A stretch of DNA of 64,000 bases from Tsuneonella troitsensis (GTDB lineage: Bacteria > Pseudomonadota > Alphaproteobacteria > Sphingomonadales > Sphingomonadaceae), in contig NZ_LMAU01000001.1 of assembly GCF_001441535.1 (NCBI RefSeq), positions 310,001 through 374,000 of the forward strand, read 5' to 3'. The notes under the pieces are model-generated. The model was not told the DNA's origin and did no database searches. It was given only the letters and a program-made list of their open reading frames with translations. Positions 1 to 64,000 of the stretch are shown here, piece by piece (the first letter of the stretch is position 1; each line of letters opens with the position of its first letter). Position numbers and translations under genes: made by a program.

Positions 1-32
1 ACGATGGTCACGCCGGGTCGGGCAAGGGTCAC
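1..32 (-). CDS. Possible 5' end of a further minus-strand gene (partial)
   Basis: A GTG codon at 32-30 overlaps the TGA stop of the upstream gene (31-29) in a GTGA arrangement and opens a frame reading MTLARPGVTIV to the window edge. The same coupled-start layout recurs in this window, which is the only support. Eleven codons are too few to assign a family. Confidence 0.3.
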   Translation of the reverse strand, partial: MTLARPGVTI

Positions 33-2227
33 AGGAAATTGCTCCATTGAAGGACCGGCAGGATAGACGCGTAATCGTCGGTCCACAAAGGGCTGTCGGT
101 CCGCTCGAGCGGAGTCCACTCGGCCCGTCCGACGGCTTCGAGGGCGACAAGGCGCGCTTGCGAACGCGACATCGCAATCCACACCGAACCCGTGCGAGGA
201 GCGCGCGCGCCCATGTCGTCGCGGCGAATGGCGGACAGGCCATTCGCCCGCGCCGCTGCGCCCAGCGCAGGGGCCAGATCGACATAGCGGTTGGATATAT
301 GCACGAGCAGCAACCCGTCGGGTTTCAGCGCGCGCAGATAGACCTTGATCGCCTCGTCGGTCATCAGGTGCAGCGGCACTGCGTCGGACGAGAAGGCATC
401 GATCGCGAGCAGGTCGTAACGGCCCGGGGGCGCGGCTTCGAGCTCGATCCGCGCATCGCCGATGACCATCCGCGCGTCTGGCGTGCACCGCTGCACGAAA
501 GTGAACTGACCGTTTCGCGAATATTCCAGCACGGCCGGATCGATCTCGTAGAACGTCCAGCTCTGACCCGGCTTTCGGTAGCAGGCAAGCGTGCCGACCC
601 CCAAGCCGACGATGCCGACGTTGGCCCCGGGTCCCAGCAGCGCGTCGCCCGCACCCAGCGCCAGCCCGACGCCCGAAGTTCGCCCATAATACGTCGTCGG
701 CTCGAGCTCGAGTCCGGGCTTGCGTAACTGTATCCCGTGCAACGTCGTGCCGTGGGCCAGAGTGCGCGCGGTCTCGCCTACGTCGCGCACGGTGTAGACG
801 CCGAAGTAGCTGCGGCTGCGCTCTCCGTTCAGGCTCGCCCGCACGGCCTGCGTTCCGCCGAGCGCAAGCATCGTAAGGGCGAGGATCGCGGCGAAGGCGG
901 TCCGCCAGCGGACCAGCATGAGCGCAAGCAGGACAACCGCCGACAGCAGCCCTTGCACCAGCAGGACAGTGGGCGATTCCGCCGCGCTGGCCCGCGCAAG
1001 CGCCGCGATCGCCAGCAGCGCTGCGCCGAGGATCGTCGCCATGACCAGCCGCGTGCGCTCGGGTGTCCAGCCGAACCGGGCGGTCCATTGCGCGTAGCCG
1101 GGCAGGGGCACGAGCACCGCAGCGGCCACGATCAGCAGCGGATGCTCCCATGTCCAGTCGAACAGGACCGGGGCGATCAGCGCGGTCACCGCTCCGCCAA
1201 GAGCGCCGCCCGCCGACATGACCAAGTAGAACAGCGTCAACCGCGAGGGGTGCGGACGGCTTTCGTAAAGCCGTCCATGCAGTGCCACGGCGACGACGAA
1301 CAGGAGGGCCGCGCTGACCAGCGCAGCCGGGATAGAGCCGCTCTGCGAGATGAGGATGGTGATCGCGCCCAACACAATCACCAGCGCCGCGGCATAGCGC
1401 TTGAACTCGCGCGCCACTCGCTGCCGTTCGGAAAACGCGATCGAGAAGGACAGCAGGTAGATGCCCAGGGGGATCACCCACAGGAGCGGCATGGCGACGA
1501 TATCGGTGGTAAGGTACGTCGTCGTCGAGAGCATCAACCCCGAAGGAACTGCGGCGAGCACCAGCCACAGCGCAATGCGCCGCCAGCCGATCGCTTCGCC
1601 CTGATCCTCATCGAGTCTGTCCTCGACCTTCGTCTGGTCCACGGTCGGCAGCGCGCGGCTCGTCAGGACGACCAGAATGACCAGCACGGCGAAGCCGCCG
1701 GCCCAGGCCGCGCTTTGCAGGGCGATCGGCAGCAGCGGTTCGAACACCAGCGGATAGGCGATCAATCCTGCGAAGCTGCCGAGGTTGCTCGCCGCATAGA
1801 GCGGATAAGGATCGCCCGCGCGCGGGTCGGAAGCGTACCACCGCTGCATCAGTGGGGCCTGCGCCGAGACCGCGAAAAACAGCGGGCCGATCGTGGCGAG
1901 GAACAGCAGAGGCACCCAGACCACTTCCGCGCCCGGTGCCGCGGGCGGGAGGTCGGCCAGCGCGATCGGCAGCGTGAGCGCGGCCAGCAGCAGCACAGCC
2001 AGATGGACCAGCGCCTGCTTCTTCAGCGCAACTCGGCCCAGCGCATGGGCATAGGCATATCCCCCGAGCAGCAGAGCCTGATAGACCAGCATCGCGCTGT
2101 TCCAGACGTTGGGCGCCCCGCCCAGACGAGGCAGCGCCATCCGCGCGACCATCGGCTGCACCAGGAACAGCAGGAAGCTGCCGAGCAGTATCGTGCAGAC
2201 AAACAGCGTGCGCCGGTTCGCCATCAT
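29..2227 (-). CDS. Fused multi-pass membrane protein with spermidine-synthase-like domain
   Basis: About 732 residues. The N-terminal two thirds are a series of hydrophobic helices. The C-terminal third is a Rossmann methyltransferase of the spermidine synthase superfamily: glycine-rich SAM loop GIVGLGVGTLACY, acidic residue in FYEIDP, GDAR motif, and the signature DAFSSDAVP. The fold is known from SpeE-like proteins fused to an MFS-like membrane part. No polyamine substrate can be inferred, because such fusions are often not true aminopropyltransferases. The chosen ATG at 2227 overlaps the TGA of the upstream GNAT gene (ATGATGA cluster), so a longer start inside that gene is less likely. Third gene of a hemB-GNAT-speE-like run. 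Confident on family, not on reaction. Confidence 0.85.
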   Translation of the reverse strand: MMANRRTLFVCTILLGSFLLFLVQPMVARMALPRLGGAPNVWNSAMLVYQALLLGGYAYAHALGRVALKKQALVHLAVLLLAALTLPIALADLPPAAPGAEVVWVPLLFLATIGPLFFAVSAQAPLMQRWYASDPRAGDPYPLYAASNLGSFAGLIAYPLVFEPLLPIALQSAAWAGGFAVLVILVVLTSRALPTVDQTKVEDRLDEDQGEAIGWRRIALWLVLAAVPSGLMLSTTTYLTTDIVAMPLLWVIPLGIYLLSFSIAFSERQRVAREFKRYAAALVIVLGAITILISQSGSIPAALVSAALLFVVAVALHGRLYESRPHPSRLTLFYLVMSAGGALGGAVTALIAPVLFDWTWEHPLLIVAAAVLVPLPGYAQWTARFGWTPERTRLVMATILGAALLAIAALARASAAESPTVLLVQGLLSAVVLLALMLVRWRTAFAAILALTMLALGGTQAVRASLNGERSRSYFGVYTVRDVGETARTLAHGTTLHGIQLRKPGLELEPTTYYGRTSGVGLALGAGDALLGPGANVGIVGLGVGTLACYRKPGQSWTFYEIDPAVLEYSRNGQFTFVQRCTPDARMVIGDARIELEAAPPGRYDLLAIDAFSSDAVPLHLMTDEAIKVYLRALKPDGLLLVHISNRYVDLAPALGAAARANGLSAIRRDDMGARAPRTGSVWIAMSRSQARLVALEAVGRAEWTPLERTDSPLWTDDYASILPVLQWSNFL

Positions 2228-2784
2228 GCGCGCGCGCTCCACAATGCGCGGTCGATCGAGTGAACGATATGGTCGCGGATCGGCGGATCGAACCGGGTGT
2301 CGGCGTAATCGAGGTCCGCCCTGCGGCGCATTCCCAGTCGCTTCATCAGCCCCCAGCTCGCCTCGTTCTCGATGATGGTCAGCGCCACGACTTCATCCGC
2401 GCCGAACCGATCGAAGGCCGCATCGAGGGCTGCCACTGCAGCCTCCCTTGCATAACCCTGCCCCCACGCATCCTCGCGCAGGCGCCAGCCGACTTCCATT
2501 TCGCCGGTCACCGACGATCCGGGCGCGTCGGCGAGCTTCAGGCCGCAGAAGCCGAGAATTTCGCCATCGATCTTTCGCTCGACCGGCCAGAAGCAGAAGC
2601 CGTTGCGCGCTGCGCAGCCCTCCACCCGCGTCCGGGTCGCTGCTTCACCATCCCCATCGAGCACGCCACCCAGCCACCGCATGACAGCCGGCGTATTCGT
2701 GCCCGCGAAGAAACGCGGCCAATCCTCCGCGCGCCAATCCCGCAGCACCAGTCGCTCGGTTTCGAGCCGGACCGGGGCCGCCAC
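2224..2784 (-). CDS. GNAT family N-acetyltransferase (RimJ/RimL-like)
   Basis: About 186 residues. It opens with the typical ETERLVLRDW strand and loop of RimJ/RimL-type acetyltransferases and carries an acetyl-CoA-binding segment around GWRLREDAWGQGYAREA, followed by the conserved EASWGLMKRLGM helix region. The start is taken as GTG at 2784, two bases after the hemB stop. A longer ATG form (from 2844) would run far into hemB and lacks homology-like sequence. The end overlaps the next gene's ATG. Substrate unknown; the family covers ribosomal proteins, aminoglycosides and small amines. Confidence 0.82.
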   Translation of the reverse strand: MAAPVRLETERLVLRDWRAEDWPRFFAGTNTPAVMRWLGGVLDGDGEAATRTRVEGCAARNGFCFWPVERKIDGEILGFCGLKLADAPGSSVTGEMEVGWRLREDAWGQGYAREAAVAALDAAFDRFGADEVVALTIIENEASWGLMKRLGMRRRADLDYADTRFDPPIRDHIVHSIDRALWSARA

Positions 2785-2786
2785 TG

Positions 2787-3827
<1,041 letters not shown>

Positions 3828-5471
3828 TTAGAGCGCGGGCTTGCCGGCCTCTACCCGGTCGATCTCTCGCAGCGGTTGCGCAGGTCCGGTCTCGGCCCGG
3901 CTCGGGACGAGGTCCTCGAGCGCGGCGCCGGTTTCAACGGTCTTCAGCTGGGTCAGCACGGCGCGGAAACGCTGGAGGCTTTCTCCGGACAGTAGCGCGC
4001 GGGTGACGAACTGGACCGAAGCCGGATCGACCGCGCGACCGCCGCGATACATTTCATAGTGCAGGTGCGGCCCCGTCGACAGCCCGGTCGACCCGACATA
4101 ACCGATCACCTGACCGCGCCGAACCGATTGGCCCGTCGACACGGCCATGCGGCTCATATGGCAATAGCGCGTCTGTATGCCCCCGGAGTGATTGAGACGC
4201 ACCGCATTGCCGCAACCGCCCGCACGCCCCGCCGACGAGACGACACCATCGGTGACGGCGACGATGGGCGTGCCGTGGCCAGCCTTGAAATCCATGCCCG
4301 CGTGGCGGCGGAAGAAGCCGAGGATCGGATGTCGCCGCATGCCGAAGCGCGAGCTGACCGCGCCCGGCACCGGAGCGAGAAGCCCGCTGCGCTGTTCGCC
4401 CACGCCCGACGCCTCGTAGAAACGGCCATCACTGCCCCAGCGCATCAACTGGGTCTTGGGTTTGCCGCCCCTGTCGATGCCTGCATAGAGCAGCTGCCCC
4501 GCCTGCCGCTCGCCCGTCGCGGCGCGCTTGTAGGACAGGATCATGTCGAAGGTATCGGTCGGGCGCACGCCGGATTCGATATCGATCTGCTCGCCGAGCG
4601 CCTTCAGATACTGCTGCACGGCGCTCGCCGGTGCACCGGCGGCGCGCATCGACCGGTAAAGGCTGCTGCCCGCCACGCCGCGAATGCGCAGTGGGGTGTT
4701 GTCGACCCGGATCGCCTTGCGCTCGAGCGCCAGCCCGCCCTCGCCGCGCTCGATCGCGAGGGCCAGGTCGAACCGCGCGCGGAACGCCAGGGCGTCGAGT
4801 GGACGCGGCGCGCCCGGTTCCGGGCGGCGGCCCAGGGTGATGTCGATCTGCGTGCCCGGTGCGATCTCGCCCAGCGGCATCGCCTGCGACACGAGGCCGG
4901 ATACCCGTGCTAGGTCGGCGCCGCCGATGCCGGCACGCTGAAGCATGCGGGTGAAACTGTCGCCCGAAGCTAGCGTCGCGGTCACCTGGATCGACGGGCG
5001 TTCGGGCGCGGACTTGAGCGGCACGACACGGCTCGTCGCGCCCATCTGGCGGCCGCTATCCCCGCCGAGTGCGAGCGGCATGATCATCTGGCTGCGAAAC
5101 TCATCGCGCACGGCGTCGTCCACGCGGGTTGCGGGTGCAGCTTCCAGCGGGGCAAAACCAGGCCACAGCGCGATGCTGAAGGCGGTCAGGCCGACGAACG
5201 TGCCGAGACCCCGGAACCAGCGGCGGCTGCCGATCGCCTGCGCCAGGTCTGGCGCCAGATCGACCGCGGCCAGCTTTTCCTCGGCTTTCCAGCGCAGCGC
5301 GTCCCACCGTTCGGCCAATCCGCGAACGCGGCGCAGCACCTGTGGTGCACGCTCCTGCTCGATCTGCGCGTGCGTAAGCGCCGCGGCGCGCCACGCAGGC
5401 ACGCCATCGGCAGGGCCGTGGCCCGATTCATCGCACTCGCGCGGCTGGAACAACGCGCCCTCCACTTTCAT
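3828..5471 (-). CDS. M23 family peptidoglycan endopeptidase, membrane anchored
   Basis: 547 residues. A cytoplasmic N-terminus of about 90 residues precedes one hydrophobic segment (GLGTFVGLTAFSIALWPGFA). A long periplasmic linker with LysM/OapA-like character follows, then a LytM/M23 domain. The zinc site is complete: HAGMD near residue 388 and HLHYE near 467-471, with an H in RYCHM between them. It is predicted to cleave peptide cross-links in peptidoglycan. Long N-terminal regions are usual in this family in Sphingomonadales. It is divergent from the helicase gene at 5.67 kb, with about 190 bases between them in which I see no convincing promoter. Confidence 0.92.
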   Translation of the reverse strand: MKVEGALFQPRECDESGHGPADGVPAWRAAALTHAQIEQERAPQVLRRVRGLAERWDALRWKAEEKLAAVDLAPDLAQAIGSRRWFRGLGTFVGLTAFSIALWPGFAPLEAAPATRVDDAVRDEFRSQMIMPLALGGDSGRQMGATSRVVPLKSAPERPSIQVTATLASGDSFTRMLQRAGIGGADLARVSGLVSQAMPLGEIAPGTQIDITLGRRPEPGAPRPLDALAFRARFDLALAIERGEGGLALERKAIRVDNTPLRIRGVAGSSLYRSMRAAGAPASAVQQYLKALGEQIDIESGVRPTDTFDMILSYKRAATGERQAGQLLYAGIDRGGKPKTQLMRWGSDGRFYEASGVGEQRSGLLAPVPGAVSSRFGMRRHPILGFFRRHAGMDFKAGHGTPIVAVTDGVVSSAGRAGGCGNAVRLNHSGGIQTRYCHMSRMAVSTGQSVRRGQVIGYVGSTGLSTGPHLHYEMYRGGRAVDPASVQFVTRALLSGESLQRFRAVLTQLKTVETGAALEDLVPSRAETGPAQPLREIDRVEAGKPAL

Positions 5472-5665
5472 AGGGTCGCGTCCGGAAGATCCCTTTCCCG
5501 GTGGCGACCCGTGGCCTGCAACCGGGCCACGCAGGGTCCAGTGCCGGGTTTCCCTGCCCGATTGAAGTTAACGTCGACCTAAAATCGGACGATTCGAGTC
5601 TGTTGCGCGGCAAACTGTGGGATCGGCCCGGTGACCGGTTGGCATCAGGCAGGGGCGATGCCACA

Positions 5666-8158
5666 TTGATCGGCGTGACAATCAAGGCGGTCCTCGGGCC
5701 GACAAACACCGGCAAGACCCACCTCGCCATCGAGCGGATGTGCGGCCATTCGTCGGGCGCGATCGGATTTCCGCTGCGCCTGCTGGCGCGCGAGGTCTAT
5801 GACCGGGTGGTCGCGATCAAGGGCGAGAAGTCGGTTGCGCTTATCACCGGCGAGGAACGGATCGAGCCGCGCGACGCTCGCTACCTCTGCTGCACGGTGG
5901 AAGCGATGCCGCGCGCGAACGGCTTGCGCGGAGACGGGCTGGCCTTCGTCGCGCTGGACGAAGCGCAATTGGCCGCCGATCGCGAGCGCGGCCACGTGTT
6001 CACCGACCGCCTGCTCAACGCGCGTGGGCGCGAGGAGACGATGCTGCTCGGGTCCTCGACGCTGGAGCCGATGGTTCGCCAGCTTCTGCCGAAAGCGGAG
6101 ATCGTCACCCGACCGCGCTTTTCCACGCTCAGCTATGCCGGAACGACCAAACTCAGCCGTTTGCCACCGCGCAGCGCGATCGTCGCCTTCTCGACCGAGC
6201 AGGTCTATGCCGTCGCCGAGATGCTCCGGCGGTTTCGGGGCGGCGCGGCGGTCGTGATGGGTGGGCTCAGTCCCGAAACGCGCAATCGGCAGGTCGCGTT
6301 GTTCCAGTCGGGCGAGGTCGATTACATCGTCGCCACCGATGCGATCGGCATGGGCCTCAACCTCGATGTCCGCCACGTGGCCTTCGCCGGGCTGTCCAAA
6401 TTCGACGGAGTGCGCCAGCGGCGGCTGACTCCGTCGGAGATGGCCCAGATTGCGGGACGAGCCGGGCGCCACCAGACTGACGGCACCTTCGGCACGCTCG
6501 CTGGCGCGGCGGGCGAGACGCCGGCCTTCACCGACGAGGAAGTCTACGCAATCGAGGAGCATCGTTTCGCGCCGCTGACGGGCCTTTACTGGCGCGAGGC
6601 CGAACCCAGGTTCGATAATGTCGCGACGCTGATCGCCGATCTCGAAGCACCGCCTGCGGAGCCGGGGCTGGTACGCGCGCCCGAGGCGATCGATCTGGCG
6701 GTCCTCAAGCGCTTGGCGGAAGATCCGCTGGCGGCCGACATCCGCGGCGCGGCACTCGTAAGGCGGTTCTGGGAAGCCTGCTGCCTGCCGGACTTCCGCC
6801 AGAGCGGGGCCGATACCCACGCGCGGTTCGTTGCCAGGCTATGGCAGGACCTGCGCCAAGGCCATCTCGGCGCCGATTTCGTCGCTGCGCGGATCGCGGA
6901 ACTCGACCGTCCGCAGGGCGATATCGACACGTTGCAGGGGCGAATCGCTGCGATCCGCAGCTGGTCTTACATCGCACAGCGACCCGACTGGGTGCTGGCG
7001 CGCGACGAGATGGCTGCTCGCGCCCGCGCGGTCGAGGCGCGGCTGTCCGATGCGCTCCACGCGCGGCTGACCGAACGGTTCGTCAACCGGCGCACGGCGA
7101 TCCTGATGAAGAGCCTGGGCACCGATCCCGCGCTCCTGCCCGTCGCGCTAGGCACCGATGACGTCGTGACGGTGGAAGGCGAGCCGATCGGCCATCTCGA
7201 AGGGTTCCGGTTCGTCGTCGATCCGCTGGCCAATCATGCCGATCGCCGGATGCTGCTCGCCGCGGGTGAGAAGGCATTGCCACGCCTGCTGGCCCAGCGC
7301 GCCCGGGCGCTCGCCGCCGACACCTCGGCGCTCGAACTGGCGCAGGGGACCGTCCGCTGGCTGGGGCGCGACCTGGTGCGTATCGAACGCGCAGCCTCGC
7401 CCGTCGATCGCGTCCTCGTTCCCGCACGCGACCTAGCTGTCGTGCCCGATGGCGAGCGACGCGGGGTGCTCGAAGCCGTCGATCGGTGGCTGGCGGACCG
7501 GCTGGCCGCGCTTGCCCCGTTGGCCACTCTCGAATCGGCATCGCGCGATCCGGCACTTGGCAGCCAGGCCCGCGCACTGCTCCTCAACCTCGTCGCCGGA
7601 CACGGTACGATCGCGCGCGACAAGGCGGGCATCGAACATTTGCCGCGCGAGCTCCGCCCGGTCCTGCGCCGCCTTGGCGTCATCGTCGGCGCGCTCGACG
7701 TGTTCGCGCCAGCCTTGCTCAAGCCGGCTGCACGCCAGGCGTTTCATGCCGCGGGGATCGATCGGCGACCGCTGGCGCCGACGATGCCGCCGGTTCTGGC
7801 CTCGCCGCGCAACATCCCCGCTGGATATCGGCCTGCCGGCGCGCAGGCGGTGCGGGTCGATGTCGCCGACAAGCTGGTTCGCGCGGCGCACGATGCGCGC
7901 ACCGCGACGAGAGCGAGGTCGTTCGTGCTCGACCCGGCGCTGGCGATCTCGACCGGATTGAAGTCGGAGAGCTGGACACGGCTGCTCGGCAGTGCCGGCT
8001 TCAGGCTGCAGCGCGCGCGCAAGCTGGCGGCGAACGCATTTGGCCCGCCTGCGCCCGACCGCTGGACCTGGCGACCTTCCCGGCGCGAAGCCCCGGCCCC
8101 GCGCCCCAAGGTGCGCGTAGGCAGTGCGTTCGCCGCGCTGGCGGATCTCGTCACTTGA
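5666..8158 (+). CDS. Suv3-like DExH-box RNA helicase
   Basis: About 830 residues. Superfamily 2 helicase motifs are clear: Walker A GPTNTGKTH directly after the N-terminus, DEAQ (motif II), a SAT-like GSST, ATDAIGMGLNLDVRHV (motif V) and QIAGRAGRH (motif VI), followed by a long C-terminal region as in mitochondrial Suv3. Homologues act in RNA turnover. The start is uncertain: TTG at 5666 has AGGGG ten bases upstream, GTG at 5675 begins VTIKAVLGPTN, and a further upstream frame from 5501 lacks family-like sequence. The TGA stop overlaps the TTG of the S4 gene, so the two are translationally coupled. Confidence 0.9.
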   Translation: MIGVTIKAVLGPTNTGKTHLAIERMCGHSSGAIGFPLRLLAREVYDRVVAIKGEKSVALITGEERIEPRDARYLCCTVEAMPRANGLRGDGLAFVALDEAQLAADRERGHVFTDRLLNARGREETMLLGSSTLEPMVRQLLPKAEIVTRPRFSTLSYAGTTKLSRLPPRSAIVAFSTEQVYAVAEMLRRFRGGAAVVMGGLSPETRNRQVALFQSGEVDYIVATDAIGMGLNLDVRHVAFAGLSKFDGVRQRRLTPSEMAQIAGRAGRHQTDGTFGTLAGAAGETPAFTDEEVYAIEEHRFAPLTGLYWREAEPRFDNVATLIADLEAPPAEPGLVRAPEAIDLAVLKRLAEDPLAADIRGAALVRRFWEACCLPDFRQSGADTHARFVARLWQDLRQGHLGADFVAARIAELDRPQGDIDTLQGRIAAIRSWSYIAQRPDWVLARDEMAARARAVEARLSDALHARLTERFVNRRTAILMKSLGTDPALLPVALGTDDVVTVEGEPIGHLEGFRFVVDPLANHADRRMLLAAGEKALPRLLAQRARALAADTSALELAQGTVRWLGRDLVRIERAASPVDRVLVPARDLAVVPDGERRGVLEAVDRWLADRLAALAPLATLESASRDPALGSQARALLLNLVAGHGTIARDKAGIEHLPRELRPVLRRLGVIVGALDVFAPALLKPAARQAFHAAGIDRRPLAPTMPPVLASPRNIPAGYRPAGAQAVRVDVADKLVRAAHDARTATRARSFVLDPALAISTGLKSESWTRLLGSAGFRLQRARKLAANAFGPPAPDRWTWRPSRREAPAPRPKVRVGSAFAALADLVT

Positions 8159-8466
8159 GGATCGACAAGCTGCTGTGGCAGCTGCGGCTGACCAAGACCC
8201 GCTCGCAGGCCCAGGCGCTGGTGCTCGCGGGACACATGCGGCGCAACGGGGGGCGCATTTTGCGCGCGAGCCAGGACGTTGCGGTGGGCGATACCCTCAC
8301 CGTGCCGCTGCCCGGGGGCGTGCGCGTGATCGAGGTTCTCGCCCTGCCCGTCCGGCGGGGACCCGCCGCCGAAGCACAGGCCTGTTACCGCGCGCTTGAC
8401 CCGCAGCCGTTTCCCGCGATAGCTGCGACCGGACACGAAACGCCTGAGAGGGGCCAGCCGCAATGA
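8155..8466 (+). CDS. S4 domain RNA-binding protein (Hsp15-like)
   Basis: 103 residues. The N-terminal [20 protein letters not shown] and the following GHMRRNG are the classic S4 fold of heat-shock protein 15, which binds free 50S subunits carrying nascent chain. The start is TTG at 8155, overlapping the helicase TGA (TTGA). No ATG gives an intact S4 fold. The stop overlaps the ferredoxin ATG (ATGA). Helicase, S4 protein and ferredoxin thus form one coupled operon. Confidence 0.88.
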
Positions 8467-8801
8467 CCTACGTCGTCACCGACGCGTGCATCAAGTGCAA
8501 GTACACCGACTGCGTAGAGGTCTGTCCGGTGGACTGCTTCTACGAAGGGGAGACGATGCTCGTCATCAACCCTTCGGAGTGTATCGACTGCGGCGTGTGC
8601 GAACCGGAATGCCCGGCCGAGGCAATCCTGCCCGATACCGAGGACGGCCTCGAGAAGTGGCTCGAGCTGAACACCAAGTTCTCCGCCGAATGGCCGAACA
8701 TCACCCAGAAGAAGGACCCGCCCGAGGACGCCGACGAGCACAAGGGCGAAGACGGCAAGTTCGAGAAGTTCTTCACTCCCGAGCCCGGCGAAGGCGACTG
8801 A
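8463..8801 (+). CDS. fdxA: Seven-iron ferredoxin FdxA
   Basis: 112 residues. The cysteine pattern C9, C12, C17, C21, C25, C40, C43, C46, C50 matches 7Fe ferredoxins: C9/C17/C50 hold the [3Fe-4S] cluster and C21/C40/C43/C46 the [4Fe-4S] cluster, by alignment with Azotobacter FdI numbering minus one. The acidic C-terminal tail is typical of the alphaproteobacterial FdxA family. It is a low-potential electron carrier in the cytoplasm; the partner is not evident. Last gene of the helicase operon, followed by a hairpin and then carD. Confidence 0.95.
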
Positions 8802-8842
8802 CCACCCCGGGGGACAGCTGAATTATCGGTTCGTTAGCCATC

Positions 8843-8880
8843 CCACTCCGCGCGTCGCCGTGCGGGGTGGAAATTTTGTT
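8843..8880 (+). terminator. Probable intrinsic terminator of the fdxA operon
   Basis: A nine-base stem CCACTCCGC/GCGGGGTGG (one G-U pair) with a ten-base loop lies at 8843-8870 and is followed by AAATTTTGTT. It sits 41 bases after the fdxA stop and just before the carD promoter -10 element. The U-tract is imperfect. Confidence 0.6.
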
Positions 8881-8892
8881 GCGATTGTGTTA

Positions 8893-8898
8893 TATAAT
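8893..8898 (+). promoter_or_regulatory. Probable carD promoter, consensus -10
   Basis: A perfect TATAAT lies in an AT-rich patch unlike its surroundings. No good -35 is visible at 17 bases. Transcription from here would give carD a leader of about 165 bases. Placement after a terminator and before carD supports an independent promoter. Confidence 0.5.
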
Positions 8899-9072
8899 CC
8901 GTCAAGCACGCCGGTGAGCGATTCCCGGCGGTGAAGCGAACGGTCAGAAAGGCGTCGGCACACCCGCGAAATAGACTGGTTTTTTCCCGACCGCGCCCGG
9001 CAACTCCGGGTCCGGTCGATAGGAAATTCGTCGCTTTTCGCCCGTCCCGTCGCCCGCACGAAAGGAATTTTG

Positions 9073-9606
9073 ATGGCTAGCCAGGCCCCTGCTTTCGAAG
9101 TCGGCGATTACGTGGTTTACCCCAAGCACGGCGTTGGCCGTGTGGTCGAGCTGCAGAGCGAGGAAATCGCCGGAATGAAGCTCGATCTCTATGTCCTGCG
9201 GTTCGAAAAGGAGCGCATGACGCTCCGCGTTCCGGTCAACAAGATTGAATCGATCGGCATGCGCAAGCTGTCGAGCGACAAGACGCTTCGCGAAGCGATG
9301 GAAACCCTCAAAGGCAAGCCGAAAGTCAAGCGCACCATGTGGTCGCGCCGCGCGCAGGAATACGAAGCGAAGATCAACTCGGGCGACCTGGTGTCGATCG
9401 CCGAAGTGACTCGCGACCTGTTCCGTCCCGAAGACCAGCCCGAACAGTCGTATTCGGAGCGCCAGATCTTCGAAGCGGCCTCGTCGCGCCTCGCCCGCGA
9501 GCTGGCGGCGATGGAAAAGACCGACGAGCCGACCGCGCTCGGCAAAATTCTCGACGTGCTGCGCGAACATGCGCCCCAGTACTACGAGACCACCGAAGAG
9601 GCCTGA
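9073..9606 (+). CDS. carD: CarD family transcriptional regulator
   Basis: 177 residues. The N-terminal Tudor-like RNA-polymerase-interaction domain begins FEVGDYVVYPKHGVGRV. The C-terminal helical domain includes ARELAAMEKTDEPTALGKI. CarD/CdnL proteins bind the RNA polymerase beta subunit and stabilise open complexes, chiefly at rRNA and growth genes. Start is ATG at 9073 with GAAAGGAA upstream; a TTG one codon earlier is less likely. Monocistronic, between its own promoter and a strong terminator. Confidence 0.96.
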   Translation: MASQAPAFEVGDYVVYPKHGVGRVVELQSEEIAGMKLDLYVLRFEKERMTLRVPVNKIESIGMRKLSSDKTLREAMETLKGKPKVKRTMWSRRAQEYEAKINSGDLVSIAEVTRDLFRPEDQPEQSYSERQIFEAASSRLARELAAMEKTDEPTALGKILDVLREHAPQYYETTEEA

Positions 9607-9636
9607 TTCGACCAAGCGTCGATCGGTGCCGACGAA

Positions 9637-9667
9637 GGGCCGCCCGCAGGGGCGGCCCTTTCTTTTT
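9637..9667 (+). terminator. Intrinsic terminator of carD
   Basis: A perfect GGGCCGCC/GGCGGCCC stem with a six-base loop is followed directly by TTTCTTTTT. It lies 30 bases after the carD stop. Confidence 0.92.
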
Positions 9668-9733
9668 GCGGGATTGCTCCGGGATGCTTGCTGTATTATG
9701 TAGGTAATACGCAATGAAAGCGAGGCAATCGTT

Positions 9734-10564
9734 ATGCTGCACCGACTCATCAAGGGTATCGCACCCGTTTTCGCGATGGCCGCCGCCTTCGCGGCGACGG
9801 GTTGCGACGGGAATATCACTGTCAACGGCACCAAGGGCGTGCCTCTGTCCGAGCTCGACCTTACCGGGACCCCGCCCACGGGCATAATCCTGGCAGGTCC
9901 CGATTCGGTCGTCGTGACAACGGGCGATACGCTCGCAATCGACGTCACCGGCGATCCGGCTGCGGTCGAAGCGCTGCACTTCTCGATCGAGGACAATACG
10001 CTCGGCATCATGCGCGTGAAGGACACGCCGAGCGATGCCGGCAAGGCACGGGTCGCGGTCACGTTGCCATCGCTTGAAAAAGTGACGCTGGCAGGATCGG
10101 GCACGATCGAGACGCCTTCGCTGTCGGGCAAGGCCGAAGTGACGATCGCCGGTAGCGGTACCGCTCGCACTGCGTCGGTCGATGCGTCCGCGGTGAAAGT
10201 GACGATCGCCGGGACCGGCACCTATGCCGCCGGTGGCCGGGCTGATTCGCTGGAACTGACCATCGCCGGTTCGGGCCAGGCCGACATGGCAGGTCTGCGT
10301 GTCGACACGGCCGAAGTCACCATCGCGGGATCGGGCAGCGCAACCTTCGCGTCGGATGGCACGGTCGATGCTACCGTGATGGGCTCGGGCGAGGTCACGG
10401 TGTCGGGCAGCGCCCGCTGCACGATCAAGTCGATGGGTTCGGGCAAGCTGAACTGCCAGTCCGGCACGACGACCAGCGCAGCCTCTGGCGAACCCGCGCC
10501 GCCGCCGACGCCCGAGGCGCCGGAACCTCCCACCGCGCCCGAGGCACCGAAGGCCCCAGAATAG
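9734..10564 (+). CDS. DUF2807 (head GIN) repeat protein, probable lipoprotein
   Basis: 276 residues. A signal sequence ends in AATGC, acceptable as a lipobox with Cys near residue 24. The body repeats short beta units with TIAGSG or TIAGTG turns about every 20 residues (residues 115-225), typical of the DUF2807 beta-helix fold. The C-terminus is a proline/glutamate-rich tail of alternating PEAP-like units, which may span or bind the envelope. Function of the family is unknown. Predicted outside the cytoplasm. Followed 66 bases later by another small lipoprotein gene. Confidence 0.8.
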   Translation: MLHRLIKGIAPVFAMAAAFAATGCDGNITVNGTKGVPLSELDLTGTPPTGIILAGPDSVVVTTGDTLAIDVTGDPAAVEALHFSIEDNTLGIMRVKDTPSDAGKARVAVTLPSLEKVTLAGSGTIETPSLSGKAEVTIAGSGTARTASVDASAVKVTIAGTGTYAAGGRADSLELTIAGSGQADMAGLRVDTAEVTIAGSGSATFASDGTVDATVMGSGEVTVSGSARCTIKSMGSGKLNCQSGTTTSAASGEPAPPPTPEAPEPPTAPEAPKAPE

Positions 10565-10629
10565 TTCATCGCAAGGTAACACCCTTCCCCCTAGGGCCGC
10601 GCACCTGTGTCACTCCAAAGGAGCGCACG

Positions 10630-10980
10630 ATGCGCGGCCCTACCCTTATCCTCCTGCCCCTCGCGGCATTCGGCCTGTCGGGCTGCCTGGCGAAAACCGC
10701 GTTCGACGTAGCGACGGCTCCGGTCCGCGTTGCGTCGAAGGCGGTCGATCTCGCCACCACCAGCCAGTCCGAAGCAGACGAGAAGCGCGGCCGGGAAATC
10801 CGCCGGCGTGAAGAGCGTATCGGCAAGCTCAGCCGCCAGCGCGAGAAGTTGCAGCAACAGTGCATCGACGGCAATCGCCGCGCCTGCGACGACGCGGCTT
10901 CGATCCATGCGGAAATCCAGGCGATGCTGCCGCAGGTTCCCTACGAACCTGGAATGGATAATCCCAAAGCCGATCGCTAG
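10630..10980 (+). CDS. Small predicted lipoprotein, unknown function
   Basis: 116 residues. The N-terminus ends in a good lipobox, LSGC, with mature Cys near residue 18. The mature part is strongly charged, with a predicted coiled coil (REIRRREERIGKLSRQREKL) and then a small region holding two cysteines, QQQC and RRAC, that could form a disulfide. A GGAG-like site precedes the ATG. The TAG stop shares bases with the TAG of the convergent tsaC gene (CTAG). Not recognised as a named family. Confidence 0.75.
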   Translation: MRGPTLILLPLAAFGLSGCLAKTAFDVATAPVRVASKAVDLATTSQSEADEKRGREIRRREERIGKLSRQREKLQQQCIDGNRRACDDAASIHAEIQAMLPQVPYEPGMDNPKADR

Positions 10981-11918
10981 GACGCAGCGCGGCGCAATCG
11001 GTCGTTGATCGCGCGCCCTATCCCAATTCCGGGAATCGGCGCGACGGCCACTAGGGGATGCGCGCTGTCAGCTGCAAGATGCAGGCATTCGTACAGTCGG
11101 GCCGCAGCCTCGGCCAGATCGCCGGCTTCCGACAGGGAGCAGTCGCCCCCGACATTACCGAACCCGATCATGAACTCGTCCGATTGCGCCTCTCGCGCTT
11201 CGAGCCGCACGGGCTTTCCGGGCGAATAGTGTTGCGCCAACTGGCCCGGCGCCTCGATCCGCGCCTCGGTTATGGCGAGCGGTGCGCCAAGCAACGATTC
11301 GATCTCCTCCCACAGGATCGGGCCTTCGCGCAGGAGCTGCCAGCCGGTCTCGCGCAGGGCGACGATCGTCGATTCGAGCCCGCGTGCGGATGGCCCACCG
11401 TCGAGGACCGCCGCGATCCGCGCGTCCAGCGTGCGAAGCACGTGGTCTGCGCTCGTCGGACTCACACCGCCGCTCCGATTGGCCGAGGGCGCGGCGAACG
11501 GCAGAACGGCTTCGGCCAATACCGCCCGCATCAGCGGATGCGCGGGGCAGCGCAGCGCGATGGTCGGCAGGCCCGCAGTGACCGCAGCGGCCACGGCCGC
11601 ATCGGGGGCGAGTGGCAAGACCATCGTCAACGGCCCGGGCCAGAACCGCGCCGCAAGCTGTCGCGCCCGATCGTCGAACATCGCGAGCCGCTCCGCCGCG
11701 GCGACGTCCGGCACATGGACGATCAGCGGATTGAAATCGGGCCGCCCCTTGGCGCGGTAGATTGCCGCCACGGCCTCCGCACGGTCCGCCCGTCCGGCCA
11801 GGCCATAGACCGTCTCGGTCGGCAGCGCGACGAGCCGGCCCGATTCGATCAGCGCAGCCGCGCGGGCGATCCCCGCCGCGTCGCCCGCCAGCCGTTCCGT
11901 AGCGTGCTTGTCGCCCAT
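10977..11918 (-). CDS. tsaC: L-threonylcarbamoyladenylate synthase (YrdC/Sua5 type)
   Basis: 313 residues, the long Sua5-like form. The N-terminal YrdC domain carries GRLVALPTETVYGLAG and the KGRPDFNPLIVHV segment. The C-terminal region contains APGQLAQHYSPGKPVRL, the linker that closes over the active site in Sua5. It makes threonylcarbamoyl-AMP for t6A37 of ANN-decoding tRNAs. Single gene, convergent with the lipoprotein gene and divergent from the acyl-CoA dehydrogenase gene. Confidence 0.95.
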   Translation of the reverse strand: MGDKHATERLAGDAAGIARAAALIESGRLVALPTETVYGLAGRADRAEAVAAIYRAKGRPDFNPLIVHVPDVAAAERLAMFDDRARQLAARFWPGPLTMVLPLAPDAAVAAAVTAGLPTIALRCPAHPLMRAVLAEAVLPFAAPSANRSGGVSPTSADHVLRTLDARIAAVLDGGPSARGLESTIVALRETGWQLLREGPILWEEIESLLGAPLAITEARIEAPGQLAQHYSPGKPVRLEAREAQSDEFMIGFGNVGGDCSLSEAGDLAEAAARLYECLHLAADSAHPLVAVAPIPGIGIGRAINDRLRRAAS

Positions 11919-11984
11919 CCCTGCGCGCTATAAGCGAAGGCCCGAACCTCACAAGCCCGCCTGCCAAAACGGAGACCCGCGCGC

Positions 11985-13721
11985 ATGTACCGCCCCGCCA
12001 CCGCCGACCAGTTGCTCGCGCTTGAGGTCTGCGCCGGGATCGGTGAACTTGCCGAAAGCGAGCGTTTCGCTGCAGCGGAACCCGACATGGTCTCGGCCAT
12101 CGTCGAGGGCATTGGGCAATTCGCCGCAGGCGAGTGGGCGCCGCTCAACCGGGTGGGCGATCTGGAAGGCGCCCGGCTGGAGAACGGGTTCGTGCGCCTG
12201 CCGGACGGTTTTGCCGAAGCCTATGCCCATTACGTCGAGCAGGGCTGGAATGCGATCGCAGCCCCGGCGGAATTCGGCGGGCAGGGCCTGCCGTTTTCGC
12301 TCGGCGTCAACGTGCTCGAAAACCTCGGCACCGCCAATTTCGCATTCAATCTGCTGCCGATGCTGACGACCGGGGCGATCGACGCGCTCGAACAGCACGG
12401 CTCGGACGCGCAGAAGGCGCTCTACCTGCCGAAAATGATCAGCGGCGAATGGTCGGGGACGATGAACCTCACCGAGCCGCAGGCCGGCAGCGACCTAGGC
12501 GCCCTGCGCGCCACCGCGTCACCGATCGAGGACGGCGATCATGCCGGGAAATACCGGATCGCCGGCACCAAGATCTACATCACGTGGGGCGATCACGAAC
12601 TGGCCCGCAACGTCATCCACCTCGTCCTCGCTCGCCTGCCCGACGCGCCCGAGGGGAGCCGCGGCATCTCGCTTTTCGTGGTGCCGAAATACCTGGTCAA
12701 TCCGGATGGTTCGCTGGGTCCGCGCAACGATGTGAAGTGCGTCAGTCTCGAGCACAAGCTGGGCATTCACGCTTCGCCCACGTGCGTGATGAGCTACGGC
12801 GACAGCAACGAGTGCATCGGCGAACTCGTGGGCGCACCGCACCGAGGGCTGATGGCGATGTTCACGATGATGAACAATGCGCGGATCAACGTCGGAAACC
12901 AGGGCGTCCAGATCGGCGAGCGGGCTACGCAGGCGGCGATGGCCTATGCGAAGGACCGCGTGCAATCGGTTCGCGCCGGTTCTCCCGATCGCAGTCCTGT
13001 GCCGATCATCGAGCATCCCGATGTGCGGCGAATGCTTCTGCGCATGAGATCGCTGACCGAAGCCGCGCGGGCCCTGCTCTACTACACCGCGGGGCAGGTC
13101 GATCGCGGTACGTTAGGCGACGAATCGGCGGCGGCGCGGGGCGAATGTCTTGTCCCCATGCTCAAGGCCTGGGGCACCGACATCGGCGTCGAAGTCGCGA
13201 GCATCGGCGTGCAGGTCCACGGCGGCATGGGTTTCGTCGAGGAAACCGGCGCGGCGCAGCACTATCGCGATGCGCGGATCGCGCCGATCTATGAAGGGAC
13301 GAACGGCATTCAGGCCGCCGATCTCGTCACACGCAAGCTCGGGCTCGATGGCGGCAAAGCACTCGACGCCCTGTTCTCCGATGTCGAGCGCGACGCCGCC
13401 AGCGAACCGCGCCTGGCCGAACTCGCGCGCGCCTGCCGCGACACGGCACGGTGGATGCGCGACGACGCTTCGCTCGACGATCGCCTGGTGGGCAGCGTTC
13501 CGTTTACCGCGATGGCGGCGGTCGCTGTCGCTGGATGGCAGCTTGCGCGGCAGGCGGACGCCGTCGCGGCCGGTGCCGCACCCTCGCTCACCGCCAGCAA
13601 GCCAGTCACCGCGCGATACTTCCTGGATCACGTCGTGCCCGAAGCGATGGGCATGGCAGCGGCGGCGCGCGGCGGTGCGGGCCTGTTCTACGCCCTATCT
13701 GCGGAGGCGCTGTCGGCATGA
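11985..13721 (+). CDS. Acyl-CoA dehydrogenase with C-terminal extension
   Basis: 578 residues. It has the acyl-CoA dehydrogenase fold: the flavin/substrate region TEPQAGSDLG, the QVHGGMGFVEE helix, and the catalytic-glutamate neighbourhood RIAPIYEGTNGIQA. The extra C-terminal helical domain (about 130 residues) marks the long subfamily related to DmdC and FadE-like enzymes, which oxidise acyl-CoA thioesters with electron-transfer flavoprotein as acceptor. Chain-length preference cannot be read from sequence. ATG has GGAGA upstream. The stop overlaps the ATG of the following ATPase gene (ATGA). Confidence 0.93.
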   Translation: MYRPATADQLLALEVCAGIGELAESERFAAAEPDMVSAIVEGIGQFAAGEWAPLNRVGDLEGARLENGFVRLPDGFAEAYAHYVEQGWNAIAAPAEFGGQGLPFSLGVNVLENLGTANFAFNLLPMLTTGAIDALEQHGSDAQKALYLPKMISGEWSGTMNLTEPQAGSDLGALRATASPIEDGDHAGKYRIAGTKIYITWGDHELARNVIHLVLARLPDAPEGSRGISLFVVPKYLVNPDGSLGPRNDVKCVSLEHKLGIHASPTCVMSYGDSNECIGELVGAPHRGLMAMFTMMNNARINVGNQGVQIGERATQAAMAYAKDRVQSVRAGSPDRSPVPIIEHPDVRRMLLRMRSLTEAARALLYYTAGQVDRGTLGDESAAARGECLVPMLKAWGTDIGVEVASIGVQVHGGMGFVEETGAAQHYRDARIAPIYEGTNGIQAADLVTRKLGLDGGKALDALFSDVERDAASEPRLAELARACRDTARWMRDDASLDDRLVGSVPFTAMAAVAVAGWQLARQADAVAAGAAPSLTASKPVTARYFLDHVVPEAMGMAAAARGGAGLFYALSAEALSA

Positions 13722-14536
13722 CCGATCCGCTGGAGCGGATCGCCGCGGCGCTCGAGCGAATCGCACCCGCGACGCCGTCCGACACCGACTGGATGACCGC
13801 CCCCGCCTATGTCTGGGACGGCAACTCGGCGCGGTCCGTTGCTGCCATCGAAGCGCCGCCGCTCGAACGGCTGATCGGGATTAACGCGCAGAAGCAGGCA
13901 GTGAGCGAGAACGTCGCCCGGCTGGCCGCGGGCGCGGCGGCGCACGACATGCTGCTGTGGGGAGCGCGGGGCATGGGCAAGAGCGCACTCGTCCGCTCCG
14001 CGACCGTTGCCGCGCAGGCGTCTGGCCCGACGCGGCTCGCGCTCGTCCAAGTGGCGGCCGATGCGCTTCCCGGCCTCCCCGCGCTGTTCGCATTGCTTGG
14101 TGAGCGCCAACGCAACTTCCTTGTCTACCTCGACGACCTGGGTTTTGCCGAGGGCGACAGCGTCGGCCCGCGTCACTTGCGCTCGTGGCTGGAAGGCGGG
14201 GTCGAGGCGCGCCCGGGGAACGTGCGTCTGGCCGTCACCAGCAATCGGCGCGCGATCGTCCCGCGCCATCTGGCGGAACAGGACGATCCGGTGAACCCGC
14301 GCGACGCGATCGACGACCTGCAGGCACTCGCCGATCGGTTCGGCCTGTCGGTCGGCTTCCACAACGCGGGGCAGGACGATTACCTCGCGATCGTCGCGGC
14401 ATATGCCGATCCGCTCGGGCTGACCTGGGAACGGGCCGATGCGCTGGAATGGGCCAAGCGGCGCGGCGCGCGCTCGGGACGCACCGCGTGGCAGTACATT
14501 ACCGAGCTCGCCGGACGCGCCGGGGTTCGCCTCTGA
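13718..14536 (+). CDS. DUF815-type AAA ATPase
   Basis: 272 residues. P-loop GARGMGKSALVRS near residue 90, a Walker B-like YLDDLGF, and an Asn-Arg sensor region TSNRRAIV. The pattern of a short N-terminal helix and then a compact AAA core matches the DUF815 family, whose role is unknown. Start ATG at 13718 overlaps the acyl-CoA dehydrogenase stop, so the two are translated together. That is the only hint of a shared role. Confidence 0.85.
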   Translation: MTDPLERIAAALERIAPATPSDTDWMTAPAYVWDGNSARSVAAIEAPPLERLIGINAQKQAVSENVARLAAGAAAHDMLLWGARGMGKSALVRSATVAAQASGPTRLALVQVAADALPGLPALFALLGERQRNFLVYLDDLGFAEGDSVGPRHLRSWLEGGVEARPGNVRLAVTSNRRAIVPRHLAEQDDPVNPRDAIDDLQALADRFGLSVGFHNAGQDDYLAIVAAYADPLGLTWERADALEWAKRRGARSGRTAWQYITELAGRAGVRL

Positions 14537-14537
14537 C

Positions 14538-15998
14538 TTAGGGCACCTGCTCGCGCGCGAAGTCCTCGCCGAAGGTCGCGGTGCCTCCGCGCAGTTCGCG
14601 CCGCGGGGGTAGCCTGTCGCCGGTAACGCGTTCGATCGCCGCCGCAGGTGCCGCGCCCGGCGCGGTAACCCGCCAGACGATGCCGGCGGTGTCGTCGGTC
14701 ACCAGCAGCGAGCCGTCGCCGGCAAAGGCGACCCAGGTCGGCCGTCCGCGCGTGGTTTTGCCGTCGTCCGATAGGAACCCGGTGAGCAGCGGCACAGGCT
14801 TTCCGGTAGGGTTGCCGCGCGCGTCGAAGGCGACATAGACGACGTCGTATCCCGACTTGGGCTCGCGGTTCCAGGATCCGTGCCGTGCGATTACCGCGCC
14901 GCTGCCAAACCGATTGCCAAGGGTCGAACCGTCGCCGGTGAACGCCAGTCCCAACGCCGCAACGTGTGGGCCGAGCGCGTACTGCGGGATGCGGATGTAA
15001 TCGGGGTTGAAGCCCTCGGGCGTCGGGTGGTCGACCCGGTCGTCGAAGTTGTTGCGCCACCAGACCCAGGGCCAGCCATATTGCGCGCCGATCGGCACGT
15101 TGGTGAGGTAATCGGGTACGAGGTCGGACCCGACCATGTCCCGCTCGTTCACCGTCGTCCACAGCTCGCCGCTCCATGGAGAGATGGCTAGACCGTTGGC
15201 ATTGCGCAGACCGCTGGCGAACTGGCGCTGCTGCCCGGTTTCTAGGTTGTAGTCCCAGATTGCGGCGCGGCCCTTTTCGATTTCCATGCCCTTTTCGCCG
15301 ACATTGGAAGCCGATCCGACGGCGATGAATATCCGCTTTCCGTCGGCCGAAAGCGCGATGTTGCGCATCCAGTGATTGCCGCCCGGCGGCAGGTCCATCA
15401 GCTTCTTCGGCGTGCCAGTCAGCGCCGTCGCGCCTTCCTCGTACGGGAAGGCGAGCAGCGCGTCGTGATTGGCGACGTAAAGCGTGCCATTCTGCCAGGC
15501 CAGGCCCGAGGGCGACGACAGCGCGGAGTGCGAGAGGAGCGTCTTCTGTTCGGCGCGCCCGTCGCCGTCGGCATCCCGCAACAGGGCGATCTTGTTCGCG
15601 CTTTCGCCGCCCGCGCCGGCCCGCTTGAACAGCAGCCCGGCGATGAAATCCTCGATGCCGCCCGATCCTTGCGACGGCGGCCGGTTGGTCAGCGCGACCA
15701 GTACGTCGCCGTTGGGCATGATATACATCGTCCGCGGATGGTCGAGCCCGTCGGCAAAGCGCGTGACCGCCAAGCCTTCGGCTGCCACAGGCACCGCATT
15801 CGCGGGCCAGCCGGTCGGTTCCGCGATCCCCACGGTCGGGAAGGATTCGTAACGCGGCCGCAATAGCACGGGATCGGCGCCGGCGACCTGGGACACCGAC
15901 TGGCGCGCCCGGTCGGGAGTTAAGAGGTAGGCGAGAAACCCGATACCCACGAGGATACCGAGCAAAACGCCGATGAGGATCTTGCGGCCTGTGCTCAT
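14538..15998 (-). CDS. Sorbosone/glucose dehydrogenase-like beta-propeller, membrane anchored
   Basis: 486 residues. An N-terminal membrane helix (KILIGVLLGILVGIGFLAYLL) is followed by a PQQ-dependent soluble glucose dehydrogenase-like six-blade propeller: FADGLDHPRTMYIMPNGDVLV, GGNHWMRNIALSADG, SGLRNANGLA and QYGWPWVWWRN. The family is usually called sorbosone dehydrogenase or L-sorbosone dehydrogenase-like. Whether it binds PQQ is not certain. The start is ATG at 15998 (MSTGRK); a longer form only adds sequence facing the divergent fRMsr gene. Periplasmic. Convergent with the ATPase gene, with one base between stops. Confidence 0.85.
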   Translation of the reverse strand: MSTGRKILIGVLLGILVGIGFLAYLLTPDRARQSVSQVAGADPVLLRPRYESFPTVGIAEPTGWPANAVPVAAEGLAVTRFADGLDHPRTMYIMPNGDVLVALTNRPPSQGSGGIEDFIAGLLFKRAGAGGESANKIALLRDADGDGRAEQKTLLSHSALSSPSGLAWQNGTLYVANHDALLAFPYEEGATALTGTPKKLMDLPPGGNHWMRNIALSADGKRIFIAVGSASNVGEKGMEIEKGRAAIWDYNLETGQQRQFASGLRNANGLAISPWSGELWTTVNERDMVGSDLVPDYLTNVPIGAQYGWPWVWWRNNFDDRVDHPTPEGFNPDYIRIPQYALGPHVAALGLAFTGDGSTLGNRFGSGAVIARHGSWNREPKSGYDVVYVAFDARGNPTGKPVPLLTGFLSDDGKTTRGRPTWVAFAGDGSLLVTDDTAGIVWRVTAPGAAPAAAIERVTGDRLPPRRELRGGTATFGEDFAREQVP

Positions 15999-16060
15999 GG
16001 ACGATTGGTTACGCCACGCGCACGCTTGCGGCAACGCCATGCTTCGCTAGAGCGCGGATC

Positions 16061-16543
16061 ATGTACGATTTTCGCGCCGACGACGCCCTTTCCAAGCCAG
16101 AACTGTACCGCCAGCTCGTCCAGGCAGCCGAGGCGCTGACTTCGGGCGAGCCCGATGCGGTCGCGAACATGGCCAACGTGGCCGCGCTGATGTGGGAGTT
16201 CCTCCCCGACATCAACTGGGCGGGATTCTACCGGGTGGTCGACGGCGAGCTAGTCCTGGGCCCATTCGCCGGTCGCCCGGCCTGCATCCGGATTCCTTTC
16301 GGCGCAGGTGTATGCGGTGCCGCGGCGGCTAGCGGGAGGACCCAGCTCGTCGAAGACGTTCATGCATTCCCCGGCCATATCGCTTGCGATGCGGCGAGCC
16401 TCAGCGAACTGGTGGTTCCCATCATCCGCGATGGCAATGTGGTGGCGGTCATCGATCTCGACAGCCCGCAGCACGCGCGTTTCGATATGGATGATGCCGC
16501 GGGGATCGAACGGCTCGCCGGGATGCTGGCCGACCGCATCTAG
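16061..16543 (+). CDS. msrC: Free methionine-(R)-sulfoxide reductase (GAF domain)
   Basis: 160 residues, a single GAF domain. The catalytic cysteines are all present: C75 (GRPACIRI), C85 (GAGVCG) and C109 (GHIACD), with the 10 and 24 residue spacing of fRMsr enzymes. It reduces free methionine-R-sulfoxide using thioredoxin. Start ATG at 16061. Divergent from the propeller gene with only 62 bases between the starts. Confidence 0.94.
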   Translation: MYDFRADDALSKPELYRQLVQAAEALTSGEPDAVANMANVAALMWEFLPDINWAGFYRVVDGELVLGPFAGRPACIRIPFGAGVCGAAAASGRTQLVEDVHAFPGHIACDAASLSELVVPIIRDGNVVAVIDLDSPQHARFDMDDAAGIERLAGMLADRI

Positions 16544-16664
16544 CCGACCCGTTTCGGGACACGACCATCCGGCCCGCTTGGGCGCAAACGTAAGGTAATG
16601 CTAAATTTTCCGTTAACGCGCATCGACTCACCCGCAGTCTCGCGCGACAACGGGGAATGAGCGC

Positions 16665-17531
16665 ATGACCGCGAGCCGATCGATCACTCTTACGCTGGCA
16701 ACAAGCACGCTGGCCTTTACGTCCCCCGCCCTTGCCCAGCAGTATGGAAGTGGCGCGGTGTATCAGAGCAACCCGGTGATCCAGCCGCTACCGGTGCTCG
16801 ATCCGCCGCCGCCGCCGCCCGCGCCTCCACTGCCTCCGCCGCCACCGGCGCCTGAGCCCGTCGAAACCTTCGAGGAGGAGGCCTACACGGCGCCGCCCAT
16901 CCGGTCCGATCATGCGAATGGCTATCCGGATCACTACCGGCAGGCACCCTATCCCGGATCGTACCCCGGAGCTTATCCGGGCCAGTATCCCTATCCGATG
17001 GCCCAGCATTCGGCGCCGCAGCACTTCGATCGAGAAGCATGGCTGGCCGATTGTCGCGAGCGCACCCGCGGTGTCGACCGCAAGGATCGTGGAGGCGTGA
17101 TTGGCGGCCTGCTCGGCGCCGTGGCCGGCGGGGTGATCGGCAATCGCGCATGGGGTTCGGAACGGCTTGCTGGCACGCTGCTGGGCGCCGGCGTCGGCGG
17201 GCTTGCCGGGATCGCGATCGGAGCGGCAGTCGGGGCGGCGGGCGAGCGTCGCCGCGAAGACGAATGCGCCTGGCATCTCGACCGGCACATGGCCTCGTTC
17301 CCACAGGGACCGGCATATGGCTACCCAAGTTACGGCTATGGCTACCCGGCGATCGCGTATGTGCCCGTGCTGGTCCAGGTCCCGCAGCGCGCGATCGTAC
17401 GCGAGTATGTCACCGAGGAATGGGTCGACGGTCCCGCACGGTCTGAGACGATCACGGAAACCACGGTCGTTCGCCAACCCGCGTCCGCACCGCGGGCGGA
17501 CAAGCGAATCAAGCTCATCAAGGGGAGATAG
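16665..17531 (+). CDS. Secreted or outer-membrane glycine-zipper protein
   Basis: 288 residues. A cleavable signal ending near ALAQQ precedes a proline-rich stretch (residues 45-67) and a Tyr/Pro-rich YPGxYPG-like region. A glycine-zipper 2TM segment runs from about 143 to 188 (GGVIGGLLGAVAGG, LAGTLLGAGVGGLAGIAIG), followed by the tail motif around WVDGP typical of sphingomonad members. A periplasmic or outer-membrane structural role is likely but unproven. The 3' end overlaps the convergent usher gene by 14 bases. The 121-base upstream gap is AT-rich near 16600-16620 and may hold its promoter. Confidence 0.8.
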   Translation: MTASRSITLTLATSTLAFTSPALAQQYGSGAVYQSNPVIQPLPVLDPPPPPPAPPLPPPPPAPEPVETFEEEAYTAPPIRSDHANGYPDHYRQAPYPGSYPGAYPGQYPYPMAQHSAPQHFDREAWLADCRERTRGVDRKDRGGVIGGLLGAVAGGVIGNRAWGSERLAGTLLGAGVGGLAGIAIGAAVGAAGERRREDECAWHLDRHMASFPQGPAYGYPSYGYGYPAIAYVPVLVQVPQRAIVREYVTEEWVDGPARSETITETTVVRQPASAPRADKRIKLIKGR

Positions 17532-20019
17532 CAGCCAGCGCTCCGCGTCGGGGAGAGTCGCGCCGCGCTCGATCGGAGCGTGCCGTCTTGCGCTTCGCTT
17601 TGGCAGGGGCGGTGTCGTCTCGCTCGATCTCACCGGCCGCGATCGTCATCGTTCGACATACCAGCGGACCCTGGCCCTCGTCCGTCAGGTCGATCCCGGC
17701 AAGATCGACCACGCACCCGCTTCCCGGTGCGCCCACGATCAGCCGGTCGTCGGCAGCGCCGGCGTTGACCTCGACATAACCGTCGAAGCCGGTCAGCGAC
17801 CTTTCGCCCGATGGCTGGGCCAGTACGCGCAGTCCCGGCGCGAGCGGCGCACCGGCACCGTCCACGATGACCCGCATCACCGGCACGAACCGGATCGCGT
17901 CGATCTCGACCAGCGCGAATGCGCGCTCGGGCACGCGAATCACGTGTTCGGTCTCCCGCACCAGCGCGTCGGCCGGCAGTTGCTTGTCGTCGACGTTGAT
18001 GCGGACCGGAAAGCGCGGCGTGATGTCCTGAACGAGCAGTCGGCCCTTGGCGTTCGTCTTGCCGACATAGCGGTTTTCCAGCGTGATCGGCACCCCGGCG
18101 ACCTTTCCGGCTTGGACAAGGGCAAAGCCGGTCTGCGAACGGTTGCGCGCATAGACGGTTCCACCAGCAAGCAGCAGCGATCCGCGCGCATTCCCGCGCA
18201 GAGCGGCGCGTCCCGAAACCACTTCGGCCTGGGCATCGAGCTGCATCATGCGGCCCCGCCAGCCAACCTGGCCGCTGAATGCGTGATCGCCTTCGTCGGT
18301 CCTGGCCGAAAGGCCGAAACCGATGTCGCCTTCTTTCTCCGCGTCACGGGAATAGTAGAGCGCGGCAGACCGCTCCTCGTTACCGTAATTGCCCAGAGCT
18401 GCGACTCGGTTGCGTCCACCGAACGAGAAGGAAAGGCCGGCCGATACCGATCTTTCGGTAATGCCGTTCGATCGGCGATAGTCCGCGGCCACGATGGCAC
18501 GCGCTCCACCCCATACCGGGATTTGCATGCTGGCGACGGCAGAATCGATCTTTCTCGCCTCGCGCGCAAAGCGCGGGTCGGCGCGTTCCTCGGATCGGAC
18601 CACGCCCACTTGGAGGCGCAAATCGGAGAACGGGCGATAAAACGCGTTCGCAAACATGCGCTTGGGCGGAGCCGGATCGCCCAGTCGACTGGCGACATCG
18701 CGGTAATCGGCGTCCGGCAAAGTTGCGCCGGCGACCAGGCCCAACTTCGTGCCGATCGATTCGACGCCGAGATTGAGCAATTTGCCGCTGCCTGCATCCG
18801 AATCGCGGCTGTAACGCGCTTCGAAAGTTGCCTTAGCCAACTTCGCGATCAGGAAATCGGCGCGCGCACCCACGTTGACGAGGCCGGCGGTCCATTCACC
18901 GCTGGCCTCGATCGTCAGTCCGCTGGACAGACCCTTTCGATAGTAGAGCGAGGCTGCGGCCGGACCGTAGTCCGCGCTGGCCTGCCCGTATCTTCGTCGG
19001 ACGAAACCGGCATTCACCGCGTAGGCGGAGCGCCCGGGGGCAAGCAGGTCGCGCGAAATGTAGAACCGCGCGGTCTGGATCGTTTCGCGCCCTAGCGAAT
19101 CGCGAAGGACTGCCGTCACTTCTCCCCGCCCGAGCGGCGCGGGAATGTTCTGGACGGTGAAGTCGCCCGGCTCGAGCTTGGCGATCTCGCGCCGCTGGTC
19201 CGCATTGACGAGATCGATCGTCGTGGGAACGGCCACCGAACCGGTAAAGGCGGGCAGCGGCAGCGAAACGAGATCCGGACGCAGGTCGAAATCGGTGCCC
19301 AGCTTCACGCCGGCCATCCGTACGGACCTCTGCGACTGGTTGCCGGCGCTGGTAAAGTCACCCGCCGTCGCCACCAGACCCTTGCGATCCCACAGGAATT
19401 CGACCCGCGAATCGAGCCGGATGGCATCCATGCCGCCGTTGTTCGACGAACCGAGAACGCGCGCGCTCGTCGATGCCGACAGGTTACCCCTGACGATCGC
19501 GGCATCGAACAGACCGCCCACCGTCAAATCGCGGCGGCTGACCGACGCGGTCATGTCGTAATCGAGCCGAAAGGCGGTGAGAGGCGTGCTTTCGCTCGGA
19601 CCGTAGTTGAGCGCGCTCAGGTCGCGAAAGTTGGCTCCGTCGTTCTTGCGAAAGAGCGCCACGGTAAGCCGCTGACGGAAGGAATCGAATTTCCACTGGT
19701 AGAGCTTCAGCGTGTCGAGGCGAATCTGGCCCGTTGCGCCTTCCGGAACCGGCAGCCCGGCCGCGCGGGCATCGTCGGCGTCGATGCTTACGGCGTCGCC
19801 GCGTCCTTCGATCGCGACCATGCGCCCCTTGGCGCGCCCGTCGACGATCACTTCGCTCATGAGAGGACCGGTTGGCAGCGCCTGGGCGGCATCCACGGTC
19901 ATCGTCTTGGGGAGCGCGAACGGATCGCTCTGCGCGTGGGCCGAGGGAGAGGCGAGGCCTGCAAGGCCCGCCGCGAGGGCTAGAAGCGGTCTAGCTGCAC
20001 GCAGATATGGGCTGCGCAT
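17518..20019 (-). CDS. Fimbrial outer-membrane usher (archaic chaperone-usher type)
   Basis: 833 residues from the ATG at 20019, which gives a clean signal peptide (RPLLALAAGLAGLASPSAHA). Features are the N-terminal PALPKTM/TGPL periplasmic domain, a long beta-barrel part with repeated YYR and RR strand ends, a plug-like region and a C-terminal domain ending in IDLTDEGQGPLVC. It exports and assembles pilus subunits across the outer membrane. It overlaps the end of the chaperone gene by 29 bases, so the two are coupled. Gene order SCPU-SCPU-chaperone-usher matches Csu-type systems. Subunit specificity unknown. Confidence 0.88.
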   Translation of the reverse strand: MRSPYLRAARPLLALAAGLAGLASPSAHAQSDPFALPKTMTVDAAQALPTGPLMSEVIVDGRAKGRMVAIEGRGDAVSIDADDARAAGLPVPEGATGQIRLDTLKLYQWKFDSFRQRLTVALFRKNDGANFRDLSALNYGPSESTPLTAFRLDYDMTASVSRRDLTVGGLFDAAIVRGNLSASTSARVLGSSNNGGMDAIRLDSRVEFLWDRKGLVATAGDFTSAGNQSQRSVRMAGVKLGTDFDLRPDLVSLPLPAFTGSVAVPTTIDLVNADQRREIAKLEPGDFTVQNIPAPLGRGEVTAVLRDSLGRETIQTARFYISRDLLAPGRSAYAVNAGFVRRRYGQASADYGPAAASLYYRKGLSSGLTIEASGEWTAGLVNVGARADFLIAKLAKATFEARYSRDSDAGSGKLLNLGVESIGTKLGLVAGATLPDADYRDVASRLGDPAPPKRMFANAFYRPFSDLRLQVGVVRSEERADPRFAREARKIDSAVASMQIPVWGGARAIVAADYRRSNGITERSVSAGLSFSFGGRNRVAALGNYGNEERSAALYYSRDAEKEGDIGFGLSARTDEGDHAFSGQVGWRGRMMQLDAQAEVVSGRAALRGNARGSLLLAGGTVYARNRSQTGFALVQAGKVAGVPITLENRYVGKTNAKGRLLVQDITPRFPVRINVDDKQLPADALVRETEHVIRVPERAFALVEIDAIRFVPVMRVIVDGAGAPLAPGLRVLAQPSGERSLTGFDGYVEVNAGAADDRLIVGAPGSGCVVDLAGIDLTDEGQGPLVCRTMTIAAGEIERDDTAPAKAKRKTARSDRARRDSPRRGALAAISP

Positions 20020-20755
20020 CGACCGTCTGGCCGTCGATCTGCGCAACGATTTTCACCGCGCCGAGAGAACAGCCCCTTCCGATCGGCCAGGCGATCGTCG
20101 AACTGCCATGGACGTAGCGCAGGGTGTTTTCGCCCAGTTGCACGTCCTCACCGCCAAGTGTCTGCATCGCCACGTTCGCGATCCGCGCCGTCGCACCGCC
20201 GGTATTGGCGAGCTCCAGCCGGTCGTCCTTGAGCCGCCAGGCGAAGCTGGGGGCGCTGGCCGTGTCGCGATCGACGAGCACGGGAAGGGAGAAGCGGATG
20301 CGCGTCGCGGCTTGGCCGCTCTGCACCGACTTGGGGTCCGGCAGCTGGTCGACAACCAGCCTGAACCGCTTTTCCCCCGGATTGCTGCCAGCCTTGCGCA
20401 GGATGCGCACGATCTGGGTTTCGCCGGGGGGGATCATGGAAATGGACGGGGAAATGGTTAGCTCGCTCGTCGGCGCATAGGCGTCCACGCCATCCACCTG
20501 GTTCCAGGCGAAAAGACGAGCCTGGACGGCCATGTCACGCGACGAGGTATTGCTCAGGTAAACAGTCGCCCCCGTGGCGCCGCTATCGATTTCCGTGCGA
20601 AGCGGAGCGATCGAAAGGCTGGCGCCACCGGATGCGGCAATTTGCGCGGTCTCGGCCTCGTCGGAGGCCGCCACTGCGGATGGAATCCCAACCAGCGATC
20701 CGCCGATCCCCAATGCTGCAGCAAGGCTGAAGACGGTAGTGGATCGGCGAATCAT
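19991..20755 (-). CDS. Periplasmic pilus chaperone (PapD/CsuC-like)
   Basis: 254 residues. Signal peptide ends near SAVAA. The first Ig-like domain includes LSIAPLRTEIDSG and TVYLSNTSSRDMAVQARLFAW. The ISPSISMIPPGETQIVRILRK segment is the G1-strand and linker region used for donor-strand complementation, and RFRLVVDQLP closes domain 1. The second domain ends with a Cys pair (GRGCSLG and the C-terminal SAC), probably disulfide linked. It shuttles SCPU subunits to the usher encoded directly downstream. Confidence 0.9.
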   Translation of the reverse strand: MIRRSTTVFSLAAALGIGGSLVGIPSAVAASDEAETAQIAASGGASLSIAPLRTEIDSGATGATVYLSNTSSRDMAVQARLFAWNQVDGVDAYAPTSELTISPSISMIPPGETQIVRILRKAGSNPGEKRFRLVVDQLPDPKSVQSGQAATRIRFSLPVLVDRDTASAPSFAWRLKDDRLELANTGGATARIANVAMQTLGGEDVQLGENTLRYVHGSSTIAWPIGRGCSLGAVKIVAQIDGQTVDAQPISACS

Positions 20756-20779
20756 TGGCAGGGGCTTTCCGTAGGTGGA

Positions 20780-21235
20780 TCAGTAGGTCAGCGAGACAAC
20801 GACGAGGTCGGAATAGCTGCCGGCTGCGACCGGTCCGGTCGGCTGAAGCGTACCCGCCAGAAGCTGGGTCTGGTCTGCACCGGTACCATTGGCGTTGGTG
20901 CTCCCGGCCGATCCATTCAGAAGAATGCTGTACGGCACGAAGAGATCTCCGGCGGTATTGACCATGCGGCGCGAACCGCTGGTGCCTTCATTCTCACCCA
21001 TCCCGACGCTCAGTGCGTACGGAGTGCCGATGGTGCAGTTGACGGTGGCGGCTCCACTCGCGGTGGCAGTGGTCACGTCGGTGACGGTACCGAAATCGAG
21101 TACGGCTGGCGTCGTCAGCGTGCAGTTATTCAGCACGTTGAGCGTCACTTCCATGTCCGCGGTCTTCTCGGCGGCGAACGAAGGCGTCGCGGCGAGCGCG
21201 GCAGCCAGAGCGGCGGTTACGACAATCTTACGCAT
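20780..21235 (-). CDS. Spore coat U domain pilin-like subunit
   Basis: 151 residues. Clear signal peptide (AAALAATPSFA). The mature protein has the SCPU fold pattern: NVLNNCTL, a second Cys in ATVNCTIG forming the family disulfide, and a C-terminal hydrophobic beta strand VVVSLTY. Such proteins are major or minor subunits of archaic pili, as in CsuA/B. It precedes the chaperone gene by 24 bases on the same strand. Confidence 0.88.
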   Translation of the reverse strand: MRKIVVTAALAAALAATPSFAAEKTADMEVTLNVLNNCTLTTPAVLDFGTVTDVTTATASGAATVNCTIGTPYALSVGMGENEGTSGSRRMVNTAGDLFVPYSILLNGSAGSTNANGTGADQTQLLAGTLQPTGPVAAGSYSDLVVVSLTY

Positions 21236-21443
21236 GTGAAAGGTCCCCCTAGGTCTCGGCCGATTGGCCGGGGTGCGCCTTAACGCCGTAAGTCTTGAGA
21301 ATTCGCTAAACCGTTGCGCGGCCGTTAGCTCTCTCGTCCGGTTTCGTACCTAGGGAGTTGATGGTTAATTCGGCGTAAACGCTAACGTTACGTCGGCCTT
21401 ACGAGCATCTACGGGGCTGGCTTCGGCCGGCCCGGAAGCGATC

Positions 21444-21965
21444 TCAGTATTCTAGGACCACCGTGACCGTGTCGCGATATTCGCTGGCACGCACGTTCTT
21501 TAGGTCGGCCGAGCCATAGACCGGTAGGGTCACCGTGCCGGTGAGAGGCATTATTCCCACCGCGCTGTTCGTGGGCGCGTTGCCCCACGGAACGACGCGG
21601 GCCGCATCGCGATAGATGCGATAAGGGACGTACCAAACCTGGCCATTGGCCTGCCCACCCCACATGCGGCGTTCGGTGCCGTCGAAATGGTCGCCGTTAT
21701 CGATGCCGACGCGGTAGTTCACGCCTGGCGTGCATTGCAGGGTGATCGCCGTCGCGGCTTGCGCCGATTTGGCTCCCTTTACGGGGAATCCGAAATCGAG
21801 GCGATCGGTCTGGACCCGGCACGTCGAGACGACGTTGAGGAAAACTTCCACCGTGGCCGTCTTTTCCTTCGCCGCAGCAGGTGTCGCGTGCATCGTCGCC
21901 ACCGCGCCCACCGCAACGGCGAGCACGCGCAGACGCTTGATGCAGAAAAGACGTTCGGCCCCCAT
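21444..21965 (-). CDS. Spore coat U domain pilin-like subunit (second)
   Basis: 173 residues. Signal peptide ends near ATPAAA. SCPU signature: VVSTCRVQ, QCTPGVNYRVGIDNG, and a terminal strand VTVVLEY that resembles the neighbour's LVVVSLTY. It differs enough in length and sequence from the other SCPU gene to be a separate subunit rather than a recent copy. First gene of the pilus locus. A 208-base gap separates it from the next SCPU gene, so the downstream three genes may also have their own promoter. Confidence 0.87.
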   Translation of the reverse strand: MGAERLFCIKRLRVLAVAVGAVATMHATPAAAKEKTATVEVFLNVVSTCRVQTDRLDFGFPVKGAKSAQAATAITLQCTPGVNYRVGIDNGDHFDGTERRMWGGQANGQVWYVPYRIYRDAARVVPWGNAPTNSAVGIMPLTGTVTLPVYGSADLKNVRASEYRDTVTVVLEY

Positions 21966-22046
21966 GGAAGCGGGCGTTAGAGGAAAATACTTACCGGCTC
22001 TTTAAGCGTGACTGCAAACCTTGTGCCGACACCCGCCCTCGCCTGG

Positions 22047-23009
22047 TCAAATGTCACCGCCCGTAAGCCTCTGACAAACAAGGTCTAACTGGTCGAGTGT
22101 ACGATACCTGATGGTCACCGCACCCGACCGCGGATCGTCGTCGGTCTTGATCCGTACCGTCAGACCCAGGAATTCCTCGAGATGGCGCTGGACCGCGGCA
22201 ATATCCGCGTCCTTGGCAGGATCGCGCGCCACACGCGCCTTCCGTCGGCCCGAGTCCTTCGCGCTCGACCGACGGACTAGCGATTCGACCTCGCGCACCG
22301 ACAGGTTGTCCCGAGCCGCGCGCGCACCAAGCATCACCGCATCGGGGTGACCGATCAAGGCGCGGGCATGACCCATCGACAGTTTCGATTCCTCGACGAG
22401 GTCGAGCACGGGTTCGGGAAGCTGGAGCAGTCGCTGCAGGTTGGCGACGTGGCTGCGCGATTTGTCGACCAACGTGGCAATTTCGGCTTGGCTCATCCCT
22501 TCCGATTCGGCGAGCTGGGCATAGGCCCTGCCCTCCTCGACCGGGTTGAGATCCTCGCGCTGCAGGTTCTCGATCAGAGCCAGCGCCATGACCTCGCGCT
22601 CGTCGAGCTCGCGGACAAGGGCGGGGATTTCGTGCAGGCGCGCTTTTTGCGCCGCACGCCAGCGCCGCTCACCCGCGACGAGCTGGTAGCGACCGCCACC
22701 GAGTGGGCGGACGATGATCGGCTGGATCACCCCGCGCTGCCCAATCGAAGCCGCCAGTTCCTCGAGCGCAGCCTCGTCGAAGCGCCGCCGCGGCTGACCG
22801 GGAAGCGGCTCGATCGCCGAAACGGGAAGATTGGCGAGCCCGGTTCTGGACGAATTAGATTTTGAATCAATGCTTTGGTCGATTACGAGCGGCTCTTCCC
22901 GGCGCGTTTCGCCCAGCAATGCCCCCAAGCCCTTCCCCAGTCGCTTGCGGGTGTCGTCCTTTGGACGGTCGGGAATCGAGAAGCGAATCGGGTCAGCCGG
23001 ATCGCTCAT
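22047..23009 (-). CDS. parB: Chromosome partitioning protein ParB
   Basis: 320 residues from ATG 23009, with GAAAGGAAA upstream; it overlaps the parA stop (ATGA). Order of parts: N-terminal RKRLGKGLGALLG (ParA-stimulating region), the CTP-binding/clamp domain with the GERRWRAAQKA arginine box, the helix-turn-helix QAEIATLVDKSRSHVANLQRLLQ that reads parS, and a C-terminal dimer domain ending in RLTGGDI. It loads on the parS sites found 0.8, 1.8 and 3.3 kb upstream and slides as a CTP-dependent clamp. Confidence 0.97.
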   Translation of the reverse strand: MSDPADPIRFSIPDRPKDDTRKRLGKGLGALLGETRREEPLVIDQSIDSKSNSSRTGLANLPVSAIEPLPGQPRRRFDEAALEELAASIGQRGVIQPIIVRPLGGGRYQLVAGERRWRAAQKARLHEIPALVRELDEREVMALALIENLQREDLNPVEEGRAYAQLAESEGMSQAEIATLVDKSRSHVANLQRLLQLPEPVLDLVEESKLSMGHARALIGHPDAVMLGARAARDNLSVREVESLVRRSSAKDSGRRKARVARDPAKDADIAAVQRHLEEFLGLTVRIKTDDDPRSGAVTIRYRTLDQLDLVCQRLTGGDI

Positions 23010-23782
23010 GCAGCTTTCCTTTCGGCGGGCAGGCGACCGATCAGTTCGCGCGCGAGCGCCATGTACGCGCGGCTGCCGGTGCAATTATGGTCGTAGACCA
23101 GCGCGGGGAGCCCGTGACTTGGCGCCTCCGACAACCGCACGTTGCGTGGGATGACCGATTCGAAGACGAGCGGACCCAAGCACGCGCGCACGTCGTCCGC
23201 CACCTGGTCGGTCAGGCGATTGCGGCGATCGAACATCGTCAGCACGACGCCGATGATGCCGAGATCGGCATTGAACCGCTGCTGCACCCGCTCGACGGTG
23301 AGCAGCAGCTGCGACAATCCCTCCAGCGCAAAGAACTCGCACTGGAGAGGCACGAGCAGAGTATCCGCGGCGCTCAATGCGTTGAGCGTCAGAAGACCCA
23401 GCGACGGCGGACAGTCGATAAAGGCGATGTCGTGCCCGTGATGACCGTCGAGCACGCTGCTGAGCCGAGCGGTGCGGTCTTCCACGTTGACGAGCTCGAC
23501 TTCGGCACCCGAAAGGTCGACGGTCGCCGGAACGATGTCGAGCAAAGGGATTCCGGTCGGGGCGATACAGTCGGCCAAAGGCGCGCCATCGACCAGTAGA
23601 TCGTAGCTCGACCGCTCGCGGTCATCGCTTCGGACGCCCATCCCCGTGGACGCGTTCCCCTGCGGATCGAGATCGATTAGCAAGGTTTTCCAACCCGTTG
23701 CAGCCATCGCCGTGGCGATGTTGATTGCCGTGGTGGTCTTGCCCACCCCGCCCTTTTGGTTGGCCACTGCGATCGTGATCAT
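23006..23782 (-). CDS. parA: Chromosome partitioning ATPase ParA
   Basis: 258 residues. Deviant Walker A KGGVGKTT at residues 10-17, Walker A' DLDPQGNAS and Walker B IDCPPSLG. It binds nucleoid DNA as an ATP dimer and moves the ParB-parS complex. Overlaps the rsmG stop (ATGA at 23779-23782) and the parB start, so mnmG-rsmG-parA-parB is one coupled operon, the typical origin-linked order. Confidence 0.97.
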   Translation of the reverse strand: MITIAVANQKGGVGKTTTAINIATAMAATGWKTLLIDLDPQGNASTGMGVRSDDRERSSYDLLVDGAPLADCIAPTGIPLLDIVPATVDLSGAEVELVNVEDRTARLSSVLDGHHGHDIAFIDCPPSLGLLTLNALSAADTLLVPLQCEFFALEGLSQLLLTVERVQQRFNADLGIIGVVLTMFDRRNRLTDQVADDVRACLGPLVFESVIPRNVRLSEAPSHGLPALVYDHNCTGSRAYMALARELIGRLPAERKAA

Positions 23783-24414
23783 TTTCCAGCGGCCTCCGTT
23801 AAGTCTCGACCCACGACGATGCCGGCATCTGCATCCGTCACCGACTGTTCCACGTGAAACATATGACGCAACGTCTTCGGCAAGTCAGCGACTTCCTGCG
23901 CCCCGGACCGTCCCTTCGGCAACAACCACAGCGTGTCTTTTGTGGAAAAGCGGCGGGCCATGGCAATGAGTTTCGGCAAGGGAGCGAAGGCGCGCGCCGT
24001 CAGAATACCTGCTTTGGCATCGGGCAAAGCCTCCACCCGCGCACCGAAAACGGTGCAATTCGCGAGGTTGAGTGCTTCAACGCAGCGATTGAGCCAGTCG
24101 ATACGGAGTCGGCGCGACTCGACCAATCGGACCTCGATATCCGGGCGCATCGCCGCCAGGACGAGCCCGGGAAAGCCAGCCCCGCTTCCCAGGTCCATCA
24201 GAGAACCCGCGGGTGGGTCTGGCATGAGATCGAGGAGCTGGGCACTGTCCGCGATGTGCCGCCGCCAGATCGAATCGACCGAAGTCGCCGAGACGAGGTT
24301 TTGGCGGGCGTTTTCTTCCTTGAGCAGCGCTACGAGCCTATCAAGCCGTTCCATCGCTGCTGCGTCACACCGCTGGGAGACGAAATCCCGCGCTTCACCC
24401 TCTCCCGATATCAT
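23779..24414 (-). CDS. rsmG: 16S rRNA (guanine527-N7)-methyltransferase
   Basis: 211 residues. SAM-binding loop [16 protein letters not shown], acidic strand end RLVESRRLR, and the family's [18 protein letters not shown]. It methylates G527 in the 530 loop of 16S rRNA. Its start overlaps the mnmG stop and its stop overlaps the parA start. The coding sequence contains a parS site at 23846-23861, reading through the VEQSV/HMFH region near the C-terminus. Confidence 0.95.
23846..23861. promoter_or_regulatory. parS site 1 (inside rsmG)
   Basis: TGTTCCACGTGAAACA matches the general bacterial parS TGTTNCACGTGNAACA at every position. It lies within rsmG, about 9.8 kb left of the proposed origin. 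Confidence 0.92.
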
Positions 24415-26261
24415 GTCGCGCCCGCAGGCACGCGCCTGACTTGGACCAGCACCGCGGCGAGTGCTGTCGGCGTGACACCCCTGACCCTTGAAGCAGCGGC
24501 AATCGTTTCTGGCGACGCGGCGGATAGCCGCTCGATCATCTCGTTCGAGAGGCCGGGTACGCTATCGAAAGCAAACGCAGGGGGGATGCGGACATTCTCA
24601 GATGCGCGCAGTTCGCGCAGCTCTCCCTCTTGACGGGCGACGTAGGGGGCATAGGCGGCATCCTCGAGAAGCTCGACCCCCACCTCGTCGTCCAGGAATC
24701 CAGCGGGAAGAAAGTCCGACAGCGCGGCGGGGTCGACGTCGTGGTTCAGCCAATCGCGAAGCGGACTGGCGCTTTTGTCGCGCCGCACGCCAAGGCCACG
24801 CTCGGCCAGTTCCTTTCCGGTGACCTTGCGATCGAGTTCGCTGTTCCACGTGGAACGCTGCGCGGTGCGGTTTTCGAACCACTGCTCTCGCTCGAGGCCC
24901 ACGCACCCCGCTGCAATTGCCAGCGGCGTGAGCCGGGTCGAGGCATTGCTAGCGCGAAGCCGCAGGCGATACTCCGCCCGGGCCGTCAACATGCGATAGG
25001 GTTCGGTCACTCCGTGAAGGGTCAGGTCGTCGACCATCACCGCGAGGTAAGAATTGGCCCGATCGATAGGAACCGGACCACGCCCCAACACGACGCTTGC
25101 GGCTCCCATACCGGCTACCAGGCCCTGCGCCGCCGCTTCCTCGTATCCTGTCGTGCCGTTGATCTGCCCGGCGGTGTAGAGGCCAGGTATCGATCGCACC
25201 TGTAGCGTACGGTCGAGCGCGCGCGGATCGATGTGGTCGTATTCCACCGCGTAACCCGGAACGACGATCTCGACCGCCTCCAGCCCGGGCATTGATCGCA
25301 CCATAGCGTGCTGCACGTCGGTCGGCAGCGAGGTGCTGATACCGTTGGGGTAGACCAGGTGCGTGTCCAGCCCCTCCGGTTCGAGGAAGACCTGATGGCC
25401 GTCGCGGTCGCCGAAGCGGTGAATCTTGTCCTCGATCGATGGGCAGTATCGCGGACCCTGAGCGTCGATCGCCCCGCTGAAAAGCGGCGAGCGGTCGAGC
25501 GATCCGCGAATGATATCATGCGTTTGCGCGTTGGTGCGCGTGATCGCGCAGGCCAGTTGCGGATTGAGCCGAATGGTTGTCAGAGGCGACATCGTCCATG
25601 CATCGGCGTCCGACGGCTGTTCTTCGAGCGCGGCCCAATCGATCGTGCGCCCGTCGAGGCGTGGCGGGGTTCCGGTCTTGAGCCGCGCCATCGGAAGCGC
25701 CGCTTCGCGGAGCTGCTCGGCGAGTCGATGGGCCGCCTGCTCACCGATCCGGCCGCCGGTCAGCCGCTCCTCGCCGCGGAACAGCCGCCCCCCCAGGAAC
25801 GTCCCAGTGCACAGGATGACCGCCCGCGCGGAAAGCTTGGCGCCGTTCGCAAGCACCAAGCCCGAGACGCGCCCGGCATTCAACTGCAGCTCAGCCGCCT
25901 CGCCTTCGACGATTGTCAGGTCACCCTGCTCTGCCAGGAGTTGCTGAACCTTGTCGCGAAACAGGCGTCGGTCCGCCTGGATGCGCGGCCCCCATACCGC
26001 GCTTCCCTTCGAACGATTGAGCATCCGGTAGTGGATTGCAGCGGCATCGGCGGCGCGCGCGATGATGCCGTCGAACGCGTCGACCTCGCGAACCAGGTGT
26101 CCCTTGCCCAGCCCGCCGACCGCCGGATTACAGCTCATCGCGCCGACGGTGTGGCGATCGAACGTCACGAGCGCGACCCGCGTGCCACTGCGCGCGGCGA
26201 CCGCAGCCGCTTCCACCCCGGCGTGACCGCCGCCAACCACTATGATGTCGAAGTCATTCAT
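24411..26261 (-). CDS. mnmG: tRNA uridine-5-carboxymethylaminomethyl modification enzyme MnmG
   Basis: 616 residues. N-terminal FAD motif [12 protein letters not shown], then GRL-type NAD site, the conserved [19 protein letters not shown] block, and C-terminal helical domain with [12 protein letters not shown]. With MnmE it installs the cmnm5 group at U34 of tRNAs. Length is full. It starts a coupled run with rsmG, parA and parB. A parS-like site lies inside it at 24842-24857. Confidence 0.97.
24842..24857. promoter_or_regulatory. parS site 2 (inside mnmG)
   Basis: TGTTCCACGTGGAACG fits TGTTNCACGTGNAACA with one mismatch at the last base. It lies within mnmG, about 1 kb from site 1. Probably functional but weaker by sequence. 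Confidence 0.75.
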
Positions 26262-26309
26262 TGCGCCGCCGCGCCTTATCGAACCTGTGCTGCGTGGTCA
26301 AAAAGGGCG

Positions 26310-26325
26310 TGTTTCACGTGAAACA
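26310..26325. promoter_or_regulatory. parS site 3 (mnmE-mnmG gap), perfect palindrome
   Basis: TGTTTCACGTGAAACA is a perfect 16-base palindrome and the textbook parS. It fills the end of the 64-base gap between mnmE and mnmG and touches the mnmE stop codon at 26326. About 7.3 kb from the proposed origin. Confidence 0.97.
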
Positions 26326-27594
26326 TCATTTGCCGATGCAGAAGCGACCGAAGAGCGTATCGAGCATATCTTCAGTCGAAGCTCGTCCGGTGATCCCATC
26401 AAGCGCCACCCTTGCCCGACGTAGTCTCTCCGCGAGAAGGAGGGGCACGCTTGCCGTTGAGGCCGACAATTCGTCGAAGGCGTCCCGCAACGCCTCGCGC
26501 TGCCGATCATGAAGGACAACTTCGCCGGGGATAGGCAAGAGCGAGCGCCCTCGGTCGGCAATCGCGGTCCACAACTCCCCGACGCCCTCTCCGGTCGCAG
26601 CGGAGACGACCGCATCGGCGGCCGACTTCATCGTTCCCTCGAGGTCCGACTTGGCGCTCACTTCGAACGCGCCGGCCGGGCCTTTCCCCTCGGGGCCGAG
26701 CCAGAGAACGATATCCGCCCGCTGGAACTCGGCTTCGGCCCGCGCGATCCCAAGCGCTTCGATATGGTCCGCGCCCTCTCCCCTGACGCCTGCCGTATCC
26801 ACCAGGATGAACGGCATTCCGGAAACGGCCACTGGCCGCTCGATCACGTCGCGCGTCGTGCCCGGGGTGGCCGTCACGATCGCCGCATCCGAGCCGATCA
26901 AGGCATTGAACAAGCTGGATTTCCCGGCATTCGGCGGGCCACCCAGCACGACACGGATGCCGTCCCGCAACCGCTCGGCGGTCGGTTTTTCCAGCCACGC
27001 GGCGATGTCGCCCGCCAGCACGGCGAGGCGCGCGCCGAAATCGTCCGGCAAAGCATCGACATCATCCTCGTCTCCGAAGTCGAGGATCGCCTCGACCGCG
27101 GCCGACAATGCCAGTACCTCGCCGCGCCACGCTTCGACCTGCCGCGACAGGACGCCGCCTGCCATGAGGAGCGCGGCACGGCGCTGGCTTTCGGTCTCGG
27201 CGGCAAGGAGGTCGGCAAGACCCTCGGCTTCGGCAAGGTCAATGCGGCCATTGGCAAACGCGCGCCGGGTGAATTCGCCCGCCTCGGCGCGGCGAAGGCC
27301 GGGAATGCGCGCGAGTTCGGCTTCGATTGAAGCGACGACCGCGCGGCCGCCGTGAAGATGGAGCTCGGCGGTATCCTCACCGGTCGCGGTCCCCGGTCCC
27401 GGGAGCCAGAGGACTAGCGCCCGGTCGAGTTCGCCTCCGTCGGCTCCGCGCAGGATCATCGCCGTCGCCCGGCGCGCTGGTGGAATGCGGCCCGCCAGTC
27501 GCTCCAGGGCGGATGCTGCGGCAGGCCCGCTTACGCGAACGACGGCGATTCCCGCTGGCGGGGCGCCGCTCGAGAGCGCGAAGATCGTGTCCAT
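26326..27594 (-). CDS. mnmE: tRNA modification GTPase MnmE
   Basis: 422 residues, somewhat shorter than the E. coli enzyme. The N-terminal tetrahydrofolate-binding domain begins DTIFALSSG. GTPase motifs: G1 GPPNAGKSS, the TTRD switch, G3 DTAG. The G4 position reads AKSD rather than NKxD, followed by G5 SAATGEG. The C-terminal catalytic Cys motif is CIGK. Works with MnmG at tRNA U34. On the same strand as mnmG, with a parS palindrome between them. Confidence 0.96.
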   Translation of the reverse strand: MDTIFALSSGAPPAGIAVVRVSGPAAASALERLAGRIPPARRATAMILRGADGGELDRALVLWLPGPGTATGEDTAELHLHGGRAVVASIEAELARIPGLRRAEAGEFTRRAFANGRIDLAEAEGLADLLAAETESQRRAALLMAGGVLSRQVEAWRGEVLALSAAVEAILDFGDEDDVDALPDDFGARLAVLAGDIAAWLEKPTAERLRDGIRVVLGGPPNAGKSSLFNALIGSDAAIVTATPGTTRDVIERPVAVSGMPFILVDTAGVRGEGADHIEALGIARAEAEFQRADIVLWLGPEGKGPAGAFEVSAKSDLEGTMKSAADAVVSAATGEGVGELWTAIADRGRSLLPIPGEVVLHDRQREALRDAFDELSASTASVPLLLAERLRRARVALDGITGRASTEDMLDTLFGRFCIGK

Positions 27595-27619
27595 GCTGTA
27601 GACCGCGCGGAGACGCGCC

Positions 27620-27907
27620 TCAGTCGCCCTTGCTGTCCTTGGGCGGGGTTGCGGTGCTCGATGTGGGAGCGGACTGGTTGGCGCGAGCCGCCGCCCCTTC
27701 CATGAAATTCTGGAACATTTTCAACCCCATCTGGCCCATCGGTGCCACTTGGGTCGCATATTCCTGCAGCTTGTCGATACTGCCCACGCCCTTCATCGCC
27801 TTGGCGACGGCATCGACGTAGACGTCGTTGACCTTGCCGACATCCGGCAGACCCATGAAGGTCCGCGCTTCCTCGGGGGTGCAGTCGATCTCGATATGGA
27901 CCTTCAT
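27620..27907 (-). CDS. DUF6489 family protein
   Basis: 95 residues from ATG 27907 (MKVHIEIDCTPEEARTF). The N-terminal half has a short strand and then a helix; the C-terminal half is a low-complexity Ser/Thr/Pro/Lys tail. The family is small and largely restricted to sphingomonads. Function unknown. It lies 25 bases upstream of mnmE on the same strand, so it probably shares that transcript. Confidence 0.8.
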   Translation of the reverse strand: MKVHIEIDCTPEEARTFMGLPDVGKVNDVYVDAVAKAMKGVGSIDKLQEYATQVAPMGQMGLKMFQNFMEGAAARANQSAPTSSTATPPKDSKGD

Positions 27908-28003
27908 GCCGCGCTCCTGCGTTGACCTATCGACACCTGTCACACGGATTTGGCAAAGTCCATCGCGCGGCGCTAGACTGGCGGCGTACCAACGGAGACG
28001 ATA

Positions 28004-28702
28004 TTGGCCGACATGCACCGCATTTCCACCCTCGACGAAACCGGGACCTTTCCGGCCTACATCGCCCGGCCCCAAGGCGAGGTACGGGCAGCGATCATCG
28101 TGATACCGGAGATCTTCGGAGTGAATCCCGGAATTCGCGCCAAGTGCGACGACTGGGCGAGCAAGGGTTATCTCGCCGCGGCCCCAGACATCTTCTGGCG
28201 CTTTGCCGAGGGCGAAGAGCTCGATCCCGACGTGCCCGAGCAATTCCAAAGAGCGCTCGACAACATGGGCAAGTTCGACCCCGACCTCTGCATCCAGGAC
28301 ACCGAGGCGCTGATCCATTGGCTGAAGCGCGACGAGGGATGCGGAAAAGTCGGACTGGTCGGATTCTGCCTCGGCGGGCGCATTGCCTACATGGCCGCGA
28401 CGAGGACCGACGTCGATGCCTCGGTCGGATACTACGGTGTGATGATCGACCAGATGCTGGGCGAAGCCCACGCGATCGCCAATCCGCTGATGCTCCATAT
28501 CCCAACGGCGGACCACTTCGTTGGGCCGGAAGCGCAGGCGGCAATCCATGCCGCGCTGGACGATCACCCCCGCGTGACGCTCCACGATTACGAGGGTCTC
28601 GATCACGGTTTCGCGGCCGAATCCGGCAACCGCCGGGACGAGGCAGGCGCGAACCTCGCCGATTCGCGCACCGAGGCATTTTTCGCGCAGCATCTGGCTT
28701 GA
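28004..28702 (+). CDS. Dienelactone hydrolase family protein
   Basis: 232 residues (229 if ATG 28013 is used). An alpha/beta hydrolase of the DLH group: IPEIFGVNPGIRAKCDDWA, the nucleophile Cys in GFCLGG, and the late GLDHGFA histidine; the catalytic Asp is probably in the HIPTADHF region. The TTG at 28004 has GGAG at a good distance, while ATG 28013 does not, so TTG may be the real start. Substrate unknown. Followed 13 bases later by an NTF2-like gene in the same direction. Confidence 0.88.
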   Translation: MADMHRISTLDETGTFPAYIARPQGEVRAAIIVIPEIFGVNPGIRAKCDDWASKGYLAAAPDIFWRFAEGEELDPDVPEQFQRALDNMGKFDPDLCIQDTEALIHWLKRDEGCGKVGLVGFCLGGRIAYMAATRTDVDASVGYYGVMIDQMLGEAHAIANPLMLHIPTADHFVGPEAQAAIHAALDDHPRVTLHDYEGLDHGFAAESGNRRDEAGANLADSRTEAFFAQHLA

Positions 28703-28715
28703 GGGAGTACTATCG

Positions 28716-29117
28716 ATGAGCACATCGCAGGGACTCGCCAACTGGCACCGGGTGATCGAGGGCGGTAACAACCCGGTGGAACTTGCGGCCATCATCCGCG
28801 AGGACGCGGTGTTCCACTCGCCCGTCGTCCACACCCCGCAGCACGGTCGCGATATCGTCGTGGCCTATCTCGCGGCAGCGGGCGTGGTGCTCAACACCGA
28901 CAAGTTCCGGTACGTCCGTGAGTTCGCCGATGGGCACGATGCGCTGCTGGAATTCGTCACCGAGCTCGACGGAATTCACATCAATGGCGTCGATATCATC
29001 ACCTTCGATGACGATGGATTTATACAAGACTTCAAGGTCATGGTGCGACCGCTGAAGGCGATCAACAAGGTGTGGGAGATGATGGGCGCGCAGCTCGCCG
29101 AGGCGGGCAAGCGCTAA
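28716..29117 (+). CDS. SnoaL/NTF2-like domain protein
   Basis: 133 residues. One cone-shaped NTF2 fold: helix WHRVIEGGN, strands AVFHSPV, GFIQDFKVMVRPLKAI. Such proteins are isomerases, hydrolases or ligand binders, and no catalytic site can be named here. It follows the hydrolase gene closely and probably shares its transcript. The TAA stop shares bases with the TAG of the convergent cytochrome gene (CTAA). Confidence 0.82.
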   Translation: MSTSQGLANWHRVIEGGNNPVELAAIIREDAVFHSPVVHTPQHGRDIVVAYLAAAGVVLNTDKFRYVREFADGHDALLEFVTELDGIHINGVDIITFDDDGFIQDFKVMVRPLKAINKVWEMMGAQLAEAGKR

Positions 29118-29512
29118 GGCTGCCGGGCAAGGAAGGCGATCAGCGCAGCGCGCTCGGCCGGGTCGTCCATGCCGAAGTAACCCATCGCGTTGCCCGGCGC
29201 CGCCCGCTCGGGATCAGCCAGAAACGCGTCGAGGCGCTCTTCAGTCCAGACCGGACTGGTCTTCGCGAAATCCTCAAGCGCGGCGGAATACCGGTATCTC
29301 TGGACCGATGCGACCCGGCGCCCGACGATCCCACCCAGATGCGGCCCGTCGGCACCGATCGTTTCAGGCGACAGCGCATGGCAGGCATAGCATTGCTGGT
29401 ACGCCCGCTCACCCACCGCTAATTGATTGGTAGCTGGCGAACCGCTGGCTGCAGCAAGGGGCACGCAGGCGGCCGCTATCGCGCTTGCTCCAAGGATAAA
29501 GGCAGCCTTCAA
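29114..29512 (-). CDS. Monoheme class I cytochrome c
   Basis: 132 residues from TTG 29512. Signal peptide ends near AAASG. One heme site, CYACH (C41, C44, H45), with GPHLGGIVGRR downstream and a likely Met ligand in GNAMGYFGM. Periplasmic electron carrier. The TTG overlaps the TGA of the propeller gene (TTGA), so the two proteins are made together and probably work together. Confidence 0.9.
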   Translation of the reverse strand: MKAAFILGASAIAAACVPLAAASGSPATNQLAVGERAYQQCYACHALSPETIGADGPHLGGIVGRRVASVQRYRYSAALEDFAKTSPVWTEERLDAFLADPERAAPGNAMGYFGMDDPAERAALIAFLARQP

Positions 29513-30513
29513 CCGCTAACCCGCACAAGCATCAGGCGATCGGTGCCCGATTCCGGCAAGTAGACCTCGGCACCCCGTCCGAGAATCTGGCGCACGTTCG
29601 CCCCTGCGCCGGTTCCCGGGATCGTGTGGATGAACCGCTCGCTCTTCGGGTCGAACACCAGGGTGGCGTTGGCGGCGAAATCGGTCACCCAGACCAAATC
29701 CCGCTCATCGACATAGACGGCGTAAGCCTTAGGCGCCTCACCGGGCAGCATCCAATCCTTCCACGTTCCCGCAGCCGGATCGTAACGATAAAGCTTGCCG
29801 CTGTTCCACCCGGTCGCCCAGAGCTTGCCGGTGGAATCCGACCATACGCGGCGAAGCCCGGCACCTGCATCGGGCGCGTCGACCACCGTCAATTCGCCCG
29901 TGGTCCGGTCGATCTTGGCCAGATGGCTCCCGGCGAGCGAGGAATACCAGACGTCGCCCGCGGGCGTATCGTCGATGCCATAGGGTCCCCGCCCCTTGGG
30001 ATCCTTCCATACCGTGACCACGCCGTCGCTCGCAGCAACCCTGCCATAAATCCCGTTCTGGCCCGTGAACCAGTGCACGCCATCACGGTCGAACGCGCCA
30101 GTGTTGAGATTGGTGTATCCCGTATCCGCCGGCAGCGCCCAGACGTCGATCTTTTCGGTTTCGGGATCGTAGCGAACGATGGCGTTCTGCCCGCCATCTG
30201 TGATCCAGGCCATCCCGTCAGGGCCCAGGACCACACCGTGCGGCGCGGATTTATCGCCCAGCGGAATCTGGCGTACGGCTCCCGTAGCGATATCGATGAT
30301 CCCGAGCGCGCCCTGCCGCTGCGCCGTGTACCAGATCTGACCGTCCGGCCCCGGCGCCGCATCGTGCGGCCGCGATCCTTCGGGCAGCTGGAATACCTGC
30401 GTTTCGAACGAATAGGGCGCAAGGTCTGCCTGGACAGCTTCCCCTGCGCATGCCGCCGACGGCAACGCCAGCGTAGTGGCGGCCAGAATTCCCAGAACGG
30501 CGGCGCGGATCAT
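29509..30513 (-). CDS. Secreted Vgb-like beta-propeller protein
   Basis: 334 residues. Signal peptide ALPSAACAG. Repeated blades of the virginiamycin B lyase/NHL kind: PHDAAPGPDGQIWYTAQRQG, PHGVVLGPDGMAWITDGG, GPYGIDDTPAGDVWYSS, with W-[YFV]-T turns. Family members are often labelled streptogramin lyase. The export signal and coupled translation with a cytochrome c speak against a cytoplasmic antibiotic lyase and for a periplasmic redox or sugar role. The final blade keeps the ESGTDRL turn. Confidence 0.85.
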   Translation of the reverse strand: MIRAAVLGILAATTLALPSAACAGEAVQADLAPYSFETQVFQLPEGSRPHDAAPGPDGQIWYTAQRQGALGIIDIATGAVRQIPLGDKSAPHGVVLGPDGMAWITDGGQNAIVRYDPETEKIDVWALPADTGYTNLNTGAFDRDGVHWFTGQNGIYGRVAASDGVVTVWKDPKGRGPYGIDDTPAGDVWYSSLAGSHLAKIDRTTGELTVVDAPDAGAGLRRVWSDSTGKLWATGWNSGKLYRYDPAAGTWKDWMLPGEAPKAYAVYVDERDLVWVTDFAANATLVFDPKSERFIHTIPGTGAGANVRQILGRGAEVYLPESGTDRLMLVRVSG

Positions 30514-30575
30514 GCCGATATCTCCCGGTCGGTATGTGTTTCCGACCGGGAGGATAGCGGACCGGCGCCGCGGGC

Positions 30576-30592
30576 GTAACCCCCTGGGTTAC
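30576..30592. other. Perfect hairpin over the rho stop codon
   Basis: A 7-base perfect stem GTAACCC/GGGTTAC with a 3-base loop includes the rho TAA. There is no U-tract, so it is not an intrinsic terminator; it could slow 3' exonucleases. It could also be chance. Confidence 0.4.
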
Positions 30593-31854
30593 TGGTTCAT
30601 CGTGGCGAAGAAGTCCTCGTTGGTCTTGGAATCCTTCATCTTGTCGAGAAGGAACTCCATCGCGTCGATCGTGCCCATCTGCATGAGGATGCGGCGCAGG
30701 ACCCACATCTTCGACAGCTTGTCCTTTTCGACCAACAGCTCTTCCTTGCGGGTGCCGGACTTGCCGACATCGAGCGCGGGGAAGATGCGCTTGTCGGCCA
30801 CCTTGCGGTCGAGCACGATTTCCGAGTTACCGGTGCCCTTGAATTCTTCGAAGATGACCTCGTCCATTCGGCTTCCGGTATCGATCAGCGCGGTTGCGAT
30901 GATCGAGAGCGATCCGCCTTCTTCGATGTTGCGCGCCGCGCCGAAGAAGCGCTTGGGCCGCTGGAGAGCGTTGGCATCGACACCGCCGGTCAGCACCTTG
31001 CCGCTCGATGGCACGACGGTGTTGTAGGCACGACCCAGGCGGGTGATCGAATCGAGCAGGATGACGACGTCCTTCTTGTGCTCGACCAGACGCTTGGCCT
31101 TTTCGATCACCATTTCGGCGACCTGGACGTGGCGCGTGGCAGGCTCGTCGAAGGTCGAAGATATCACCTCGCCCTTCACGCTGCGCTGCATGTCGGTGAC
31201 TTCCTCGGGCCGCTCGTCGACCAGCAGGACGATCAGGAACACCTCGGGGTGGTTGTCGGTGATCGCCTTGGCAATGTTCTGCAGCAGCACGGTCTTGCCG
31301 GTGCGCGGCGGCGCTACGATCAGAGCGCGCTGGCCCTTGCCCTGCGGGCTGATGATGTCGATCACCCGCGCCGACTTGTCCTTCACCGTGGGATCGAGCG
31401 TGTCGAGCGACAGCTTTTCCTCAGGGTAAAGCGGGGTGAGGTTGTCGAAATTGGTCCTATGGCGAACCGCGTCGGGATCGTCGAAGTTCACGCTGGTGAG
31501 GCTGGTCAGCGCGAAGTAGCGCTCGCCTTCCTTGGGTGCGCGGATCTCGCCCTCGACAGTATCGCCGGTGCGCAGGCCCCATTTGCGGACCTGGTTCGGC
31601 GAAACGTAGATGTCGTCCGGGCCGGCGAGGTAGTTCGCCTCGGGGCTGCGCAGGAAGCCGAAGCCGTCCTGCAGCACCTCGATGGTGCCGACGCCCATGA
31701 TCGATTCGTCGTATTCCTCGTCTTCCGCCAGTTCGCGCAGGATGCAGAACATCAGGTCCTGCCGGCGCATCGTGCTGGCGCCTTCTACGCCAAGGTCTTC
31801 GGCCATCTCGACGAGTTCGGCCGGGGCTTTCTTCTTCAGGTCTCTCAGGTGCAT
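30589..31854 (-). CDS. rho: Transcription termination factor Rho
   Basis: 421 residues from ATG 31854 ([15 protein letters not shown]). N-terminal helix bundle, then the cold-shock-like RNA-binding domain with GFGFLRS, then the ATPase with Walker A APPRTGKT, the [10 protein letters not shown] loop and the R-loop/Q-loop region. Hexameric RNA-DNA helicase. A longer start in the same frame adds low-complexity proline sequence and is rejected. The 200-base gap upstream up to hemJ is probably its leader, often autoregulatory in bacteria; I see no clear motif in it. Confidence 0.98.
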
Positions 31855-32054
31855 GTCTTGGTTTTCCGTGGACTGGATTTCGGCCGGCCGGTCGAATGGG
31901 CTTGGGGAAAGCGCGACCCGGTCTTCGCTCTGCGGCGGAAGACCGGAAAAAGCCGGTTGGTGGCGCGGGGAATAAGCGCACGGCGGCGCGGGGTCAATCG
32001 GCGGCACGCTCCGCTCGTCGCAGCGCGGGCCAAACCGGTCTCAGAACGGAGAAA

Positions 32055-32519
32055 TCAGAAGGGGCGAACGATCACCAGAACGACGATCAGCGCCGCAGCC
32101 AGTCCGGGAACCTCGTTCGCCAGTCGAAGCTGCTTGCCCGAAAGCCGCCGTTCGCCGCGGGCGAGCTTGCGCGAATAGCCCGCCATCCACCCGTGATAAC
32201 CCGACAGAGCCAGCACCAGCAGCAATTTGGCGTGAAGCCAAGGCTCCGCCCAAAGGTTTGAGGTGGTCGCGAGCAGGATCCCAAGCAGCCATACGACCAC
32301 GATCGAAGGCGCGAGGATGATCTTGAGCAGCTTTCGCTCGCGGTCGATCCACAGCAGGTCATCGGCCGAGCCCGGTCCCGACGCGTCGAGCGCTTCTTGG
32401 TGATAGACGAGATAGCGCGGCAGCATGAACAGTCCCGCCATCCAGAAGATCACGAAAATCACGTGACCCGCCTTGAGCCAGAGGTAGGTCATCGCGAGCG
32501 CGCTCTCCATGCCCGGCAT
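32055..32519 (-). CDS. hemJ: Protoporphyrinogen oxidase HemJ
   Basis: 154 residues with four predicted membrane helices, beginning YLWLKAGHVIFVIFWMAGLF, the HemJ signature. The heme/His ligand region is in this first helix (AGH). It oxidises protoporphyrinogen IX in the inner membrane. Position next to hemE supports HemJ rather than a copper protein CopD. Start could be 32519, 32510 or 32492; the last has the best family fit but 32519 is the longest. Confidence 0.9.
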   Translation of the reverse strand: MPGMESALAMTYLWLKAGHVIFVIFWMAGLFMLPRYLVYHQEALDASGPGSADDLLWIDRERKLLKIILAPSIVVVWLLGILLATTSNLWAEPWLHAKLLLVLALSGYHGWMAGYSRKLARGERRLSGKQLRLANEVPGLAAALIVVLVIVRPF

Positions 32520-32541
32520 TTAGGGAGCATTCCCGCCATCG

Positions 32542-33567
32542 TCACCCCCTCCATGCACGAACGGTGTCGCGCAGGGCCTCGACGTGCGGGATCGGGGTAT
32601 GCTGGCCGATGCCGTGGCCAAGATTGAAGACGTGCGGCCGGTCGGCGAATGCCCGGAGGATCGCCTGCGTCCGTTCGACCAGGCGGTCGCCGCCGGCCAT
32701 CAGGAGCAGTGGATCGAGATTGCCCTGCACCGGCATCCCGGCCGGTAATTCGCGCGCGGCCCAGACCGGATCGATCGTCTCGTCCACCCCGACCGCATCG
32801 ACGCCCGTCTCGCGGGCATAGTCGGCCAGCTTGGCCCCAGCCCCCTTGGGAAAGCCGATCACCGGGACACCCGGACAGCGCGCCTGCACAGCCGCGGCGA
32901 TCCGCGCATTCGGCGCGATGACCCAGCGTTCGAACTCGTCGGGCGCCAGGCTGCCCGCCCAGCTGTCGAACAGCTGCACGGCCTCGGCCCCGGCCTCGAT
33001 CTGCCCGACAAGATATTCGACCGTCACCCCGGCAATCGCATCGATGATCGCAGCAAAAGCGATCGGGTCGCGATAGGCGAGTTCGCGGGCGGCATGATGA
33101 TCCTTCGACCCTTCGCCGTTCACCATGTAGGTCGCGACGGTCCACGGACTTCCCGCAAAGCCCAGCAAGGTGGTCTCAGGCCCGAGTCCGGCCTTCACTG
33201 CAGCGACGGTAGCGTAGATAGGATCGAGGCGCTCTGGCACGCTCTCAAGGCCCGCCAGCGCATGATCGGCGAGCCGGGGGGACAGGTGCGGTCCCTCGCC
33301 GGCCAGAAAAGTCAGGTCCTGTCCCATCGCGTAGGGGACGATCAGAATGTCCGAGAACAGGATCGCCCCGTCGAAACCGAACCGGCGGATCGGCTGCAGC
33401 GTGACTTCGGCCGCAGCCTCGGTATCGTAGACGAGCTCGAGGAAACCGCCCTTTTCGGCCCTGAGGGCGCGATATTCGGGCAGGTAGCGTCCGGCTTGGC
33501 GCATCAGCCACATGGGCACCTGGTCACTTCGGTGACCTTTCAGGGTATCGAGCAGCAAGCCAGGCAT
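32542..33567 (-). CDS. hemE: Uroporphyrinogen decarboxylase
   Basis: 341 residues, full length. N-terminal signature PMWLMRQAGRYLPEYRALR, the FSDILIVPYAMG strand, a conserved FAGSPWTVATYM, and the C-terminal NLGHGIGQHTPI. It decarboxylates uroporphyrinogen III to coproporphyrinogen III. It sits directly beside the proposed origin, the classic alphaproteobacterial location, and its start region overlaps the AT-rich edge of that site. Confidence 0.98.
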   Translation of the reverse strand: MPGLLLDTLKGHRSDQVPMWLMRQAGRYLPEYRALRAEKGGFLELVYDTEAAAEVTLQPIRRFGFDGAILFSDILIVPYAMGQDLTFLAGEGPHLSPRLADHALAGLESVPERLDPIYATVAAVKAGLGPETTLLGFAGSPWTVATYMVNGEGSKDHHAARELAYRDPIAFAAIIDAIAGVTVEYLVGQIEAGAEAVQLFDSWAGSLAPDEFERWVIAPNARIAAAVQARCPGVPVIGFPKGAGAKLADYARETGVDAVGVDETIDPVWAARELPAGMPVQGNLDPLLLMAGGDRLVERTQAILRAFADRPHVFNLGHGIGQHTPIPHVEALRDTVRAWRG

Positions 33568-33623
33568 CGCGTCTAATCCAATTCAATTAGATTCTTATAT
33601 AAGATGAAGGAGTCTGTTGGCCC

Positions 33624-33632
33624 TGTGGATAC
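33624..33632 (-). promoter_or_regulatory. DnaA box, one mismatch
   Basis: On the minus strand the bases read GTATCCACA against TTATCCACA. It is 20-30 bases from the AT-rich patch, the usual distance for an initiator box near the unwinding region. Confidence 0.65.
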
Positions 33633-33853
33633 TGGGGACAGCGGCGTCCTGCCTGATTTTTCCCGGGCTGGCCAGAATTTCGGGGGTGTCGAATCGCCAG
33701 AATGCCGCGTCAAGGCAAGCTTGTCCCCGTTATCCCGAACCTGTCGACAAGCTAGCGGGCCTGTCCACAAGGCGGCGGTCCGGATGGAGGTAGCGGGCAC
33801 GGAACCGGCAGGTCCGCTTGTCCCCGGTTGCCTCCCGTGGTTTATGCGGCACA

Positions 33854-33862
33854 TTCTCCACA
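33854..33862 (+). promoter_or_regulatory. DnaA box, one mismatch
   Basis: TTCTCCACA against TTATCCACA. It lies 29 bases before the PPSR start codon, so DnaA bound here could also affect that gene. Confidence 0.55.
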
Positions 33863-33890
33863 GGCCGATCGGCACGAGCGCATTCAATCC

Positions 33891-34736
33891 ATGCCCCGCC
33901 TTCACCTACATCTGCTGTCGGACTCCACCGGCGAGACGCTGGAGATGATCGCCAAGGCTGCGCTGGCGCAGTTCGAGGAGGCGGACGTCCAGCGGCACTT
34001 CTGGCCGATGGTGCGCAGCCGCCAGCACCTCGACAGGATCGTGCCGGATCTTGCGGCCAATCCGGGACTGGTGCTCTTCACGCTTGTGAACGACGAAACC
34101 CGCGCGCGGCTTGAGGAGCATTGCCGGGTGCTCGGTCTGCCGGCGGTCCCAGTGCTCGACGCGGTGACCGCCGCGCTCGAAAGCCATCTCGGCCAGGAAG
34201 CGCACGGCCGGCCTGGCCGGCAGCACGCGATGGACGAGGCCTATTTCGCGCGGGTCGAGGCGATCCAGTACACGATCGCTCACGACGACGGCATCGCCCA
34301 TGACGACTGGGAAGAAGCCGACATCGTACTCGCCGGGGTTTCGCGCAGTTCCAAGACGCCAACGAGCATCTACCTCGCCAATCGCGGGTACAAGGTCGCC
34401 AACATACCGCTGGTGATCGAAAGCCCCCCGCCCCCGGCCCTGTTCAAGTTGCGTCATCCGCTGGTCGTCGGGCTGACGACCGCGCCCGAGCGCCTCGTGC
34501 AGGTTCGCCGTAATCGCCTGCTGACCATCGCCGAGGGTCGCGAGACGAGCTATGCCGATGCAGAGCGCGTAGCCGAGGAAGTGCGGTTTGCCCGGCGCAT
34601 GTTCGCGGACAACGACTGGCCCGTGATCGACGTGACCCGCCGTTCGATCGAAGAAACCGCCGCCGCCGTCATTCGCTTGCTCACCGAGCGGCGCTCGCGC
34701 GAGGCGCCGCCGGTCGTCGGGCCGAATCCGATATGA
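33891..34736 (+). CDS. Pyruvate phosphate dikinase/PEP synthase regulatory protein (DUF299, PPSR)
   Basis: 281 residues. N-terminal [20 protein letters not shown] and the ADP-binding P-loop [20 protein letters not shown], then the C-terminal [17 protein letters not shown] block. Bifunctional kinase and pyrophosphorylase acting on a PEP-forming enzyme. It is the first gene on the right of the origin (the RP001-type neighbour). ATG 33891 is chosen because upstream in-frame sequence lies in the origin. Its stop overlaps the maf ATG. Confidence 0.95.
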
Positions 34737-35308
34737 TCGTCCTTGCGTCCAAGAGCGCCTCGCGTCGCGCGATGCTCGAGGCGGCCGGTGTCGCATTTCG
34801 TTGCGAGCCGGCGGACCTCGACGAGCGGCGCATCGAAGAGGAAGCGACGGGCGCGGCCCCGGGCGAGATCGCCCACATGCTCGCGGAGGCCAAGGCTAAG
34901 GCAATCGATGCGCGCGAGCCGGTACTCGGCAGCGATTCACTCGTGAGCGTCGCAGGGCGCCGGTTCGACAAGCCGGCGAACCGCGAGGACGCGGCGCGCC
35001 ATCTGCGATTTTTCTCCGGGCGGACGATGGAATTGCATTCGGCCGCGGCCATCGCCCGCGCCGGGACAATCATCTGGTCCCTTGTCGATGTCGCGAGGTT
35101 GCACGTGCGCGAACTGTCCGAAGAGTTCATTGCCGATTATCTCGATACGGAATGGCCGGCGGTGGCGGGCTGCGTAGGGGTGTTCCGGATCGAGGCTCGC
35201 GGCGTGCACCTTTTCGAACGGATCGAAGGGGATCATTTCACGGTGCTGGGAATGCCCCTTCTTCCGGTGCTCGGCGCATTGCGCGATCTCGGAGAAATCC
35301 CGGCATGA
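34733..35308 (+). CDS. maf: Maf family nucleotide pyrophosphatase
   Basis: 191 residues. N-terminal [16 protein letters not shown] is the Maf signature, followed by a core with GSDSLV and the [11 protein letters not shown] helix. Hydrolyses non-canonical or modified NTPs. Overlaps the PPSR stop and the aroE start, so PPSR-maf-aroE-coaE is one coupled run moving away from the origin. Confidence 0.95.
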
Positions 35309-36162
35309 CCCGCCCCTACGCGGAGGTCATCGGCGACCCGATTGCGCAGTCTAAATCGCCCGCGATCCACGGCTTCTGGCTCGACCGGATGGGGCTCGAC
35401 GCGGACTACCGCGCCTGCCACGTCACCCCTGATGGGTTGGCGGATTACATCGCCGAACGACGCAGCGACCCGGACTGGCGGGGCTGCAACGTCACGATGC
35501 CGCACAAGCAGGCCGTGATCGCCTACCTCGATCGGCTGGAAATCGGCGCCGAACTTGTCGGAGCGGTCAACACGATCACGCGCCGGCACAACGGCGCACT
35601 GATCGGCACCAACACCGACGTCGGGGGGTTCCTCGAGCCGCTGGCCGCCGTCCTCGCGCAAAACCATCTGTTCCGGATGGCGCGGGTGCTCGGGACCGGT
35701 GGAGCTGCACGGGCGATCGTCGCTGCGCTGGCCGACCACGGGTTCACAATCGTGCTGGCCGGGCGCGATCCAGCCAAGGCGCAGTCGATCCTCGACGCCA
35801 TCGATCCTGCAAGCGAGCATCACGCGGTCGACATCGCGCACTTTTCCGATCCGACCGACTTCGCCTTCGACGACCGCCAGGGGTGTTTCGACCTCGTCGT
35901 GAACGCGAGTCCCTTGGGAATGCGTGGTCAGCCGCCGCTGGCGTTCGACTGGAGCCATGCCCCGCCCGGAGCGATCGCATACGACATCGTCACCGATCCC
36001 CTGGAGACCGAGTTCCTCCGCAATGCCGGTGCGGCAGGGCACCAGACTATCGACGGCCTCGCCATGCTCATCGGCCAGGCCGCGCTCGCGTTCGAGAAAT
36101 TCTTCGGCGTCGCCCCTCCGCGCGAACACGACGGCGAACTCAGGGCGATGCTGTCGGCATGA
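35305..36162 (+). CDS. aroE: Shikimate dehydrogenase
   Basis: 285 residues. Substrate site [13 protein letters not shown] and NVTMPHKQ (catalytic Lys in MPHK), NADP loop LGTGGAARA, closing [15 protein letters not shown]. Reduces 3-dehydroshikimate in the aromatic pathway. The ATG overlaps the maf stop and the TGA overlaps the coaE ATG. Confidence 0.97.
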
Positions 36163-36764
36163 GCCGCCCCTTCATACTCGGCCTCACCGGATCGATCGGG
36201 ATGGGCAAGTCGACCGTCGCCGCCATGTTTGAGGCGGCCGGCGTTCCGGTGTTCGACGCCGATGCCGTCGTCCACCGTCTCCAAGGCCCGCGGGGCGCTC
36301 TGCTGCCTGCGACCGAGGAGGCTTTCCCGGGATCGACCGGAGAACAGGGCGTCCTCCGCGAAAAACTCGGCGCGCAGGTCTTCGCCGATCCCGATGCGCT
36401 GACCCGCCTCGAAAGAATCGTCCATCCGGCGGTGGCGGCGCAGCGCCATGCCTTCATGATCGAACATTCGGGCGAGCCGCTGGTCGTGTTCGACATTCCG
36501 CTGCTGTATGAAAAAGGCGGCTGGGAACAGGTCGATGCCGTCGCGGTCGTTTCCGCTCCCCCCGAGGTGCAGCGTGCGCGCGTGCTCGCGCGGCCGGGCA
36601 TGAACCCGGACAAGTTCGCGCACATCCTCTCTCTCCAGGTTCCCGACGCGGAAAAGCGGGCGCGGGCGGATTACCTGATCGATACCGGAACGTCGCTTTT
36701 CGCGACCGAGGAAGCGGTCAAGGAGCTGATCGCCACAGTGACCGCTGCGCGCGACCCTTCGTGA
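36159..36764 (+). CDS. coaE: Dephospho-CoA kinase
   Basis: 201 residues. P-loop GLTGSIGMGKST, adenine/lid region VFDADAVVHRL, and VFDIPLLYEK. Last step of coenzyme A synthesis. Overlaps aroE. Confidence 0.97.
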   Translation: MSRPFILGLTGSIGMGKSTVAAMFEAAGVPVFDADAVVHRLQGPRGALLPATEEAFPGSTGEQGVLREKLGAQVFADPDALTRLERIVHPAVAAQRHAFMIEHSGEPLVVFDIPLLYEKGGWEQVDAVAVVSAPPEVQRARVLARPGMNPDKFAHILSLQVPDAEKRARADYLIDTGTSLFATEEAVKELIATVTAARDPS

Positions 36765-36815
36765 CCTCCCACCTACTTGCCAGTCGGACATAACGGGCCG
36801 ATAGATAGTCCACCC

Positions 36816-37511
36816 ATGCGCGAAATCGTGTTCGATACCGAAACCACTGGCCTCGATCCGCGGACGGGCGACCGGATGGTGGAGATTGGTTGCATAGAGC
36901 TCGTGAACCGGGTTCCAACCGGTGCCACCTACCACGCCTACTTCAATCCGGATCGCGACATGCCCGAAGCGGCTGAGGCGGTTCACGGCCTTTCGGCGGC
37001 TTTCCTGTCAGATAAGCCGCGGTTCCGCGACAAATGCCACGAGCTTCTGGAATTCATCGCCGATTCCCCGCTCGTCGCTCACAACGCGGGCTTCGATTTC
37101 GCCTTTCTCAATACGGAACTCGACCTGTGCGGGCTGGAAGCGGTGTGCCTCAGCCGCATGATCGATACCGTGGCTATCGCGAAGCGGCGTCATCCGGGCG
37201 CGAAACTGTCGCTAGACGCGCTGTGCACCCGCTATGGAATCGATCGCAGCCACCGGGTCAGGCACGGTGCGCTGCTCGATGCCGAGTTGCTGGCGCAGGT
37301 CTATGTCGAATTGACCGGCGGCCGCCAGATCGGCTTCGCGCTCGCCGGATCCGGCGCGGACGACACGATCGTCGAGGTGAATTTCCAGCCAGCGCGCGAG
37401 CGGGCATTCCGTCCGGCGCGCCCCCATGCTCCATCCGCCGAAGAACTGGCGCGGCACCGCGCATTCGTCGGCACCATTGAGGGAGCCATGTGGTCGTCGC
37501 AGCGTTGTTGA
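36816..37511 (+). CDS. dnaQ: DNA polymerase III epsilon subunit (proofreading exonuclease)
   Basis: 231 residues from ATG 36816. DEDDh exonuclease: DTETTGLD, HNAGFDFAFL, and the late H in RHGALLDAELLA. A C-terminal tail binds the alpha subunit in other bacteria. A longer start adds only unlikely residues. It is 51 bases from coaE, near the origin. Confidence 0.96.
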   Translation: MREIVFDTETTGLDPRTGDRMVEIGCIELVNRVPTGATYHAYFNPDRDMPEAAEAVHGLSAAFLSDKPRFRDKCHELLEFIADSPLVAHNAGFDFAFLNTELDLCGLEAVCLSRMIDTVAIAKRRHPGAKLSLDALCTRYGIDRSHRVRHGALLDAELLAQVYVELTGGRQIGFALAGSGADDTIVEVNFQPARERAFRPARPHAPSAEELARHRAFVGTIEGAMWSSQRC

Positions 37512-37545
37512 ACAAAGGTCGCCAAGCACAGGAGAATGCGTGCCA

Positions 37546-38115
37546 ATGGATATTCGCGTTTCGGGTCACCAGATCGAAACCGGCGCTGCGCTGCAGCAAC
37601 ATGTAACCGACCGCCTCAACAGCATCGTCGATAAATACTTCAGTCGTGCGATTTCGAGCCAGGTCACGTTCGGCAAGGCTCCCGCGGGGGCATTCAGCTG
37701 CGACATCGTCACCCATGTGATGCAGGGCCTGATCCTCAAAGCGCATGGCGTGGCACAGGACGCGCACCAGGCGCTCGACGTGGCCGCGGAGAAAATCGAC
37801 AAGCAGTTGCGGCGTTACAAGCGCCGCCTGAAGGATCGGCACGAACAGACCGCCCACGCCGCGCGTGAGGAAACCGCCGCCTACACGATCATCGCCGCTC
37901 CGGATGCCGAGGCCGAGGAAGTCGAGTTCGAGGATTCGCCGGTGATCATCGCCGAGACGACGGCCGATATTCCGGAAACGAGCGTGGCCGATGCGGTGAT
38001 GATGCTCGATCTGCGCGATACCAACGCGATGCTGTTCAAAAACGCTGGAACGGGTCGGCACAATATGGTCTATCGCCGCCGCGACGGATCGATCGGATGG
38101 GTCGAGCCTCGTTGA
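37546..38115 (+). CDS. hpf: Long-form ribosome hibernation factor
   Basis: 189 residues. The N-terminal RaiA/HPF domain (DIRVSGHQIETGAALQQHV) is followed by an acidic linker and a C-terminal dimerisation domain ending MVYRRRDGSIGWVEP. Long HPF dimerises ribosomes to 100S particles in stationary phase. AGGAG lies 11 bases before ATG 37546; GTG 37540 is also possible. Confidence 0.95.
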   Translation: MDIRVSGHQIETGAALQQHVTDRLNSIVDKYFSRAISSQVTFGKAPAGAFSCDIVTHVMQGLILKAHGVAQDAHQALDVAAEKIDKQLRRYKRRLKDRHEQTAHAAREETAAYTIIAAPDAEAEEVEFEDSPVIIAETTADIPETSVADAVMMLDLRDTNAMLFKNAGTGRHNMVYRRRDGSIGWVEPR

Positions 38116-38124
38116 AGCGATGGC

Positions 38125-38147
38125 GCTGGCGGGTGCCGCTCGCCAGC
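38125..38147 (+). other. Hairpin between hpf and ptsN
   Basis: A seven-base perfect stem GCTGGCG/CGCCAGC with a nine-base loop lies ten bases after the hpf stop. There is no U-tract, so this may separate or stabilise messages rather than terminate. Confidence 0.4.
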
Positions 38148-38197
38148 CAATGCCCAATCCTGCCGGCGGTCCGGCCTCTGACCCGATTGTCTGAACC

Positions 38198-38659
38198 ATG
38201 AACGTTATCTTCAAGCTCCTGCCCGAGGCCGTGTGGATCGATTCACCGGCGGACAAGCCGGCGATTCTCGCCGCGCTCGCGACCCGTTTCGCCAAGGTCT
38301 ACGCGCTCGATCGCGAAGAGGTGCTCGAGGGGCTTGAAGAGCGGGAGGCTTTGGGCAGCACGGGGTTCGGGCGCGGCGTTGCCCTGCCCCACGCCCGGAT
38401 CGAGGGCTTGTCGCGCCCCGTGGCCGCACTCCTCAAGCTCGCCCGTCCCGCCGATTTCGGTGCGGCCGACCGGATGCCGGTCGACATCGTCATCGGGCTG
38501 CTGTCGCCGATCAACGCCGGGGCGACGCACCTCCACGCGCTGGCCGCGCTGTCGCGCCTGGTCCGCGACGAAGACATTCACCGCGGCCTGAGCGAGGCGA
38601 CTGACACCGAGACGCTCTACGCGCTGCTGACCAACGCCTCGGATCGTGACGCCGCCTGA
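38198..38659 (+). CDS. ptsN: Nitrogen phosphotransferase EIIA component
   Basis: 153 residues. EIIA domain of the nitrogen-type PTS with the phosphorylated His in GVALPHARI and the LGSTGFGRG loop. It reports PEP/glutamine status and is a regulatory rather than sugar-transport protein. ptsN after hpf is a widespread order. Its stop lies inside the thioesterase gene's first codons (14-base overlap). Confidence 0.93.
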   Translation: MNVIFKLLPEAVWIDSPADKPAILAALATRFAKVYALDREEVLEGLEEREALGSTGFGRGVALPHARIEGLSRPVAALLKLARPADFGAADRMPVDIVIGLLSPINAGATHLHALAALSRLVRDEDIHRGLSEATDTETLYALLTNASDRDAA

Positions 38660-39128
38660 CGCGAACGCGTCGCGCGCAGGGACCGGCGCCGACCTGCATT
38701 ACCGTGCGCTCGAGCGGCTGTACGATGCGGCGCCGGTCAATGCGCTGTTCGCCTCACGGCTCGAAATCGTCGGCGAAGGCCGGTCCCGCCTGGTCTTCAC
38801 CGTCGATCGGTCGGTGTATCACGCGGCAGGCGCGGCCCACGGGACGATCTACTTCAAGATGCTGGACGATGCGGCATTCTATGCGGCGAACACCCTGGTC
38901 ACCGATCGTTTCCTTCTGACCACGTCGTTCAACCTGCATTTCACGAAACCCGTTCGCGCCGGCGAGGTCGTGGCGGAAGGGCGCTGGGTCAGCGGTCGAC
39001 GCCGGGTGCTCGTCGCCGAGTCGCGGCTGGTCGATGCCGAGGGAGAAGAGATCGGTCGCGGAACCGGCACGTTCATGCGGTCGCGAATGGCCCTCTCCAG
39101 CCTTGCCGGCTACAGTCCGCAGGCCTGA
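38646..39128 (+). CDS. PaaI-type acyl-CoA thioesterase family protein
   Basis: 160 residues from GTG 38646, overlapping ptsN. Hotdog fold: AAGAAHGTIYFKMLDDAAFYAANT (catalytic helix) and FLLTTSFNLHFTKPVRAGEV. Substrate unknown. Confidence 0.85.
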   Translation: MTPPDANASRAGTGADLHYRALERLYDAAPVNALFASRLEIVGEGRSRLVFTVDRSVYHAAGAAHGTIYFKMLDDAAFYAANTLVTDRFLLTTSFNLHFTKPVRAGEVVAEGRWVSGRRRVLVAESRLVDAEGEEIGRGTGTFMRSRMALSSLAGYSPQA

Positions 39129-39135
39129 CCGGGGC

Positions 39136-39471
39136 ATGGACGATCGCCTGCCCGCACACCTCGAAGCGGACGCTATCCGCCGCGTCGCCGAATCGATGGG
39201 AGGGTTCGCAACCGTCCTTTCGCGCGGGGAGCGGCATGCCGGAACGATCGCCATCGTAATTATCGGTCGCGGTAAACCGGCCTGGCTTTACGAACGCGTG
39301 CCCACGCCCGACGGGAACCGCCGATTCGTGCGCACGGCGGAAGAAGACATTGAAAAAAAATCGGAATTTTCCGAGCGACTGACACGGCGCTGCGATCGAG
39401 ACCCCGATTTGTGGTTAATCGAGGCAGACGTCCCGGAAAGGGAACGGTTCATCGCAGCTTTGCCCGGTTGA
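39136..39471 (+). CDS. DUF1491 family protein
   Basis: 111 residues from ATG 39136. The family is common in sphingomonads and has no known activity; the conserved pieces RRVAESMGGFATVLSRG, KPAWLYERV and DLWLIEADVPERERFI are present. Seven bases after the thioesterase gene, so part of the hpf-ptsN run. Confidence 0.83.
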   Translation: MDDRLPAHLEADAIRRVAESMGGFATVLSRGERHAGTIAIVIIGRGKPAWLYERVPTPDGNRRFVRTAEEDIEKKSEFSERLTRRCDRDPDLWLIEADVPERERFIAALPG

Positions 39472-39472
39472 G

Positions 39473-39500
39473 TTGACTTCGCACCTGCAGCATTTATCTG
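39473..39500 (+). promoter_or_regulatory. Probable promoter of the SleB-like gene
   Basis: TTGACT, a 16-base gap and TATCTG, directly after the DUF1491 stop. The start site would be near 39507, which leaves a leader of about 165 bases. The leader can fold: GCCGGCC and GGCCGGC pair over a distance, and GACCC pairs with GGGTC. Confidence 0.5.
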
Positions 39501-39671
39501 GCCGGCCACCTTCACGGACGCAGGCGGCTTGGACGACATGGGGTCGGACAGCCAGCGCGCAGACGGGGGACGGCCGGCAGGCTGTATAACGGACCCGACC
39601 ATTACCGCATCGAACGCGGATGGGTCCCGGCCTGCGACGGAGCGCGTTCACCGCCTTGACCGACCGGATCA

Positions 39672-40322
39672 ATGCAGTTTCATCGCTCGACAATCGCGGC
39701 GCTCGCCGCGACGTGTATTCTTACCTTGTTCACCGCCGACGGATCCGGCGTAAACGCTGAACCCAGCGCGATCCCGCAGACGGAAGCCGAAGCTCCGCCC
39801 CTGACCGAAGAGACAGTTCCCAAAACTGCCCCGGTCGCATTCGTATCCCAGGAAGTCGTCCAGCCGATTGATTCTGCCGCCAAGCAGGATGAGACGCCTC
39901 GCGCCGGTTCGCTGCGCCAGCTGGTGGCCGACATGCCGCGCCCCGCCGCCCTCTCCCGTGAGATGGAGTGCCTGGCCGGTGCGATCTATTTCGAATCGCG
40001 CGGCGAGCCTATCGAGGGCCAGCTTGCGGTCGGCCAGGTCGTGGTGAACCGTGCGGCCTCGAACCTGTTCCCCTCCGACTATTGCGGCGTGGTGTATCAG
40101 AAGGCCCAGTTCTCGTTCGTGCGCGGCGGCAAGATGCCGCGGATCGATCGCAACTCGCCCGCATGGGGCCGAGCGATGGTCATCGCCAAGATCGCCCATG
40201 AAGGACTGTGGGACAGCGCGGCCGACGATGCGCTCTTCTTCCACGCCAACTATGTGAAGCCGAGCTGGAGCCGCAAGAAGATCGCCCGCGCGACGATCGA
40301 CACGCACATCTTCTATCGGTGA
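39672..40322 (+). CDS. Cell wall hydrolase SleB-like (Hydrolase_2)
   Basis: 216 residues. A signal peptide (to about residue 29) is followed by a variable linker and then the SleB domain: MECLAGAIYFESRGEP (catalytic Glu in FESRGE), VVVNRAASNLFPSDYCGVVYQ, and a C-terminal HANYVKPSW. Probably a lytic transglycosylase-type peptidoglycan hydrolase of the envelope; spores are not implied. ATG has no strong site upstream. Confidence 0.9.
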   Translation: MQFHRSTIAALAATCILTLFTADGSGVNAEPSAIPQTEAEAPPLTEETVPKTAPVAFVSQEVVQPIDSAAKQDETPRAGSLRQLVADMPRPAALSREMECLAGAIYFESRGEPIEGQLAVGQVVVNRAASNLFPSDYCGVVYQKAQFSFVRGGKMPRIDRNSPAWGRAMVIAKIAHEGLWDSAADDALFFHANYVKPSWSRKKIARATIDTHIFYR

Positions 40323-40326
40323 TCGC

Positions 40327-41100
40327 TCAATCGGCGATCTCGACCCACACCGGGGCGTGGTCGCTGGCTTTCTCCCGCCCGCGATGATCCTTGTCGACTC
40401 CGGCCGCGACCAGCCGGTCGGCCAGTTCCGGCGACAGCAGCAGGTGATCGATGCGGAAGCCGTGGTCGCGCTGCCACGCACCCGCCTGGTAATCCCAGAA
40501 CGTCCACACCCCGCCGCGCGGGTTCAGTGTGTCGAGGGCATCGGTCCATCCGTCTCCGAGCAATCGGGCATAGGCATCGCGCGATTCGGGTTGCATCAGC
40601 GCGTCGGCTGCCATGGCCGCGGGCGACCAGACGTCCTTGTCCTCGGGGATGACGTTGAAATCGCCGACGACGGCAACCGGTTTTTCTAGCGCCCAGAGTT
40701 CGTGCATCCGCGACCGAAGGCGCTCCATCCAGGCAAGCTTGTAATCGAACTTCGGCCCTGGAACCGGGTTGCCGTTGGGCAGGTAGATGCAGGCGATCCG
40801 CACACCGTTCACGTCTGCCTCGATATAGCGTGCGTGCTCGTCCTCGGGATCGCCCGGCAGGGTGCGCTGCGCCTCGATCGGCTCCACGCCGTCCGCCAGG
40901 ATCGCAACGCCGTTGAAGCCCTTCTGACCGTGCCAGATCGCTCGGTAACCGATCTTCTCGAACTCGGCGAAGGGGAACCCCTCGTCCTGGCTTTTCACTT
41001 CCTGCAGGCAGGCGACCGTGGGACGCGTTTCCTCTAGCCATTCGAGGAGTCGCGGCAGGCGCGCTTTCACGCCGTTGATGTTGAAGGTGGCTATCCGCAC
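40327..41100 (-). CDS. xthA: Exodeoxyribonuclease III
   Basis: 257 residues from GTG 41100 (VRIATFNINGVKARL). The AP endonuclease/exonuclease fold shows ACLQEVKSQDEGFP (catalytic Glu), the GDFNVIPEDKDVW block and the SDHAPVWVEI end. Repairs abasic sites. Convergent with the SleB gene, four bases between stops. It lies 11 bases downstream of erpA. Confidence 0.96.
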   Translation of the reverse strand: MRIATFNINGVKARLPRLLEWLEETRPTVACLQEVKSQDEGFPFAEFEKIGYRAIWHGQKGFNGVAILADGVEPIEAQRTLPGDPEDEHARYIEADVNGVRIACIYLPNGNPVPGPKFDYKLAWMERLRSRMHELWALEKPVAVVGDFNVIPEDKDVWSPAAMAADALMQPESRDAYARLLGDGWTDALDTLNPRGGVWTFWDYQAGAWQRDHGFRIDHLLLSPELADRLVAAGVDKDHRGREKASDHAPVWVEIAD

Positions 41101-41111
41101 GCGGCGGACTC

Positions 41112-41441
41112 TTAGATACCGAAGCTGGAACCGCAACCGCAACCCGATGCGGCCTGCGGATTACTGACCTTGAACGCCGCCCCGCCGAGCGATTCGACGA
41201 AATCGACCGTGCTTCCGGCGATCAGGTCGAGGCTGACCGGATCGACCACCAGCTTCACCCCGCCCGTCTCGCTGACCGAGTCGTCGCCTTCCGGCGCATC
41301 GGCCAGATCGAACTTGTACTGGAAGCCGGAACAGCCCCCGCCCTCGACCGAAAGGCGCAGGATCGCCGGCTTCGCCTGGCGTTCGGCGATCGCCGCAATC
41401 CGCCTCGCGGCGTTTTCGGTTAGGATAAGCGGTTCGGACAT
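41112..41441 (-). CDS. erpA: Iron-sulfur cluster insertion protein ErpA/HesB
   Basis: 109 residues. A-type carrier with the three ligands C37 (GGGCSG), C101 and C103 (SGCGCGS). Delivers Fe-S clusters to apoproteins. Confidence 0.94.
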   Translation of the reverse strand: MSEPLILTENAARRIAAIAERQAKPAILRLSVEGGGCSGFQYKFDLADAPEGDDSVSETGGVKLVVDPVSLDLIAGSTVDFVESLGGAAFKVSNPQAASGCGCGSSFGI

Positions 41442-41501
41442 GGGCAGGATGTAGGGTGTCCGGGGCGAACCCTCAACCTTTCGCTGGCGATGGCCTCCGG
41501 C

Positions 41502-41933
41502 TCAGGCGCTCTGGATGTAGCTGCGCATCGCCTCGGCCTCGCGGGCGAGATCGTCGACCTGGCTCTTCACCAAGTCGCCGATCGACACGAAACCGCACAT
41601 CGCGCCGCCATCCACGACGGGCAAGTGGCGGATCCTTCGCCGGGTCATGAGTTCGAGCGCTTCGTCGACCTTGGTCGCGGGGGTAGCGGTGATAGCCGGT
41701 GCGGTCATCACCTCGCCCACCTTCTTCGACAGGCTCGCCTCACCCTCGGCCTCGATGCAGTAGATCACGTCGCGTTCGGAAAAGATGCCCGCCAGCTCGC
41801 CCTGGCGCATCACGGGCAGGGCGCCGATGCGCCGCTGGGCCAGTATCGCCACCGCCTCGCGCATCGTCATGTCGACGTCGCAAGTGATCACGTCGCTGCT
41901 CGCGCGGTTCGCGAGCAATCGGGCGATGTCCAT
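41502..41933 (-). CDS. Two-CBS-domain protein
   Basis: 143 residues from ATG 41933. Two CBS motifs: MREAVAILAQRRIGALPVM and VDEALELMTRRRIRHLPVV. Such stand-alone pairs bind adenosyl nucleotides; the partner is unknown. Confidence 0.87.
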   Translation of the reverse strand: MDIARLLANRASSDVITCDVDMTMREAVAILAQRRIGALPVMRQGELAGIFSERDVIYCIEAEGEASLSKKVGEVMTAPAITATPATKVDEALELMTRRRIRHLPVVDGGAMCGFVSIGDLVKSQVDDLAREAEAMRSYIQSA

Positions 41934-42026
41934 GGGACTCTCCCTTGTCCAATTCTCCGGGACAGGCAGGTTGCCATGAATTGCGCCCCATTGCCAGCGC
42001 GGTGCGGGACGTACACAAGGCCGGCC

Positions 42027-42320
42027 ATGACCCGCCACTCGCCCCTCGACGATCCGGCCAGCGCTGCCTTTGCCTGGGGCCGCTGGAAGCGGATGATGCA
42101 GGTGATGGGGATCGCAACCGCGATCACCGTTGCCGCGATCCTCGGTTATATGTGGTTTTCGGAAACCGCCATGTCGATCCACTTCTACATCGCGGTCGGA
42201 CTCGGCGTGGGTGCCTCGATGATGCTGATGGGCGCGCTGATGGGTCTCGTATTCATGTCGAACGGGACCGGTCACGACGATTCGGTGGTCGATCCGCTCG
42301 AAGGCGATCGTCGGAATTAA
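42027..42320 (+). CDS. Small two-helix membrane protein, unknown
   Basis: 97 residues. Helices near residues 26-44 and 52-76. No family recognised. Its TAA stop shares bases with the TAA of the convergent Fe-S gene (TTAA). Confidence 0.7.
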
Positions 42321-42679
42321 GCTCCGCGCAGGCGCAGGTCCTCGACCGGTTCGCCGCCGATCAGGTGCTGCTGGATGATCCGCTCGAGCGCGGCCTCATC
42401 GCAGGAATGATACCAGACTTTGTCGGGCCAGACGACGGCGATGGGCCCCGCCTCGCAAACCTGGAGGCAATCCGCTTTCGTGCGCTGGACGGACGTCCCC
42501 ACGAGGCCGAGTTCCTTCAGCCGCCGCTTGAGGTATTTCCACGACCGTTCGCCCGCTTCGCGCGAGCAGCACTTCTGCTTGTCCGAAACGGCGCAGAGGA
42601 AAATGTGCCGCTCGACCCGCTCGCCGCCGATCTTGGCGAGTGCGGCGCGGGCCTTGGCGATGTCCCGCGGGTCCTTCAT
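42317..42679 (-). CDS. Thioredoxin-fold [2Fe-2S] ferredoxin-like protein
   Basis: 120 residues. Cysteines in [12 protein letters not shown] and ADCLQVCE fit a thioredoxin-like [2Fe-2S] protein of the (2Fe-2S) ferredoxin domain type. Partner unknown. Confidence 0.85.
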
Positions 42680-42718
42680 GCGCGCCCACCTAGCGGCTGA
42701 GCCTCGCGCAGGGAAGGG

Positions 42719-43246
42719 TCAGCCGCGTTTGCCGGCGATCCGTGCGATCTCGTCCTTGACCATGCGCTCGACCATGCCGGGCAGGTTCTTGTCGAGCCAT
42801 TCGGCCAGCATGGGGCGCAAAAGGTCCCGCGTCAGCCCTTCGAGCGAGGTTTCGCCCGAGCGCACGATCTGCGGCGGAACGCCCGGCTCGGCCAGCATGG
42901 CGAGGGCGGCGAGGTTCTCGCGCATCGCGTCGCGTGCCGAATCGGTCAGCAGCGGCGTATCGTCATCGTGATCCTGGAAGTCCGTTTCGCGTTCCAGATC
43001 GTGATCGTCGTGGCTGTCGTGCGCCGCCCGATCGTCGAATTCGGGCGCCTGCTCGACATAGTCGGTCGCAGCGAGATCGAGCACCTCGTCCGCCTCTTCG
43101 TCGTCAGCGGGTTCGGGTGCGGTTTCGAGCCCCTCCGTCTCGCGGCGACGGCGCGTGTCGAGTGCGCTCGCGCGGTTATCGCGTGCGATGACTTTCTTGA
43201 TCGATTCGAGGATTTCCTCGACCGAAGCTTCGCCTTCCTGGCGCAT
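42719..43246 (-). CDS. popZ: PopZ-type polar organising protein (DUF2497)
   Basis: 175 residues from ATG 43246. N-terminal helix SVEEILESIKKVIARD; a long acidic, low-complexity middle rich in Asp/Glu and His/Asp pairs; C-terminal helices LRPMLAEWLDKNLPGMVERMVKDEIARIAG. This is the PopZ layout: helix, disordered acid linker, oligomerisation helices. In Caulobacter PopZ anchors ParB-parS at the pole. Position beside tolC is the usual alphaproteobacterial one. Function here is inferred. Confidence 0.85.
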   Translation of the reverse strand: MRQEGEASVEEILESIKKVIARDNRASALDTRRRRETEGLETAPEPADDEEADEVLDLAATDYVEQAPEFDDRAAHDSHDDHDLERETDFQDHDDDTPLLTDSARDAMRENLAALAMLAEPGVPPQIVRSGETSLEGLTRDLLRPMLAEWLDKNLPGMVERMVKDEIARIAGKRG

Positions 43247-43278
43247 GCGACTGGACCCCCCGGTCTTTGAGCGACGTG

Positions 43279-44760
43279 TCACTCGGTGCCGCTGACCGGC
43301 GCCGAATCATAGTTAACACGAATCTCTGCGTCCGGAGCCGGGATGTCAACGGTCCGCGTGGACTGGACGATCGGGTCGGGATCGCGCGACCAGTCGTTCC
43401 ACTTGCCCTTCACGCGGTCGTAATTGATCTGCGGGTCGTAGAGCACGCCGTCGTCGCCCAGCCCCAGGTCGCGCGCCTCGGCGCGGCCCATTGCCGCCAG
43501 CAGGCTGAAACCCGCGACATAGGCGTTGCGCCGCGCGGTGACGAGCTGCGAGCGGGCAAGCACGAGTTCCTGCTCGGCATTGAGAATGTCGAGGATCGTG
43601 CGGTTGCCGACGGTGTTTTCGGCGCGCACGCCCTCCAGGCTCAGGGTGGCTGCATCGACCGCCGACTGCGTGCTGGCGATGATCTGCGTCGCTGCCTGCC
43701 AGCTCGACCATGCCGAGCGCACCTGCGCGATCACGTCGCGTTCGGCGGCGATGACGGTCTCGAGCGCGGCGGCGGAGCGCGCCTGCGCCTGACGCTGGAG
43801 CGCTGCCGGGCGGCCACCCTGGAAGATCGGGATCGATACGCTGACCCCGGCCTGCGCGGTCGTGGCCGTCTGCGGAACGTTGGGGCCGATATTGCCGCCA
43901 AGCGTTCCGAGGTAGTTGCTGTAGTCGCCCCCGGTGAAGATCGACACGCGCGGCAGGCGGCCCGATCCGGCCACGTCGACATCGAAGCGCGATGCCTCGG
44001 CCCGCTCGCGTGCGGCGATCAGGTCGGGATTGTCCTCCAGCGCCACGAAGACCGCGTCCTCCGCGCTCGCCGGGAGGCCCGGAAGCGGCGGCGGGGGCTG
44101 CAGGTCGTCGGGAGCAAGGCCCGTCAGCTGAATATAGGCCTCGCGCGCGGCGATGAGGTTGGCCTGCGCGCTCCGCAAATCGCCCTGGGCCAGCGCGAGG
44201 CGCGATTGCGACTGCGCCACGTCGGTTCGCGTCAGATCGCCGATCTCGAAGCGATCGGCGGTCGCCTGCGCGTTGACGGTGAGAACATCGACCTGGTTGG
44301 AGTTGAGACCGACCAGCGCCTCGCCGCGAATGACGTCCATGTACGCGGCGACAACCTGGGTGAAGATCGCCGACTCGGTGCCGCGCAGGTCGGCTTGCCC
44401 GGCTTCGACGCGGTTTTCCGCCGCCTTGACCGCGTTCTTTACCGCGCCGCCCGAATAGATCGGCACGCCAAGGTCGACACCCGCGTTGATCGCACGGCGG
44501 GGTGCGGTGAAGTTCGTTTCGCTCTGCTTGACGAATTCGATGTACTGCGCGCTGCCGGTGACGTTCGGGCGACCTGCCGACTTCTCGATCGGCACGCTTT
44601 CGTCAGTGGCGCGCTGCTGTGCGCGTGCGGCTTGCAGGGTCGGGTTGGTGCGATAGGCGCCGTTCAGCGCCTCGCGCAGGGTATCGGCATGGGCCGGACC
44701 TGCCGCGAGGGCAAGCAGCGCGCTGCCGAGCAGCAGGGAAGCACGGCCCGTGGCAATCAT
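43279..44760 (-). CDS. tolC: TolC family outer-membrane channel protein
   Basis: 493 residues. Signal peptide (LLALAAGPAHA) and then two outer-membrane efflux repeats: NPTLQAARAQQRATDESV, VGLNSNQVDVLTVNAQATADRFEIGDLTRTDVAQSQSRLA, and RTILDILNAEQELVLARSQLVTARR. Forms the exit duct of tripartite efflux or type I secretion. Its partner pump genes are not in the window. Confidence 0.93.
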   Translation of the reverse strand: MIATGRASLLLGSALLALAAGPAHADTLREALNGAYRTNPTLQAARAQQRATDESVPIEKSAGRPNVTGSAQYIEFVKQSETNFTAPRRAINAGVDLGVPIYSGGAVKNAVKAAENRVEAGQADLRGTESAIFTQVVAAYMDVIRGEALVGLNSNQVDVLTVNAQATADRFEIGDLTRTDVAQSQSRLALAQGDLRSAQANLIAAREAYIQLTGLAPDDLQPPPPLPGLPASAEDAVFVALEDNPDLIAARERAEASRFDVDVAGSGRLPRVSIFTGGDYSNYLGTLGGNIGPNVPQTATTAQAGVSVSIPIFQGGRPAALQRQAQARSAAALETVIAAERDVIAQVRSAWSSWQAATQIIASTQSAVDAATLSLEGVRAENTVGNRTILDILNAEQELVLARSQLVTARRNAYVAGFSLLAAMGRAEARDLGLGDDGVLYDPQINYDRVKGKWNDWSRDPDPIVQSTRTVDIPAPDAEIRVNYDSAPVSGTE

Positions 44761-44762
44761 GT

Positions 44763-45362
44763 TCAGAAACTCCAGGCCTTCGGCTTGTCGAATGCGGAAA
44801 GCCGCGGAATGCCGAGTTCGGCCAGCGGCAGAAGTGCGATGGTGCCGCCGGATTTGCGGCCGATGGCCAGCCGGCTCACCCCGTTGTCGATCAGGCCGGT
44901 GACCACGCGCGCATCTTCGGACAGGCGCTTGGCGATCCCTTCGGGCAGCTGTTCGACTGCCCCGTCGATCAGCAGCAGCGTGTAATCGCCCTTCTTGCCG
45001 CCCTTCATGGCGTCATCGGGAGTGACAACCGTGACCGACCCGGCAAGGCCTTCGATCAGGGCGGGCAGATAGCCGCTACCGCCATCGACCACGAGCACGC
45101 GATCGGACTGGACCGGCTTCGCTTCTGCAAGCAGGCGCGCATGGAACAGCGGGGCAGCGAGCATCGCGCTACCGCCCAGCGGCACGGCACGATCGATATA
45201 GGCAACCGGTCGCGCTTCGGCTGGCACGAAATCCTCGCGCGGGACGGCGTTCATCCGGGCGAGTACCCAGGGCTCGTTGACGCCGCTGGTGCGGAGCTGG
45301 CTGTCGATCATCGCGCGGCGCGCGGTGGCGAAGTCGGGTTCGGAACGGAGGGCGGCGGCCAT
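44763..45362 (-). CDS. Divergent protein-L-isoaspartate O-methyltransferase-like protein
   Basis: 199 residues from ATG 45362. N-terminal FATARRAMIDSQLRTSGVNEPWVLARMNAVPREDFVP is clear PCMT. The SAM site is altered to VDGGSGYLPA, and about 30 residues usually following it are missing, so binding may be weak or lost. Two bases from tolC, on the same strand. Probably co-transcribed with tolC and popZ. Confidence 0.8.
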   Translation of the reverse strand: MAAALRSEPDFATARRAMIDSQLRTSGVNEPWVLARMNAVPREDFVPAEARPVAYIDRAVPLGGSAMLAAPLFHARLLAEAKPVQSDRVLVVDGGSGYLPALIEGLAGSVTVVTPDDAMKGGKKGDYTLLLIDGAVEQLPEGIAKRLSEDARVVTGLIDNGVSRLAIGRKSGGTIALLPLAELGIPRLSAFDKPKAWSF

Positions 45363-45375
45363 TATCACGTAACCT

Positions 45376-45403
45376 GTATTAGCAATATAACACAGCGGGT
45401 CAA
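45376..45403 (-). promoter_or_regulatory. Promoter of the PIMT-like/tolC/popZ run
   Basis: Read on the minus strand: TTGACC, 16 bases, TAATAC. The start of transcription falls only a few bases before ATG 45362, so the message may be near-leaderless. Confidence 0.6.
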
Positions 45404-45554
45404 TGCCTCGGTGGACGGGACCCCCTGTCCAAAATTCGGGTCTTTGGCGATCGGGTCTTTGGCGCAATCGCTCGAAACCGCCAAGCGCTTTGACGCCCTA
45501 GTCCCGCGAACCTATCGCGCCTGTGGCGATTCGATCAGAAGGAGTGACGGGCCG

Positions 45555-47081
45555 ATGAGCGACATGACGACCATCCGCGAGGACGACCTGATCGACAGCG
45601 TGGCCGATGCGCTGCAGTTCATCAGCTACTATCACCCGATGGACTACATCCGCGCGCTGGGCGATGCCTACGACGCCGAACAAGGACCTGCAGCCAAGGA
45701 CGCGATCGCCCAGATCCTGACCAACAGCCGGATGTGTGCCGAAGGTCACCGCCCGATCTGCCAGGACACCGGCATCGTCAACGTGTTCGTGAAGTGGGGG
45801 CAGGATTGCCGCCTCGAATCGAACCGTTCGCTGCAGGACGTCGTCGACGAGGGCGTGCGCCGCGCCTACAATCATCCCGAGAACAAGCTGCGCGCCTCGG
45901 TCCTCGCAGACCCGGCTTTCACCCGTCGCAACACGCGCGACAATACGCCGTGCGTCTTGTCGGTCGAGATGGTCCCCGGCCGTACGGTCTCGATCGACGT
46001 CGCCGCCAAGGGTGGGGGCAGCGAAAACAAGTCGAAATTCAAGATGATGAATCCGTCGGATTCGATCGTCGACTGGGTGCTGGAGATGCTGCCCCAGATG
46101 GGCGCCGGCTGGTGCCCGCCGGGCATGCTCGGCATCGGTATCGGCGGCACGGCCGAGCATTGCGTGAAGCTCGCCAAGGAAAGCCTGATGGAGCCGATCG
46201 ACATGGCCCAGCTGAAGGCGCGCGGTCCCCAGAGCGATATCGAGGTGCTGCGGATCGAGATCTTCGACAAGGTCAACGCGCTGGGCATCGGTGCGCAGGG
46301 CCTTGGCGGCCTCTCCACCATCCTCGACGTGAAGATCCGGGACTGGCCCTGCCACGCTGCGGGCAAGCCGGTGGCGATGATCCCCAACTGCGCCGCCACC
46401 CGCCACGCGCATTTCACGCTCGACGGTTCGGGGCCGAGCTTCCTCGAGACGCCTAAGTTGTCCGACTGGCCCGACGTCCACTGGACGCCCGATGCGGCGG
46501 CGAAGCGGGTCAACCTCGATACCCTGACGCCCGAAGAGGTGTCCGGGTGGAAGGCGGGCGACCGGCTGCTCCTCAACGGAGCGATGCTCACCGGGCGCGA
46601 TGCAGCGCACAAACGCATCGAAGAGATGCTCAAGAAGGGCGAGCCGCTACCGGTCGAGTTCAAGGGACGTGCGATCTACTATGTCGGGCCGGTGGACCCG
46701 GTGATGGGCGAAGTGGTCGGCCCCGCCGGCCCGACGACCGCGACCCGGATGGACAAGTTTACCGACATGATGCTCGACCTCGGCCTGCTGGCGATGATCG
46801 GCAAGGCCGAGCGGGGGCAGGGCGCGACCGAGGTGATCGCGAAGCACAAGGTCGCCTACCTGATGGCGGTGGGCGGTGCCGCGTATCTCGTTGCGCGGGC
46901 GATCCGCGAGGCGAAAGTGGTTGCATTCGAGGATCTGGGAATGGAAGCGATCTACGAGTTCCGGGTCGAGGACATGCCGGTAACGGTGGCAGTCGATGCG
47001 ACCGGGGCCAACGTCCACACCCTGGCCCCTGCCGAGTGGCGCGAGCGGATCGCGGTGGGCAACTTGCTGCCCAGCGCATGA
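45555..47081 (+). CDS. Class I (iron-sulfur) fumarate hydratase
   Basis: 508 residues from ATG 45555. N-terminal dehydratase domain with RMCAEGHRPICQDTGI; a central GGGSENKSKFKM; the cluster-binding Cys in NCAATRHAHF and GWCPPG; C-terminal GPTTATRMDKF beta-domain. Converts fumarate and malate in the TCA cycle and is oxygen sensitive. Confidence 0.95.
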   Translation: MSDMTTIREDDLIDSVADALQFISYYHPMDYIRALGDAYDAEQGPAAKDAIAQILTNSRMCAEGHRPICQDTGIVNVFVKWGQDCRLESNRSLQDVVDEGVRRAYNHPENKLRASVLADPAFTRRNTRDNTPCVLSVEMVPGRTVSIDVAAKGGGSENKSKFKMMNPSDSIVDWVLEMLPQMGAGWCPPGMLGIGIGGTAEHCVKLAKESLMEPIDMAQLKARGPQSDIEVLRIEIFDKVNALGIGAQGLGGLSTILDVKIRDWPCHAAGKPVAMIPNCAATRHAHFTLDGSGPSFLETPKLSDWPDVHWTPDAAAKRVNLDTLTPEEVSGWKAGDRLLLNGAMLTGRDAAHKRIEEMLKKGEPLPVEFKGRAIYYVGPVDPVMGEVVGPAGPTTATRMDKFTDMMLDLGLLAMIGKAERGQGATEVIAKHKVAYLMAVGGAAYLVARAIREAKVVAFEDLGMEAIYEFRVEDMPVTVAVDATGANVHTLAPAEWRERIAVGNLLPSA

Positions 47082-47148
47082 CCGGTCTCGACGAACCGCT
47101 CACGGGGTCCGACTGTCGCGCTGGCCACCGGCACACTGTTTCCCCTAG

Positions 47149-48384
47149 ATGCAACGCGTTTTGACAAAGCATCCTGCCACTCACGACGAATCCGCCCGCC
47201 TGGCGCTGCGCGTCGTCCTCCTGTCGATCGTGGGCGTCTGGCTCGCCTACTTCGTGATCTTCACCGCCCGCGGGGCGATCGTCGGGCTCGACTACCAGTT
47301 CGATATCGTCGGGCGCCGGGCGCTCGTGACCGGGAGCGCGGTGGTCATCACGTTCGTGCTGTGGCTCCTGCTCCGACTATTCGACCATCGCTCCCTGGCA
47401 TTGCAGATCACGGCCGCCGCCTTGCTCGCGATGCCCGCCGCCGTCGTGATCGCCCAGACCAACCAGCTCGTCTTCGCAAGCCTGCAGGACAAGCTGGACA
47501 GCAAGCGGGCCGAAGAACGCGGGTTTTCCGTGAGGCGCGACGAACTGGGTAACGTCATCATCGAAGGCCCCACGACGGCGGGCGGTCAGAGAGATCCGCT
47601 CGAGGGTCGAAAATCCGCTCGTGCCACGGTGGTGCTACCCAGCGAACGAGGCGAGGAATGGGTACGCCTCGCGGAGGTGGCGCTCAGCCAGTACTTCCTG
47701 CTCATCGCGTGGGCGGCGATCTATTTCGCGCTGCTCGCAGGCGCCAGAGCCCGGCTGGCCGAGCGGCGCGGCGAGCGTTTCCGCAGCGCCGCTCGGGCCG
47801 CGGAACTGCGCAGCCTGCGCTATCAGGTGAACCCGCATTTCCTGTTCAACGCCTTCAACTCGCTGTCGGCCCTGGTCATGACGGGCAAGGGCGACCGGGC
47901 GGAAGAAATGATCCAGCGCCTGTCGAGCTTCTACCGCCACAGCCTGGCCGAAGACCCGACCGGCGACGTGATGCTGGCCGACGAGATCGCATTGCAACGG
48001 GATTACCTGGCGATCGAGTCGGTCCGGTTTCCCGATCGACTCCGGACCGTAATCGACTTGCCTGCAAATCTGGCGGAGCTGTATGTTCCCGGCATGATCC
48101 TGCAGCCGCTGGTCGAGAATTCGGTGAAATACGCGGTCGCTCCGAACGCCCGCCCGGTCACGATCTCGATCACCGCGCGCGAGGAGTACGATCGCCTCGT
48201 GCTCACGGTCGAGGACAACGGACCCGGATCGCCCGACAGCGGGGAGCACGGCTTCGGAATCGGACTGGCCAACGTCCGCGACCGGCTGATCGCGCGTTTC
48301 GGCACCGATGCGACGATCGTATCGGGACCGGTCGAGGGCGGCTATCGCAGCGAACTGCGTTTGCCGATGGTGGCGCGTGACTGA
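47149..48384 (+). CDS. LytS/YehU-type sensor histidine kinase
   Basis: 411 residues. Helices near 21-40, 57-78, 84-103 and 182-199 with an extracytoplasmic loop between the third and fourth. The kinase part has the phospho-accepting H230 in VNPHFLFNAFNSL and an ATPase domain with VEDNGPGSPDSGEHGFGIGLANVRDRL. The 3' end overlaps the response regulator GTG by eight bases. Signal unknown. Confidence 0.93.
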   Translation: MQRVLTKHPATHDESARLALRVVLLSIVGVWLAYFVIFTARGAIVGLDYQFDIVGRRALVTGSAVVITFVLWLLLRLFDHRSLALQITAAALLAMPAAVVIAQTNQLVFASLQDKLDSKRAEERGFSVRRDELGNVIIEGPTTAGGQRDPLEGRKSARATVVLPSERGEEWVRLAEVALSQYFLLIAWAAIYFALLAGARARLAERRGERFRSAARAAELRSLRYQVNPHFLFNAFNSLSALVMTGKGDRAEEMIQRLSSFYRHSLAEDPTGDVMLADEIALQRDYLAIESVRFPDRLRTVIDLPANLAELYVPGMILQPLVENSVKYAVAPNARPVTISITAREEYDRLVLTVEDNGPGSPDSGEHGFGIGLANVRDRLIARFGTDATIVSGPVEGGYRSELRLPMVARD

Positions 48385-49141
48385 GCCGGCGCTCCATTCC
48401 GTCAGCGATCGCGAAGGTCAGCCGCTTCGCGCGCTGATCGTCGATGACGAGCCGCTGGCGATCGAGCGGATGCAGATCATCTGCTGCCGGATACCCGAAT
48501 TGCAGGTTGTCGGCACCGCGAGTGACGGTGCCGCCGCGCTTCGATTGATCGAGGCGCTGTCGCCTGACCTCGTGCTGCTGGACATGACGATGCCCGAACT
48601 CGACGGGCTGGCGGTCGCCCGCGCGCTCGCGAAGCGCGCCACGCGACCGGCGATCATCTTTGTGACGGCGCACGAACACTTCGCGGTGGAAGCGTTCGAT
48701 CTCGAGGCGGTCGACTACGTTCTCAAGCCCGTGACGCCAGAGCGGTTGGGCAGGGCGATCGATCGAGCGCTCGTGCGGCGCGACAAGCAGGGCGCACGGT
48801 CGGACAATGGCTGGCTGACGGAACTGTGGGTTCCGCACCGATCGGAGCTTCTGCGGATCGAGGTATCGCAGGTCAGCCGGATCGATGCTGAGCGCGACTA
48901 TGTGCGGCTCCACCTGGGCGATCGGTCGTACTTGCTGCTCCAGACCATTGCGGGGCTGGAGGAACGGCTCGATCCGGCGCAGTTCATCCGCATCCACCGG
49001 TCGACGATCCTGCGGCGCGACTGCATTCGCGGCCTGCGACACGACGGACTGGGTGTCTGGTCGATCGAACTCGCCGATGGCGAGGCGCTGCGCATCGGCC
49101 GCACGTACCTGTCACGAGTTAAGGCAATGGCTGGGCGCTGA
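48377..49141 (+). CDS. LytTR response regulator
   Basis: 254 residues from GTG 48377. Receiver domain with D69 (VLLDMTMPELDG) and the Lys in DYVLKPVTPERL; C-terminal LytTR DNA-binding domain from about residue 150 (VSRIDAERDYVRLHL, FIRIHRSTILRRD). Paired with the overlapping histidine kinase. No typical LytTR target is next to it. Confidence 0.93.
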   Translation: MTEPALHSVSDREGQPLRALIVDDEPLAIERMQIICCRIPELQVVGTASDGAAALRLIEALSPDLVLLDMTMPELDGLAVARALAKRATRPAIIFVTAHEHFAVEAFDLEAVDYVLKPVTPERLGRAIDRALVRRDKQGARSDNGWLTELWVPHRSELLRIEVSQVSRIDAERDYVRLHLGDRSYLLLQTIAGLEERLDPAQFIRIHRSTILRRDCIRGLRHDGLGVWSIELADGEALRIGRTYLSRVKAMAGR

Positions 49142-49191
49142 CGCCCACTTTGCGGCAAATCGCCGCCCGGTCTCAGTTGTCACAAAAGATC

Positions 49192-49255
49192 GGGCCCGGC
49201 GGGAGGGCTGATCCCGGCCGGGCCCTGATGCTGCGGGGACGCAGCATCATTTCGT
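49192..49255. terminator. Bidirectional double-hairpin terminator
   Basis: Two perfect stems lie between convergent genes. GGGCCCGGC/GCCGGGCCC (49192-49200 with 49217-49225) is followed on the minus strand by GATCTTTTG. GATGCTGCG/CGCAGCATC (49227-49248) is followed on the plus strand by ATTTCGTT. They fit UrcA and the response regulator respectively. Confidence 0.6.
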
Positions 49256-49272
49256 TATCATTAGACGACGCG

Positions 49273-49566
49273 TCAGCCGCCGAGCATGGTCTCGCGCTGG
49301 ATTACCGCTGCCATCTGCTGCCGAGCCGATGCGCGCGTCCGGTTGAGGCACGTGCGGATCTCGGAAGGCTGAACTCGCGTTCCGGTCAGCACTTCGTCGG
49401 CGCTGCAAAAGTCGCGAACGGCGCGCTCGATCCGTGCCTCGAATTTCTTCTGCCCGCTGACGCTGGCGAGGTTCAAGTCGTCGTAGCGGACGCTGAATGT
49501 GTCGTCCTTCGCCTGTGCGCCGGTCGCAAGGGCGAGGGCCGACAGAGCAATAAGTGCAGTTCGCAT
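49273..49566 (-). CDS. UrcA family protein
   Basis: 97 residues. Signal peptide (ALALATGAQA), then the UrcA pattern SVRYDDLNLAS, CSADE and CLNRTRASA, with two cysteines. Secreted or periplasmic. Function unknown; sphingomonads carry several. Confidence 0.87.
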   Translation of the reverse strand: MRTALIALSALALATGAQAKDDTFSVRYDDLNLASVSGQKKFEARIERAVRDFCSADEVLTGTRVQPSEIRTCLNRTRASARQQMAAVIQRETMLGG

Positions 49567-49776
49567 CTCATATTCTCCTCATCGAAGTGACCCGCAAAAG
49601 GCGGAGCCAGTTTTCACCCCCGATGCTGTTTTCTACGCCGGGAGACGCGGTACGTCCGCATGCGGTCGACGACCCTCTTCGTTTGTCCGATAAGGGTGGG
49701 GCCGGCGCGACGAACGCGGGCAAACGGCGGACGAACGGTCATTGCCAACCGACAAGCGTGCACCACATCGATAGAT

Positions 49777-50043
49777 ATGGCGCTGGTCGCGATCTTCCTG
49801 CTGGGCATGGGCAACTTCGCGATGCTTCAGGCCGTCCGCAAATCCGGGCACCCGATGCTTCGTCGCAGTCCCTGGTTCGTCCATCAGTTGGGAGGGAGGG
49901 TGACGCTGGTTACCGATTTCATGCTCCTCCTGACAGCGATGCTGTTCGCCGCCCAAGGCGGGCAATGGAGCGCATGGCTCTATGCGGGCTATACCGCGGT
50001 CAACGCCTTCGGTGTGTGGCTGATCCTTACGCGCCGCGTCTGA
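49777..50043 (+). CDS. Small membrane protein, unknown
   Basis: 88 residues from ATG 49777. Helices near 2-18, 38-57 and 63-82. No recognised family. The 210 bases before it, back to UrcA, hold no other plausible gene. Confidence 0.65.
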   Translation: MALVAIFLLGMGNFAMLQAVRKSGHPMLRRSPWFVHQLGGRVTLVTDFMLLLTAMLFAAQGGQWSAWLYAGYTAVNAFGVWLILTRRV

Positions 50044-50079
50044 CCGGGAACCGGAAGGCACGACCTTCGCTTAGGCGGG

Positions 50080-50931
50080 ATGGACACACACGGCGAAACC
50101 TGGCTCACCTACAACGGTGCGAGCGGCAGTCACGACGACGACGCGCTTCGCGCCATGGTCGATGCGATGGGCGCAGCAGGATATGCGCCGACCAAGGTGG
50201 TCGATTGCAAGGACGGCACGCCCGATGCTGCCGACGCGAACCGGGGCGGACTGGGTCTCGTCGCGGTGCACGGCGGCGACGGCACGCTCAGTCGCACGAT
50301 CGCCGGGCTCGAGGGCTTCTCGGGCCGAGTTCTGCCGCTGCCCGGGGGCACGTTCAATCTGCTGGCGCGCGAAATCTTCGGCGAACGCACCCCACTCGAC
50401 ATCATCGAGATGCTCGGCGCGGGGCATCTGGCGGTGCGCCGGCGCAACTGCATCCGCGGCGACGGTGTGCTGGCGCTGTGCGAGCTGCTTGCCGGGCCAG
50501 GCGCGAAGTGGGCCGATGTGCGTGAAGAGCTGCGCGAAGCGAACGTCGGCGAAATGCTCGTGAAGGGCTGGGACGCCGCCACCACCAGTACCGTGGGTCC
50601 GATGGTCGGTCTTTCGGAGCCGCAAGCCGGGCGGGAAGACGGTTATGCCGGTCTGCGTTTCTGCCCGAAGGCTGATGGTATCGCCATCGAGGGTTTCGCA
50701 GCCGAGGGCCTGGGCGATTACCTCCAGCAGGGCATGGCCATCCTCAAACGCGATTTCCGCGAGGGTCCGCACGACGACCTGGGCATCGTCCCGACGGTGG
50801 AATGCCGTTCGCTGGAAGGCGATCCGATTCCGCTGATGATCGACGGTGAGCGCAGCGAAGGGTCAAGCTCGATCCGCTTTTCGCTCGACAGGCTCGACGT
50901 CGATCTGCTTGGGATCGCGGATGGCCGATAG
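50080..50931 (+). CDS. Diacylglycerol kinase catalytic domain protein
   Basis: 283 residues. The N-terminal kinase fold has HGGDGTLSRTI and PGGTFNLLAREI, the DAGK nucleotide motifs. The second half is a beta domain ending in LIDGERSEGSSSI-like strands. A lipid or sphingoid-base kinase is possible; substrate unknown. It overlaps the next gene by 11 bases. Confidence 0.87.
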   Translation: MDTHGETWLTYNGASGSHDDDALRAMVDAMGAAGYAPTKVVDCKDGTPDAADANRGGLGLVAVHGGDGTLSRTIAGLEGFSGRVLPLPGGTFNLLAREIFGERTPLDIIEMLGAGHLAVRRRNCIRGDGVLALCELLAGPGAKWADVREELREANVGEMLVKGWDAATTSTVGPMVGLSEPQAGREDGYAGLRFCPKADGIAIEGFAAEGLGDYLQQGMAILKRDFREGPHDDLGIVPTVECRSLEGDPIPLMIDGERSEGSSSIRFSLDRLDVDLLGIADGR

Positions 50932-51781
50932 CACGCTGCTGTTTCACCTGTCCGATATCCATTTCGGGCTCGAACATAACCGCGCACTCGACTGGGTCGC
51001 CGCAGAGATCACCGAGCGCAAGCCGGCGGCGGTGCTTATCACCGGCGACCTCACAATGCGCGCGCGTCGGCGCGAGTTCGACGCCGCACGCGACTGGATC
51101 CTGTCGCTCGATGCGCCGGTCACGGTCGAAGTCGGCAATCACGACCTGCCGTATTTCAATCCGTACGAACGGTTCTTCGCACCCTATCGCAAGTTTCACG
51201 GCATGGAGGCGATGGTCGAGCGCGACCTCGATCTGCCGGGTATCGCGATCGTCTCGCTGAAGACGGCGGCGCGGATGCAGCCGCGGCTCGACTGGTCGAA
51301 GGGCTGGGTGAGCGACGCGGCATTGGCCAAGTGCCTTGCTGCGATCGACGCGGTCACGCCGGGCAAGAAGATCCTCGTCACGGTGCATCACCCGCTGGTC
51401 GAAGTCGGCACGCGCGGCACGGCCCTGACGCGCGGCGGGACGAAGGCCTTGGCGGAACTGGCGAAGCGCAACGTGACCGCCGTGCTTTCGGGGCATGTCC
51501 ATGACCCGTTCGACCTGATGCAGCAGACCGTCAACGGCCCGGTCAGGATGATTGGTGCGGGCACCCTTTCGCAGCGCATCCGTTCGACCCCGCAAAGCTT
51601 CAACGAACTCCGCTTCGGGCCCGATGGGTCGCTGCACGTCGAAGCGCGCAACCTGCAGCACGTGCCCACCGATGCGATGAAGATCGATTCGGTGCCGGAA
51701 GACGCGATGCCGCCGCGCGACCCGGGAGAACCCGTGGCGCCGGTCAACGCCGTGCCGCGGGTCGATCCGCCGCTCTACTGA
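50921..51781 (+). CDS. Calcineurin-like metallophosphoesterase
   Basis: 286 residues from ATG 50921. Metal site: LSDIHFG, ITGDLT, VGNHDLPYF, VTVHHPLVE and GHVHDPF, a full set. Overlap with the lipid-kinase-like gene suggests related phospholipid or second-messenger work. Confidence 0.92.
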   Translation: MADSTLLFHLSDIHFGLEHNRALDWVAAEITERKPAAVLITGDLTMRARRREFDAARDWILSLDAPVTVEVGNHDLPYFNPYERFFAPYRKFHGMEAMVERDLDLPGIAIVSLKTAARMQPRLDWSKGWVSDAALAKCLAAIDAVTPGKKILVTVHHPLVEVGTRGTALTRGGTKALAELAKRNVTAVLSGHVHDPFDLMQQTVNGPVRMIGAGTLSQRIRSTPQSFNELRFGPDGSLHVEARNLQHVPTDAMKIDSVPEDAMPPRDPGEPVAPVNAVPRVDPPLY

Positions 51782-51787
51782 TACGAA

Positions 51788-51820
51788 AAGGGCGACCCCT
51801 TGCGAGGCCGCCCTTCCTTC
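51788..51820. terminator. Terminator between phosphoesterase and rpsI
   Basis: Stem AAGGGCG/CGCCCTT (51788-51815) serves both directions: CCTTCC follows on the plus strand and TTCG on the minus strand. Confidence 0.65.
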
Positions 51821-51862
51821 CCGCCGTCGCGGAAACTGGTATCGTAAGGCTTTCGCCCCGGA

Positions 51863-52417
51863 TCAGCGCTTGCTGAACTGGAAGCTGCGGCGAGCCTTGG
51901 CACGGCCGTACTTCTTGCGCTCGACCACGCGGCTGTCGCGGGTCAGGAACCCGGCGGCCTTGACGGTGGCGCGCAGCGCCGGCTCGTACTTGGAAAGCGC
52001 TTGGGCGATGCCATGCTTGACCGCACCGGCCTGGCCCGAGAGCCCGCCGCCCTTGACGGTGGCGACCACATCGTACTGACCCTGGCGATCGGTGATCGTG
52101 AAGGGCTGGTCGATGACGAGGCGCAGAGTCGGACGCGCGAAATAGACTTCCTGATCGCGGCCGTTGACGGTGATCTTGCCGGTGCCGGGCTTTAGCCAGA
52201 CGCGCGCGGTGGCGTCCTTGCGGCGACCGGTGGCGTAGGCACGGCCCTGCTTGTCGAGCTCCTGCTCGCGCAGCGGGGCGTTGCTCACGACCGGCTTGAA
52301 CCCGACGTCCGCATCGGCGGCATCGGTCGGGGCAGCAGTCTCGGCCTGGGCTTCGCCGGCGCCCGACAGGGTCTTGAGGTCGGCAAGATCCGACACGGTG
52401 TTGTTCTCGTCAGCCAT
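51863..52417 (-). CDS. rpsI: 30S ribosomal protein S9, acidic N-terminal extension
   Basis: 184 residues. The S9 core starts near [21 protein letters not shown] and ends RSFQFSKR. An extra acidic N-terminal stretch of about 55 residues precedes it. ATG overlaps the rplM stop by one base (TAATG). Confidence 0.96.
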
Positions 52418-52896
52418 TACGCGGTGACCTTGTTCTTGCGGTTCATCGAAGCGACGTCGAGCGTCTCGGGCTGGTTTCCGGCATGCGGATGCTCGGTCCC
52501 GTTATAGAGGTGCAGCGCCTTCATCTGCTGACGGCCCAGCGGACCGCGCGGGATCATCCGCTCGACAGCCTTTTCCAGCACGCGCTCGGGGAAGCGGCCT
52601 CCGAGCACCTTGGCCGGAGTCGTTTCCTTGATGCCGCCGGCGTAACCGGTGTGCTTGTAATACTTCTTGTCCGACAGCTTGTTGCCGGTGAACCGCACCT
52701 TGTCGGCGTTGATCACGATTACGTGATCGCCGCAGTCGACGTGGGGGGTGAAGCTCGGCTTGTGCTTGCCGCGCAGAATGTTGGCGATGATCGAAGCGAG
52801 GCGGCCGACGACGAGCCCATCGGCGTCGATCAGGTGCCACTTCTTCTCGACCTCGGCCGGCTTGATCGACCGGGTGATCTTGCTGAGCGCCTTCAT
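52417..52896 (-). CDS. rplM: 50S ribosomal protein L13
   Basis: 159 residues from ATG 52896. Landmarks: [38 protein letters not shown] and the [14 protein letters not shown] end. A longer start adds a poor N-terminus. Co-transcribed with rpsI as usual. Confidence 0.97.
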
Positions 52897-53034
52897 GGCT
52901 GGGTTACCTTGGTTGACTGAACGTGATCGCGCCAGCCGATTCGGGCCGGTCGCGGGAGCGGCGCATCTGTGCGCGAGAGGCCGCAAAGTCAAGCAAATGG
53001 GCGGCTTTGCGGAGAGGTAAAATAATACCGTGCG

Positions 53035-53358
53035 CTAATCGAGGCCGTTGGCAAGGAAGGCCAAGGTCGCGGTAGGCGCGCGGTCGGCGAGCCATCCGAT
53101 CACCACCGGCACGTCGTAGGTGTGCAGCTCTTCGACCAGCGAAACCGCAGCATCGAGCGTGCGGGCGTCGAGCTTGAAGAGCACGCCGTATTCCATGCTC
53201 GACTGCATCTGGCCCTTCCAGACGTAGTGCGATTCCATCGGGCCGATCACATTGGCGCAGGCGACCAGACCCGACCCGACGGCCGCAGTCGCCAGATTGC
53301 GTGCATTCGCGAGCGTGTCGATCGGGGTCCAGATCAGCGCCGGGGAGCCGCTGCTCAC
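53035..53358 (-). CDS. cutA: Divalent-cation tolerance protein CutA
   Basis: 107 residues from GTG 53358, overlapping the ctaA stop (GTGA). CutA signature: IGPMESHYVWKGQMQSSMEY. Trimeric small protein; copper role disputed. Confidence 0.9.
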   Translation of the reverse strand: MSSGSPALIWTPIDTLANARNLATAAVGSGLVACANVIGPMESHYVWKGQMQSSMEYGVLFKLDARTLDAAVSLVEELHTYDVPVVIGWLADRAPTATLAFLANGLD

Positions 53359-54416
53359 CGGTCGCGACCGATGGCGTGCGCGCCCCACGCCGTCGCCGCG
53401 ACCAGCAGGGCGCCGACGAACTGGTGCAGCACCGCCAGCCACAGGTCGACCCCCGTCAGCACGGTCGCGATGCCGAGCAGGATCTGCACGCCGAAAGCCG
53501 AATGGATCGCGATCGACGCGCGGCGGTCGACCGCTCGCACCCTGCGGGCGAGAACGACGAGAAAGGCGACCGCGACCCACGCCCACCAGCGGTGCAGGAA
53601 ATGGATCAGGAACGGATCGTGCAACGCGGCCCAGACGAACCCGCGGCTCGCGTCGTATTCGGGGACAACCCGCCCCTGCATCAGCGGCCAGGTGTCGGAC
53701 GCCAGCCCCGCGTCGAGCCCGGCGACCCATGCGCCGAGCAGCAACTGCACGAACAACACTGCGCTCGTCACCGTCGCCACCCCGGTCATCCGGGCCGGAC
53801 GCGCTGCGGGATCCCGATCCAGAGCCCGCAGGTCGAGCGCGGTCCAGATCAGTCCCGCCAGCGTGAACAGCGCGGTGAGCAGGTGGATGGACAGCCAGAA
53901 ATGGCTCACGTCGGTCGAGGTTTCGTTCACACCCGAGCGGACCATGAACCAGCCGAACGCGCCCTGCATTCCGCCAAGCGCGAGCAGCGCCACGAGGCGG
54001 CCCTTGTAGCCTGCCGGTATCGCCTGCTTGATCCAGAACCACGCCAGCGGAATCGCGAAGGCGAGGCCGATCACCCGCCCGAGCAGGCGGTGGAACCACT
54101 CCCAGAAGTAGATGAACTTGTAATCGTCGAGCGTCATTCCGGCGGGGCCGGTGACGTGCCGGTACTCGCCAATTTCCTGATACTTGGCGAACTCGGCCTG
54201 CCATTGCGCTTCGTTCAGCGGCGGGATCGTGCCCGTCACCGGCTTCCATTCTGTGATCGAGAGGCCGGATTCGGTCAGCCGGGTGATCCCGCCGACCACG
54301 ACCATGAGGGTGACGAGCGCGGCGACGGCGAGTAGCCATGTCGCCATTGCGCGCGGGCGAAGCCGGGACGCCAAGCTGCCTTGCGCGCGTTCGGCCGGAT
54401 CGAGGGCGATATCCAT
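53355..54416 (-). CDS. ctaA: Heme A synthase (COX15/CtaA)
   Basis: 353 residues from ATG 54416, eight predicted helices. Begins VVVGGITRLTESGLSITEWKPVTGT. Heme-binding His residues occur in EWFHRLLGR, SIHLLTAL and HRWWAWV and a late LHQFVGAL. Converts heme O to heme A for cytochrome oxidase. Confidence 0.95.
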   Translation of the reverse strand: MDIALDPAERAQGSLASRLRPRAMATWLLAVAALVTLMVVVGGITRLTESGLSITEWKPVTGTIPPLNEAQWQAEFAKYQEIGEYRHVTGPAGMTLDDYKFIYFWEWFHRLLGRVIGLAFAIPLAWFWIKQAIPAGYKGRLVALLALGGMQGAFGWFMVRSGVNETSTDVSHFWLSIHLLTALFTLAGLIWTALDLRALDRDPAARPARMTGVATVTSAVLFVQLLLGAWVAGLDAGLASDTWPLMQGRVVPEYDASRGFVWAALHDPFLIHFLHRWWAWVAVAFLVVLARRVRAVDRRASIAIHSAFGVQILLGIATVLTGVDLWLAVLHQFVGALLVAATAWGAHAIGRDR

Positions 54417-54478
54417 CGACCGCGCAAATGGGCCGCCCGGACGCGAATCGCAAGCATCCAGCGGCAACGAAACCTTGC

Positions 54479-54496
54479 GTAACGATACAGCGTTAC
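54479..54496. promoter_or_regulatory. Palindromic operator-like site before merC
   Basis: GTAACG-6-CGTTAC, a perfect six-base inverted repeat ending four bases before the merC ATG and within the divergent ctaA-merC gap. Probably a repressor site; no regulator gene adjoins it. Confidence 0.45.
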
Positions 54497-54500
54497 ATAG

Positions 54501-54935
54501 ATGACCCCACAAGCCATGGCACACGCATTCATCACATCGATTCGAGGCAACCTCGACCGCGTCGGCGTCACGCTGTCGGCGCTGTGCGCGGTGCATTGTC
54601 TCGCGACGATCGTGCTCGTGTCCTCGCTGGGGCTCGGCGGCGAACTGCTGGGCGATCCGATCATCCACGAAGTCGGGCTGGTGCTCGCGATGATCGTCGC
54701 CGCGGTCGCGATCGGGTGGGGCGCGCTCAAGCATCGGCGCGCGGGTCCGTTCGTCACTGCGATGACGGGCCTGTCCTTCATGGGCGGCGCGCTCGCGGTC
54801 CCGCACGGCTTCGAAGAGGCGATCCTGACCATTATCGGCGTGGCGCTGGTGTCGCTCGGACACATCCTCAACTTGCGCGCCTGCCGCTGTTCGCTATCTG
54901 GCGAGCATGCCTGCACCGCTGACACTGACCGTTAA
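54501..54935 (+). CDS. MerC family membrane protein
   Basis: 144 residues, four helices. Metal site [12 protein letters not shown] (CxxxHC) and a C-terminal Cys-rich end (RACRCS). MerC-like proteins import mercury or other metals; no other mer gene is nearby. Overlaps thiSG by 29 bases. Confidence 0.88.
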
Positions 54936-55905
54936 CGGCGAAAGCCGCCGCACCACCGCCGCCACCGTTGCCGATCTCGTCCGCGAACTTGGCCTCGCGC
55001 CCGAAAAGGTCGCGGTCGAGCGCAATGGCGAGATCGCCCCGCGCTCGACCCTGGGCGACGTTGCCCTGGCCGACGGCGACACGCTGGAGATCGTGCACTT
55101 CGTGGGTGGCGGCGATCATGCGGACGCTTCGTCGACTGATGATTCGTGGGAAGTCGCCGGCCACCGGTTCCGTTCGCGCCTGATCGTCGGCACCGGCAAG
55201 TACAAGGACTTCGCCCAGAACGCCGCGGCGCTCGAGGCCTCGGGGGCTGAAATTGTCACCGTGGCGGTGCGGCGCGTCAACGTCAGCGATCCATCGGCGC
55301 CGATGTTGACCGATTTCATCGACCCGAAGAAAGTAACCTACCTGCCCAACACCGCAGGGTGTTTCACGGCCGAGGATGCCATCCGCACGCTGCGCCTGGC
55401 GCGCGAGGCGGGCGGCTGGGACCTGGTGAAGCTCGAAGTGCTGGGCGAGGCGCGCACGCTCTATCCCGACATGCGCGAGACGCTGAAGGCGACCGAAATT
55501 CTCGCCAACGAGGGTTTCAAGCCGATGGTCTACTGCGTCGACGATCCGATTGCCGCGCAGCAGCTCGAAAGCGCGGGTGCGGTCGCCGTGATGCCGCTGG
55601 GCGCGCCGATCGGCTCGGGCCTCGGCATCCAGAACCGCGTGACGATCCGCCTGATCGTCGAGGGCGCGAAAGTCCCCGTTCTGGTCGATGCGGGCGTGGG
55701 CACCGCGAGCGACGCGGCGGTCGCCATGGAGCTGGGCTGCACCGGCGTCCTCATGAACACCGCCATCGCCGAGGCGAAGGACCCGATCCGCATGGCCCGC
55801 GCGATGAAGCTGGCCGTCGAAGCGGGACGCCACGCCTACCTCGCCGGCCGGATGGGGACCCGCAAATACGCCGATCCGAGCAGTCCGCTGGCGGGGCTGA
55901 TCTAG
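54907..55905 (+). CDS. thiG: ThiS-ThiG fusion (sulfur carrier + thiazole synthase)
   Basis: 332 residues. The first 66 residues are ThiS (ubiquitin-like, ending FVGGG); the rest is full ThiG with [14 protein letters not shown], the imine Lys in [16 protein letters not shown], and [14 protein letters not shown]. Makes the thiamin thiazole ring. The GG that should be a free C-terminus is internal. No TPP riboswitch is visible. The stop shares bases with the convergent DUF1622 gene. Confidence 0.93.
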
Positions 55906-56279
55906 CGCCCCTCATCCGCCCTTCCGTCCAGCGTCGCGCGCAGTGCGCTCCGTTTCCAAGGCCAGCAGCCCTCGATCTCCGTCTCGAGCGCAAAGCTCAG
56001 GAAAGTGCGGATCACGATTATCAGCGCCAGCAGGCCGACGCTCTCCAGTGTAAGGGGCGCGACGATCGTGCTGATGATGTCGGCGCCGACCAGGAACTCG
56101 AGACCAAGCAGGATGCTGCGGCCCAGGTTCGCGCGAAAACTTTCGTAGGCATCTCCCCACGTCGATCTCCAGCCCTGCCGCAGGAAGATGAACGTGGCCG
56201 CCAGCACCCCGATGAGGATAGTGGCGACACCGGCGAGTTCGAGCAGCCGAGCGAGCATCTGGACGTAGTCTTCGATCAT
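55902..56279 (-). CDS. DUF1622 membrane protein
   Basis: 125 residues from ATG 56279. Three helices: [51 protein letters not shown]. Known family without a role. Confidence 0.83.
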
Positions 56280-56364
56280 GGGTCCCCCGGTCGCGGTCAT
56301 GCGCGAGGCTAACGCGAAATTAACCATCGTGCGCGACATTCCTCCCAACAGGGGGTTACCGGCC

Positions 56365-56892
56365 ATGGCCGTCAAGCATGCTGCGTCGATGACGATTTCG
56401 GAAATGCGCGAGTTCGCGAGCTTCACGCCTGCCGAGCAGCGTTATATCCGCCGCAGCCTCGACATCGGTCTGGGGCGGCAGGATGCCTTCAAGCTGTGGG
56501 CCCGCACCGCCGACGAGAACGCCGCGATCCGCAGCCAGTATGTCGCCTATCAGGACCTCAAGGTGCTCCGCGCCTCGATCCCCGAGGAGACCGGCTTCGA
56601 ATGCGTCGAGGGCTTCATCGGCAAGCTGACCCGCGTCGCCGCGTTCGACCTGGCGCAGGAACGCATCGAGAGCTTCTCGGCCTTCCGCTTCCTCTACGAG
56701 CGCCTGATCGGTGCCGATGCACGGCCGTGGCTGCCGAGCGCGTTCTGCGCCGCAAGCGCACTGCCGCAAATCAAGCCGAGCCGCCGCAAGGTGCTGCTGC
56801 AATCGCTGAGCGAGGCCGCCGCGACCGCGCCCGGCTGGTCCGACCGCGCGCCCAGCTTCTTTCCCGAATACATCGAGCGCGAAGCCGCCTGA
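56365..56892 (+). CDS. Helical protein, no family recognised
   Basis: 175 residues from ATG 56365. Soluble and helix-rich, with no signal peptide. Contains FASFTPAEQRYIRRSLD, a DAFKLWARTADENAAI region and an Arg/Lys patch KPSRRKVLLQSL. Codon use matches its neighbours, so it is native, but I cannot name it. Confidence 0.7.
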   Translation: MAVKHAASMTISEMREFASFTPAEQRYIRRSLDIGLGRQDAFKLWARTADENAAIRSQYVAYQDLKVLRASIPEETGFECVEGFIGKLTRVAAFDLAQERIESFSAFRFLYERLIGADARPWLPSAFCAASALPQIKPSRRKVLLQSLSEAAATAPGWSDRAPSFFPEYIEREAA

Positions 56893-56944
56893 TCGCTGAA
56901 ACCCCGCCATTGGCGCGGGCATTATTGCGGGCTACGGATGGGCC

Positions 56945-58054
56945 ATGCCCACTGCCCAGCTTGTCGAGCCCCACCTTCGCAACTTGTTCGGATTGGCCCG
57001 CTGGTCGGTGATCGCACCGATCGTGGCCGCGCTGGCGATCGGCTTTGGGAAGCCCGCCGGACTGCCGGTCGCGGCGATCATGGGGCTGCTGCTGGCCGGG
57101 GCGATCATGGCGGCGGTCTATCAGGCCGAAGTCCTCGCGCATTACCTAGGTGAGCCGTTCGGCACGCTGACACTGGCAGTCGCGGTGACCGTGATCGAGG
57201 TTTCGCTGATCGTCTCGATCATGCTGGGCGAAGGCGCGCAGGCGCAGACGCTGGCGCGCGACACTCTGATGGCCGCGATCATGATCACCATCAACGGCAT
57301 CGTCGGCATCTGCCTGCTGGCGGGCGGCCGCCTGCATCACGAGCAGAGCTATACCCAAGCGGGGGTCAGTGCGGGCCTTGCGATGCTCGCGACCCTGTCG
57401 GTGCTGGTGCTGGTCCTGCCCAATTACACCGTCTCGGCGGCAGGGGCGTTCTACAATTCCAAGCAGCTGCTGTTCGTCGCGATCATCTCGCTCGTCGTCT
57501 ACGCCACCTTCGTCATGGCGCAGACGATGCGGCACCGCGATCACTTCCTCTATCATATCGAGGAAGCCGACGATCACGCGCATGAGCCGCCGGTGCCCCG
57601 TGCAAAGGCGATGGCGGCGGCGGGAGTCCTGATCGTCGCGCTTGTTGCGGTGGTCGTACTCGCGAAGAACCTTTCACCGACGATCGAAGGCGCCGTGCGG
57701 TCCGCCGGCGCTCCGCAAGCGCTCGTCGGAATAATCATTGCGACCCTGGTCCTCGCGCCGGAAGGATTCGCGGCCTACCGGGCGGCCAAGGTCAACCGAG
57801 TGCAGAACAGCCTCAACCTTGCGATCGGGTCTGCCCTGGCGGCGATCGGACTGACGATCCCGGCAGTCGCCGGTGTCGCGCTGCTGCTGGGGCTGAACCT
57901 CGAGCTTGGATTGTCGGCGAAGGGCATCGTCCTCCTCGCGCTGACGCTGCTGGTCGCGACACTCACGCTGAGCCGCGGCCGAACGACCATCGTACAGGGC
58001 GTCATCCACCTCGTGCTGTTCGCGACCTACCTGTTCATCACGATCGTGCCGTAG
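56945..58054 (+). CDS. ChaA-type Ca2+/H+ antiporter
   Basis: 369 residues, about eleven helices. Acidic motifs VIEVSLIVSIM and LAPEGFAAYRAAK lie in two internal repeats, as in CaCA family proteins. Moves Ca2+ (or Na+) out against H+. Confidence 0.9.
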   Translation: MPTAQLVEPHLRNLFGLARWSVIAPIVAALAIGFGKPAGLPVAAIMGLLLAGAIMAAVYQAEVLAHYLGEPFGTLTLAVAVTVIEVSLIVSIMLGEGAQAQTLARDTLMAAIMITINGIVGICLLAGGRLHHEQSYTQAGVSAGLAMLATLSVLVLVLPNYTVSAAGAFYNSKQLLFVAIISLVVYATFVMAQTMRHRDHFLYHIEEADDHAHEPPVPRAKAMAAAGVLIVALVAVVVLAKNLSPTIEGAVRSAGAPQALVGIIIATLVLAPEGFAAYRAAKVNRVQNSLNLAIGSALAAIGLTIPAVAGVALLLGLNLELGLSAKGIVLLALTLLVATLTLSRGRTTIVQGVIHLVLFATYLFITIVP

Positions 58055-58066
58055 CTGGCAAGGAAA

Positions 58067-58097
58067 ATGTAACTCGTGACTATTAGTTGGGTTACAT
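58067..58097. promoter_or_regulatory. Spaced inverted repeat at the HEPN-like gene start
   Basis: ATGTAAC and GTTACAT are exact inverted copies separated by 17 bases. The right arm contains the first bases of the ATG of the next gene. Could be an autorepression site or chance. Confidence 0.35.
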
Positions 58098-58602
58098 GGA
58101 CTTATCCCATGCGCCCCCCATCCAAAGGGCACCCAATAACGAACTCTGCGCGCTGGCCTCCCTTTGGCGAGGAGCGATGCTCAATATCCACGGTAGAATA
58201 GAGACTGCCGTTGCTGACCAGCTTCATCATTTAGCTGACGAGGGCGTTGAACTACCAAAGATCGCCTTCCATGAAGCCCCTGCCGAAAGACTACGTTGCT
58301 TAATGGAGGTCCTAGGTCGAGCCGACTTCGGCGGCCACGGGCGGGCAACCGTTAAATGGCTCGATGGAGTTCGCGTCGCAGCGGAGTGGCGAAATGCCTT
58401 GGCCCACGGCGCAATCTCAGTGGAAAGCGGTGAGGTGATATTCCGTTGGAGCGCGTATCGGGCACAGAAACGCGACCTTAGGGAGGTGCGAGTTTCGCCG
58501 CTGGAGATGCTTCAAAGGTTGGTTGCCCTTAGCCGGACTTACGATTCACTCATTAGTCAATTCGGCCAAATACGGCGGCACCTTTCAGCTACGGCTCCCT
58601 AG
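58096..58602 (+). CDS. HEPN-like protein, foreign codon use
   Basis: 168 residues from ATG 58096. Helical, with RNALAHG near residue 95, which fits the HEPN Rx4-6H RNase-like motif, on a helix AAEWRNALAH. Codons TTA, CTA, AGA and AGG, nearly absent in neighbours, are common here, and base content is clearly lower in GC, so recent transfer is likely. No antitoxin is adjacent. Its stop shares bases with the convergent acyl-CoA ligase stop (CTAG). Function not proven. Confidence 0.65.
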   Translation: MDLSHAPPIQRAPNNELCALASLWRGAMLNIHGRIETAVADQLHHLADEGVELPKIAFHEAPAERLRCLMEVLGRADFGGHGRATVKWLDGVRVAAEWRNALAHGAISVESGEVIFRWSAYRAQKRDLREVRVSPLEMLQRLVALSRTYDSLISQFGQIRRHLSATAP

Positions 58603-60422
58603 CCTTTGTATAACGCGTCCATCCGCGCCCCATACCGCTCGCGGATCTTGTGGCGGCGGATCTTGAGGCTGGGGGTCATTTCCTCGTTGTCGGTGCTGAA
58701 CGGTTCGTCCGCGAAGGCGAACTGGCGGACCTTCTCGATCACCGAGAGGTCCTGGTTCGTCCGGTCGACCGCGGCGCGCACCGCGGTGCGGAAGGCGGGC
58801 AGGTCCTGCAGCGCCTTCATGTCGAACTTCTCGCCGTTGGCCTTAGCCCATTCCACCGCCCACTCGGCATCGGGGACGAGCAGCGCGACGAGATAGGGCC
58901 GCCGGTCGCCGCTCACCATCGCCTGCGCGATCTCGGGCTGGAGGGTCAGCATCCCCTCGACCTTCTGCGGGGCGACGTTGTCGCCCTTGTCGTTGACGAT
59001 CATGTCCTTCTTGCGGTCGGTGATGACGATGCGGCCCTTGTCGTCGAGATGACCGATGTCGCCGGTGTGCAGCCACCCGTCCTTGAGCGCCTTGTCGGTC
59101 TCCGGCTTGTTCTGCCAGTAACCGTGCATCACCAGTTCGCCGCGCACGAGGATTTCCCCGTCTTCTGCGATCCGCACCTCGACGCCCTTCAGCGGCGGGC
59201 CGACGGTGTCCATCTTGATCCCCGCCCTGGGCCGGTTGCACGAGATCACCGGCCCGGCCTCGGTCTGGCCGTATCCCTGGAGCATGGTGAGGCCCATCGC
59301 CTCGAAGAAGTTGCCGACCTCGGGATTGAGCGGGGCGCCGCCGCTGACCATCGCCTTGATCCGTCCGCCGAACTTCTGGCGGACCTTGGGCCGCAGCAGC
59401 TTCTCGATCAGGAGGTCGGCGGGGCGATCGCGCAGCCGCTTGCGGGGATGCGCGGCGATCTGCAGCGCGCGGGTCATCAGGTAGTTGGGCACTTTGCCCT
59501 GCTTTTCTACCTGCTTCATGATGCGCGTGCGGAGCACTTCGAACAGGCGCGGCACGACGACCATCAGCGTCGGGCGGGTCTCCTCGATATTGCTGGCGAG
59601 CTTCTCCAGCCCCTCGGAATAGAAGATCTCCGCGCCGACCCCGATCGGCAGGTACTGGCCGCCGGTGTGTTCGTAAGCATGGCTCAGCGGCAGGAACGAC
59701 AGGAACCGCTCGTCGTCGTCGAGGCCGAAATCCTGCTCGAGCACTTCGGCAGCGCCCGCCACGTTGCACAGGATCGCGCCGTGATGCTGCAGCACCCCGC
59801 GCGGGCTTCCGCCGGTGCCGCTAGTGTAGATGATGCAGGCCGTATCGCCGCGCCCGATCTGCGCAATTCGGGCCTCGACCGCGGCGCGCGCCGCCGCGGC
59901 ATCGCCCTCGATCATGGTCGACCACGGGTGAAGGGCCACCTGCCCGCCCTGATAGCTGCGAATGCCGTCGATCGGGATCAGGTGCTCAGCCATGCCGGAC
60001 CGCATGATCGCGGGGATCAGCGGGGCCGACAGTTTCTCGTTCGAAACGATCACCGCACGCGCGCCTGAATTGTCGAGGATGTGCTGGTGGTCGCGTTCGG
60101 TGTTGGTGGTGTAGGCGGGCACCGTCACGCAGCCAGCGGCCATGATTGCCAGGTCGGCGATGCACCATTCGGGCCGGTTCTCCGACACCAGCATCACCCG
60201 GTCGCCGGCGTCGAGGCCCAGGGCGCGCAGGTTCTCCGCCATCACGCAGACCTGATCGGCGACCTCGCGCCAGCTATGGGTCTGCCAGCCGCCCGCTCGC
60301 TTCTCGCCCAGGAACGGACGGTCGCCGCGCGCATCCGCGCGCTTCAGGAACAGCTCGACGAGGTTGTTTGCCGAATCGATATCGCTCAGCCGCAAGGCCC
60401 CACGCTCCTCTTTCCCAGGCAT
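58599..60422 (-). CDS. Long-chain fatty acid-CoA ligase
   Basis: 607 residues. AMP-forming family: P-loop YTSGTGGSPRGV, GYGQTEAGPV, WLHTGDIGHLD and the C-terminal catalytic-Lys region KDMIVNDKGDNVAPQKVEG. Activates long-chain acids for oxidation or lipid synthesis. Confidence 0.93.
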   Translation of the reverse strand: MPGKEERGALRLSDIDSANNLVELFLKRADARGDRPFLGEKRAGGWQTHSWREVADQVCVMAENLRALGLDAGDRVMLVSENRPEWCIADLAIMAAGCVTVPAYTTNTERDHQHILDNSGARAVIVSNEKLSAPLIPAIMRSGMAEHLIPIDGIRSYQGGQVALHPWSTMIEGDAAAARAAVEARIAQIGRGDTACIIYTSGTGGSPRGVLQHHGAILCNVAGAAEVLEQDFGLDDDERFLSFLPLSHAYEHTGGQYLPIGVGAEIFYSEGLEKLASNIEETRPTLMVVVPRLFEVLRTRIMKQVEKQGKVPNYLMTRALQIAAHPRKRLRDRPADLLIEKLLRPKVRQKFGGRIKAMVSGGAPLNPEVGNFFEAMGLTMLQGYGQTEAGPVISCNRPRAGIKMDTVGPPLKGVEVRIAEDGEILVRGELVMHGYWQNKPETDKALKDGWLHTGDIGHLDDKGRIVITDRKKDMIVNDKGDNVAPQKVEGMLTLQPEIAQAMVSGDRRPYLVALLVPDAEWAVEWAKANGEKFDMKALQDLPAFRTAVRAAVDRTNQDLSVIEKVRQFAFADEPFSTDNEEMTPSLKIRRHKIRERYGARMDALYKG

Positions 60423-60491
60423 TCCATGCCGTTCGTTACGGTCGGTTTCGCCCTAGGCCCGCTTGGCGCGAGCGGCAAGCGACGCAGCCGG

Positions 60492-62198
60492 TCATGGCGC
60501 GTCGATCAGGCTTTCCATGCGCGGCTCGCGGGCGCTCTGCCAGCCGGTCGGGGTCCGCAGCAGCGCGTTGACCTTGATCGGCGCCTCGCGCGCCATGAAC
60601 TGTGTGTGGCCCAGCGCGCGAAGCTGCGGGATCGCGCTTTCGGCCCAGGTGCCCTTCTCGACCAGAATCGTGTCGCCGAACGCCATCACGAACGGCATCG
60701 CCAAGGCGGCTTCGGCGTCCATTCCGAAATCGATGATCCCGATGATCGACCGGGTGGTGGACACCGGTATGGTCCCGCCGCCTGCCGCGCCGATCACCAG
60801 GAACGGCTTGCCCGCCGGGTCCCACACCACCATCGGCGCCATCGAGCTGCGTGGGCGCTTGCCGCCCTCCACCCGGTTGGCGACGAGCTTGCCATCGACT
60901 TGCGGGGAGCGGCTGAAATCGGTCAGTTCGTTGTTCAGGAAAAACCCGCCCGACATCAGCCCAGATCCGAAGGCGCTCTCGATGGTCGAGGTGTAGCTGA
61001 CCATCGTCCCGTTGCCGTCCGTCGCGGAGAAGTGGGAGGTGCCCTGCTCTTCCGGCTCGTCGCCATCGGCAAGAGCGGCCAGTGCCCCGCGCGGGGTCCC
61101 CGCCTTGGGTGCGGCAATCGTCTTGCCCGGATCGATCAGCGCGGACCGCGTGGACAGGTAGGCCGGATCGATCAGGCCGGCGACCGGAACGGCCACGAAA
61201 TCGCTGTCCGCCGCGTACAGCTCGCGGTCGGCATAGGCCAGGCGCTGCGCTTCGAGAAACAGGTGCCAGGTCACCGGGTTGTCGGCACCCAGCGCCTTGA
61301 GGTCGAAGCGTTCGAGCATCTCGAGGATCTGGAGCACGGCGATACCGCCCGAGCTCGGCGGTCCCATCCCGCACAGGCGGTACCCACGATAGGTGCCACA
61401 GACGGACGGGCGTTCCTGTGCCTCGTACGCGGCGAGATCGGCCGCGGTCATCGGACGGGGTCGCGGGGTTGCGGCGGCCACCGTCGCGGCGAGCGCTTCG
61501 GCGCGCGGGCCCTTGTAGAATGCCTGCGGACCGGCCTTGGCGACCGCCTCGAGCGTCTGGGCCAGCGCTTCGTTGCGGATCAGCGTGCCGGCGGGCAATG
61601 GCTTGCCCGCGGCATTGTAATACAATTCGCGCGCGGCAGGGGTCCACGCGGCACGGTCGGCGGTCTGGGTCAGCGAATTGACGAGGCGCGGGTTCATCCG
61701 GAACCCGTCGCGGGCCAGCGCGATCGCCGGCTCGAACAGCCTGGCCCAAGGCAGCTTGCCGTGCGCGGCGTGGGCCTTCGCGGCGGCGGCGATGTTGCCG
61801 GGCACGCCCACGCTCAGGCCGCTCTTGATCGAAGCGTCGAACGGGGGAAGCTTGCCGCTTTCGTCGAAGAACCATTCGTGGAACGCACCGGCGGGGGCCT
61901 TCTCCCGCCCGTCGAACGAGGTCACGTCGCCGTCGCTGGTACCGCGGACGATGAAGCCGCCGCCCCCGATGCCCGAGCTCTGCGGTTCGACCACCGTCAG
62001 CGCGATCATCGTCGCGATCGCCGCATCGGTGGCGTTGCCGCCCGCGCGCAGCATGGCGAGGCCGGCATCCTCGGCGCGCGGATCGGCGGCGCTGACGTTG
62101 CCGGTCAGGGCGGGCGCAGGACCGGTATCGGCGGGGAGGGTGGCGCAGGCCGCGAGAAGCGGCAGCGCGGCGAACGGGGCAAGGAAGCGACGCAGCAT
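60492..62198 (-). CDS. ggt: Gamma-glutamyltransferase
   Basis: 568 residues from ATG 62198, ten bases after pyrD. Lipobox LLAAC. Autoprocessing Thr in QGTSHFSATDGNG and the later GSGLMSGGFFLNNELTDF and GAAGGGTIPVST. Cleaves gamma-glutamyl bonds of glutathione in the periplasm. Confidence 0.94.
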   Translation of the reverse strand: MLRRFLAPFAALPLLAACATLPADTGPAPALTGNVSAADPRAEDAGLAMLRAGGNATDAAIATMIALTVVEPQSSGIGGGGFIVRGTSDGDVTSFDGREKAPAGAFHEWFFDESGKLPPFDASIKSGLSVGVPGNIAAAAKAHAAHGKLPWARLFEPAIALARDGFRMNPRLVNSLTQTADRAAWTPAARELYYNAAGKPLPAGTLIRNEALAQTLEAVAKAGPQAFYKGPRAEALAATVAAATPRPRPMTAADLAAYEAQERPSVCGTYRGYRLCGMGPPSSGGIAVLQILEMLERFDLKALGADNPVTWHLFLEAQRLAYADRELYAADSDFVAVPVAGLIDPAYLSTRSALIDPGKTIAAPKAGTPRGALAALADGDEPEEQGTSHFSATDGNGTMVSYTSTIESAFGSGLMSGGFFLNNELTDFSRSPQVDGKLVANRVEGGKRPRSSMAPMVVWDPAGKPFLVIGAAGGGTIPVSTTRSIIGIIDFGMDAEAALAMPFVMAFGDTILVEKGTWAESAIPQLRALGHTQFMAREAPIKVNALLRTPTGWQSAREPRMESLIDAP

Positions 62199-62208
62199 CG
62201 CGCCGGTG

Positions 62209-63234
62209 CTACTCGCTCCCGACCGCATCCGCAATCGACGTAAACCCGTCGCGTTTCAGGCACCGCTCCAATCCGCGGACGATCCGCCGGGCGAGACCGG
62301 GCCCTTCGTAGACGAGCGCGCTATAGACCTGGACCAGGCTCGCCCCGGCGCGAATGCGCGCCCAGGCATCCTCTGCGCTGGCGATCCCGCCCACCCCGAT
62401 CAGCGGCAGGTCGCGTCCCGCGACGGCGCGGAACCGGCGCAACTGCGCGAGCGCGAGATCGCGCAGGGGGGCGCCCGACAGGCCGCCCGTCTCGCTCGCG
62501 TGGGCCGAGTGCAACGGCGGGCGGGTGATCGTCGTGTTCGACACGATCAGGCCGGCGATCCCGTGGTCGATCGCGGCGCGAACGATCCGCTCGTGATCCC
62601 CGTCGGCAAGATCGGGCGCGACCTTCAGAAAAACCGGCGGGGTTTCGGCGGTGCGGGCGTCCGCGATCGCCGACAGCAGCGCGGCGAGCTCGCCTTCGGA
62701 CTGCAAGTCCCGCAGCCCGGGCGTGTTGGGAGACGACACGTTGACCGTCAGGTAATTGGCAAACGGGGCGAAGGTGGCGATTCCGGTCAGGTAGTCGGCG
62801 ATGCGGTCCGCCGAATCCTTGTTCGCGCCCACGTTGATCCCCAGCACGCCGCTGCGCTCGCGTGTTCGCAGGCGTGCGACCGCTGCCTCAGACCCGCCGT
62901 TGTTGAATCCCATCCGGTTGATGACCGCGCGGTCGGCGGTAAGGCGGAACAGGCGCGGCTTGGGGTTGCCCGCCTGCGGGCGCGGGGTGATCGATCCGAC
63001 CTCGACGAAGCCGAACCCGAGGCCGAGGGCGGCGTCCGGCACTTCGGCATCCTTGTCGAACCCCGCGGCGAGGCCGACCGGATTGGAAAATGCGATCCCG
63101 GCCACCTCGGTCGCCAGGACTCCCGGCTTGGGAGGCGGCAACCTGGGGGCGACCCTGAGCGCCGCGATCGTCAGGCGATGGGCGCGTTCGGGATCGAGCG
63201 CGAACAGCGCGGGCGCGGCAAGGCGGTAGAGCAT
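62209..63234 (-). CDS. pyrD: Dihydroorotate dehydrogenase (quinone), class 2
   Basis: 341 residues. FMN-binding FSNPVGLAAGFDKD, NRMGFNNGGSEA, NVSSPNTPGLRDLQ, and GVGGIASAEDAW. Class 2 N-terminal helix attaches to membrane. Fourth pyrimidine step. Confidence 0.97.
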   Translation of the reverse strand: MLYRLAAPALFALDPERAHRLTIAALRVAPRLPPPKPGVLATEVAGIAFSNPVGLAAGFDKDAEVPDAALGLGFGFVEVGSITPRPQAGNPKPRLFRLTADRAVINRMGFNNGGSEAAVARLRTRERSGVLGINVGANKDSADRIADYLTGIATFAPFANYLTVNVSSPNTPGLRDLQSEGELAALLSAIADARTAETPPVFLKVAPDLADGDHERIVRAAIDHGIAGLIVSNTTITRPPLHSAHASETGGLSGAPLRDLALAQLRRFRAVAGRDLPLIGVGGIASAEDAWARIRAGASLVQVYSALVYEGPGLARRIVRGLERCLKRDGFTSIADAVGSE

Positions 63235-63360
63235 TGTGGCCGGGCTATGCCTCCATGCCCTTTGGTTGTCGAGCGCACATAACTGTCCCGTTCCTGTCCA
63301 AAACCTACAACAAATGTCACCGAAATGGCGGAAATCGCGTCGCTTTCATACAATCAGGCC

Positions 63361-63473
63361 AATTCGAATCAGGGTAGTGAGCGCCTGCGACCCGAAGGGC
63401 TCGAGGCTTTTACGCAACGAGTTCCTCCACTTTCAGGGCGGTCTGGGCTTCGGCTTGGGCCGCCCCTTTTTTT
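63361..63473 (+). ncRNA. Candidate small RNA with anti-SD motif
   Basis: A TACAAT -10-like box at 63349-63354, an 11-base-class stem-loop (GCCT..CCC GAA GGG..AGGC at 63383-63407), an accessible TTCCTCC that matches an anti-Shine-Dalgarno, and a strong terminator. All within 345 bases between divergent pyrD and an AraC gene. No -35 is convincing. A 39-codon minus-strand frame (63410-63529) competes but looks like a shadow. The rest of the gap appears empty. Confidence 0.5.
63436..63473 (+). terminator. UUCG-loop intrinsic terminator
   Basis: A 13-pair stem (GGGCGG/CCGCCC outside, TCTGGGC/GCTTGGG inside) with a TTCG loop and T7 after one C. Four pairs are G-U, valid only in a plus-strand RNA; the minus copy would have C-A mismatches. 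No coding gene lies upstream on this strand. Confidence 0.85.
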
Positions 63474-63579
63474 GCCCTGTCGAGGCACTTCCCATCCCGT
63501 TCGGCCAGCAGATTGAATCGCCTGTGCATTCGGGCTAATCCGGATGGGGTCGCGAACCTATAAACGGGGCGCATAATAT

Positions 63580-64000
63580 ATGGATCGACCCGCAGACGGG
63601 TCAGGCTGGTATGAGGGCGACGGTGCGGATCCGGCATGGACCGCGCCGGAATCGATTCGCCTCGACTATCTCGCGCCGCCTGCAGACCTCCAGCCCTATA
63701 TCACGACCTTCTATCTCTTCCGCTGCGACGAGCCGCTGATTCGCGACGTGCAGCCCGCTGCGGTGGGCCAGTTGCAGATATACCTGCGCGGTAGCGGGCG
63801 CATGCTCTACCCCCACGGACGCACCGACCGCTCGTTTCCCGAGACGATCCAGGGCCCGACGACGATTGCCGCGCCGTTCGAGGTCGACGGACCGTTCCAT
63901 GCATTCGGAGCGGCGCTTTCCGCGCTCGGCTGGGCGGCCCTGACCGGTATTCCTGCAGACCGGGCAACCGACCGTTTGTTCGACATGGGCACTGTGCTGG
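63580..64000 (+). CDS. AraC family regulator, N-terminal part (cut by window edge)
   Basis: 140 codons from ATG 63580. Sequence RLDYLAPPADLQPYITTFYLF, QLQIYLRGSGRM and GPTTIAAPFEVDG resembles the DUF6597 sensor domain placed before an AraC helix-turn-helix. The DNA-binding part lies beyond the window. Confidence 0.8.
   Translation, partial: MDRPADGSGWYEGDGADPAWTAPESIRLDYLAPPADLQPYITTFYLFRCDEPLIRDVQPAAVGQLQIYLRGSGRMLYPHGRTDRSFPETIQGPTTIAAPFEVDGPFHAFGAALSALGWAALTGIPADRATDRLFDMGTVL

Follow-up and report, generated by a model that had tools for sequence, protein, structure and literature searches.

Introduction

The chromosome origin of Caulobacter crescentus, Cori, sits beside hemE, and hemE-linked origins in Caulobacter and Rickettsia were reportedly the subject of work by Brassinga in 2001. 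In the passages available from one paper (PMC4741004), an origin beside hemE is stated for the gene cluster, for Sphingopyxis granuli and for most Sphingomonadaceae in DoriC. The predicted origins of Wolbachia and related bacteria also resemble the locus described here in having hemE as a boundary gene, DnaA sites and few CtrA sites, although the other boundary gene in Wolbachia encodes a CBS-domain protein and not PpsR (PMC1914354, excerpts). A preliminary description of a 64,000-nucleotide stretch of the Tsuneonella troitsensis genome (the window) placed a probable chromosome origin at its hemE-PPSR junction. Here, we compare this junction with those of relatives and with the described hemE-linked origins.

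Results

Boundary genes and neighborhood

The predicted origin is a 323-bp gap between the divergent genes hemE and ppsR, with exact coordinates in the window (Table 1) and at C1:343568-343890 of the 2.90-Mb, nine-contig genome. Its left neighbors are hemJ, rho, mnmE, mnmG, rsmG and parB, and its right neighbors are maf, aroE, dnaQ and coaE. The gene order had been given as rho-hemJ-hemE / PPSR-maf-aroE-coaE-dnaQ; in family searches rho, hemE, ppsR, dnaQ and coaE exceeded the NCBIfam cut-offs, but HemJ, Maf and AroE, although the top families for their proteins, scored under the curated cut-offs. Among named PpsR proteins, the one from T. litorea is the closest (95%). The reported flip in gene direction holds directly beside the gap but is weak window-wide, with 18 of 29 left genes on the minus strand and 18 of 30 right genes on the plus strand; the gene calls behind these counts are rough, being based on homology, and contain overlapping shadow ORFs as well as one spurious ORF within the gap.

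A 701-bp query, consisting of the gap and parts of hemE and ppsR, matched 32 of 40 genomes, our own included. Of 110 loci, 106 yielded the hemE-ppsR junction (79/80 named and 27/30 class-wide); named and unnamed loci come partly from the same species, so these sets overlap. The named locus that yielded no junction (L208) begins near a contig end, and three class-wide loci (L239, L240 and L244) have a fetched flank without hemE. The class-wide set, with the window itself among its members, comprises 30 loci kept from the 136 of 193 genomes that had a ppsR match; 23 of its 26 loci from outside the family have the junction. A dnaA-linked origin was rejected: dnaA lies on contig C5 and not on the contig of the gap, and the 3.5-kb locus around it has no perfect DnaA box. 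Separation of dnaA from the origin is reportedly usual in Sphingomonadales (PMC8116508, in part).

Table 1. Features of the hemE-ppsR gap and its surroundings, in window coordinates
Feature	Position	Strand	Basis
parB	22047-23009	-	TIGR00180 above cut-off
parS, one mismatch	23846-23861		motif scan
parS, exact, TGTTTCACGTGAAACA	26310-26325		motif scan
hemE, boundary gene	32542-33567	-	TIGR01464
Predicted chromosome origin (hemE-ppsR gap)	33568-33890		predicted function
AT-rich patch, presumed unwinding region	33572-33609		most AT-rich 30-bp windows of 64 kb; putative unwinding
GANTC site (GATTC)	33590-33594		site scan
GANTC site (GAGTC)	33610-33614		site scan
DnaA box GTATCCACA, one mismatch	33624-33632	-	inside conserved block 33609-33629
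GANTC site (GAATC)	33691-33695		GANTC in all 16 aligned gaps, with A (11) or C (5) in the middle
Weak DnaA box TTATCCCGA, two mismatches	33730-33738	+	box scan
Two CTGTCNACAAG copies, 20 bases apart	33741-33771	+	repeat scan
Weak DnaA box TTGTCGACA, two mismatches	33742-33750	-	box scan
Weak DnaA box CTGTCCACA, two mismatches	33761-33769	+	box scan
Conserved block TCCCGTGGTTTATGC	33833-33847	+	16-gap alignment; possible -10 region of ppsR
DnaA box TTCTCCACA, one mismatch	33854-33862	+	box scan
ppsR, boundary gene	33891-34736	+	NF003742

DnaA boxes, AT-rich patch and conserved blocks

The two one-mismatch DnaA boxes on opposite strands, the AT-rich patch and the repeat copies CTGTCGACAAG and CTGTCCACAAG, spaced by exactly 20 bases, were all found as previously described, and weak boxes are also present but number three instead of two. 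In 400 kb of the contig, two one-mismatch boxes within 323 bp occur at the gap only (399,678 overlapping windows), as do five boxes with up to two mismatches in windows of the same size. Across the 64-kb window as a whole, one-mismatch boxes are not in excess (5 versus a shuffle mean of 2.92, with at least 5 in 17 of 100 shuffles). The gap has no perfect DnaA box, and all five perfect boxes of the genome lie elsewhere. In the 64 kb, an AT content of 80% or more is reached by seven 30-bp windows, all of which begin at 33572-33580. A candidate DnaA-trio motif of the basal unwinding system (DnaA box, spacer, DnaA-trios), defined after an excerpt of PMC8287927 as at least three NAN triplets no more than 16 bp from a DnaA box, can be read in the window and in 12 family gaps out of 23, where shuffling gives an expectation of 7.2. 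In a relative from another family (L028), the part of the gap from hemE to the left DnaA box was observed to contain a run of GGT trinucleotides.

An alignment of 16 gaps has 83 invariant columns out of 390, and its longest conserved blocks are at 33609-33629, ending in the left DnaA box, 33646-33659 and 33833-33847. Identity of the gap to those of ten congeners is 71-80% and does not clearly exceed the identity of other called non-coding stretches, in a comparison made rough by the homology-based gene calling, which took a spurious ORF in the gap.

Linkage to parS and strand composition

The parS sites of the window lie 7-10 kb from the gap. In all six genomes compared, sites resembling parS (no more than two mismatches) were present 7.3-11.5 kb to the left of the junction, while such sites with an ACGT center were absent from all 80 sampled congener stretches described below. 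Next to parB, the reading frame at 23006-23782, which we take to be parA by the look of its sequence, had no NCBIfam match at 1e-30.

Strand composition was assessed in 20 stretches of 20 kb around the chromosome of each of four complete congeners, giving 80 stretches; one of these genomes (G002) was ambiguous when sampled alone, and therefore three further complete congeners were added. The arm counts leave out 11 stretches, those no further than 2% from the junction or 5% from its antipode; among the rest, 30 of 35 on the right arm had positive GC skew and 32 of 34 on the left arm had negative GC skew. Octamers of the form GGGNAGGG, which we assume from other bacteria to be of the KOPS type, were distributed 111/19 in the right arm and 18/81 in the left arm. 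The assumed origin was then moved around the genome 5% at a time, the terminus always being placed opposite it; scored over the full set of 80 stretches, GC skew and octamers alike gave 0.00 as the best offset. Taken singly, G003, G004 and G009 switch skew in a bin at or beside the junction, and the best switch point for G002 is 0.083-0.133 of the genome. On our own contig, the octamers were distributed 8/24 to the left and 19/11 to the right over 200 kb on each side (Fisher p 0.004).

This switch bears on whether the gap is a promoter region only, with boxes and GANTC sites that regulate hemE and ppsR and an origin elsewhere on the chromosome. Perfect DnaA boxes do occur before other genes, including ccrM and ftsZ, the region upstream of ccrM is also dense in GANTC (5-8 per 200 bp in 11 congeners) and, by eye, TTGTCC at 33818-33823 upstream of the block at 33833-33847 could complete a ppsR promoter. 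However, a strict promoter scan gave no promoter, leaving the ppsR promoter reading unsupported, and both the parS linkage and the switch of congener strand composition at the junction argue for an origin here; we consider a purely promoter-bound function extremely unlikely.

GC skew is weak, and at a finer scale its behavior is different. The cumulative minimum of our own contig, over 400 kb around the gap, lies 8.5 kb to the right of the gap at C1:352074. Within 25 kb on each side, all six genomes compared have their minimum to the right of the gap, at a distance of 8.5-13.8 kb (own, +8.5; G008, +9.8; G002, +10.0; G003, +10.4; G006, +12.5; G009, +13.8 kb). The minimum of cumulative skew had been proposed as a check on the origin and, as run here in part, this check agrees with the junction at 5% steps in four congeners taken together but not at fine scale, and the latter is the main result against an exact placement of the origin. 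These minima would be expected if the origin were in the neighborhood but 8-14 kb to the right, the gap being only a DnaA-regulated divergent promoter. Yet the gap is the only DnaA-box cluster in 400 kb, and the called non-coding stretches at 42006-42316, 44761-45140 and 47082-47190 hold 0, 1 and 0 boxes, respectively, at up to two mismatches. Moreover, because the six genomes share gene order, a common gene-strand effect could shift the minimum and may be the cause of its offset from an origin within the gap. An origin to the right is, in our judgment, very unlikely. In window coordinates, the local skew-minimum region is 42000-47500.

GANTC sites in the gap and at ccrM

The gap contains three GANTC sites (Table 1); 1,203 of 39,968 windows of our own 400 kb contain at least three. 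In 23 family gaps there are 121 GANTC sites against 26.8 expected from base composition, by far the largest excess among 16 palindromes of the form XYNY'X' (the next is 1.7-fold), although such counts overstate the evidence because related sequences are not independent. The corresponding figures are 5 versus 9.7 expected in seven gaps of other families of the order and 73 versus 35.8 in 23 class loci outside the family. Among the 79 named loci the gap carries 13.99 sites per kb, 7 times the 1.99 per kb of the flanks, which are mostly coding. With 60-kb congener neighborhoods as the control, the count of the gap was not reached by any other window in four of five; in the fifth (G008), 292 overlapping windows reach it. 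A literature search, conducted largely at the level of titles and covering few subscription journals, found no description of a GANTC cluster in Sphingomonadales origins.

A RAMA domain, which occurs in CcrM, was detected in 39 of 40 genomes, including our own. The ccrM gene of this genome (contig C4; L260 1089-2225) has a perfect DnaA box 32 bp upstream, amid GANTC sites. Scored within -150 to +45 of the start, a perfect box is present at ccrM in 11 of 11 genus members, our own included, and in 9 of 19 other family members, eight of them at -22 to -39 and one further upstream. Among the loci kept (30 per search, from the 59 of 60 order genomes and 51 of 57 class genomes with a match), it was found in none of 15 from the other families of the order, two of which have a one-mismatch box, and, elsewhere in the class, in 3 of 28, where its position is different. 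The link between DnaA and ccrM is not new as an idea, since DnaA control of ccrM was predicted earlier, mainly where CtrA sites are lacking (PMC2877005, in part).

The remaining perfect boxes of the genome were also located. L261 (near 1995) and L262 (near 2001) hold two of them: one precedes ftsZ, and the other lies some 210 bp before an ORF (1311-1790) beside rsmH that is presumably mraZ-like, given its position. In L263 and L264 (both near 2001), one box precedes a GGDEF-domain gene and one is close to an ORF with no NCBIfam match at 1e-10. Separately, methylase-like matches with identical coordinates and score lie near the starts of two contigs of G000 (C1:789-1505 and C5:789-1505) and may represent one repeated element at contig ends.

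Discussion

Our results suggest that the hemE-ppsR gap is very probably the DnaA-dependent chromosome origin of this Tsuneonella species. The box cluster, AT-rich patch, parS linkage, conserved blocks and congener strand switch at 0.00 support the earlier placement of a probable origin at this junction, and "probable origin" is the right wording for evidence of this kind, drawn from sequence. We propose that DnaA would bind the pair of one-mismatch boxes, one towards each end of the gap, and then fill the intervening weak boxes by cooperation. This may open the AT-rich patch beside hemE, with helicase loading to follow, and ParB at the parS sites 7-10 kb away would segregate the copies so produced by initiation.

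The role of the conserved GANTC cluster is less clear, and any effect of these sites on initiation is one that we infer. They may serve GcrA and CcrM in controlling transcription at the promoters on either side, without a part in initiation, which we hold to be somewhat the better account. Intergenic enrichment of GANTC is stated for most alphaproteobacterial chromosomes (excerpts of PMC8116508), the ccrM promoter is equally dense, and Caulobacter without CcrM controls initiation normally, according to a passage of PMC3973325. Against this, the sites are spread along the gap and the conserved site at 33691-33695 is far from both gene starts. A bolder proposal is that a loop links initiation to methylation by CcrM in the Erythrobacteraceae and their near relatives: with a conserved GANTC cluster at the origin and a perfect DnaA box at a fixed place in the ccrM promoter, DnaA would control the methylase that marks the origin, replacing the CtrA control of the Caulobacter origin. 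We regard this loop as speculative and rather improbable.

Placement of the origin by several lines of sequence evidence will aid genome orientation and the reading of gene dosage in Tsuneonella and its relatives. It also raises the question of whether the timing of initiation in this group depends on DnaA and GANTC methylation, at an origin that lacks CtrA sites.

Comparison with Cori of C. crescentus reveals likeness as well as difference. Cori similarly has parS at less than 8 kb and low-affinity DnaA sites (PMC4468827, in part) and several GANTC sites (PMC3973325, in part). Unlike the gap, which has no CtrA site even with one mismatch, Cori has five high-affinity CtrA sites (PMC4468827, in part). 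Among 30 gaps, the CtrA site TTAA-N7-TTAA was perfect in none and present with one mismatch in two. As our own gap lacks such sites, a Caulobacter-type CtrA-controlled origin was rejected. This lack is not unusual because most other alphaproteobacterial origins have no CtrA sites that could be seen, as stated in the same excerpts of PMC4468827. Of the marks of a hemE-linked oriC, the gap has a hemE boundary within a conserved cluster, a cluster of imperfect boxes, an AT-rich region and a strand switch, the last at a resolution of about 5%. The predicted oriC of Sphingopyxis granuli TFA belongs to the same order and is likewise adjacent to hemE, with conserved putative DnaA boxes and an unwinding element (PMC4741004, in part); it is from another genus, and the likeness is at the level of published description. 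An origin adjacent to hemE is thus already published for relatives, and the predicted Tsuneonella origin is an added member.
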